Positions 1 to 38,639 of a stretch of 38,639 nucleotides of DNA are shown here, piece after piece. Every line of letters starts with the position of its first letter. Position 1 is the stretch's first letter. The DNA comes from Phycisphaerae bacterium (GTDB taxonomy: Bacteria > Planctomycetota > Phycisphaerae > Sedimentisphaerales > Anaerobacaceae), in assembly GCA_030601745.1 (NCBI GenBank), contig JAUWBI010000029.1:1-38639 (forward strand), written 5' to 3'. A program made the translations under genes and the position numbers. A model generated the notes under the pieces. It was not told the origin of the DNA, did no database searches, and saw only the letters and a list, made by a program, of their open reading frames with translations.

Positions 1-21
1 TTAGCTTTTAGCTTCTGCGTC

Positions 22-255
22 TCAGGGTATCCTTTTATCGGTTAACTTGCTCGGCTTATCAAGCAGCAACGCCTTGTCTATGTCTTCGGCCAGCTCCTGC
101 CGGTTAATACGAGCAGTGCGCAGATGCCTTCTCCTGACCTCAGCCTCGGTCTCACCCAACTGCGCGTAAGAGCCGCAGCCGTAAGGCAGGAGAACCAGAG
201 CACACAATATAATACCCAAAATCACTTTACAAACAAAAACAGAGATGTTTTTCAT
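22..255 (-). CDS. Small putative lipoprotein of unknown function
   Basis: A 77-residue protein with an N-terminal hydrophobic stretch (about residues 4-25) ending in LPYGC, followed by a charged region rich in Arg and Glu (GETEAEVRRRHL) and ending KLTDKRIP. Cys27 may be lipidated, but the lipobox is not canonical (P and Y before GC); Cys18 is an alternative. The start at 255 is chosen because a GAGGG ribosome site lies 7 bases upstream; an adjacent in-frame ATG at 258 would leave only 4. I do not recognise a named domain. The charged C-terminal part resembles small exported proteins I associate with Phycisphaerae, which is recollection only. It stands alone on the minus strand, and no partner gene is visible. 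Confidence 0.6.
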   Translation of the reverse strand: MKNISVFVCKVILGIILCALVLLPYGCGSYAQLGETEAEVRRRHLRTARINRQELAEDIDKALLLDKPSKLTDKRIP

Positions 256-405
256 CATTTTTCCCTCTTTGTGAAATCCAACAAGCCGGCTGTTCCTCTC
301 AGACAATTGTCTTTGTATCGGGCAACCCCGCACCTTTACCGTTTGGGCGGCACAAAACCCACCATTAACTATATATTTATTATAGCAGCCACCGGCCTGG
401 CTGTC

Positions 406-468
406 AACCCCCGTTAGGAGATTCTAACGAATAATATAGGACAGAAAGAGGCGATTTCTAACGGGGTT
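406..468. repeat. Palindromic element A (CCCCGTTAG...CTAACGGGG family)
   Basis: Outer arms AACCCCCGTTAG (406-417) and CTAACGGGGTT (458-468) are complementary apart from one extra C. An inner GTTAG...CTAAC pair lies at 413-428. The same arm sequences recur at 2510-2564, inside a pseudopilin gene, and in degenerate form at 35430-35481. The element is intergenic here. Confidence 0.75.
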
Positions 469-542
469 CGACACCACCGTACAGAATCAGGGCCGGTTCC
501 ACCACATTTCCGAAACCCACGGGTTCCGGGTCGTCCCCAAAA

Positions 543-563
543 TGTCAAGGTAAAATTTTGACA
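543..563. promoter_or_regulatory. Operator-like inverted repeat TGTCAA-N9-TTGACA
   Basis: Six-base arms TGTCAA and TTGACA separated by nine bases lie upstream of the WYL regulator at 655. The same half-sites recur as TGTCAA-T-TTGACA at 11376-11388. Autoregulation by the neighbouring regulator is a guess from position. Confidence 0.3.
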
Positions 564-654
564 CTACCGCCATATTGGCCGTATAATCGGGAATTGTGGT
601 TCATAAATCGTAAGTCGGAACACGGGACACAAGATACGCAAAAGGAGCCAGACT

Positions 655-1635
655 ATGAAATCCAGCAGGATTAGTAGGGTCATACAGATTTTAACAGCAT
701 TGCAAGCAGGAAAAAGCTATGCCGTTAATGATTTGTCAAAGATATTTGGGACGAGCCGGCGGACGGTCTTCCGCGATCTGAAAGAACTGCGGGCTATCGG
801 CGTGCCGTATCACTACGATGCCAGGACCGGCGGCTATACCATAGAGCCCGAATTTTTCCTCCCACCCGTAGATTTGAACCTCCAGGAGGCACTTAGTCTG
901 CTTCTGCTGGCCCACAAGGCAAGTAACCAGATACAGTTGCCGTTCAGAAATTCAGCCCTGCTGGCCGCTCTGAAAATCGAAAACAATCTGCCTGCTAAAA
1001 TCAGACAATATTGCAATACAGCCCTGCGAAATATCTCTACCAGGCTCGGCGCTCAGGCACCGATCCGCCATCCTGGCGGACTTGACAGAACCTTCGCACA
1101 ATTGCAAGAAGCTATCGCCAGGAAACGCAAGATGAACATCCGCTACCACTCACTTTTCGAGGGCAAGGTTATCGACGTCGAGCTGTGCCCCTATCATTTG
1201 CTCTACAACCGCCGGGCGTGGTATGTGATAGGTCTCTCCAGCCTGCACAAAAGCGTCCGCACCTTTAAGCTTAACCGCATCAAGGAATTAAAAAGTACGG
1301 AGAAATGCTTCCTGGGCGGCGAGAAATTCGATTTATATGACTACATCGGCAGGGCCTGGTCAATGATACCGGAAGGCAGAATTTACAATATCAAGCTGCG
1401 GTTCCTGCCCAGAGTAGCTAATAATGTCACCGAGGTACAATGGCACAGCACACAAAAAGTCACTCGCAACAGCGACGGCTCCGCCACCGTGGAGTTTCGC
1501 GTTGACGGCCTCGGTGAAATAACCTGGTGGATACTCGGCTATGGCGACCAGGTCCTGGTCCTGGCACCAAAAGCCCTCCGGAACAAAACCCTGCAAGCCG
1601 CTAAAAATATGATTAAACTCAATGAGCAGATATAA
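655..1635 (+). CDS. YafY-type transcriptional regulator (HTH + WYL domain)
   Basis: A 326-residue protein of the usual length for this family. The N-terminal ~60 residues form a winged helix-turn-helix (DLSKIFGTSRRTVFRDLKEL is the recognition-helix region, followed by the GGYTI wing). The C-terminal half is a WYL domain (RRAWYVIGLSSLHKSVRTFKLNRI), in which the eponymous W-Y-L reads W-Y-V. WYL domains sense ligands, often nucleic acid or nucleotides, and control DNA-damage or defence genes in some bacteria. The start is supported by AAAGGAG seven bases before ATG. The gene stands alone; the nearest downstream gene is on the other strand. Its target is unknown; an inverted repeat at 543-563 could be its own operator. 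Confidence 0.85.
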   Translation: MKSSRISRVIQILTALQAGKSYAVNDLSKIFGTSRRTVFRDLKELRAIGVPYHYDARTGGYTIEPEFFLPPVDLNLQEALSLLLLAHKASNQIQLPFRNSALLAALKIENNLPAKIRQYCNTALRNISTRLGAQAPIRHPGGLDRTFAQLQEAIARKRKMNIRYHSLFEGKVIDVELCPYHLLYNRRAWYVIGLSSLHKSVRTFKLNRIKELKSTEKCFLGGEKFDLYDYIGRAWSMIPEGRIYNIKLRFLPRVANNVTEVQWHSTQKVTRNSDGSATVEFRVDGLGEITWWILGYGDQVLVLAPKALRNKTLQAAKNMIKLNEQI

Positions 1636-1748
1636 ACGAGACCACATTTTGCAGTTTCGTATTATAACAGCCGGTCTCTACCAACGTTGCTTTCTGTACC
1701 GTTAAAAGCTGCGACCCCCTCAAGTTGTCCTCCTGCTGTTAAAGGTCC

Positions 1749-2585
1749 TTAATGTAACCAGGGAAAATCATCTTCGGTATAATATTGGTATTCAAACTCG
1801 CGGTGCCATTTAGTGTTCCACAGGTCCGGTATCGATATGTATTTGACTCCCCCGTCGAGAAAACAGGCATTTATCCCTTTGTTGTGTCTGGCGATGCAGA
1901 ACCGCCTTATATCCCCGCTATTTTCCGGAATATCGTCGTAAACTAAAAACGGGTCGGCGGGAATAGGATTGTCATCCCTTGGCCAGGTGTGTGAAAAAGT
2001 ACTGTCTGCAAAGACCGGAGCATCACGGACGCCTGGCATAGAAGTCGTCTTCCAGTACCATTCGTCCCGGTACTTGGATCTGCGGATGCTTCCTATAAAA
2101 CTATTAATTCCATAGCTGCCCCAGTATCCCTGCCTCCATTCCTCACCTGGAGATACCACACCAGGGACGCCCCAGACGGTATCAACGCTGCCGCGCTTCT
2201 CGTTACCGGGGTCTTGACAAGACTTCGTTGCTGACGGACAGCAGCGGATTTCATCTATATCTGCGTAATATGGGCGCAACATTTCCATCCAGTCTCCGAG
2301 CAACTGAGGAACCCCCTGCGCATACGTGCCCGGCCACAACATGTCGTCATATTCTGTGCTGTACAGCAGCGTTGCAAGACCCCATTGCTTCAGGTTGGAC
2401 TTGCAAACCACCGCCTTGGCCTGCTTCCTCGCCCGCTGCAGTGACGGCATTAATATCGCCATCAATATCGCAATAATGGCAATCACCACCAAAAGCTCCA
2501 CTAACGTAAACCCCGTTAGAAATCTTTTGCTTGCCCGATTAGAAACCTTTATTTCTAACGGGGTAAACCCCCTTCGTTCACTCAT
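1749..2585 (-). CDS. Type II secretion-style pseudopilin (prepilin N-terminus, H-X9-DG)
   Basis: A 278-residue protein. Mature N-terminus [20 protein letters not shown] follows Gly25, with Glu at mature position 5, a classical prepilin-peptidase site and transmembrane helix. The C-terminal part carries [12 protein letters not shown], the H-X9-DG signature of the DUF1559-like pseudopilins abundant in planctomycetes. The leader is odd: MSERRG is followed by 19 extra residues (FTPLEIKV...RFLTG) before the real FTLVE. The insert is encoded by a palindromic element at 2506-2571 and contains a second look-alike cleavage motif, G6-FTPLE. The start at 2585 gives the leader MSERRG; in-frame ATGs at 2612 and 2630 are alternatives, and none has a strong ribosome site. 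It likely acts in the envelope, anchored in the inner membrane; no secretion operon is adjacent. Confidence 0.85.
2506..2571. repeat. Palindromic element B inserted in frame in the pseudopilin gene
   Basis: Perfect 14-bp arms ACCCCGTTAGAAAT (2510-2523) and ATTTCTAACGGGGT (2551-2564). A 9-bp direct repeat GTAAACCCC occurs at 2506-2514 and 2563-2571, offset 57 bp, and resembles a target-site duplication. 57 bp equals 19 codons, so the reading frame is kept. The arms match elements A (406-468) and C (35430-35481). Confidence 0.85.
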
Positions 2586-2761
2586 AATAACACTCTTTCC
2601 TTTACCCCTCATTACTTTACCCCTCGCCATTTCGTTTTATGTGCTCGGTGAAATCACAACCTTCTGGAGGTAGCGCCCATATAGGTCTAATAAGGGTACG
2701 AGCGCCTTTTTCTACTCCAAACAGCTCTTTCTTCCACAATCCCCTTTATTTTACCATTTAG

Positions 2762-2986
2762 CTAAATCTTTTTCAAGGCCTGTATTCCTAATTTATACAA
2801 AATTTTACCGGCCCCAGCGCCAGTCCTGCTGTTACGACCTGCGTGCAAATCCGATTCCCGCTCAAGGTTTTGCTGTAGAGCTTGTTTCTCACCCGTTCCG
2901 AAGTAGTACAACTTACCCTTAATCTTCTTGCAATATTGTCCGATTGGATGTAAAGTAAGTAGCAACTTGTTCGTACGTCTCAACAA
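2762..2986 (-). pseudogene. Remnant of a tyrosine recombinase N-terminal arm
   Basis: The 74-residue reading frame contains HPIGQYCKKIKGKLYYFG followed by GEKQALQQNLERESDLHAGR. This resembles the N-terminal arm-binding segment of phage-type integrases in planctomycetes (a 'W/C-KKI-GK-YYFG' strand-turn-strand, then a helix and 'LHAGR'). The SAM-like core-binding domain and the catalytic R-H-R-Y domain are absent: the sequence drifts into KILYKLGIQALKKI and stops. It lies about 30 bases before the 5' end of tRNA-Thr, a typical neighbourhood for integrated elements. The call rests on resemblance only. Confidence 0.5.
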
Positions 2987-3018
2987 AGAGGCATAATAGT
3001 TTGCTTTAAAGGCGGTTA

Positions 3019-3090
3019 GCCAACGTAGCTCAACGGTAGAGCTCTGGTTTTGTAAACCAGTGGTTGTCGGTTCGAATCCGACCGTTGGCT
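3019..3090 (+). tRNA. tRNA-Thr (anticodon UGU)
   Basis: Acceptor arm GCCAACG (3019-3025) pairs with CGTTGGC (3083-3089), with discriminator T. The D arm is GCTC...GAGC, the anticodon stem CTGGT/ACCAG with loop TTTGTAA (anticodon TGT), and the T arm GTCGG-TTCGAAT-CCGAC. The 72 bases fold as a standard cloverleaf. CCA is not encoded (TTTC follows). Confidence 0.95.
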
Positions 3091-3171
3091 TTCAACCGTA
3101 TTGCGTCGTGCGTATTGAGTGTTGCGAAAAAACTGATGTAACGCCGGCAAACCAGAATACCCAACAGGATA

Positions 3172-4044
3172 TTAGAAGATTATCGCTGCATAGCCGACAC
3201 TCTCGGCACTTGTGGTGCCCATCTTGCGGAGCATTACCTCATTACTGTTGGTGTGCGCAAGCAACAGGCCTTCAGTTTTGCCGAGTTTTTTTGCGGCTGC
3301 AACCGCCGCGGCTGCTGCGCCGGCGCCACAGGCATTGCAGTTCTCGGCCGCGCTGGCGAGCAAGCTTTGCGGCTCAAGCTTCAGGACTAAATCAATAAAC
3401 TTTTGGTCGTTGACCCTGTCTGCCCACTTCAAAGCCTCCGCACCCATTCCCATCGGTGTAAAGCCATAACGCGGGCCGTAATGGGTCAAATCGGTCGAGC
3501 CGATGCAAACGATTTTCTTTCCCGCCGGGGTGGTAATGTCACCGATAGTCTCACCCAGCAAAATCGCCTGCTCGCTCGGCGGGACGATAATCGGCAGTAT
3601 TTCCGCGCGAGGAAAAAGATGCTGTATAAATGGGACCTGCACCTCGATACTGTGCTCGGCCCTGTGGGCCGCAGAGTCGCTGACGGCCGCGCCACTGCTC
3701 AATACGGCACCGGCCAACTCCTCATCAATGGCAACTTCGCCGAGCGGCGTTATCCAGCTTCCGGTCTCGTAAACAGCCGGCGATTGGCCAAAGTAACCGT
3801 GGGCGGCCCCGAATATTACAAAGGTATGGACCCTTTGGTGCCGCTGTTTGATTGCTGAGAAGACCAACGCCGCCAAACTGCCGCTGAATGTCCAGCCGGC
3901 GTGCGGAACAATGCCGGCTGCTATCGTTTCAGGCAATGACTTGCCTGACGCCCTTCCTTTGAGGCACTCGTTGATTTCATCCACGCAGGAATCGTGCTGG
4001 CCGGGATAAAATTGACCTGCAACAATGGGTTTTCTTGCTTGCAT
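3172..4044 (-). CDS. amrB: MEMO1 / AmmeMemoRadiSam system protein B
   Basis: A 290-residue protein of the MEMO1 fold, related to non-haem iron dioxygenases. Recognisable segments are KPIVAGQFYPG near the N-terminus, GIVPHAGWTFSGSLAA, VIFGAAHGYFG, HRAEHSIEVQVPFIQHLFP, GSTDLTHYGPRYGF and ENCNACGAGAAAA. The His and Asp/Cys residues in those segments form the metal-site pocket in the family. In the AmmeMemoRadiSam triad it pairs with an AMMECR1 protein and a radical-SAM enzyme, but neither partner is in this window; its exact reaction is unsettled. ATG at 4044 is chosen because AGGTG lies just upstream; a GTG at 4053 overlaps that ribosome site. It is divergent from purE across a 99-bp gap. Confidence 0.9.
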   Translation of the reverse strand: MQARKPIVAGQFYPGQHDSCVDEINECLKGRASGKSLPETIAAGIVPHAGWTFSGSLAALVFSAIKQRHQRVHTFVIFGAAHGYFGQSPAVYETGSWITPLGEVAIDEELAGAVLSSGAAVSDSAAHRAEHSIEVQVPFIQHLFPRAEILPIIVPPSEQAILLGETIGDITTPAGKKIVCIGSTDLTHYGPRYGFTPMGMGAEALKWADRVNDQKFIDLVLKLEPQSLLASAAENCNACGAGAAAAAVAAAKKLGKTEGLLLAHTNSNEVMLRKMGTTSAESVGYAAIIF

Positions 4045-4143
4045 TTTTGACACCTATTACTTGCATTTGCCGTACCGGGCTGTTATTATTACCGCATATT
4101 CTAATACTCCGAAATATTGTAACCTCTCCAGAAGGAAAAACAA

Positions 4144-4647
4144 ATGGTATCTGAAAAAACAGGTCCGGTAGCGGTGGTGATGGGCTCGGACAGCGATAGG
4201 GACGTAATGCAGAGCTGTATTGATACGCTTTCCGAGTTTGGCATTGAGCCGGTGGTGCGTGTGATTTCAGCCCACCGGACGCCTCAAATAGCCGCTGAAT
4301 TCGCCGAGAATGCCGCTAAAAACGGGATAAAGGTGATAATTGCCGCTGCCGGTATGGCTGCTCATCTGGCCGGTGCCTTAGCTGGACGAACGACGCTGCC
4401 GGTTATTGGAGTACCATTAATCTCGGCAGGCGGGTTAGAGGGGATTGATGCGCTATTGAGCACGATACAAATGCCGCCCGGCGTGCCGGTGGCCGCTATG
4501 GCAATAGGGGCGGCAGGTGCGAAAAACGCCGCCATTTTCGCAGTGCAAATCCTGGCATTGACTGATAAAAACCTTCAAGAAAAATTGGCTGAGTTCAAAA
4601 AGAGACAGGAAAAAAAGGTAATCGAAAAGGATTCAAAACTACACTAA
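4144..4647 (+). CDS. purE: N5-carboxyaminoimidazole ribonucleotide mutase
   Basis: A 167-residue class I PurE, which converts N5-CAIR to CAIR in purine synthesis in the cytoplasm. Seen: VVMGSDSD at residues 11-18, the phosphate/substrate loop; SAHRTP at 42-47 with the catalytic His44; AAGMAAHLAG; and the IGVPL-SAGGLEG-DALLS-QMP-GVPVA segment. The length matches the family. AAGGAA lies eight bases before ATG. The C-terminal ~15 residues are Lys/Glu-rich and dispensable-looking. No purK or other pur gene is adjacent. It probably shares the 99-bp divergent promoter region with the MEMO1 gene. Confidence 0.95.
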   Translation: MVSEKTGPVAVVMGSDSDRDVMQSCIDTLSEFGIEPVVRVISAHRTPQIAAEFAENAAKNGIKVIIAAAGMAAHLAGALAGRTTLPVIGVPLISAGGLEGIDALLSTIQMPPGVPVAAMAIGAAGAKNAAIFAVQILALTDKNLQEKLAEFKKRQEKKVIEKDSKLH

Positions 4648-5588
4648 ATTAGCTACCCAGATTAACAGAATTGAAAACTAAAATTATCGTGATTTAGCGG
4701 GAAATAGGGTTTTTTTGGCTTATTTTTTCGGGGGCAACGTTGGTTTTGGGGGTAAAAACGGGGGCGGGGGGATTGGGTTTGATTGGGTTTGTTTTCACCA
4801 AGTGTCCAATTGGATTTATTTTCATAAGCCACTGTATGAATAGACTTTACGTTCATTTGAGTATCCAGCAAATTGGGTTTGTTTTGCATAAAAAGGTGCG
4901 ATTTGTCGAGGATTCTCGACAGATGTAGAGCGACGATAGGAGAGAGTAAAGCGAGGAATTTGTGGGTCCTCTGTTTCGAGGTCAAGGAGCAGCTTCTCGA
5001 GGATAAACTCCGGTTGTATGGGTTGAGTCCGGATTGGTTAACTGGTTCATTGGTTAACTGGTTCATTGGTTAATTGGTTATTGGCTTGGCCTGTTTTTTG
5101 GCCGGGGGCGAAAAAGACGGCCCTCTATAATTGGGCGAACCTGCGCGTTTGAGTCGAAAATTCGGGCTTTTTTGACAGGATAAACAGGATTAACTCGTTG
5201 TCAGAAAAGGAGTAAAAAAAATTTTAGAAAAATCTAAATTTTCTAAAAACTACCCACACTTTTGATTGAAAATTGGCGAAATTTTTAGCTGTTTTACCGC
5301 CGAGAACGCTGAGGCCGCAGAGAAATAATCAATAATCAATAGTAAATAATGAATCGATTTTCCCTTTGACTTTTGCCTTCTTTTTAGGTATTTTTTACCC
5401 CGTGAGATAAAACACCCAAGGGCGCAATACTTCCTCGAATCGTCTGTTTGTCATTCCTGCGAAAGCAGGAATCTATACGAGATACGAGCGATGAGCGACA
5501 AGCTTTGGATTCGTATTTCAAGATTAGGGAGACGCAACAGATGATAGAGAACCGGCAGGTCTATTTTGAACAACCGGGGCGTTGGGTT
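4648..5588. repeat. Repeat-rich intergenic region without convincing gene
   Basis: From left to right: copies of the 'AAATTGGGTTTGTTTTGCAT' family around 4755-4889; a 16-bp tandem TGGTTAACTGGTTCAT at 5035-5050 and 5051-5066 with a diverged third copy to 5082; an ACCGCCGAGAACGC...GCCGCAGAGA segment around 5297-5324 of a type also seen inside ftsK and near 38571; an AATAATCAATAATCAATAG segment around 5325-5345; and a perfect 8-bp hairpin ATTCCTGC-GAAA-GCAGGAAT at 5453-5472. Reading frames here are made of repeats and are not called. Confidence 0.7.
4755..4889 (-). repeat. NKPN-type dispersed repeat, short array
   Basis: Read on the minus strand from 4889, the DNA translates as MQNKPNLLDTQMNVKS, then GENKPNQTQS. 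The same peptide-like pattern and underlying DNA recur in four units at 38059-38390. Units here are about 60 bp apart and less regular. Confidence 0.65.
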
Positions 5589-5589
5589 C

Positions 5590-5613
5590 TTATACGAAAA
5601 CAATATTAGTTGG
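5590..5613 (+). other. Left boundary of cassette array (degenerate site 0)
   Basis: TTATACG-AAAACA-ATAT-TAGTTGG at 5590-5613 is an abbreviated version of the sites at 6191-6219 and 6760-6788 (TTATACGGAAAACATATAA then TCAGTAGTTA). It ends in GTTGGCC, close to the GTTRRRY core of integron attC sites, 16 bases before the first cassette start codon. This is homology by eye; it is not a complete attC. Confidence 0.45.
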
Positions 5614-5628
5614 CCGATGGAGTAACAA

Positions 5629-6159
5629 ATGTCAGCGATATGTCTACTACATAACTCTCGAACATGCGGCAAGCGGAGGACGATTGAGCGGTCAAGAGGT
5701 GATGATCTTGTCCGAATAGTCTACGCCTATGACTGGAGCACTCGGTCCGACAACGCAGCACTTATTCGTTCGGAGGTAATGAGTGTGATCCGAAGCCTTA
5801 AGCAGAATCTTCCTGTGAGGTTCTCCTTCAATTCCTTGGGGGCAAAGGACGGTAGTATCTACTGTGACATTTGTCGTCAGATCAAGTCTGCTGATGTTGC
5901 ACTATTTGACTTGAGCACATACAATCTTAATGTCATTCTTGAGCTAGGTTTGGCAATAGGGATTGGAACATACGTTTTTATCCTCAGGTCGGCCCACTAT
6001 CAGCCAAGACCCAGAGCTCTGTCTGACCTCAACGGAATACTGGAGTACCGGTTTTCAAAACGACCAGGTCACTTGACATTTCATGCTGACTTTAAACGTA
6101 GCTTAACAGCAAAGCTACGTCTTGTTGCAAAGAGACGGATCAAGAATGTAACGGAATAA
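5629..6159 (+). CDS. TIR-like / nucleoside deoxyribosyltransferase-like domain protein
   Basis: A 176-residue protein and the first gene of the putative cassette array. After about 27 unassigned residues, VRIVYAYDWSTRSD starts a Rossmann-like fold. CDICRQIKSADVALFDLSTYN followed by LNVILELGLAIGIG (to residue 113) is the pattern of TIR-like and nucleoside 2-deoxyribosyltransferase-like domains, where the Glu (E105 here) lies in the nucleotide-hydrolase site. Such proteins often cleave NAD or act as signalling effectors in antiphage systems; that role is inferred. GGAG lies six bases before ATG. It is AT-richer than the flanking chromosome and on the plus strand like the other cassette genes. 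There is no signal peptide. Confidence 0.65.
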   Translation: MSAICLLHNSRTCGKRRTIERSRGDDLVRIVYAYDWSTRSDNAALIRSEVMSVIRSLKQNLPVRFSFNSLGAKDGSIYCDICRQIKSADVALFDLSTYNLNVILELGLAIGIGTYVFILRSAHYQPRPRALSDLNGILEYRFSKRPGHLTFHADFKRSLTAKLRLVAKRRIKNVTE

Positions 6160-6190
6160 AATCGGCTAACCGTCGAAGGCAAAGTTGTCT

Positions 6191-6222
6191 TTATACGGAA
6201 AACATATAATCAGTAGTTATGT
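6191..6222 (+). other. Cassette boundary site 1 (attC-like right arm)
   Basis: TTATACGG-AAAA-CATATAATCAGTAGTTA: the two halves TTATACGG and CATATAA form an imperfect hairpin, and the right part ends in a GTTAT core that overlaps the next start codon (ATG at 6219). The 17-mer CATATAATCAGTAGTTA (6203-6219) is identical to that at site 3. A possible left core, GGCTAAC, lies at 6164-6170. The distal left arm does not pair well. Confidence 0.5.
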
Positions 6223-6710
6223 TTACAGAAATAGACTTACAGATTCTTAAACCAATCCTTATAGGTATCCTTATTGCTGCTGTAAGTTCGTGGATAACGG
6301 TGCAACTTTCCATGAGAAGGTTCAGAGCGGAGTGGTTTTGGAAAATGAAGGCTGACGCCTACTCCGCTGTTATTGAGGCTCTTCACAATTCGAAGTCCTT
6401 CTATATTGCACACATGAGTTCGTATGAACAGCTCGGAGAACTATCGAAAGAAAGGGATCATGAGTTGGGACTACGGGCAAGACAGGGAAAGGATGCCATA
6501 CAGAAAGCTATCGATATGGGATCATTCCTACTTTCTCGGAAAGCTCTTGATCGACTTGCGCAATATATGAAGGAGTCAGATGCTGTTTCTCACGAACAAG
6601 ACTGGTACAGTTACCTTGACGAACATCTCGCAGCTACTTTAAGCTGTTTAAAGGATATTGTCCCAATTGCTAAAAAAGACCTAATGATGAAACGTTTTCT
6701 AAAGACGTAA
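6219..6710 (+). CDS. Single-pass membrane protein of cassette type, unknown function
   Basis: A 163-residue protein. Residues about 10-31 (LKPILIGILIAAVSSWITVQL) form one transmembrane helix. It is followed by MRRFRAEWFWKMKADAYSAVIEAL and a long, charged, helical cytoplasmic-looking domain. The 'W-x-K-x-x-AY-x-x-IIEAL' pattern just after the membrane segment is familiar from small membrane proteins in gene cassettes, but no function is established. The start codon overlaps the recombination-core-like GTTATG, so there is virtually no leader and no ribosome site; translation may be leaderless or read through from upstream. Second cassette of the array. Confidence 0.7.
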   Translation: MFTEIDLQILKPILIGILIAAVSSWITVQLSMRRFRAEWFWKMKADAYSAVIEALHNSKSFYIAHMSSYEQLGELSKERDHELGLRARQGKDAIQKAIDMGSFLLSRKALDRLAQYMKESDAVSHEQDWYSYLDEHLAATLSCLKDIVPIAKKDLMMKRFLKT

Positions 6711-6759
6711 CATCTCGTTTGACTCGGTCCGCGAGTAATACGGCCGTTGAGCTTTTTCG

Positions 6760-6790
6760 TTATACGGAAACCATATAAGCAGTAGTTATA
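6760..6790 (+). other. Cassette boundary site 2 (attC-like right arm)
   Basis: TTATACGG-AAA-CCATATAA is a near-perfect hairpin (one C:A mismatch), followed by GCAGTAGTTATA. The 17-mer at 6772-6788 differs from sites 1 and 3 by one base (G for T). An extra GTTGAGC, fitting GTTRRRY, lies just upstream at 6746-6752. Confidence 0.5.
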
Positions 6791-6811
6791 TGATTATTAA
6801 TAAAATGACTC

Positions 6812-7540
6812 ATGAATAACTCAATTGATAATGTCAGAAAAGAACTCGAAAGATTTACGGCCAAAATTTCTACTGATACTTACAATAATCTTTTCAGCCA
6901 GTTCAGACAATTGCTAGACAAAATGGCTAGAAATAGATTGATAGATTTAGGTAATGATGTCGGACTTGAAGGTAGTAGATTGGAAATAAGAGTTCGATTG
7001 TTATTTGAACACGCAGGGATGGAAGTAGAAGATGGTCGACTTGGTATGGAAGATTTTGTAATAAAACCTTCAAAGAAATCTGGATTTTATTTACCACTTG
7101 TTATTGAGGTTAAATCGAGGAGTAAACAAAGTCCAGAAATGGACCATCTTCGTCAATTAGACGATTATGTTTTCGATCTTTCTGGCGAAAAGGGAGTTAG
7201 GAAAAGTGGTTATAAACTATGGAATAAACCTAGTTCCGAAATTAGCGGTGTATCAATTGGCATTTGGCAGCCTCCTCATATACACCCTGAACGCTATAAG
7301 GGCGTTTTTATTTTTAATGGACCCATAGGCATGCCCTTTGAGAATCGTTCTCCTGCTTGGTTAGAAGATAACCAGAAGAAATTTGTAAAGGATAGAGGCT
7401 TCTGTATGATATCTTTAGAGTTATTAATAAAGTGGGCTGAAGCCTGTCACGGTGATTGTGAACGTTTGAATCTGTTCTGGCAGAAGATATATGAAACTAA
7501 TGGTATTCTTGAACCATATTCTGTCGAAGTTGGCAAATAA
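6812..7540 (+). CDS. Putative PD-(D/E)XK nuclease-like protein
   Basis: A 242-residue protein and the third cassette. The N-terminal ~50 residues are helical. The region EGSRLEIRVRLLFEHAGMEVED (from E53), then MEDFVI (D81) and PLVIEVKSRSK (E99-V-K101), followed by LRQLDDYV, matches the order of a PD-(D/E)XK nuclease core: helix Glu, Asp, E-x-K, then a helix with Q/D. This fold is shared by restriction and DNA-repair nucleases. The C-terminal part (GIWQPP, GVFIFNGPIG, then FCMISLELLIKWAEAC) resembles the usual closing strands and helix. Substrate is unknown. No good ribosome site is seen before ATG 6812; the 5' leader is very AT-rich. Nuclease function is inferred from the motif layout. Confidence 0.6.
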   Translation: MNNSIDNVRKELERFTAKISTDTYNNLFSQFRQLLDKMARNRLIDLGNDVGLEGSRLEIRVRLLFEHAGMEVEDGRLGMEDFVIKPSKKSGFYLPLVIEVKSRSKQSPEMDHLRQLDDYVFDLSGEKGVRKSGYKLWNKPSSEISGVSIGIWQPPHIHPERYKGVFIFNGPIGMPFENRSPAWLEDNQKKFVKDRGFCMISLELLIKWAEACHGDCERLNLFWQKIYETNGILEPYSVEVGK

Positions 7541-7566
7541 CAAATTCATATAATCAGTAGTTAGGG
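7536..7566 (+). other. Cassette boundary site 3 (truncated attC-like)
   Basis: AATAAC (7536-7541) overlaps the stop codon of the preceding gene, then CATATAATCAGTAGTTA (7547-7563) runs into GTTAGGG (7560-7566). TAAC and GTTA can pair as outer cores, but only 18 bases lie between them, so the left arm seems lost. Confidence 0.5.
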
Positions 7567-7590
7567 CTTTGCTAAGAAGGAAGCACAAAA

Positions 7591-8550
7591 TTGGATCAAC
7601 TTTCTAAGTCACTCTTGGTAGAAATATTAAAATTAAGTATGGCTCATTCGAAAGGGCTGAATGCAACGCGGTTTCGTGCTGAGCGGCATGAACATTTAAA
7701 TTTATTAGACGCCTTAGAATTGGATGGATATATTGAAAGGCGGGACGATAATTACTACCCAAAATTGCTGGCAATATTAGAGTTATTGGATAGCACTACT
7801 GAAGCAGAGAGTCTGTTTTACAAGTGTGAACATATATTTCATGTTCTTCGTCAATTTTATATAGAGCACCCTGGAGAGAGCATTGATCTAAATAAACTCT
7901 CGGAAATATCAGACATGCCAAGGAAAGATATCAATATTGGTCTTGCCTATATGATTGAGGCCCCAATATTTGGCGGATGGGCGACAAAATTCTATGCAGA
8001 AGACGCAACTGTTACACCTGGGGAGCGGATTTTAAGATATAAAATTTTTCGAGATGTGGTTGAAGAAATGCACTCATGGCGTTCTGGGAACTCATCTGGA
8101 ATTACAGTACACGAGGCCAGCATTGATCAAGCGGTGGACCACATAGAAGATTTCCAGTTTTTGCTCCATCCAGAAGTAGCAAGACATGCCCTACAGCAAT
8201 ACAATAATGGGCATCTCAGGGATGCAGTCCTAAATTCAATCATAGCTGTTTTTGATTTAATTAGAGAGAAAACAGGCCTAAAGGATGATGGAGATAGGCT
8301 TATTGGAAAGGCGTTTTCCTTAGAAGATCCCTACCTAATTCTAAGTGAAATTGATACTGAATCCGGACAGAACGACCAAAAAGGTTTTATGCAGATATAT
8401 AAGGGATCGTTTCAGGGTATACGCAATCCCAAAGCCCATAGTCTTGCTCATGACCTAACTACACTAAAAGCTGCGCAGTATTTGGTGTTCGCAAGTTTGT
8501 TGGCAAGGCGAATAGATGAAGCAACTGTAACTAAGAGAGAACAGACCTAA
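7591..8550 (+). CDS. Ymh/TIGR02391 family protein with N-terminal winged helix
   Basis: A 319-residue protein, TTG start preceded by AAGGAAG. Residues about 1-60 look like a winged helix (LLDALELDGYIERRDDNYYP). A second small helical segment follows at 80-150. The C-terminal ~120 residues, from FLLHPEVARHALQQYNNGHL through GFMQIYKGSFQGIRNPKAH, are the Hypoth_Ymh/TIGR02391 domain. Its RNPKAH (R278-X4-H283) fits the R-X4-6-H signature of HEPN ribonucleases, often found in antiphage and abortive-infection loci. RNase activity and a defence role are inferences. The stop codon overlaps the core of the following attC site, as expected for an integron cassette. Confidence 0.75.
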   Translation: MDQLSKSLLVEILKLSMAHSKGLNATRFRAERHEHLNLLDALELDGYIERRDDNYYPKLLAILELLDSTTEAESLFYKCEHIFHVLRQFYIEHPGESIDLNKLSEISDMPRKDINIGLAYMIEAPIFGGWATKFYAEDATVTPGERILRYKIFRDVVEEMHSWRSGNSSGITVHEASIDQAVDHIEDFQFLLHPEVARHALQQYNNGHLRDAVLNSIIAVFDLIREKTGLKDDGDRLIGKAFSLEDPYLILSEIDTESGQNDQKGFMQIYKGSFQGIRNPKAHSLAHDLTTLKAAQYLVFASLLARRIDEATVTKREQT

Positions 8551-8602
8551 CAAGTGCTTGCAGCCGACGCGGTGCCCGTGCGGCTGACGCGTAGCGTTAG
8601 GG
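8545..8602 (+). other. attC: Integron attC site (59-base element), well formed
   Basis: The 58-bp site starts with ACCTAAC (8545-8551, fits RYYYAAC) and ends with GTTAGGG (8596-8602, complement of the left core). Between them CAGCCG (8561-8566) pairs with CGGCTG (8581-8586), with further pairing around a short central loop and unpaired bases typical of the folded bottom strand. The upstream gene's TAA lies inside the left core. Size, symmetry and position match established attC sites. The last core base is G rather than Y. Confidence 0.85.
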
Positions 8603-8752
8603 AAGAAATGAAACTATCTTACCACTATCTCATTGTGGGGAAAATGGGGTGATTGCCGCGTCGGCCGCTTTGCGGCCTCCTCGCAATGATGGAGAGGAGA
8701 TAACGTTTCACTATCTCACGGGGCAGGCATTATCTCACGAGGCAGGGGGCGG
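8603..8752. other. Short intergenic stretch after the cassette array
   Basis: No convincing gene. A 14-codon frame (8608-8652, MKLSYHYLIVGKMG) starts six bases after the attC core but is too short to call. Fragments such as GATTGCCGCG...CTCGCAATGATG and two partial copies of TATCTCACG resemble the degraded GTCATTGCGAG-type repeat seen whole at 33884-33965. Confidence 0.4.
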
Positions 8753-8780
8753 AAAATAAAACCCCCTACAGTGCAGGGGG
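8753..8780 (-). terminator. Rho-independent terminator of the PEP-CTERM gene
   Basis: On the minus strand a 6-bp G/C-rich stem (CCCCCT, 8780-8775, with AGGGGG, 8767-8762) and a 7-base loop are followed by TTTTATTTT. It lies about 30 bases past the stop codon at 8809. Confidence 0.9.
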
Positions 8781-8808
8781 CTAAGCAGATCGCAATGGCA
8801 AACGAAGA

Positions 8809-9447
8809 CTACGTTCGGCGGGGGTTGAGTAGGGTTATCAGGCCTATGCCGAGGAGCAAGAGGATGGCTGTGGCGGGTTCGGGAACTGTAATTATAAGCT
8901 CGAAGCTGTCCAAATTGCCGGTGTCGGCGTGCCACCAATCCTCAATCCGTAGTCGCCAGGTGCCACAAGCATCCTCATTGTCAAATAAGGATAAGTTCCA
9001 AACCGGCCTAAATGCACCGACAAAAGGCTCTGTTGCCTCCTCTATCAATACCTCAGCCTCATCGTCAAAAAACCAGTCTACTGAACCACCGTAGGCGGTA
9101 AGCCCGCCATCTTCTCCTCTTACTATAAACGCCAAATTGCCCGCCGGGTTTAAAAGAACATTTGTTCCTGCCGGGCTTTGAAGTAGGATTTGTAAATCAA
9201 ATAAAGCTTCGTGCGTCAAACTGATTCGAACATCAAGATCGTGGATAGTAAAGGAAACGGGCACTTCTATGAGAGCATCATCCATCCAGCCTTGGCCGTA
9301 TTCACTCTTTGGGTCATCCGGCGCGGGAATTGGCAGGTCGAACTGGCCGCTGTAAGTATAAACCGGGCCGGCAAAAACAGGGAAAGATAGCCCCCCCACA
9401 ATTAGAACAATTGCGACAATCCGTTGTACGGCGTTGGGAGCATCCAT
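8809..9447 (-). CDS. PEP-CTERM surface protein with proprotein-convertase P-like domain
   Basis: A 212-residue exported protein. Residues 1-26 are a signal peptide (IVAIVLIVGGLSFPVFA). The middle (VPVSFTIHDLDVRISLTHEA, LQILLQSPAGTNVLL, CGTWRLRIEDWWHADTGNLDSFELII) has the jelly-roll pattern of the P/proprotein-convertase domain, usually a structural or protease-associated module. The C-terminus VPEPATAILLLLGIGLITLL-NPRR is a PEP-CTERM signal: the VPEP motif, a hydrophobic helix and basic tail, which an exosortase would process. ATG 9447 is preferred over an upstream TTG at 9477. It stands alone and ends in a clear terminator. Function is likely extracellular or cell-surface; no exosortase gene is in view. 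Confidence 0.85.
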   Translation of the reverse strand: MDAPNAVQRIVAIVLIVGGLSFPVFAGPVYTYSGQFDLPIPAPDDPKSEYGQGWMDDALIEVPVSFTIHDLDVRISLTHEALFDLQILLQSPAGTNVLLNPAGNLAFIVRGEDGGLTAYGGSVDWFFDDEAEVLIEEATEPFVGAFRPVWNLSLFDNEDACGTWRLRIEDWWHADTGNLDSFELIITVPEPATAILLLLGIGLITLLNPRRT

Positions 9448-9633
9448 TCTCAACCAACCGACAAATTTTATACACAACCAGTTACTATCCGGCGAATCCC
9501 GCTTGTGCAGGGGAAATTATAACCTTATCGGACATTGTCGGCAAATAAAAAATAAAAAAATTAATCGCAAAAAATGCAGGAGCGGAGCCATCCCCAAGCT
9601 GCGCTTGAGGCCGCCACCCTATTGCAGGAATGA

Positions 9634-9700
9634 CCCCGCACTAATTTACCCCCGCCAGAGAAATGCGGGGGCAGGCGGCAGATGCCTAATAAGTGCGGGG
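9634..9700. repeat. Nested palindromic element downstream of the ParA-like gene
   Basis: Outer arms CCCCGCACT (9634-9642) and AGTGCGGGG (9692-9700), inner arms CCCCCGC (9649-9655) and GCGGGGG (9665-9671). It starts 24 bases past the stop at 9724 on the minus strand, so it may shape that transcript's 3' end, but no T-run follows. The TTTACCCC(C/T)GC motif of the inner part is also seen inside gyrB at 22175-22196. Confidence 0.65.
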
Positions 9701-9723
9701 CAGGCCCGGCAATAACATAAGTG

Positions 9724-11022
9724 TTAGTGTACTTCAAGGACCGAGTTAAATCCGCCGAACGGATTCAATTCCGTCAGCTCATTGTAAGGGTCCTGCTGCC
9801 ACTGGCCGTCCACGACCAGCCGGTAACGATATTTGCCTTCGGGCAATTTTATCTTCGTCTGCCAGACGCCACTGTCGCCTACTTTTTGCATAGGTGTCTT
9901 TCCCGGCTGCCAATTATTAAAGTCACCCGCAACCTGGACACCATCGGCACGCGGATAGAGCGTTACAAATATGACAGCATCGTTTATCTGCGTAACACCA
10001 TAATAGTCGGAAAGCCGGGCGTCAATACCAGCCAGCTTTGATTTTTCAGGGGACTTCGCTTTGCGTTCCTCTGCAAAACGGGGTTCCTCAGTCTTTGTGG
10101 CCTGCACAATTTCTATGGCGGGCTTTACCGGCTGGGTTTCCATTTCGCGGTCTTTTTGCAAAATGGGCTCGGCCTGCAGCAGCTCATCAGCGGTGGCACT
10201 AATCGATTCGAGCTGTCCAGCCAGTGAGTTGACCATCTCCCGGCGCTGCTGCCTGGCCTCAGAGTCAATAACTTCTTCTGCCAATGAGCGAAAATCCCTC
10301 TGGCCCTTGCTGGCAGAATCGTATTCACCGATGGGCTGACCAAAACTGGATGCTTCCTTAATCTTAGTATTGAAATTAACGACTGTTCTGAACATCTTGT
10401 CGGCGAAGTGGGCGCGCAATTCCGCCAAAATCTCTCTGGCCATCTTCGTTCTTATATCATACATACTGGCCAGAACCCTCACTTCTACCTGCTGGTTGCA
10501 TCGTTTGCAGAGTATATTGAGGGTCTCAAGCTGCTTGCTGAGCCCGTGGAGGGAAAAGTAACCCGTCTCGACAGGGACAATAACATCTGTGGCCGCCCTG
10601 AGGGCATTGAAGGTCAATAGGCCCACGGCCGGCGGACAATCGATTATTACGTAGTCATATTCACCCTTGACTTCGCTGAGGGCACTTTTCAAGCAGCAGT
10701 CACGCTCGGCGATACCGGCCATCTGCTGCTCGAACGCAGACAGGTCTATACTGGCTGGCGCCAGCTCCAACCTATCGCTAATCTGCCAGAGTATTTCTGT
10801 CAGCTTTATCGGTTCGTTCCGGCTTTTGCTTATCAGCACATCGTAGATGCTCTGCTCAATCTGCTCCTCGGGCACGGCAAGTCCCACCGCACAATGCGAC
10901 TGTGGGTCGATATCGACCAGCAGTGTCCGCTGGCCCACTCCAGCGAACGCACTTGCGAGATTTATCGATACCGTTGTCTTGCCGCAGCCTCCTTTTTGAT
11001 TAACAACCGCTATAGTTCTCAT
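9724..11022 (-). CDS. ParA/Soj-like ATPase fused to a glycogen-binding CBM48/AMPK-type domain
   Basis: A 432-residue protein. Residues 1-~260 are a ParA/MinD-family ATPase: deviant Walker A KGGCGKTT (residues 10-17, signature Lys10 and catalytic Lys15), TLLVDIDPQSH, and Walker B YDYVIIDCPP. A charged, low-complexity linker (~270-345, EERKAKSPEKSK) leads to residues ~348-432. This segment matches AMPK-beta/CBM48 glycogen-binding domains: GVQVAGDFNNWQPGKTPM, then GVWQTKIKLPEGKYRYRLVV-DGQWQQDP and NSVLEV. The ATPase family positions DNA or other cargo on the nucleoid; a fused carbohydrate domain suggests positioning of glycogen or another polysaccharide, which is inference. GAGAGGA precedes ATG 11022; a start at 11064 is less likely. 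No parB is adjacent, so it is an orphan ParA. Confidence 0.9.
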   Translation of the reverse strand: MRTIAVVNQKGGCGKTTVSINLASAFAGVGQRTLLVDIDPQSHCAVGLAVPEEQIEQSIYDVLISKSRNEPIKLTEILWQISDRLELAPASIDLSAFEQQMAGIAERDCCLKSALSEVKGEYDYVIIDCPPAVGLLTFNALRAATDVIVPVETGYFSLHGLSKQLETLNILCKRCNQQVEVRVLASMYDIRTKMAREILAELRAHFADKMFRTVVNFNTKIKEASSFGQPIGEYDSASKGQRDFRSLAEEVIDSEARQQRREMVNSLAGQLESISATADELLQAEPILQKDREMETQPVKPAIEIVQATKTEEPRFAEERKAKSPEKSKLAGIDARLSDYYGVTQINDAVIFVTLYPRADGVQVAGDFNNWQPGKTPMQKVGDSGVWQTKIKLPEGKYRYRLVVDGQWQQDPYNELTELNPFGGFNSVLEVH

Positions 11023-11375
11023 AAATCCTCTCCAGTCCCGCCCTGAAAACCCCCATTTTGCCACAAAAAATGGCTTTTCAATACTAACAAGCGACTAAAT
11101 ACTTATTAGTACTATTCGGCAAAGAAACGTGAAAAACTTTATCTTTTTATAGGACCAACCGATAAAAAACGCAAATAACAGTATGAATAAAGGGTATTTC
11201 GCTCTGTGCTGAGGTCCAAAAGGCATAAAAAAAGCAGTGCCGAATGTGCATTTTCAGCATTGCTGACCAGCGTAAAGTTGCGCAAAATCGGCGAATAATC
11301 GCCTTTTCGGCCTTACCATTCGGCATTCCCAGACGCAATACAGGGCGTTTGGGGGCGCCCCTAACTTGGCCGGGC

Positions 11376-11409
11376 TGTCAATTTGACACTTTTTCTGTCA
11401 AAATTGTGC
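11376..11409. promoter_or_regulatory. Operator-like repeats TGTCAA-T-TTGACA and TGTCAAAATTGTG
   Basis: TGTCAATTTGACA (11376-11388) is a perfect 13-base palindrome. A second half-site-like TGTCAAAATTGTG begins at 11397. The half-site is the same as at 543-563 in front of the WYL regulator. Regulatory role inferred. Confidence 0.35.
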
Positions 11410-11487
11410 CCCGCTTGTAGTCGCCGGCCAAATGTTATAAACTAATCACAATTTTCGATTCGAACCTAAAGGCAAAGGAGTAAAAAC

Positions 11488-11592
11488 AAGAAGGCTGAAA
11501 ACAAAAACAACCTGAAATCGGATGCCCTGTGTGATGAAATTCACGATTCCGTAGAGGCCCCTGCCGACAAACCCATAGCAGAACGGAAATAG
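11488..11592 (+). pseudogene. Small reading frame with lost start codon; repeat copy 1
   Basis: AAAGGAG at 11475-11481 is followed by a frame with AAG (11488-11490) where a start codon would be expected. It translates as KKAENKNNLKSDALCDEIHD, then SVEAPADKPIAERK and a stop. The central part (11514-11570) is nearly the same as 12871-12927, downstream of the next gene. I do not recognise the peptide; a decayed small gene or a dispersed repeat are both possible. Confidence 0.35.
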
Positions 11593-11618
11593 AACCTGAT
11601 TTAGAGAAGGAAGAAAAA

Positions 11619-12857
11619 ATGTTAAAGAGAATTATTCTTGGTATTACAACAGCAACCCTTCTGATGGGAACACAATACTTAACCGCTAAGGAAAAGAAAC
11701 AGATACCAGAGGCAAAAGTCAAGGTATACTTGCGTCGGATTACGCCAAGCCGTAACCAGGCTGAGAATTTTATTCGCGGCAAACAGGGCAAGGAGAAACT
11801 CAGCCGTAATGAAGGCTGGACATTCGAACCCGACTTAGGGTGGGTCCTTTGCGACTCCGTCCGTCGCCGCAGCGTAGATGGCTCCAAAGGATTCTACCAC
11901 TACGAGTCAGATGGAGCCCGTAAAGTCTCAAACTTCCCCGATAAACGCTGTCGAATCCACACCTACGGCAACAGCTTCACACACTGCGACCAGGTCAGTG
12001 ACGGCGAAACCTGGCAGGAATACCTGGCCGCTCATTTACAAGAGCCGATCCGCAACTACGGCGTCGGTGGATACAGTGTTTACCAGGCATATCTCCGCAT
12101 GCTCAAGGTCGAAAAGGAAAATCCGGCTGAATACATTATTCTCAACATCTGGGACGACGACCACTTTCGTAACCTGGATTCGTGGCGGAGCATTCGCTTT
12201 GGCGTCCGTACTCCGTGCGGCTGGCCTCTGCCATATCTAAAAGTCAATCTCCAGAAGGACCAGTGTCAGCAAGTCGAAAACATCTTCGATAAGCCCGAAG
12301 AGGTATATCAGATGTGCGATGAGGACTTCATATGGCGAACATTCAAAGATGACCCGGTGCTGCAGGTAGTCTCAGTCCAACGCACCAAGCGAGTGAACTC
12401 ATCGAAGCTCGCCAAGTACGTCGCCGACAGCCTCGGCATCCCCAGCGGAACTGTCTCCGACGCCGAAGCGGCGCGGCAAATCCGAAAACTGCATACCGAA
12501 GCCGCCCTGTATTCAACCCGCAACATCGTAACCTGGACCGAACAGTTCGTTAAAAAAACCGGCAAGAAACTAATGATAATTCTCTCGTTCCGCCAAGGCA
12601 ATATCGCTGCAGAGCTGCGCGGCGAGCCACGATTCGACCAGAGCTTTGTTGATTGGCTCAAGGATAAGCCCTACCCCGTCATCGACATGCGCGACGTCTT
12701 CGGCGCCGACTATCAGCACTTCAAGATGGATATCAACGCATACCTCAAGCGATACTACATCGGCCACCACAACCCAGCAGGCAACTTCTTCACCGCCTGG
12801 GCGATTAAGGACAAGATTGTTAAATGGCTCGACCCCAAACCTCTGCCATATCAATAA
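11619..12857 (+). CDS. Secreted SGNH/GDSL-type hydrolase
   Basis: A 412-residue protein with an N-terminal signal sequence (residues 1-~23, ILGITTATLLMGTQYLTA). The SGNH pattern is visible: THTYGNSF-like block (IHTYGNSFTHCDQ, nucleophile Ser119), NYGVGGYSVYQAYLR (oxyanion Gly block), IILNIWDDDH, and a C-terminal GHHNPAGN (His383/384) as the likely catalytic-His block. Members are esterases or acyl-modifying enzymes; the substrate cannot be read, but export and the planctomycete setting suggest polysaccharide ester removal. AAGGAAG precedes ATG. The gene is flanked on both sides by ~60-bp repeat copies (11514-11570 and 12871-12927). Confidence 0.7.
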   Translation: MLKRIILGITTATLLMGTQYLTAKEKKQIPEAKVKVYLRRITPSRNQAENFIRGKQGKEKLSRNEGWTFEPDLGWVLCDSVRRRSVDGSKGFYHYESDGARKVSNFPDKRCRIHTYGNSFTHCDQVSDGETWQEYLAAHLQEPIRNYGVGGYSVYQAYLRMLKVEKENPAEYIILNIWDDDHFRNLDSWRSIRFGVRTPCGWPLPYLKVNLQKDQCQQVENIFDKPEEVYQMCDEDFIWRTFKDDPVLQVVSVQRTKRVNSSKLAKYVADSLGIPSGTVSDAEAARQIRKLHTEAALYSTRNIVTWTEQFVKKTGKKLMIILSFRQGNIAAELRGEPRFDQSFVDWLKDKPYPVIDMRDVFGADYQHFKMDINAYLKRYYIGHHNPAGNFFTAWAIKDKIVKWLDPKPLPYQ

Positions 12858-12870
12858 GCGCCCCTCACTA

Positions 12871-12938
12871 AAATCAGATGCCCTGCGTGATGAAATTCAT
12901 GATTTCGTAAAGGCCTTTGCCGAGCAAACTCGCTGATA
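12871..12938 (+). repeat. Downstream copy 2 of the ~57-bp repeat flanking the SGNH gene
   Basis: It translates as LKSDALRDEIHDFVKAFAEQ-TR then TGA at its end, against LKSDALCDEIHDSVEAPADK in copy 1. There is no start codon in frame nearby. Similarity is at both DNA and peptide level, in the same orientation. Confidence 0.5.
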
Positions 12939-13067
12939 ATTTAACAACTTATCCACAAGGAAATGTGGGGGCTCCGGGCCGCTAACTGCTTTCTACAAAA
13001 GGCCTTAGCAATCCGCCTTGTTTAACCTATAACAATTTCACAGGCCCAAGAAAAGAAGCAGGAGACA

Positions 13068-13089
13068 GGGCAGGCACATAGACCTGCCC
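13068..13089. terminator. Hairpin GGGCAGG/CCTGCCC downstream of the activase gene
   Basis: Seven-base perfect stem (13068-13074 with 13083-13089) and an 8-base loop, about 30 bases past the minus-strand stop at 13121. A T-rich but interrupted tail follows on that strand, so this is a possible weak terminator or a dispersed hairpin. Confidence 0.35.
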
Positions 13090-13120
13090 CTACTACTCGA
13101 CATCCACTCCTCTGCTGTTT

Positions 13121-16100
13121 TCATCCATGTTTTTCTTTCAGCATTTCCTTCTTTTGATAGCACTGCTCCTTGAAGACTGCGATTTCAGCATCTAAATTCG
13201 GATTTGGAGAATCACCAAAGAAAGCGTGAATAATTGGAAAAACTAAATCCAGCTTTGTTTTTCTTAATTCTTTCGCCATTGCTTCTATTTTAGCCGTTGC
13301 AACTCCTTCCTGCATACAGGTAAAAGGCCCGACATGAAAAATCCCCGAGATGAAAGCACTGTTTTTCGGCTCAATTAAATCCTTCATAAAATAATAAGCA
13401 AGTCCTGTGCTTAGCGGAGATTCTCCTTCAATATCTCCATGAAACTCATGCTGCTTTTCCAAAGTTTCGATTATTTCTATCGGCTTTGGAAGAGAATGCC
13501 TTCCATAAAGAACTTCGTGGAACGGCTCAGCTATTTTCTCTTCAATATAAGACATGTACCGTCCTTTAATAAAAGACTTGCTGAATTTCCTTACTGCCTT
13601 TAACGTTCTAACTAAATTTAAGGCTTTAATCCCTAATCCTATATCCCTTTTTGAATTTCTCTGATTCATCTGATTTACGTAGTCCAACCAATCCGTTATA
13701 GGGTCTCTTATGATTTCCAGATTTTTTTCTTCTAATTTTTCAATTACATAATCAGTGTAGGGGTCATGATGCCTCATATAAATCTCCCCTATATAAAGAA
13801 CGAGGGGGAACCTGTCTTGATTGCGAAGATTGGCCTGGGTAAATCGTGATACAGTCTCTTTTCCCCACTCTATTAGATCAGCGGTTTCGGCGCCGTTTTC
13901 AATAACTTCTCCTAATACGAGGAGTCTTTCTTTTTTCAAGTCAGTAATTTGTTGTTTATCTTCAGCATACGGCCGGAATCTGAGGGTTATGTCTTCCAAC
14001 AGGTCTGAGGCGTTGATTCCCTTGAACAGAACCTGCTGGACCTTGAGTTTGTTCGATGCACCAACCTTTTCCGGTAAGGGTATGTCGAAGTAATCGGTTT
14101 CCGAGGAAGGGCCTGCGATAGGAACCTTCTCTAAACCTTCACGGTCCATAAATTCTCTTAATACTTCCACGTACTTCCCAAATCTGCAAGGGCCGCTCGT
14201 CGTGGGAAGCATAACAAGGTAGTTTTCTTCAACATAATCTTTGCCCTTTTTTTCAATTTCTTCATTTAGAAAACCAAGGGCATCACCTACAACTCCTTTA
14301 AGAGGATGGCAAACTTCCGTATAGATATGCTTCCGTGCTATTTCATAGCCCTTTTCCGTATTGGTGGGCAGTACTCTGCTGTTTATCCCAAAATGCTTTA
14401 GTCCCGCAGCCGCAACAAAACTACTGTCCCCCATATAGGGAATCAACCAGACCCTCCTGTCGTTATTTTCCGTTGAATATTCTCTTAGCCGTATCTTTGC
14501 GAGCTTTAATTTTTTCGGCTTACTTTGATTAACAACCCTCTCATGAGCTTCTGTCCTTGTTACAAAAGGAGCATTGTTGGTTTGAGCATCCGTTAATAAG
14601 ACAAGTGCGGCTTTATCTGCCGCCTGTTGAATTTTTTCTTCCTGGTAAATTTTTAAGCTGTCCGGTCCACAACCAAAATTCATCATTATTATGGCAAATA
14701 AATCAGGATGACCGGCCACAAACAGACTGGCTTTTAATATCTTCACGCTCTGCACCCAAAACTCATTGTTTGCTATACCTTTAATGGGAATATCTCTAAA
14801 TCTATGCTCCAAAAAGATTTGCGGGATATAATACAGTCCTCTAATTTGTGAAAACATAGCCCCTGAGCTTGAGCTTGCCTCCGGGTCAAGCAAGACATAG
14901 TCTCTACCAATGCCAACGTATGCTTTTGCACTGGTTTTTTCGACCGTCTCTAAAAATTTATCTCCTTCCTTATAAAGCTCCTTCTTAAATTCTTCCTCAG
15001 CTTCACTTGCATATTTAATAGCCCCTCTTATCTCTTTATTTGTGAATTTGAATCCCAATCTCTTAAATTCCTGCTTAAACGCCTGAACAACGAGCTCCTC
15101 ATCGCCAAAATGTAAAATGGGATTTATCTGTTTGTTTTTATCGAGAGAAAGAACATCATTTAAGACATAACCCTCTGATTCCGTGTAAATACAGTATTTC
15201 AAATCCGGAGGACTCTCCTTTCTCTCTTCAATAAAACTTGGATTAAATAAGTATTCTATATCCGGGTGATTATTTAACGTTGCTGCATGTCCCGTGGCTA
15301 TTTTTCTCGCTATGCAGAAGTCTGTTCTCGAATTGTCAATTCCTATTTTTGCTATTTCTTTATCGGTCCTCGGCGATACTACAGGATGAAACCCGAGTTT
15401 TTTGAATAAAGCAGCACTCCAAATTCCTTTCTCTCCAAGTGTTGCGGTACTCCTCTTAATCCCTACTGTTTTCATCTTCTCTTTATCTATTTCGGCGGAA
15501 GAGACTCTTTCTAACAGGTCTCCTTGTTTTGTGAAATGCTTCTCATATATCTTATGATACTTTTCCACATAATTTATTTTTGGTTTTGCAACCGCCTCGG
15601 AATTTCCTCTTGGACAGAAGCCCCCTGTAATTATTTTATCGTCTTCAATAGAAAATACTTCGAGCTGACAATCCCTTACGCCGCAGGATTTCTCCATAAA
15701 TAACTCCCTGCAGGAAACTTTTTGTTTTTCAAAAGGCATATCCACCAAATTCCAGCCTCTAAAGGCAGATTCATACCTCCTGTTTTGTTCTTCTAATTGT
15801 TTTATGTTCTCAATGATGTCCAGAGCTTGCCCCCATGCTCCGAACATTTCTCTATGAGGATAGGCCTCTATTTCCTTATCTGTTACTTGCGCAAGAGCAG
15901 CAAGAAAAGCTTTTCCCAAGGGAGGGCCGCCCTGGGCAGAGCATTTTTCTCCAACGTGTTGAGGGCCCCCAACAAATTTATAATAATAACTCGCCGCCGT
16001 TCCCCTTAGTATCGCAGCGGCTATCTCCTCTTTGCTGAAACCCTCCGCTATGAGCCGGTTTTCGTCCATCTCCATAAAAACGCCGCAAGTCGAGTCAATT

Positions 16101-17737
16101 ATTGGAACCCTTCCCGCGTTCAATGCAGCTTCCTGCAAAGAATTCTCTACATTCAAATTTATAACGTCCGCCATATTTTCGAGGGTCTGGCCGGAACCCG
16201 CTTGACAGCTATAATTCATTTTTGCTTCTTTAACTGTTCCGTCCCCGGCGAAACTGGTAAACTTCATATCCTGGCCGCCTACTTCAAAAATGGTGTCGAT
16301 ATCAGAATCATAATGTTTGACGCCGAGAGCGTGACAGGTAATTTCATCAGTTATTTTATCTGTAATTTCTATTCCTGCTTTTGCTAATTCCTCAGATTTT
16401 TTCTTGTTAATTAAGATCTTCTCATATAATTTTCGTGCAGAACCGGTAGCGCCGACTCCCTTGACAATCACTCTGTCTTTGTGTCTGCTTAAATATTTTA
16501 TAACACGTTTTAATGACTCTTCGGGATTGCCGTAAGTTTTAATGTAAAGCTTGTCAAGAAGTCTTCCTGTTTTTAATTCAACCAAAGTCCCCTTTGTTGT
16601 CGTGCTTCCCCCATCAATACCTATTATAATCTTTGTTCTTTCCTGTACTTTCTCTTCCAGGTGAACACTCTTTTCATTTACTCTTTCAAGATACTCAAAA
16701 AGAGGAGGGGCAAAGTGTCTTTTTTCTCTACTGAACTCGGCAACCTTTTCAAGCTGCTCAAGATTAAAAACAAAGCTGTTGTTTTCTTCTACTCCCTTTA
16801 ATGCCGCACCTATGGCCGCTATGTTATGGTAATGTTTTGGCCTTTCTATAGAAATCCCAAGGAGATTCTCTAAATTTTCCCTTATAAGCCCATTAGCCAA
16901 AACACCTCCTGTTGCTATCGCACTATTGGAATTTTTGTAATCCTTAAATTCTCTTGCCCCAAGAACATCGATCTTATAATTTCTTGCAACCGTCCTAAAA
17001 AGTCCCGCCAGGTTATCTTCTCTTTTGGCCCCTTCATTTTGCTTATGAATCAAATCAGATTGGATAACGACGCCGCATCTTGCCAAGAACTCACTTGGCT
17101 CTTTTGAGTTTTTGGCTTCTTTTTCCGCTCTAAAAAACATTTCTTCCAGTCTTGATTGTAATTTCGCCCTGTTTCTTATTCCAACAGCTTCTCTCTCATT
17201 TTCATCTCCAGCTATTGGAGTGTCTTCTAATTGGGGACCAAGGATTTCGCCCTCGAACAGTCTTCTGCATTGCTTTTCTATTAACGTGCCGGAGCCGCCA
17301 CCGCATTTAGTTCCCGTCTTCCACTCCTGAATAATCTTCTTGCCGTTTATGTTCTTTAAGTTGAAAAAGTAGGAATCTTTCGCCCCTATATGGAAAATAT
17401 ATTCTGCATCCGGGCTAACCAGTCCTGCCCCTTTAGGAATTGTTACACTATCAAAATTATACGTTAAACTTTTCATAACGCCTGGAAAGGACTTTGCTCC
17501 GCTTCCTGAAAACGCGGTATTCTTTATCTTATCTTTATTGAATCGTTTTATTACGTCCCGCCAGGCCTGTTTTATAGCTCCAAGCGGATTGGCAAAATGC
17601 ATTATTGGTTTCGGAGAATATATTATTTCCCTGTCTTCGGTGAGAACCGCATAATGTATAAAACTACTGCCAACATCAAAACCCACAAAGAGGTTTTTCT
17701 CCCGGCTACCTGCTTTTTCTTTATTCTCTTTCTCCAT
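13121..17737 (-). CDS. Giant acyl-CoA dehydratase activase-type protein (two activase domains + DUF2229)
   Basis: A 1538-residue protein of the BcrA/BadF/HgdC type. The first ASKHA ATPase domain starts LFVGFDVGSSFIHYAVL (residues 17-33) with TGTKCGGGSGTLIEKQC. The second starts IIIGIDGGSTTTKGTLVEL (Asp375) with SCQAGSGQTLENMA and IDSTCGVFMEMDENR. The cysteines sit where homodimeric activases hold a shared [4Fe-4S] cluster. Next comes a DUF2229-like block (KTVGIKRSTATLGEKGIW) and a C-terminal dehydratase-like region (LPTTSGPCRFGKYVE, GPFTCMQEGVATAKIEA). Classical activases use ATP to send an electron to 2-hydroxyacyl-CoA dehydratases or benzoyl-CoA reductases; the role of these giant versions is not settled. 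No dehydratase subunits adjoin it. ATG 17737 is chosen over GTG 17782. It is clearly AT-richer than its neighbours. Confidence 0.85.
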   Translation of the reverse strand: MEKENKEKAGSREKNLFVGFDVGSSFIHYAVLTEDREIIYSPKPIMHFANPLGAIKQAWRDVIKRFNKDKIKNTAFSGSGAKSFPGVMKSLTYNFDSVTIPKGAGLVSPDAEYIFHIGAKDSYFFNLKNINGKKIIQEWKTGTKCGGGSGTLIEKQCRRLFEGEILGPQLEDTPIAGDENEREAVGIRNRAKLQSRLEEMFFRAEKEAKNSKEPSEFLARCGVVIQSDLIHKQNEGAKREDNLAGLFRTVARNYKIDVLGAREFKDYKNSNSAIATGGVLANGLIRENLENLLGISIERPKHYHNIAAIGAALKGVEENNSFVFNLEQLEKVAEFSREKRHFAPPLFEYLERVNEKSVHLEEKVQERTKIIIGIDGGSTTTKGTLVELKTGRLLDKLYIKTYGNPEESLKRVIKYLSRHKDRVIVKGVGATGSARKLYEKILINKKKSEELAKAGIEITDKITDEITCHALGVKHYDSDIDTIFEVGGQDMKFTSFAGDGTVKEAKMNYSCQAGSGQTLENMADVINLNVENSLQEAALNAGRVPIIDSTCGVFMEMDENRLIAEGFSKEEIAAAILRGTAASYYYKFVGGPQHVGEKCSAQGGPPLGKAFLAALAQVTDKEIEAYPHREMFGAWGQALDIIENIKQLEEQNRRYESAFRGWNLVDMPFEKQKVSCRELFMEKSCGVRDCQLEVFSIEDDKIITGGFCPRGNSEAVAKPKINYVEKYHKIYEKHFTKQGDLLERVSSAEIDKEKMKTVGIKRSTATLGEKGIWSAALFKKLGFHPVVSPRTDKEIAKIGIDNSRTDFCIARKIATGHAATLNNHPDIEYLFNPSFIEERKESPPDLKYCIYTESEGYVLNDVLSLDKNKQINPILHFGDEELVVQAFKQEFKRLGFKFTNKEIRGAIKYASEAEEEFKKELYKEGDKFLETVEKTSAKAYVGIGRDYVLLDPEASSSSGAMFSQIRGLYYIPQIFLEHRFRDIPIKGIANNEFWVQSVKILKASLFVAGHPDLFAIIMMNFGCGPDSLKIYQEEKIQQAADKAALVLLTDAQTNNAPFVTRTEAHERVVNQSKPKKLKLAKIRLREYSTENNDRRVWLIPYMGDSSFVAAAGLKHFGINSRVLPTNTEKGYEIARKHIYTEVCHPLKGVVGDALGFLNEEIEKKGKDYVEENYLVMLPTTSGPCRFGKYVEVLREFMDREGLEKVPIAGPSSETDYFDIPLPEKVGASNKLKVQQVLFKGINASDLLEDITLRFRPYAEDKQQITDLKKERLLVLGEVIENGAETADLIEWGKETVSRFTQANLRNQDRFPLVLYIGEIYMRHHDPYTDYVIEKLEEKNLEIIRDPITDWLDYVNQMNQRNSKRDIGLGIKALNLVRTLKAVRKFSKSFIKGRYMSYIEEKIAEPFHEVLYGRHSLPKPIEIIETLEKQHEFHGDIEGESPLSTGLAYYFMKDLIEPKNSAFISGIFHVGPFTCMQEGVATAKIEAMAKELRKTKLDLVFPIIHAFFGDSPNPNLDAEIAVFKEQCYQKKEMLKEKHG

Positions 17738-18457
17738 ATTCTCTACTCGTTTCCAATACTGATACCCAGGCTCTGTGCTCACTGCCTCATAAACGGCTTT
17801 CTCGCGGCCGAACCGACGTTACTAACTCCGGTGGCGCTCTTTTCTCCGGAATCAATCCTTCAATAGTTCTCTTTCTTGGCTAAGTATTATAACAGTTAAT
17901 ATACCTCGTCCCAGACCAAAAACAAGCACTTAATATCCGTCTGCTACGGGTACTCGCAACTGTAAATTCCGTGTTAAGTAACCTGTTGAACCCTATGATA
18001 ATTAACATCTCAACACCACTTAATACCCCCTCCTGTTAGCTTTACCAAACAAACTCACAAGCAACCCAATACTTTCCCCACAGGAGAAAACAGGCCCCTG
18101 CCCCCCTTAATTATTTGCTGTATAAAGCTTTAAAAAGAAACCCTGTTTGAAATCCAAGAATTTCACAGGTTATATGACTACTAATATTATATTTAAAACT
18201 ATAAATAATAGTATACTAACTTGCCCCATTCCTAAAGAATCCTATATCGTGGTTCTCAAACCGGGTCCAGACGTTAGATAGCTTATCTGCTTTAGAACAG
18301 GTGTTTTTATATCGACTTGGTTTGTTTAGAATCCCGCAGCTTTTTTTAAAAAAAGATTGTGAACAGGGACTTTTTAGTGTAGACTACAGCGATATTTTTA
18401 AGTTTGGAAATTCGACATTATTTTAACTCTTTTAGCCTTTTGATACAGGGGTCCATT
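17738..18457. other. AT-rich region upstream of dnaN; possible but unproven oriC
   Basis: About 720 bases without a gene, at a point where transcription diverges (activase left, dnaN right). It includes a very AT-rich stretch at about 18172-18226 (ACTAATATTATATTTAAAAC and on), the perfect 16-bp palindrome CTTTTTTTAAAAAAAG at 18340-18355, and loose DnaA-box-like words (TTTCCCCACAG near 18073, TTTCACAGG near 18161, TTGTGAACAG near 18357). No exact TTATCCACA is present and no dnaA gene is in the window, so an origin is only suggested by the dnaN-gyrB context. The dnaN promoter must lie here. Confidence 0.35.
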
Positions 18458-19564
18458 ATGAAAGTGAATTTTAATAGAGCAGCCCTTACTGAAGCTTTAG
18501 GCCTGCTGACATCTGTGGTGCCAAGCCGAACGCCTAAGCCGATATTGCGCTGTGTACATATTGCTGCTGGTGAGAAAGAAGTCCGAATTTACGCTACGGA
18601 CTTAGAGGTCGGTGTTAGCTATCTGCTTTCTGAAGTTCAAATCGAAGAGGCTGGCGAAGCGGTTGTTCCAGCGGACCGGCTGGCCGCTATTGTGCGTGAA
18701 AGTGTCGATGAGGTCCTGTCATTTCAAGCGGCCGAAAGTAGCTGTGAGATAAGAGGGGTTGACAGCCACTTTACGGTTTATGGCCAGGAGCCGGGCCAGT
18801 ATCCAGCCATCCCAAGCTTCAAGGGTGAGCCGAATATGGAAATTGCTTTAGAAAGACTTCAAGCTGGTATTGAGCAGTGTCTGTTTGCCACAGCGCGCGA
18901 GAGTAGTCGTTACGCAATTAACGGTATGCTGTGGGAGATTAAGGGCAAAAAGCTCTTGTTGGTTGCCACCGACGGTCGAAGACTGGCCCGCTGCAGGGTC
19001 AACTTAGCTTCAGCCCCGGATAAACAGATGGCGGCAGTAAAGATAATAGTGCCGGCCAAGACTATGGCTTTGTTAGACAAAATCGGCTCCCACGATAAGG
19101 ACACTGTTGCAGTTAAGCTTGTTGATAACCAGATACTGTTCAGCTGCGCAAACGTCGTTATAAGCTCGAATCTCGTCGAAGGTAATTTCCCGAAGTATGA
19201 GGACATAATCCCGACGGACTACACCAACAAGTTAACGCTGTCAACCGAGGCGGCGTTGAGTGCGGTTCGCCGCTCGGCGCTGCTGACGAGCGAGGAATCC
19301 AGGGGGATTAAGCTCTCTATCGGGGAGAATCGGCTGGTGTTTTCCGGCAGGGCACCGGAGACTGGCGATGCCCAGGTTGATATGCCGATAGATTATAAGG
19401 GCGAGCCGATTGAGATTGGCTTTAATCCACAGTATTTGATAGACGTCTTGCGGGTTATCAAAACGCCGGAATTCGAATTGGAGTTAGGCCAGCAGGACAG
19501 GCCGGGCCTGATAAAAAGCGGAGCAGATTTACTCTATGTTCTGATGCCAATCAACCTGGGTTAA
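18458..19564 (+). CDS. dnaN: DNA polymerase III sliding clamp (beta subunit)
   Basis: A 368-residue protein, the normal length. It forms the ring-shaped dimer that tethers polymerase III to DNA. It starts MKVNFNRAALTEALGLLTSVV with TPKPILRCVHI, typical of clamp domain 1. The middle has RYAINGMLWEIKGKKLLLVA-TDGRRLARC (domain 2, the TDGRRLA motif), followed by VEGNFPKYEDIIP. The C-terminus ends GLIKSGADLLYVLMPINLG, equivalent to the E. coli MPMRL tail that lines the partner-binding pocket. An upstream in-frame start at 18404 is rejected because ATG 18458 has AGGGG six bases upstream and gives the family N-terminus. It leads a same-strand cluster with dciA-like and gyrB; the 47-bp gap to the next gene suggests co-transcription. 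Confidence 0.97.
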   Translation: MKVNFNRAALTEALGLLTSVVPSRTPKPILRCVHIAAGEKEVRIYATDLEVGVSYLLSEVQIEEAGEAVVPADRLAAIVRESVDEVLSFQAAESSCEIRGVDSHFTVYGQEPGQYPAIPSFKGEPNMEIALERLQAGIEQCLFATARESSRYAINGMLWEIKGKKLLLVATDGRRLARCRVNLASAPDKQMAAVKIIVPAKTMALLDKIGSHDKDTVAVKLVDNQILFSCANVVISSNLVEGNFPKYEDIIPTDYTNKLTLSTEAALSAVRRSALLTSEESRGIKLSIGENRLVFSGRAPETGDAQVDMPIDYKGEPIEIGFNPQYLIDVLRVIKTPEFELELGQQDRPGLIKSGADLLYVLMPINLG

Positions 19565-19611
19565 TTCGGAGCTCGTGAAACGTAATACTGAATTGAACTA
19601 CGAGATACGTC

Positions 19612-19956
19612 ATGGATGACAGCCGACAAGCAAGCAACATTGCCAACCGGCGAACCAGGCAAAAGCCGGACCGAACAGTCAGGTTAGGTGATACCATCAG
19701 CCAGCTTATGGAGAATCGGATTTCGCCGCAACAGGCCAGGTTCAGCGCAGTAGAGGAGCTCTGGAGCCAACTGCTGCCGGCCGGGCTTCGCCGGCACTGC
19801 AAAATTGCCGACATTTCCGCCGGCCAGTTGAAAGTGCTGGTAGATTTGCCGCCATATATGCACGAGCTGCGACTATGCAGTTCAGAGCTTCTCAAAGAGC
19901 TGCAGCAGCAGTGTCCGCGGGCCCAAATTAAAAAAATCAAACTCGTTGTCGGTTGA
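19612..19956 (+). CDS. dciA: DUF721 / DciA-family protein
   Basis: A 114-residue protein. The core RISPQQARFSAVEELWSQLL, then PAGLRRHCKIADISAGQLKV, VDLPPYMHELRLCSSELL and the closing AQIKKIKLVVG follow the DUF721 pattern: a KH-like fold with a conserved 'L-V-x-S-x-x-W-x-x-EL' type helix and 'I-x-x-I-R-x-x-V-G' end. DciA loads or assists the replicative helicase DnaB in bacteria that lack DnaC. Its place between dnaN and gyrB, 47 and 94 bases away, supports a replication role. The symbol is given by family and context; sequence identity to studied DciA proteins could not be measured. Confidence 0.75.
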   Translation: MDDSRQASNIANRRTRQKPDRTVRLGDTISQLMENRISPQQARFSAVEELWSQLLPAGLRRHCKIADISAGQLKVLVDLPPYMHELRLCSSELLKELQQQCPRAQIKKIKLVVG

Positions 19957-20041
19957 CCATCTTGTAATTAAAAAGGGGGAGCTTGTGCGAAGCGACAGTG
20001 GCAAAGGGGCCTGATAGTTTGCAAAATTGGGCCCCGCTTAA

Positions 20042-22519
<2,478 letters not shown>

Positions 22520-22566
22520 AATCTCTCGATGCCGGATAGTCGATGCTCGGAACCTGATAACCTGCT

Positions 22567-24144
22567 TTATGGTATATTTAGTGGGTCGATATCCCTGATC
22601 CGCTCGGCATAAATCTCGTATGAATATTTTTTCAGGAGCTCTTTTCTGTAGTTTTCCAGGATTGTGTTTCTTTGTTCGTCCTGCATTACCATTTTGATAT
22701 GGTCTTTCATACTGCTTGAGTATTCTTTCAGTTTGCCGGGCGTCTTTTCTAATATTTTAACGATGCGCCACTTGACCCCCCCGCGGTAGAAGCCCTTTAC
22801 CGGCCCAACTATTTCATTCGGCTCGCCATTCCATAAGTCCTTGAAGAATATTCCTTCGCTGCGGGGATAAGCATTGAAGGTATATGCTTTTTTTTGCAAA
22901 GAGAGCTCTTTTCTGACTGCCTCGAAATCCTTTCCGCTGTCTAATTCGTCTTTGACTTTCTGAGCCGTTTTAAGGTCTTGACACCAGATTTGGTCAATCC
23001 TGAGGGTCTTCTGGGTTCCGAATTCCTCCTTGTTTTTCTCGAAGTAGGCCATTATCTCCTGCTCGTTTGGTTCCGAAACCGCCTTGCGTTTTTCGCGGGT
23101 GGCTTTGCTGAGCAGGCGCATATCTTCCTGCTCTTTTATTTGCTTCAGCAAATTTTCATCCTTGTCGAGTCCGAGTGACTCGGCCTCAGAGATGAAAATG
23201 TGCCCAGGCCGGATCCTCAAGGCCCTGTTTAGTAACCGTTCAACGCCCGCTACGGTATGCAAATCCCTCGGACGGGACGGTGGAGACATTTCACACAAAG
23301 TATCGAACCAGTCCTTCAATGTTACTTTTCCGGTATCATACGCTGCCAGAACAATGTTTTTCTCTTCCGGCGTCAATTCATTTTTTATTTGACGGATGCG
23401 GATAAGTCTCATTCTGCGGGGCTCTTTCGGGCGCAGCAGCAGTCTTTGATGGATTCGGGCTGCTTCGGGGAAATTACCACTTAACTTTTGAAGATGGAGC
23501 TTTTCACAGAGCTCTTTGTAATACTGACTTAAGATGATGTTGGCCTTTGCCCTTTCGACCATTGTCCTTGCGCGTGCTCGGTTTAGCTTAGGGTCGGTTT
23601 TCATCTTTTCGTCAATTTCTGATTCCGCAACTATTATTTTTCCTCGCAGGTGGGTTTCCAATAATAAGGTTGCCAGCTTTTTTTGCTTAAATTTCTTAAG
23701 CAGCGCATGGATTGTTTCATCTTCCAGATAGTTGAGCTTTCGAGCTTCTATCACCATCGCTTTTTCAGCTATCATTTTCGCAAGTACGGTTTTTGCGTCC
23801 ACCGGCTCGTCTTGTTTGCTATAGTCTTCGTCCTGTGGTTGCAGCTCCATCATTAGTTGCTTCCGGAGCTCTTCTTTTGTGATGACGTACTCGCCTATTT
23901 TCGCAACGATATTTGACGGCCCGGCTGGGGCTGCGGGTTTTGTTTTGCTTTCGGCGACTTCGCCGGGATGTTTGGCCTCCGGCGGCTTTGTCTCAATGGC
24001 TATTGGTTTGCCGGCTGTATCGATTGTCGCTTGTTCGGTCGTCTCGCCCCGCCCCTGCGGCAGGGGTCGGGTCTCGCAGGAATGGCAAAGCAGTATTAAC
24101 AGGCCCAGAAAAGATAAAGCCGATTTGCTCTGAAATAATTTCAT
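22567..24144 (-). CDS. SurA-like periplasmic chaperone / peptidyl-prolyl isomerase lipoprotein
   Basis: A 525-residue protein with a lipoprotein-type signal (FLGLLILLCHSC, lipidation at Cys20 or Cys23). A Pro/Lys-rich linker follows. The chaperone domain IVAKIGEYVITKEELRKQL, then AKMIAEKAMVIEARKLNY, is the SurA/PrsA N-terminal signature. The C-terminal part (KNKEEFGTQKTLRIDQIWCQ, LDSGKDFEAVRKELS, GIFFKDLWNGEPNEIVGPVK) resembles a parvulin PPIase domain, though the middle is poorly conserved and activity is uncertain. It would fold exported proteins. GGAG lies eight bases before ATG. It is divergent from the large protease at 24553, a plausible client. Residues TRPLPQGRGE just after the lipobox come from a hairpin CCCCTG-CGG-CAGGGG (24052-24066). 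Confidence 0.75.
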   Translation of the reverse strand: MKLFQSKSALSFLGLLILLCHSCETRPLPQGRGETTEQATIDTAGKPIAIETKPPEAKHPGEVAESKTKPAAPAGPSNIVAKIGEYVITKEELRKQLMMELQPQDEDYSKQDEPVDAKTVLAKMIAEKAMVIEARKLNYLEDETIHALLKKFKQKKLATLLLETHLRGKIIVAESEIDEKMKTDPKLNRARARTMVERAKANIILSQYYKELCEKLHLQKLSGNFPEAARIHQRLLLRPKEPRRMRLIRIRQIKNELTPEEKNIVLAAYDTGKVTLKDWFDTLCEMSPPSRPRDLHTVAGVERLLNRALRIRPGHIFISEAESLGLDKDENLLKQIKEQEDMRLLSKATREKRKAVSEPNEQEIMAYFEKNKEEFGTQKTLRIDQIWCQDLKTAQKVKDELDSGKDFEAVRKELSLQKKAYTFNAYPRSEGIFFKDLWNGEPNEIVGPVKGFYRGGVKWRIVKILEKTPGKLKEYSSSMKDHIKMVMQDEQRNTILENYRKELLKKYSYEIYAERIRDIDPLNIP

Positions 24145-24222
24145 CGTGTGTACTCCTTATTTAAATGTTCAGGTTTTTTGCCGAATAGAGACCGTGGTGG
24201 CCTGGCTAAGTTGTAAGTGATT

Positions 24223-24520
24223 CGTGCCTGAGTGCAAGCCACAACGCAACTTTGGCCTCAAATAAAGCTTTTACAGGTTTAATTATAACCTCTCTGTCGG
24301 GATTAGGCAAGTTAAATTGCCCGGGCACCCTCGGTTTTTGGCCATCACAGGCCCATTGGCAGTAACGCCGTTGTTTTTAGGGACTGCTGCACTATAGCCC
24401 CGTGTTTCTACCGGAAAAGTGGAAAGATTGAAAAGTTTCCTTGGTTTTCGTGGAGAGAGTTTGCTATAATTAAGTTTCCCTGCAAGTTGAAAGTCAAGTT
24501 GTGGCTTGCACTCAGGCACG
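24223..24520. repeat. MITE-like or regulatory region bounded by 23-bp perfect inverted repeats
   Basis: The left arm 24223-24245 and right arm 24498-24520 (ends ...GCACTCAGGCACG) are exact reverse complements, and similarity fades inward. There is no obvious target duplication outside (GTAAGTGATT versus GACCGGTTAC). It is 298 bp end to end. Confidence 0.6.
24441..24470 (+). promoter_or_regulatory. Candidate promoter of the S8 protease gene
   Basis: -35 TTGGTT (24441-24446), 18-bp spacer, -10 TATAAT (24465-24470), 82 bases before the start codon. The consensus -10 is the strong part. Confidence 0.5.
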
Positions 24521-24552
24521 GACCGGTTACAGTACTGAAAGGAGGAGGCCAT

Positions 24553-27500
24553 ATGTTAAATCCGAAGCTCGAATATCGAAATCCGAAACAATATCAAAAT
24601 TCGAAATTCAAATGTTCAAAACGCTCGGTTTCGAATTTTATATTTTGGTCATTCATATTTGTTTCGTGCTTCGGATTTCGAATTTCGGATTTACCCGCCG
24701 TCGTGTGTCCTCTCAAAACGCCATCTCAAGAGTTTTATGATTACATTATTACGGTAGGAAACGAGGAGCTTCGGTTTGTACGCTGCCCAGAGCTGGGATA
24801 TGTTGTAAAGTCACAAGAGCAAACAACTGCGATTGAGGCTTTAGATGAGACGTTGAGAGAGTTTGGGGCCGGGGATGTAAGGCCGGTCCGTGGGTTAGGC
24901 CGGCGAGGTGTTTCGGTTGTGTTCAGCGAGCGTCCAGCCGATGAAAACGAAAATACTATCAGGATGCTCAGGGCCCGGAGCCGGATTAGGTATGCAGCGC
25001 CGCTGTTTTGCGCCCGTGGCGAGACGGCAGCTATCATACCGGAGATTGTTGTTCGGGTAACGGCCGAAACGGATGCAGAACATCTCCAGACGGTCTGCCA
25101 AACAATGGACTTGACTATCAAAAAGAGGCTGGAATTTACGCACTGTGAGTATCTCATAGAAGTTCTGGGAACGGATGCAAGTGCGGTATTCGCTGCTGTT
25201 GAGCAACTTAATCAAATTTCGTTTATTGAGTGGGCGGTTCCGAACGTCGCCTTTCGCCCCCGGTTTTGTGGGCAAGTTATCCCAAATGACACCTATTTCC
25301 CCAATCAGTGGCACTTGAACAACACGGGGCAAGCCGGCGGCACGCCCGATACAGATATCGACGCACCGGAGGCGTGGGAGGTCAGCACGGGAGACCCTGA
25401 TATTGTGGTTGCCGTAGTGGATTCAGGGGTAGATACCGACCATCCCGATTTAATTAACAACATCGTGCCGGGATATGATTTTTATGATGATGACAATTCG
25501 CCTGAACCTTACGGAGATGACGCCCACGGCACGGCCTGTGCCGGGCTGATAGCAGCCCAGGGAAACAACGGTCTTGGCGTTACAGGTGCTGCGTGGAACT
25601 GTAGGATAATGCCCATCCGTATCGTAGACTGGGCAGAAGCAGGACTTATCACCGAGGCAGATGTAGCTGCCGCCTTTCGTTGGGCGGCTGAAAATGGCGC
25701 TGATGTCCTCAGCAACAGTTGGGGTTCGTCCTGGCCATTGCCCGTAGTTCGCTCTGCCATAGCGGCTGTTACCGCGCCGGGTGGAACAGGACGCAACGGG
25801 AAAGGCTGTGTTGTCCTGACCGCCTCAGGGAACTGGCCGAGTGGCGGCCCCGTCTGGTATCCCGCGAAGTACCCTGAAGTCATCGCAGTCGGCGCCACAA
25901 ATCGGAACGACGTAGTCTGGAACTACAGCAGATGTGGGCCTGAACTGGACATCGTCACGCCGAGCGGGGCGGCATACGACTGGGGAGCTGATTTTAATCT
26001 CTGGACAACAGACATCGCTGGAAGCGCCGGATGGAACAAATACAACTGCAACCCTAATATATTGGACTATACAGACCAGATGGGAGGCACCTCCGGGGCC
26101 TGTGCGATTGCGGCTGGGGTAGCAGCCCTTATTCTCTCTGTTGACCCGAATTTGACCAATGTACAAGTGCAGAGCATTCTGCAAATATCTGCCGTTGATT
26201 TGGGCGAGCCGGGCAGGGACGACTATTACGGATATGGTCGTGTGGATGCCGGGGCAGCGTTGGCTCTGGCGCAGGCACTGCCACAAACGCTATTTGTTGA
26301 CGATAGTGCTCCCGATGACCCCGGCCCGGGAGACCCTGCTATCAGTGACCCGCTGGAGAACGGCTCGGCCGAGCACCCCTTCGATGCTATTCAGGAAGCC
26401 ATTGACGCCACCATCCCCGGAAAAACCGTGATTGTCCTGCCCGGAACCTATACCGGCAATGGCAACCGCGATATCGACTTTGGCGGAAAGGCCATTACCC
26501 TGCGAAGCACAGACCCCAATGACCCCAATATCGTTGCTGCAACGGTAATTGACTGTAACGGCACCGAAGCTGAACCACATCGGGGTTTCTACTTCCACAG
26601 CGGCGAAGATGGGAATGCCGTTGTAGATGGGCTGACAATTAAAAACGGTTATGACAGACAGGGCGGGGGGATATACTGTATTGGCAGCAGGCCGACAGTA
26701 AACAACTGCACCTTCAGCGGGAACTACGGCAGTGGGATCGTCTACAACTACTGTGGCGGGCCGATACTGACCAACTGCATCTTCAGCGGGAACTCGGCCA
26801 GGTGGGGCGGCGGGATATGTAACTACTACAGCGGCACGACACTGACTAACTGCACCTTCAGTGAGAACTCGGCCAAGTGGGGCGGCGGGATGTACAACTC
26901 CTGGAGCAACGACTACTACGGTATCGCCACACTGATTAACTGTGTGTTCAGCGGCAATTCCGCTGGTAGTGATGGCGGTGGGATGCACAATTACTACAGC
27001 GAGCCGGTGGTAACAAACTCCATTTTCAGCGGCAACTCAGTCGCCAGCGGTGGTAAGGGGGGCGGGATGTTCAATCAAAATTCTTCTTCAACGCTGACCA
27101 ATTGCACCTTCAGCGGAAACTTAGCTGGCGCCGGCGGCGGGATGTACGACCGCAGCAGCAGCGCCACGCTGACCAACTGCATCCTCTGGGGCAACATGAG
27201 TGTAGGCGGAACGGGCGAGACCGCGCAGCTCCAGACAGACGGCGAAGCCCTGGCCGTCAACTACTGTTGCATTCAGGGTTTGACGGGGGTGCTGGGCGGC
27301 ACTGGCAATATCGGCGATGAGCCGCTGTTCGTGCACGCCGGCGGAACCGATACCCTGCTCGGCACAGAGGATGACAACCTGCGTTTGCTGCCTGGCTCGC
27401 CCTGTGTCGACGCGGGTGATAACTCGGCGGTTCCGCCGTTCCTGCTTACCGACCTCGACTTAGAGCCACGCTTCACCGATGACCCTGATACCCCGGACAC

Positions 27501-29913
27501 AGGTAACGGGATGCCACCGATTGTTGACATGGGGGCATACGAGGGTCCTGATCAGGGATTTTTGCTGAACACGAAGTCCGTCACGGTTCCGGAGGGACAG
27601 ACAGCAACGTTTACGGTGGCGCTGGCGGTTGACCCTCATGGAACTGTCGAGGCAGCGGTAGCCGTCGAGTCGGGTGACCCCGACATCACGGTTCACTCGG
27701 GCGCATTGCTGACTTTCGATTCGTCCAACTACTCGCAGCCCCAAAGAGTTACAGTTGCGGCGGCCGAGGATGAGGACCGGCTCGAAGATGCTGCGGGCAT
27801 TCGAATCAGCGCAGGCGGTAAGTTTTTTGCTGGGGTGATTGCCTGGGAGATTGAGAACGACGTTGCTGCCGTGCTCTTTGTCGACGCCAATGCAAACGGC
27901 GCAAATGATGGTATGAGTTGGGCCGACGCTTTCAACCAGTTACAGGATGCGATACCGTTGGCGACCGGTGCCCCGCGCGCCGTTGACGAGATTCGGGTAG
28001 CTGAGGGCATTTACAAGCCCGACCAGGGCGGCGGAGTCACACTTGGCGACCGCTCGGCCACGTTCGAACTTATCAGCGGCGTGGCCATTTGCGGTGGCTA
28101 CGCCGGTGCGTCAGATCCCAATGCCAGGGATATCGACGTATATGAAACTATCCTCAGCGGCGACCTCAACGGCGACGACATCGAGGTTGCCGACCCTGAA
28201 GACTTACTGGACGAGCCCACCAGGGGCGAGAATAGCTATCGCGTTGTTACCGGTAGCCGGACCGACCCCAACGCCATCCTCGACGGCTTCACCATCACCG
28301 CTGGTAATGCGAACGAATATTATCCTTCCCCACGTGCGAGCGGCGGTGGGATGCTCAATTACAACGGCAGCCCAACTCTGGCCAACTGCACCTTCAGTGA
28401 GAATGCGGCACGAATCTTCGGCGGCGGGATGTTCAACGACAACGCCAGTCCAACGTTGACCAACTGCACGTTTAGCCGCAATTGCGCTGGGTGTGAGGGC
28501 GGCGCGATGTATAACGACAACAGCAGCTCGACCCTGACCAACTGCACCTTCAGCGGAAACTCGGCTGGTGATAGGGGCGGTGGGATGCACAACGACAACA
28601 GCAGCTTGACAATGACCGACTGCACCTTTAGCGGAAACTCGGCTGGCGACAGGGGCGGAGGGATGCACAACGACAACAGCAGCTTGACAATGACCGACTG
28701 CACGTTTAGCCGGAATTGGGCTGAGCGCGAGGGCGGCGGGATGCACAGTAGCGGTTCCACCCCGACCCTAACCAACTGCATGTTTAGTGCGAACTCGGCT
28801 GGCTGGGACGGCGGCGGAATGGACAATTATGAAAGCAGCCCGATGATTACGAACTGTACGTTCAGCGAAAACTCGGCTGTCGGAAACGACGGTGGTGGAA
28901 TGAACAATTACAGAAGCAGCCCGGTGATTAGCAACTGCACCTTTAGTGGCAACTCGGCTAATGACTGGGGTGGCGCAATGCGCAACGTCTTCTCCAGCAG
29001 CCCGACGATTAGCAACTGCGCCTTCGTTGAGAACTTCGCTAAAGGCGACGGTGGCGGGCTGTTTAACTACTACGAAAGCAGCCCAATGATTACCAACTGC
29101 ACATTTGCTGGGAATTCAGCCCCCAACGGAAGTGCTTTCGCTTGCGATTCTTTCGGGCAGGGGCATTGGAGCAACGTTCGGGTAAGCAACTGTATTCTCT
29201 GGGATGGTGGTGACGAAATATGGAACAATGACAATTCGGCGTTCACGATAACCTACAGCAATATCGAGGGTGGCTGGCCCGGCGAAGGCAATATTGATGC
29301 CGACCCGTGCTTTGTTGAACCAGGATATTGGGACCCTAATGGAACACCTGAAGACCCCAATGATGATTTCTGGGTTGATGGCGATTATCATTTGCTGCCG
29401 GATTCGCCGTGCATAAACGCAGGCGACCCAAATTACGCAGGCGACCCAAATTACGCAGGCGACCCAAATTACGCAGGCGACCCAAATTACGCAGGCGACC
29501 TGAACGGGACAGATTTAGATGGCAAGCGCCGTGTAATTGGCGGCCGAATCGATATGGGAGCTTTCGAGTACAGGCCCTCAACACCGGCCGAGGTGGATAT
29601 TGACCCCGATATCCTTAATCTGACAAGCAAGGGTAATTGGATTACCTCACTTATCTGGCTCCACGAAGATTACAGTGTTGCTGATATTGACCCCAACAGC
29701 GTTTTTCTTGAGGACGAAATTCGAGCTGACTTGTTCCGGGTCAATGAAGAAGGGCAAGTTGCCATAGCTAAGTTCAGCCGCTCAGAGGTTCAGGGTATTC
29801 TCAACCTTGGCTGGGTCAAGCTGACAGTCAGCGGCGAGTTGACGGACGGAACCGTATTTGAGGGCACAGATGTAATTAGAGTGATAGATAAAGGCGGCCG
29901 AAAATCGCCATAG
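24553..29913 (+). CDS. Secreted subtilisin-like (S8) protease with parallel beta-helix repeats
   Basis: A 1786-residue protein. GGAGGAGG precedes ATG 24553. Residues 1-~50 are encoded by an AT-rich repeat but include a hydrophobic stretch (FIFWSFIFVSCFGFRIS) that can serve as a signal sequence. After a propeptide-like region, the S8 catalytic triad is Asp290 (VAVVDSGVDTDHPDL), His325 (DDAHGTACAGLIAA) and Ser514 (GGTSGACAIAAGVAAL). Then come a pectate-lyase-like beta-helix with many NCTFSGNSA turns, a Calx-beta-like segment (KSVTVPEGQTATFTVAL), a second beta-helix array, a GDPNYAG tandem and a C-terminal module beginning EVDIDPDILNLTSKGNWITS that is common in planctomycete surface proteins. 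The helices may bind polysaccharide or protein; the target is unknown. No sorting tail is visible. Confidence 0.9.
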   Translation: MLNPKLEYRNPKQYQNSKFKCSKRSVSNFIFWSFIFVSCFGFRISDLPAVVCPLKTPSQEFYDYIITVGNEELRFVRCPELGYVVKSQEQTTAIEALDETLREFGAGDVRPVRGLGRRGVSVVFSERPADENENTIRMLRARSRIRYAAPLFCARGETAAIIPEIVVRVTAETDAEHLQTVCQTMDLTIKKRLEFTHCEYLIEVLGTDASAVFAAVEQLNQISFIEWAVPNVAFRPRFCGQVIPNDTYFPNQWHLNNTGQAGGTPDTDIDAPEAWEVSTGDPDIVVAVVDSGVDTDHPDLINNIVPGYDFYDDDNSPEPYGDDAHGTACAGLIAAQGNNGLGVTGAAWNCRIMPIRIVDWAEAGLITEADVAAAFRWAAENGADVLSNSWGSSWPLPVVRSAIAAVTAPGGTGRNGKGCVVLTASGNWPSGGPVWYPAKYPEVIAVGATNRNDVVWNYSRCGPELDIVTPSGAAYDWGADFNLWTTDIAGSAGWNKYNCNPNILDYTDQMGGTSGACAIAAGVAALILSVDPNLTNVQVQSILQISAVDLGEPGRDDYYGYGRVDAGAALALAQALPQTLFVDDSAPDDPGPGDPAISDPLENGSAEHPFDAIQEAIDATIPGKTVIVLPGTYTGNGNRDIDFGGKAITLRSTDPNDPNIVAATVIDCNGTEAEPHRGFYFHSGEDGNAVVDGLTIKNGYDRQGGGIYCIGSRPTVNNCTFSGNYGSGIVYNYCGGPILTNCIFSGNSARWGGGICNYYSGTTLTNCTFSENSAKWGGGMYNSWSNDYYGIATLINCVFSGNSAGSDGGGMHNYYSEPVVTNSIFSGNSVASGGKGGGMFNQNSSSTLTNCTFSGNLAGAGGGMYDRSSSATLTNCILWGNMSVGGTGETAQLQTDGEALAVNYCCIQGLTGVLGGTGNIGDEPLFVHAGGTDTLLGTEDDNLRLLPGSPCVDAGDNSAVPPFLLTDLDLEPRFTDDPDTPDTGNGMPPIVDMGAYEGPDQGFLLNTKSVTVPEGQTATFTVALAVDPHGTVEAAVAVESGDPDITVHSGALLTFDSSNYSQPQRVTVAAAEDEDRLEDAAGIRISAGGKFFAGVIAWEIENDVAAVLFVDANANGANDGMSWADAFNQLQDAIPLATGAPRAVDEIRVAEGIYKPDQGGGVTLGDRSATFELISGVAICGGYAGASDPNARDIDVYETILSGDLNGDDIEVADPEDLLDEPTRGENSYRVVTGSRTDPNAILDGFTITAGNANEYYPSPRASGGGMLNYNGSPTLANCTFSENAARIFGGGMFNDNASPTLTNCTFSRNCAGCEGGAMYNDNSSSTLTNCTFSGNSAGDRGGGMHNDNSSLTMTDCTFSGNSAGDRGGGMHNDNSSLTMTDCTFSRNWAEREGGGMHSSGSTPTLTNCMFSANSAGWDGGGMDNYESSPMITNCTFSENSAVGNDGGGMNNYRSSPVISNCTFSGNSANDWGGAMRNVFSSSPTISNCAFVENFAKGDGGGLFNYYESSPMITNCTFAGNSAPNGSAFACDSFGQGHWSNVRVSNCILWDGGDEIWNNDNSAFTITYSNIEGGWPGEGNIDADPCFVEPGYWDPNGTPEDPNDDFWVDGDYHLLPDSPCINAGDPNYAGDPNYAGDPNYAGDPNYAGDLNGTDLDGKRRVIGGRIDMGAFEYRPSTPAEVDIDPDILNLTSKGNWITSLIWLHEDYSVADIDPNSVFLEDEIRADLFRVNEEGQVAIAKFSRSEVQGILNLGWVKLTVSGELTDGTVFEGTDVIRVIDKGGRKSP
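24556..24702 (+). repeat. AT-rich inverted repeat forming the protease N-terminus
   Basis: The left half AAATCCGAAGCTCGAATATC and on, and the right half ending TTCGAATTTCGGATTT, are largely reverse complements (the AAATCCGAA...TTCGAA words recur on both strands). Base composition differs sharply from the rest of the gene. Confidence 0.65.
29425..29496 (+). repeat. Four perfect 18-bp tandem repeats in the protease gene
   Basis: The unit GACCCAAATTACGCAGGC occurs four times without mismatch, coding DPNYAG four times. A loss or gain of units keeps the frame. Confidence 0.95.
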
Positions 29914-30445
29914 CAGCACCAAAACCGTCATTCCGAGCGGAGCCGAAGGCGGAGTCGGGGAATCTGATAAAATACTCAAACTGACCGTTTTTTGTTGTCA
30001 TTCTGAGCCGAAGGCGAAGCATCCGGCCTTAATAGCAGAAAATGGCATTTCATCGTGGGCCAGATTCTTCGCTTCACTTCGTTGTGCTCAGAATGACAAA
30101 CTACTACCTGTGGCAGAGCTATACGTACTTGTAAATAAAAGAATTACGACTATTGATGCCATCGAATCGGTCAGTTTGAGTAAAATAGCTTTTTCAACGG
30201 CCCCCTCGGTACAGTTTACCCTGAGCGAAGTCGAACGGGCTCAATGGCTGGCCGGTGCATATTTGGTTTGAAACTAATCAAAAGTCGGCAGCATTTATTT
30301 ATTCATTTGGCTAAAATTTTTACTTGCCTCGTTGGAGATTTTTTGGTATTAGGAATTTTGTGTGCAAAATTAGCTGGCTCTAACAGGGTTTACGAAGATT
30401 CGTACAGCACGGCAAAATAGGAAGCATTCAGAATGGAGGCGAGAA
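29914..30445. repeat. Intergenic region with nested inverted repeats
   Basis: No gene. TTGTCATTCTGAGC at 29995-30008 pairs with GCTCAGAATGACAA at 30086-30099; outside it ACTCAAACTGACCG (29974-29987) pairs with CGGTCAGTTTGAGT (30168-30181). A further GTCATTCCGAGC begins at 29928, and CCCTGAGCGAAGTCGAACGG near 30219-30238 is another dispersed-repeat word. The promoter of the TPR gene is presumably in 30250-30440. Confidence 0.7.
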
Positions 30446-31189
30446 ATGAGCGGCAAACAAAAATATTTTCAGTGCACAAGCTGGCCCCGCCGTTTTGCTT
30501 CGCAAAATCGAAGTAGCGGGGCTTATGCTCTTTTGCTCTTATGTTCTTCTACTCTTCTCTTACTTGGCGGCTGTAACTCATTTGGTAGAGCCGGAAGACC
30601 GAAACCTGATGAGGTTGCAAGGACGCCGGCTGAAGAGAAAAAGGCCAAGTTACTCAAGCAGCTCGACCGCAAATTTGAAAATCCCGATGCCCATTTTGAG
30701 CTGGGCCAGTTGTATCAGGCTGACGGACTGTGGGCTCGGGCAGAGTATCGTTACAATAATGTTTTGAGCTTCGACCCTGTTCACAGAAGAGCCCAGGCGG
30801 CAAGGGTAAAGGTGCTGCTGGCTGGCGGCGATACAGCCAAGGCCGAACTTTTAGCCGGTGAGTATATGACTCAGGCTTCCAATTCAGCAGAAAAGTCGCT
30901 TCGCCTTGCACTGGCGTTTCAGGAACAGGAGCTTGATGAGTATGCGTTGGCTTGTTATCAGCAGGCGCTTCGGTTGGCGCCGAATTCGGCCAAGATTAAC
31001 AGGCAGATCGGCTACTATTATTTGAGCAAGAACGATGACGTCCGTGCAAAGGACTATTTGGTCCGCAGTTTCCAGCTTGATTCAAACCAGCCGGAGGTGG
31101 CCGGTGAATTGGGCCGACTCGGTGTGGTTGTAAGAAGACCGCGAAAGACCGAGAAGCGCACGAAGAAGCTGGACAAAATTGTGGAATAG
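30446..31189 (+). CDS. TPR-repeat lipoprotein
   Basis: A 247-residue protein. GGAGG lies six bases before ATG. A hydrophobic stretch ends in the lipobox LLGGC (Cys43), so the mature protein should be membrane-anchored in the periplasm. At least four tetratricopeptide repeats follow (NPDAHFELGQLYQADGLWAR, AEYRYNNVLSFDP, EYALACYQQALRLAPNSAKI, then DVRAKDYLVRSFQLDSNQPE), a protein-binding scaffold. The C-terminus is Lys/Arg-rich. The signal region is unusually long: residues about 13-24 (SWPRRFASQNRS) are encoded by a palindrome with GCCCCGC/GCGGGGC outer arms. It ends in a good terminator, so it is probably monocistronic. The partner is unknown; PilF/Tfp-type assembly proteins have similar architecture, but I cannot assign it. 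Confidence 0.8.
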   Translation: MSGKQKYFQCTSWPRRFASQNRSSGAYALLLLCSSTLLLLGGCNSFGRAGRPKPDEVARTPAEEKKAKLLKQLDRKFENPDAHFELGQLYQADGLWARAEYRYNNVLSFDPVHRRAQAARVKVLLAGGDTAKAELLAGEYMTQASNSAEKSLRLALAFQEQELDEYALACYQQALRLAPNSAKINRQIGYYYLSKNDDVRAKDYLVRSFQLDSNQPEVAGELGRLGVVVRRPRKTEKRTKKLDKIVE

Positions 31190-31283
31190 TCCGACAAATA
31201 AAACTAAAAATGAAAGACGCAAAGCAGCGAAACAAAAATTGGTTTTAACTCAACAGTTTTCGCTTTTAGTTTTTGATTTTTTC

Positions 31284-31319
31284 GCCCCGTGGTGAACGGA
31301 TGCGCTGCGGGGCTTTTTT
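31284..31319 (+). terminator. Rho-independent terminator after the TPR lipoprotein gene
   Basis: GCCCCG (31284-31289) pairs with CGGGGC (31308-31313), followed directly by TTTTTT (31314-31319). It lies 95 bases past the stop. Confidence 0.8.
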
Positions 31320-31375
31320 CAATTTCCAATAGCCAATCGGAAAAAACATTAAAAATAATCAATAGAAAATAATCA

Positions 31376-33088
31376 ATGCCAAAGCTGGGATTGCACATTG
31401 CGGATGTTTTTGTGTTGGGGTTGTATCTTATCGGGATCACCATTATTGGTGTTTGGGCCGCGAGAAGAATAAAAAACGTCGCCGATTTCTTTATGCCTCG
31501 CAGATTCGGCAAGGTGATGATGATAATGCACGCTTTCGGAACCGGCACCCATTCCGACCAGGCGGTCAGCGTCGCTTCAAAGAGCTTCACAAACGGCCTC
31601 TCCGGTATATGGTATCAGTGGCTGTGGTTGTTCGCAACCCCGTTCTACTGGCTGATTGCACCGGTAATGAGACGTTTCAGGGCTATAACAACTGCGGATG
31701 TCTTCGAGGCGAGATTCAGCCCCAGCGTTGGGATGCTCTTTGCCGTCGTGGGGATGTTGAACCTTGCGATTAATATTGGCATAATGCTCAAGGGCTCCGG
31801 TGCGGTTGTCCAGGCAAGTACGGGCGGTCTTGTTTCTTCCAATATCGCTATCGCCGTGATGACTGTAATGTTTGTCGTATACGGAATGGCCGGCGGGCTG
31901 GGCGCGGCCATCATCACCGACTTCATCCAGGGGGTTCTAACCATTATATTCTCTTTTCTGCTGCTGCCTTTCATTCTCAATGCAGTTGGCGGACTTGATG
32001 GAATACGTGCAGCAATACCAAATCCGGACGAGATGTTTTCCCTCGTAGCCCCCGGTGAGATTGGTTTTTTCTACGTCGTCGTGATTGCCTTCAACGGGCT
32101 GGTTGGAATTGTCACTCAACCGCACACTATGGGCAACTGTGCCGCCGGCAAAACTGAGACGGAAGGCCGGGTCGGCTGGATGTTTGGAAATTTCATTAAG
32201 CGATTCTGCACGATAGCCTGGTGTCTGACGGGACTTGCAGCTGTTGTCTATTTCACCGGCCGCGAAGTTGAGCCGGACCATATCTTTGGGTTGGTGGCAG
32301 CAGACTTTCTGCCCAAGATATTGCCCGGCGTCCTCGGTCTTTTCCTCGCAGCCCTTTTGGCTTCTGTGATGAGCTCCTGCGACTCATTTATGATAGCATC
32401 ATCAGGCTTGTTCACGGAAAATATCTACAAACGTTTAACACCTGATAAAACTCAAAAGCATTACGTTTTTGTTGCACGCGTTACTGCCTTGGCTATAGTT
32501 GCCGGCGGGGTGGCTTTTGCTTATCGGCTGCCTAATGTTGTGAAAGGCCTTGAGATATTCTGGAAGATTTCGCCGATGATGGGTATAGCGTTCTGGCTGG
32601 GGCTTTTCTGGAGGCGCACCACGGTAGCCGGCGCCTGGGCCGCAACGCTGACGGCATTTGGCTTCTGGTGGCTTACCGAGCAGGGTTTCTTCATCTCGTG
32701 GCTGGGGGGCCTTCCAGTGGCCGAGTCGCTGCGGTTTGTTTTCGTTAAGAACGGTACGCCGGAGATTTACCTGCCCTGGCAGATGGTTTTCTACCTGACC
32801 GCAGGATTGATTGCCGGAATCGTCGTGAGTTTGTTCACCAGGCCGGTCGATAAGGAAAAGCTGGACAATTTCTATGCACTGGTGCGAACCCCTGTTAAGC
32901 CGGGCGAGCAGGTATCCGCCCCTTGCACTCTGCCGGCCGATGCCGTTGTTCCTGAAAAGCGAAACATTTTTCCAAACACCAATCTCGAAATATCTATTCC
33001 GTCACTTACCTCGGTGCTCGGGTTCCTGGCTGGCTGGGGATGCGTCGCCGCGATTATTTACTCGGTTTATCTGATAGCAAAGGTGTAA
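31376..33088 (+). CDS. Sodium:solute symporter family transporter
   Basis: A 570-residue polytopic inner-membrane protein of the SSS family (as PutP, SGLT). TM1 (IADVFVLGLYLIGITIIGVW) begins near the N-terminus, and FFMPRRFGKVMMIMHAFGTG is the usual loop into TM2. About 13 hydrophobic helices can be counted, with DFIQGVLTIIFSFLLL, SVMSSCDSFMIASSGLFTENIYKRL (the family's conserved sodium-site helix) and GIAFWLGLFWRRTT. The substrate cannot be read; a sugar, sugar acid or amino acid is likely, and the following DUF1080 and UxaE genes hint at sugar acids. The start codon has no ribosome site and lies in an AATAATCAATG repeat, so initiation is uncertain. Confidence 0.9.
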   Translation: MPKLGLHIADVFVLGLYLIGITIIGVWAARRIKNVADFFMPRRFGKVMMIMHAFGTGTHSDQAVSVASKSFTNGLSGIWYQWLWLFATPFYWLIAPVMRRFRAITTADVFEARFSPSVGMLFAVVGMLNLAINIGIMLKGSGAVVQASTGGLVSSNIAIAVMTVMFVVYGMAGGLGAAIITDFIQGVLTIIFSFLLLPFILNAVGGLDGIRAAIPNPDEMFSLVAPGEIGFFYVVVIAFNGLVGIVTQPHTMGNCAAGKTETEGRVGWMFGNFIKRFCTIAWCLTGLAAVVYFTGREVEPDHIFGLVAADFLPKILPGVLGLFLAALLASVMSSCDSFMIASSGLFTENIYKRLTPDKTQKHYVFVARVTALAIVAGGVAFAYRLPNVVKGLEIFWKISPMMGIAFWLGLFWRRTTVAGAWAATLTAFGFWWLTEQGFFISWLGGLPVAESLRFVFVKNGTPEIYLPWQMVFYLTAGLIAGIVVSLFTRPVDKEKLDNFYALVRTPVKPGEQVSAPCTLPADAVVPEKRNIFPNTNLEISIPSLTSVLGFLAGWGCVAAIIYSVYLIAKV

Positions 33089-33183
33089 TATATTGGGTAT
33101 AATGATTGCAGTTTTTTTACCTCGTATTAGCAGTCGCCACGGTGCCCAGCCAGGGTTGTGTAGCAAGGCAAAAGGAGAAAATT

Positions 33184-33834
33184 ATGTTGCGCAAATTCCT
33201 CACTATTGTATGTATGGTAATATTGACCTTATCAGCCGGTTGTCGGCAGGCCGTTGAAGATACCGAAACAGGTGCGGACCGGACCAGGGCCGGATTCTTG
33301 CCAATCTTCAATGGCAGGGACCTGACCGGCTGGGAGGCGGTCGGCAATGCCAGATGGGCCGTCGAAGGCGGCGCCCTTGTGGGGACGCAGGGCGATGACA
33401 ATGCCCCCGGCGACCTGTTCACGAAAACGACGTACAGCGATTTTCTGTTGACTGTAACTTACCGGGTCGAGTGGCCCTGCAACACCGGTGTCTGGTTCCG
33501 CTACCAGTCGGCGGCGAAGGCGTACCAGGCCGACATCCTCGAATACAAGGACCCTGAGTGCTATTCGGGCACGCTATACTGCCCCGGCAAGATGTTCCTT
33601 GCAATGAATACGGACAAGACGCTCGTGGACCGTGACGGCTGGAACACGATGCGGGTTCGGGCCGAGGCCGACCACATTCAGATATGGCTTAACGGCCGCC
33701 AGGTCGCCGACGTGCACGACGACACCAGTGATTCAGGCCGAATCGGCTTTCAGGTCCACCCCGGAGCGGAGTTCGGCCCGATGAAAATCATCGTCCGTGA
33801 GCTATTACTCAAACCGCTAAGAGACGGCAATTAA
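33184..33834 (+). CDS. DUF1080 (3-keto-disaccharide hydrolase-type) lipoprotein
   Basis: A 216-residue protein. AGGAG lies six bases before ATG 33184. Signal peptide MLRKFLTIVCMVILTLSAGC gives a clean lipobox with Cys20. The DUF1080 fold is a concanavalin-like jelly roll: FLPIFNGRDLTGWEAVGNARWAVEGGALVG, then GDLFTKTTYSDFLLTVTYRV, TGVWFRYQ, DGWNTMRVRAEADHIQIWLNGRQVADV and SGRIGFQVHPGAEFGPMKIIVREL. Members of the family act on 3-keto-glycosides or bind sugars. Mature protein would sit in the periplasm or outer envelope. It lies 95 bases after the symporter on the same strand, with possible co-transcription. Confidence 0.9.
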   Translation: MLRKFLTIVCMVILTLSAGCRQAVEDTETGADRTRAGFLPIFNGRDLTGWEAVGNARWAVEGGALVGTQGDDNAPGDLFTKTTYSDFLLTVTYRVEWPCNTGVWFRYQSAAKAYQADILEYKDPECYSGTLYCPGKMFLAMNTDKTLVDRDGWNTMRVRAEADHIQIWLNGRQVADVHDDTSDSGRIGFQVHPGAEFGPMKIIVRELLLKPLRDGN

Positions 33835-33883
33835 GATTATTGCTGCTCGGCTTGTGCGCGGTAGTAGTGAAACTTGAGGGAGT

Positions 33884-33965
33884 GTCATTGCGAGGCCATA
33901 GAATATGGCCGTGGCAATCTCATGGTATCGAACGATAGAGATTGCTTCGCTTCGCTCGCAATGAC
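33884..33965. repeat. GTCATTGCGAG-type inverted repeat element
   Basis: Outer arms GTCATTGCGAG (33884-33894) and CTCGCAATGAC (33955-33965) are perfect; inner arms GCAATCTC (33914-33921) and GAGATTGC (33938-33945). 82 bp in all, located between the DUF1080 gene and uxaE. Related to the GTCATTCTGAGC pair at 29995-30099. Confidence 0.85.
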
Positions 33966-33990
33966 AACCAATGCAAGGGAAAACTAACGT

Positions 33991-35250
33991 ATGATTCTGG
34001 AAAAATTTTCGTTTGGAATTGGTGACAGGTTCTGCCGGCAGGGAAAGGCCCAGCTTGCTGCTGTGATGAAGGCAAAACAGCAGGGTGTCAGTATTACGCC
34101 TGTCTGGAACAAGTCGGCCAGGGAGCATAGTATTATAGGCACGAGGCCGTCGGACACACGCAAAGAGGCCGACGATGCTGTGGCGGCCTGTGTGTGGGAT
34201 GGCCCCTATTTTGTCGATGCGGACCATATCGGGTTGGACAACGTTGATGAGTTCATCGAATCCAGCGATTTTTTCACGCTTGATGTTGCCGATTTCATCG
34301 GTGAGCCGGCGGACAAAAGTGATGTGAATTCTTTTGTCCAGAAACACAAGAAGTTCATCGGCTCGCTGACGATTGACGGCGTGGATGAGACTTTTGACAT
34401 TACCGAAAAGCGGCTCAGGACAATAGCAGATAAGTTTCTGTTGGCAGTTAAGCAGGCCGGTAAAATCTACCGGCATATTGAGGCGGCCGAGGGTGTCGAC
34501 AATTTCATTACCGAGGTTTCGATGGACGAGACTCTATTGCCGCAGACGCCGGTCGAAATGTTTTTTATTCTCGCCGCCATTGCTGACGAGGGCATCCCGG
34601 CCCAGACGATTGCGCCGAAATTCACAGGACGTTTCAATAAGGGTGTGGACTATGTCGGCGATGTAACTTTGTTCGCGAAAGAGTTTGAAGGTGACCTCGC
34701 AGTGGTCGCTTTTGCGATCAAAGAATTTGGCTTGCCTGAGAACCTCAAACTGAGCGTACACTCCGGCAGCGATAAGTTCTCAATTTATGGGCCGATAGCA
34801 GGGGCACTGAAGAAATTTGATGCTGGACTGCATCTTAAGACTGCAGGCACGACCTGGCTGGAAGAGCTCATCGGCCTGGCAATGGCCGGCGGTGACGGAC
34901 TTGCCATTGCCAGGGAAGTGTATGCGAAGGCAGTATCGCGAATCGATGAGCTTTGCGCCCCATACGCCACGGTGGTTGATATCAACAGGGAGCAACTGCC
35001 CGCACCCAAAATCGTTGAGCGATGGGACGAGGAGGCGTTTGCCTCGGCACTGCGACATGACCAATCGTGTGAGAGATACAATCCCAACTTTCGGCAGCTT
35101 CTGCACTTAGCATACAAGATTGCCGCTGAAATGGGGCCGCGCTATTTGAATGCGCTGGCTAAATATGAGGACATAATCGCCCGGAACGTGACGGACAATA
35201 TCTACGAACGGCATATAAAACCTATCCTTATGAGGCTGGACAAGTCATAA
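33991..35250 (+). CDS. uxaE: Tagaturonate epimerase family protein
   Basis: A 419-residue protein resembling the UxaE family, metal-dependent C4-epimerases that interconvert tagaturonate and fructuronate in hexuronate breakdown. Recognised segments are EKFSFGIGDRFCRQGKAQLAAVMKA, then VWNKSAREHSIIGTRPSDTR, FVDADHIGLDNVDEFIES, SDFFTLDVADFIG, TPVEMFFILAAIADEGIPAQ, IAPKFTGRFNKGVDYVGD, LSVHSGSDKFSIYGPI and KTAGTTWLEELIGLA. His, Asp and Glu in DADHIGL and VHSGSDKF are likely metal or substrate ligands. The cytoplasmic role agrees with the symporter and DUF1080 genes upstream. Ribosome site weak (AAGGGA about 10 bases upstream). Family call firm; the precise substrate is not provable here. Confidence 0.85.
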   Translation: MILEKFSFGIGDRFCRQGKAQLAAVMKAKQQGVSITPVWNKSAREHSIIGTRPSDTRKEADDAVAACVWDGPYFVDADHIGLDNVDEFIESSDFFTLDVADFIGEPADKSDVNSFVQKHKKFIGSLTIDGVDETFDITEKRLRTIADKFLLAVKQAGKIYRHIEAAEGVDNFITEVSMDETLLPQTPVEMFFILAAIADEGIPAQTIAPKFTGRFNKGVDYVGDVTLFAKEFEGDLAVVAFAIKEFGLPENLKLSVHSGSDKFSIYGPIAGALKKFDAGLHLKTAGTTWLEELIGLAMAGGDGLAIAREVYAKAVSRIDELCAPYATVVDINREQLPAPKIVERWDEEAFASALRHDQSCERYNPNFRQLLHLAYKIAAEMGPRYLNALAKYEDIIARNVTDNIYERHIKPILMRLDKS

Positions 35251-35429
35251 GTGCAGAAGTGCACAGGTCGCAGTTTGTTTTGTAGTATTACTGCGGTCTT
35301 TCAGAAAACGCAATTGTGCAGAAAAGGGCCAAATCTGGCCGATATAAACTCGTGAGATGTAGCGCTGGCTGTGTGCGCACAGTCAGTATCGGTTTTTTAT
35401 CGGACTTGGCAGGGAAGTAGTGGCGTGAG

Positions 35430-35481
35430 CCCCGTTAGGAATCGTTAGATTTGCTTCTAACAGGTGAATTATAGAACGGGG
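35430..35481. repeat. Degenerate palindromic element C upstream of ftsK
   Basis: It begins CCCCGTTAGGAATCGTTAGA (35430-35449), continues through CTTCTAACAGG, and ends GAACGGGG (35474-35481). The arms match elements A and B with several substitutions. Its end, GGGGA, doubles as the ribosome site of ftsK. Confidence 0.6.
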
Positions 35482-35487
35482 AATAAT

Positions 35488-37947
35488 ATGATGCGAAAAG
35501 GGAAAAAATCCCGAAAATCCCTGGGCAACCAGCATCCGGCTAAATCGCCGGAGCTGTCTAACGGTGTGAAAGCGAGAAAATCAAGAAGAAAAGCGGTCGA
35601 ATGCCTCGGGATTGCTGCGCTATTAGTGCTTTTGTGCAGTTGTGTCAGTTTTGATATCGGCGATTGGCCGAGCAAGTTTGTGTATCCTCATAATGCCCCG
35701 CCAGCTAATTGGTGCGGCTCGATAGGCGCTTTTTGTGCGTATTATTTGCTGTATTATGTTGGGCCGGGGGTGTTTGTCATATTGGCTTCGGCGGTTTGTT
35801 TTCTGGTTGCGAGACTGGCGCATCGGGCCACGGGTCAGCCGGTTTTTCGAGCGATTGGGCTGGTGCTGCTGACTGTGGCGGCTTCGAGCAGCTTTTATTG
35901 CCTCTGGCCTTATCGGGTCTATGATTTTCCGATGGGCTCCGGCGGGGCGCTTGGCGTTGTGGCGGTGGTGTTTTTGCGGAGCCATTTTGCGCTGCTGGGC
36001 ACCTTCATATTGATTGCAGCTACGTGGATTGTGGGGGTTGTTCTGTTAGCGGACAGTGTTATCCTGACGGTGGTGCGCTGTTTTAGTTTTTTGGTCAGAA
36101 AGATGGTTGGTGTGGCGGTGCCGGCGTGGTTCCGCCACAGGCGGACCAAAGGCGGAGAAGTTCTAAGCGAGATATGGCGCAAATTAAGTGCCAGGCAAAA
36201 GCCGGTGCTCGCGGGACATAAGGTTTTGCGCTTCGACGGCACAGGAAGATTAACCGCAGAGGGCGCAAAGACCGCAGAGAGAGGATTAAAATTAAGCTCG
36301 GCGATTTCTGCGGGTTCGGCGGTGAAAGAGGTGCGCAGGCCGGCGCCGTCTTATGTGCCGGTGAGCTATGAGGATTACGCCCTGCCGCCGCTGGAATTGT
36401 TAGCTGAGCCGGAGTACAGTTTTGCAGCGGTGCAGGAGAAGGTTGTCAAGGCAAAGGCGTCTGCTTTGGAGACCCTGCTATCGGAGTTTAGTATCAATGC
36501 ACGTGTGGTGGCGGCTGACACCGGGCCGGTTGTTACAATGTTTGAACTGGAGCTTGCAGCCGGTGTGAAGGTCAGCCAGATTAGTGCGCTTGCAAACGAT
36601 ATGGCTCGTGCACTGGGTGTCGGTGCGGTTCGCGTTGTGGCCCCTTTGCCGGGTAAGCATACGATAGGCATTGAGGTGCCAAACAGCGAGAAAGAAAAAG
36701 TTCGTATGAAGAATATGACGGAGCTGGCCGGCAGCAAACCGCAGAGGATGGAGATACCGCTGTTTTTAGGCAAGGCTTCTTCGGGAGAAGCGCTTATTTC
36801 TGATCTTACCAAGATGCCACACTTGCTTATCGCCGGCACAACCGGCTCGGGCAAAAGTGTCTGTATAAACAGCATCATTACTGGCATCCTGCTCACGAAA
36901 CGGCCGGACGAGGTAAAGGTGATTTTGATTGACCCTAAGATGGTCGAGATGACGGCGTTTAATACTATTCCGCACCTGATGTGTCCGATAGTTACCGAGA
37001 CTCAAACGGCTGTTCAGATACTTGAATGGGCTACGGTGAAAATGGACGAGCGTTACTCGCTTTTAGCGGAGGCAAGGGTAAAGAATGTTGCTGAGTATAA
37101 TAGACTTGGCGCTGAGGAGATCATTAAGCGGTTCAATCCGAGCAGCTCAGAAGAAGAGGCGAAGATTTCGAAGAGACTGGTCTATGTTGTGATAGTAATC
37201 GATGAGCTTGCCGATTTGATGATGACGGCGGCCAAGGAGATAGAAGCTTATATTGTTCGTCTTGCACAGAAGAGCCGAGCGGTTGGTATTCATATTATTC
37301 TGGCTACTCAGCGGCCTCAGGCGACGGTTGTTACCGGCCTGATAAAATCGAATATGCCTACCAGGATTGGTTTCCGTGTTGCGGCGAGGATGGACAGCCG
37401 GATTATCCTTGACCAGAATGGTGCCGAAACGCTGCTCGGCGAAGGTGATATGCTGTTTCTAAAGCCGGGCACGAGCGATCTGGTTCGCGCTCAGGGCACT
37501 TTTGTTGACGAGGCGGAGATAAAGCGGATAGTCAAACATCTTAAGGCCGTTGCTGAGCCGCAATTCCATCCTGAGCTGACTGAGCTCAAGAAGCTGGATA
37601 CGTCTGAGATGACGAGGGACGAGCTTTTCGATGAGGCGGTTCGGATGGTCCTGGAGACACGGCGAGGGAGCGTGTCGCTGCTTCAACGAAGGCTCAATAT
37701 CGGCTATGCCAGAGCTTCACGCATAATTGAGATGATGGCTGCGGCAGGGATACTCGGCGAGTATAAGGGCAGTCAGGCACGGGAAGTTACGATGACGTTG
37801 GAGGAGTATGAGCGCGTCCGTGAGCAGATGGAAGCGGATGCCGAGGCGGGGTATGAAGACCTGGCCGAGACTGAGAAGGCGTCCGCGCCCGCTTATATAA
37901 ACGAGGGGCAACGAGGGTATGTCTCGACTGACAATGGGGAAGACTAA
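35488..37947 (+). CDS. ftsK: DNA translocase FtsK/SpoIIIE
   Basis: An 819-residue ring ATPase that pumps DNA at the division septum and aids chromosome dimer resolution. The N-terminal ~200 residues have four or five membrane helices (IAALLVLLCSCVSF, YVGPGVFVILASAVCFLVA, FALLGTFILIAATWIVGVVLL). The linker is short compared with E. coli. The motor has Walker A GTTGSGKS (residues 450-457) and Walker B VVIVIDELADLM (Asp572-Glu573), with RAVGIHIILATQRPQATVVTG following. The C-terminal gamma winged helix (SLLQRRLNIGYARASRIIEM) would read KOPS-like guide sequences. GGGGA precedes ATG 35488, six bases away; an upstream GTG at 35464 is rejected. Residues about 254-268 (RLTAEGAKTAERG) come from a CCGCAGAG-type repeat. 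Confidence 0.97.
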   Translation: MMRKGKKSRKSLGNQHPAKSPELSNGVKARKSRRKAVECLGIAALLVLLCSCVSFDIGDWPSKFVYPHNAPPANWCGSIGAFCAYYLLYYVGPGVFVILASAVCFLVARLAHRATGQPVFRAIGLVLLTVAASSSFYCLWPYRVYDFPMGSGGALGVVAVVFLRSHFALLGTFILIAATWIVGVVLLADSVILTVVRCFSFLVRKMVGVAVPAWFRHRRTKGGEVLSEIWRKLSARQKPVLAGHKVLRFDGTGRLTAEGAKTAERGLKLSSAISAGSAVKEVRRPAPSYVPVSYEDYALPPLELLAEPEYSFAAVQEKVVKAKASALETLLSEFSINARVVAADTGPVVTMFELELAAGVKVSQISALANDMARALGVGAVRVVAPLPGKHTIGIEVPNSEKEKVRMKNMTELAGSKPQRMEIPLFLGKASSGEALISDLTKMPHLLIAGTTGSGKSVCINSIITGILLTKRPDEVKVILIDPKMVEMTAFNTIPHLMCPIVTETQTAVQILEWATVKMDERYSLLAEARVKNVAEYNRLGAEEIIKRFNPSSSEEEAKISKRLVYVVIVIDELADLMMTAAKEIEAYIVRLAQKSRAVGIHIILATQRPQATVVTGLIKSNMPTRIGFRVAARMDSRIILDQNGAETLLGEGDMLFLKPGTSDLVRAQGTFVDEAEIKRIVKHLKAVAEPQFHPELTELKKLDTSEMTRDELFDEAVRMVLETRRGSVSLLQRRLNIGYARASRIIEMMAAAGILGEYKGSQAREVTMTLEEYERVREQMEADAEAGYEDLAETEKASAPAYINEGQRGYVSTDNGED
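36250..36285. repeat. CCGCAGAGGGCGCAAAG-type repeat inside ftsK
   Basis: TTAACCGCAGAGGGCGCAAA followed by GACCGCAGAGAGAGG resembles the intergenic CCACAGAGGGCACAGAGG-type repeat at 38571-38606 and ACCGCCGAGAACGC...GCCGCAGAGA near 5297-5324. It encodes part of the linker before the motor. Confidence 0.6.
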
Positions 37948-38639
37948 CTCGACGCTCGTAAAAAATGGCCGGCGGCGAGTGATTAACCAATAACCGGTTG
38001 ACAGTTCGCAGCAGCACTTAGCGACAATTATAAACAATAAACGGAGCCAAAGGTACAGAAATTGGCTTTGATTGGGTTTGTTTTTTCGGAGCCTTAAGGC
38101 GGTCTCATTCTCATAATCCTTTGTTAAGACTGAGTTTGCATTCATTTTGGCCTCTGCGAAATTGGCTTTGTTTTGGCTTTGTTTTTTCATAGCTCCTATC
38201 CGCATTTTTCTTCATAATCCTTTGTAAATACACACATTGCATCAATTTTACCCTCTGGCAAATTGGCTTTGTTTGGCTTTGAATTGGGTTTGTTTTTTTG
38301 GACTGCAAACGCATCATTTTTTCTGTAATCCTTTGTTATAAATGAGTATACGTTCATTTGGTCTTTGAGGAAATTGGGTTTGTTTTGCATAATTGACTCA
38401 TAGCCACAAAGCCACTGAGGCACAAAAGAATATAGCCACAGAGAACACTCGTCTCGGCGCAGGCGCGAGCCGTAGCCGGACAGAGAAAACACTCGTCTCG
38501 GCGTAGACGCGAGCCGTAGCCGGAGATTATTCAATAATATTCCACCACAGATTTCACAGATTTCACCGATTTTTTGGGCCACAGAGGGCACAGAGGACAC
38601 AGAGAGATAATCAATAATCATTCACGAGGTCATCCCGAC
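37948..38639. repeat. Repeat-rich end of window
   Basis: No convincing gene. It holds the NKPN-type tandem array (38059-38390), two 36-bp near-identical copies (38445-38480 and 38489-38524, two mismatches, 44-bp period) and a CCACAGAGG/ACACAGAG repeat followed by ATAATCAATAATCATTC (38571-38625). Confidence 0.7.
38059..38390 (-). repeat. Four-unit tandem NKPN-type repeat (period ~100-111 bp)
   Basis: Anchor AAATTGG occurs at 38059, 38159, 38260 and 38371 (spacings 100, 101, 111). Each unit also holds CATAATCCTTTGT or a close variant and TTGTTTTGG/TTGTTTTTT. Read on the minus strand the units translate as QNKPNFLKDQMNVYS-FITKDY, NKANLPEGKID-FTKDYEE and NKANFAEAKMN-VLTKDYEN, in different reading frames. 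A short related array lies at 4755-4889. Confidence 0.75.

Follow-up and report, generated by a model that had tools for sequence, protein, structure and literature searches.

The question raised by this locus is what the first 50 or so codons of a large protease gene are made of, and whether they could still direct the enzyme out of the cell. The window (the whole stretch of DNA that was analysed, 38,639 nucleotides) is contig C21 of the 3.45-Mb draft genome of an uncultured planctomycete. On balance, we favor the reading that a repeat copy replaced the n- and h-regions of the Sec signal of a secreted subtilase, and that the resulting hybrid most likely still exports the enzyme. The insertion route, the loss of the old n/h segment, and the function of the new segment are what we infer from the sequence comparisons described below.

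The 5′ end of the protease gene

The gene is an intact, stop-free ORF on the forward strand (24553..29913) encoding a protein of 1,786 amino acids, in which Pfam matches place an S8 subtilase domain first (PF00082, E = 2.9e-52, residues 283-562) and right-handed beta-helix repeats after it (PF13229, E = 3e-37), in keeping with the initial annotation of a 1786-residue enzyme of the secreted type. A Shine-Dalgarno run, AGGAGGAGG (24540..24548, forward strand), ends 4 bases before the ATG at 24553; it is probably ancestral, and AGGAGG is also found before the ATG of the homologues L041, L074, L080, and L082.

From the ribosome site onward, positions 24540-24555 read AGGAGGAGGCCATATG, followed by AAATCCGAAGCTCGAATATCGAAATCCGAAACAA and then by the inverted words TTGTTTCG and TTCGGATTT up to 24692. 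An inverted-repeat search (pairs I2, I5, and I6) matched the arm that starts with AAATCCGAA after the ATG to the opposite arm, which ends in TTCGGATTT. Together with a DNA search of the genome, these pairs delimit an in-frame, 136-bp copy of a dispersed inverted repeat (24557..24692, forward strand) that occupies codons 2-47; the homology to the repeat stops at 24692/3, and codons 48 onward are the gene's own. The left arm (24558..24605), recognized from the sequence, the inverted pairs, and the aligned copies, consists of CGAA-NNN units and encodes a basic n-region, NPKLEYRNPKQYQNSK, and the right arm (24652..24692) is the inverse of the left. A hydrophobic segment, FIFWSFIFVSCFGF (residues 29-42; 24637..24678), is the h-region predicted from hydropathy and charge. 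The copy folds somewhat better than shuffled sequences (z of -2.55).

Other repeats were noted around and within the gene. A 42-nt inverted repeat (24212-24253 and 24490-24531, 83%) encloses 236 bp between the protease gene and a divergent gene for a SurA-like isomerase (22567-24144, reverse strand); considered as a genome-wide family, it proved to be locus-specific, with only a weak partial match elsewhere in the genome, on C121. A coding repeat of 75-84 bp, present in about 15 copies (26677-28998; TNCTFSGN...GGGM), forms the beta-helix of the protease, and its two blocks suggest recent amplification. Near the C-terminal part, a perfect 18-bp tandem repeat (29417-29506; ACGCAGGCGACCCAAATT) encodes DPNYAG units.

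A dispersed family of inverted CGAA-NNN arrays

A search of 24553-24702 against its own genome gave 79 matches on many contigs, and relatives throughout the order carry the repeat as well, which confirmed the earlier proposal that some 50 codons after a strong ribosome site and ATG derive from a repeat; the interval then assigned to it, 24553-24702, was right to within about 10 bases. The repeat occurs at about 25 other places in the draft genome, nearly all of them between genes as judged from the flanking ORFs, and frequently just a few bases away from the end of a gene. The best other copy (C113:4653-4789) is intergenic and 88% identical over 137 bp (query 4-140). One copy in the same genome (L025) lengthens the C terminus of a glycosyltransferase-like ORF, which ends in KLKSEIRNTKSETNTKF.

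Alignment of a copy at L001 1505-1640 with 39 others showed CGAA-NNN units of 7 bases in two arrays, one inverted relative to the other, with neighboring CGAA words exactly 7 bases apart in 224 of 238 cases. The arrays end in CGAAACAA towards the center, and the middle is variable. Only a few different triplets occur as NNN (ATC, ATT, GCA, TAT, and ACT), and those of the two arms are uncorrelated; therefore, the element is not a hairpin maintained by compensatory change. A conserved structured RNA hairpin was rejected on this ground, and also because the consensus fold was weak and no Rfam family reached its gathering score.

A translated match was found in 85 of the 161 genomes of the order Sedimentisphaerales, and the core word CGAANNNCGAAATCCGAAACAA in 4 of 119 genomes sampled evenly from the phylum, reversed-pattern controls giving none. 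One genome, G248, has 11 copies of the core word on a single contig, and all of its listed copies lie on one 4.3-Mb contig. Among 84,980 species genomes scanned, related arms occur in Planctomycetota, Verrucomicrobia, Lentisphaerae, Desulfobacterales, and others; the distribution of the family across phyla is patchy. The words and peptides of the repeat had no description that we found in the open-access literature.

With respect to mobility, the flanks of 59 copies gave no clear indication of target-site duplication, the mark looked for in comparison with MITEs: the longest direct match was 5.05 compared to 4.83 after shuffling, and 10 of 200 shuffles were as high. At one locus (L101, about 1501-1800; G033:C168), a repeat copy is surrounded by a roughly 30-bp imperfect duplication that contains a ribosome site and start (GGAGGGC..GCTGATGCGCGA.AGAA), as if insertion had duplicated a gene start. 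A link to RAYT transposases and REP elements was rejected, the genome having two weak PF01797 (Y1_Tnp) matches, with the nearest repeat match about 5 kb away. Separately, a second dispersed, T-rich repeat (AAATTGGGTTTGTTTT) lies on both sides of the window (4701-4891 and 38058-38392), and its words also adjoin the CGAA repeat at L100.

Probable replacement of a Sec signal and predicted function of the new segment

A search of the genomes of the order gave 13 distinct homologues whose genes are complete at the 5′ end. Each of them begins with an ordinary Sec-type signal at the matching place, for example MTKRSWTVTFILSVLLVLLCALKSTAQ/DPSGYVV (L071) and MNHFGRIISTALCILFLLFSTSSQAQ/SPSEYVI (L041), where the slash marks the predicted cleavage, and none contains the repeat. 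The closest homologue, L071, is 57% identical over 213 amino acids and aligns without a gap from its CALKSTAQ onward, which corresponds to CPLKTPSQ of the window protein (24706..24729), and through the paired stretches CALKSTAQDPSGYVV and CPLKTPSQEFYDYII; CPLKTPSQ is accordingly the putative c-region of the ancestral signal peptide. The alignment sets the repeat-derived segment exactly on the homologues' signals, with about 30 residues more. Because the repeat occupies the position of the signal and the c-region appears to survive behind it, the repeat would have taken the place of the n- and h-regions, and we regard the repeat origin and this replacement as very likely. The ribosome site, the ATG, and the c-region look inherited. 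The initial annotation had described the birth of a signal peptide from repeat DNA; its repeat-derived, Sec-like N terminus stands, and so does its expectation of homologues that lack the repeat, but since the homologues already have a signal there, the event is better described, on these alignments, as signal-peptide turnover and not birth from nothing. The protease gene was missing from two genomes of the same genus (54% and 69% complete).

The proposed course of events is that a copy of a dispersed, mostly intergenic inverted repeat landed, in frame, immediately behind the ATG of a gene for a secreted subtilase and displaced the older n- and h-regions of the Sec signal, while the upstream ribosome site and ATG and the downstream c-region would have been retained. 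The A-rich arm would then supply a stretch rich in lysine and arginine, and the inverted T-rich arm a stretch rich in phenylalanine and isoleucine, an order that matches a signal peptide; with 49 to 58 residues, the hybrid signal would most likely still route the enzyme through Sec. This layout follows from the inversion itself: the reverse complement of DNA rich in AAA, AAT, and CGA is rich in TTT, ATT, and TCG, and the reverse complements of lysine and asparagine codons specify phenylalanine and isoleucine, so that translation across both arms of an inverted repeat yields a basic and then a hydrophobic peptide.

The segment was assessed by rules for hydropathy, charge, and cleavage sites only. 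Its 28 residues before FIFWSFIFVSCF carry a net charge of +6, although an n-region of 28 residues is unusually long, and the best 12-residue window has a mean Kyte-Doolittle hydropathy of 2.27, compared to 2.15-3.31 in the homologues' signals. Two candidate cleavage sites were considered, LPA/VV, 7 residues past the core, and the ancestral TPS/QE, 16 residues past it. The ancestral cleavage region is thus beyond the normal cleavage distance from the new h-region, so that either another site or no cleavage must be assumed; the predicted signal peptidase site is SDLPA/VV (residues 49/50; 24697..24702), with A at -1 and L at -3. By these rules, the new segment is a plausible signal peptide and the repeat itself probably directs the enzyme out of the cell; if repeat origin and replacement are granted, export by the segment is reasonably likely.

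How often such a layout arises was examined in two ways. Dinucleotide shuffling of the repeat, carried out 4,000 times, left 478 sequences open, of which 29 were equally hydrophobic; none of the 478 combined a basic first half with an equally hydrophobic second half, by criteria that were picked after the sequence had been seen. Among 59 copies read on both strands, an open frame with a basic-then-hydrophobic layout was found in only 8 of the 108 readings that share the window's frame and in 14 of the 324 readings in all frames. The nearest sister copy, L002, is intergenic and exceeds the window copy in hydropathy when read in the window's frame (2.61); the property is thus carried by the repeat lineage itself and requires no later tuning.

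These frequencies bear on the strongest alternative, in which the insertion broke the ancestral signal, export is absent or poor, the gene is decaying, and the hydrophobicity is a by-product of an AT-rich repeat. About one in 14 copy readings in the window's frame is signal-like without a known function, there is no sign of selection on the segment, the ancestral n/h-region is gone, and the old cleavage region is displaced. On the other hand, the other approximately 1,740 codons are intact with both the S8 and beta-helix domains, the hydropathy of the segment lies inside the range of the homologues' signals, and many random hydrophobic N termini function as signals. We consider a broken signal unlikely. 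Less likely again is that the segment acts as an uncleaved N-terminal membrane anchor or as a lipoprotein signal. The strong positive-inside charge and the remoteness of the old cleavage region would suit such a role, and FIFWSFIFVSC, with its lipobox-like IFVSC, fits the lipobox pattern; but the cysteine is residue 39, past the 15-35 within which the PROSITE lipoprotein rule usually places it, the core, with about 14 residues, is short for a membrane anchor, and the homologues resemble ordinary Sec-secreted proteins.

An assembly error that joined a repeat copy to the wrong gene start is conceivable in a draft metagenome genome with many repeat copies, but it is very improbable, since exact matches between the window copy and the copies fetched from its own genome do not exceed 28 bases, and its identity to others there is at most 88%; in addition, the frame is open on both sides, and the family is also present in G248, on its 4.3-Mb contig. 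Finally, translation from GTG (24703..24705), the only later in-frame start nearby, with the repeat as an untranslated leader, can practically be dismissed: the gene's own homology begins at about 24703, but no ribosome site precedes this GTG, whereas AGGAGGAGG precedes the ATG, and its product (maximum hydropathy of 0.66, no hydrophobic segment) would be without a signal, yet all homologues have one, and so the earlier reading is not undercut by a downstream start with a normal signal.

Repeat copies at other gene ends and known parallels

In the cases seen, the family touches genes only at their ends. Right behind ribA in genome G102, a lipoprotein ORF consists of an ATG, the repeat, and then a hydrophobic lipobox segment, and its homologues, also located after ribA, have their start at the same position and lack the CGAA repeat. 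In a TA06 bacterium, AGGAGGACATATG, the repeat, and NRTIERFLLISLCLFLIVSC are in one frame for 113 codons, at which point the locus ends. In G040 (L140; G040:C63:10248-16367, minus strand), pstS and pstC are separated by a copy that seems to encode both the end of PstS (GEIQNSKLEIRNKSK, then a stop) and the first residues of PstC (MTKPQNSKR...), stop and start overlapping as ATGA; CAAATGACC occurs commonly in the CGAA repeat. These three cases suggest that the repeat recurs at gene starts, each of them resting on an inferred start codon. A broader reading would make the family a recurrent, portable source of export signals that rebuilt or extended them several times independently (in the window protease, the G102 lipoprotein, and the TA06 lipoprotein-like ORF), which we think doubtful. 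Other copies are mostly intergenic, and their reading frame and stops vary, so that frequent insertion within genes in a preferred frame is not seen. The arrangement of ribosome site, ATG, and repeat as a common gene start was likewise rejected, being found in 4 of the 161 genomes of the order and in 25 stretches among the 84,980 species genomes, mostly non-coding or by chance. The long open frames through copies in G064, G061, G040, G103, G033, and G108 were set aside as noncoding, preceding the real gene start, or belonging to the 3′ end of a gene. Three homologues of the G102 lipoprotein (L201, L205, and L208) have a different low-complexity start (GATTTGCGATTTGCGATT, MDLRFAICDLR); this second family of starts (GATTTGCGATTT, DLRFAICDLR), examined as a possible dispersed repeat, is confined to the G102 lipoprotein gene.

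The nearest precedent is the enterobacterial repeat RU-2, which contributes to the signal predicted for YPO1552, a putative exported protein of 144 aa, whereas the signals of its homologues in other genera are unrelated to RU-2 (Delihas 2007, PMC2759123). In both cases, the N-terminal segment copies a dispersed repeat to which the homologues' signals are unrelated. The present repeat differs in sequence and lineage, the protein is a protease of 1,786 instead of 144 amino acids, and the surviving ancestral c-region indicates that a pre-existing signal was replaced. Rickettsia palindromic elements (RPEs), palindromes of about 150 bp, are in-frame insertions in protein-coding genes, and nearly half of them lie within genes (PMC10969869). 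Likewise, the window copy is a palindromic element of similar length, in frame in a protein-coding gene, and its 136 bp fall within the 100-150 bp used as a criterion for RPEs; in contrast, the CGAA-NNN family has another sequence, is mostly intergenic, and reaches genes only at their ends. REP and BIME elements are mobilized by RAYT transposases, and REPs are GC-rich. The CGAA-NNN family resembles them as dispersed intergenic inverted repeats, single and in inverted pairs, but its units are AT-rich and the two weak Y1_Tnp matches of the genome are not flanked by the repeat. The window case is a clearer, new variant of the RU-2- and RPE-like precedents.

Signal peptides evolve fast, and it is rare to see what a new one was made from. 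In this case, the donor (the dispersed repeat), the old state (the signals of 13 homologues), and the putative hybrid state (repeat plus c-region) can all be read from sequence, and the pairing of a basic arm with a hydrophobic arm offers a simple reason why inverted AT-rich repeats suit export signals. If the segment exports the protease, mobile-like repeats would be a ready supply of secretion signals.
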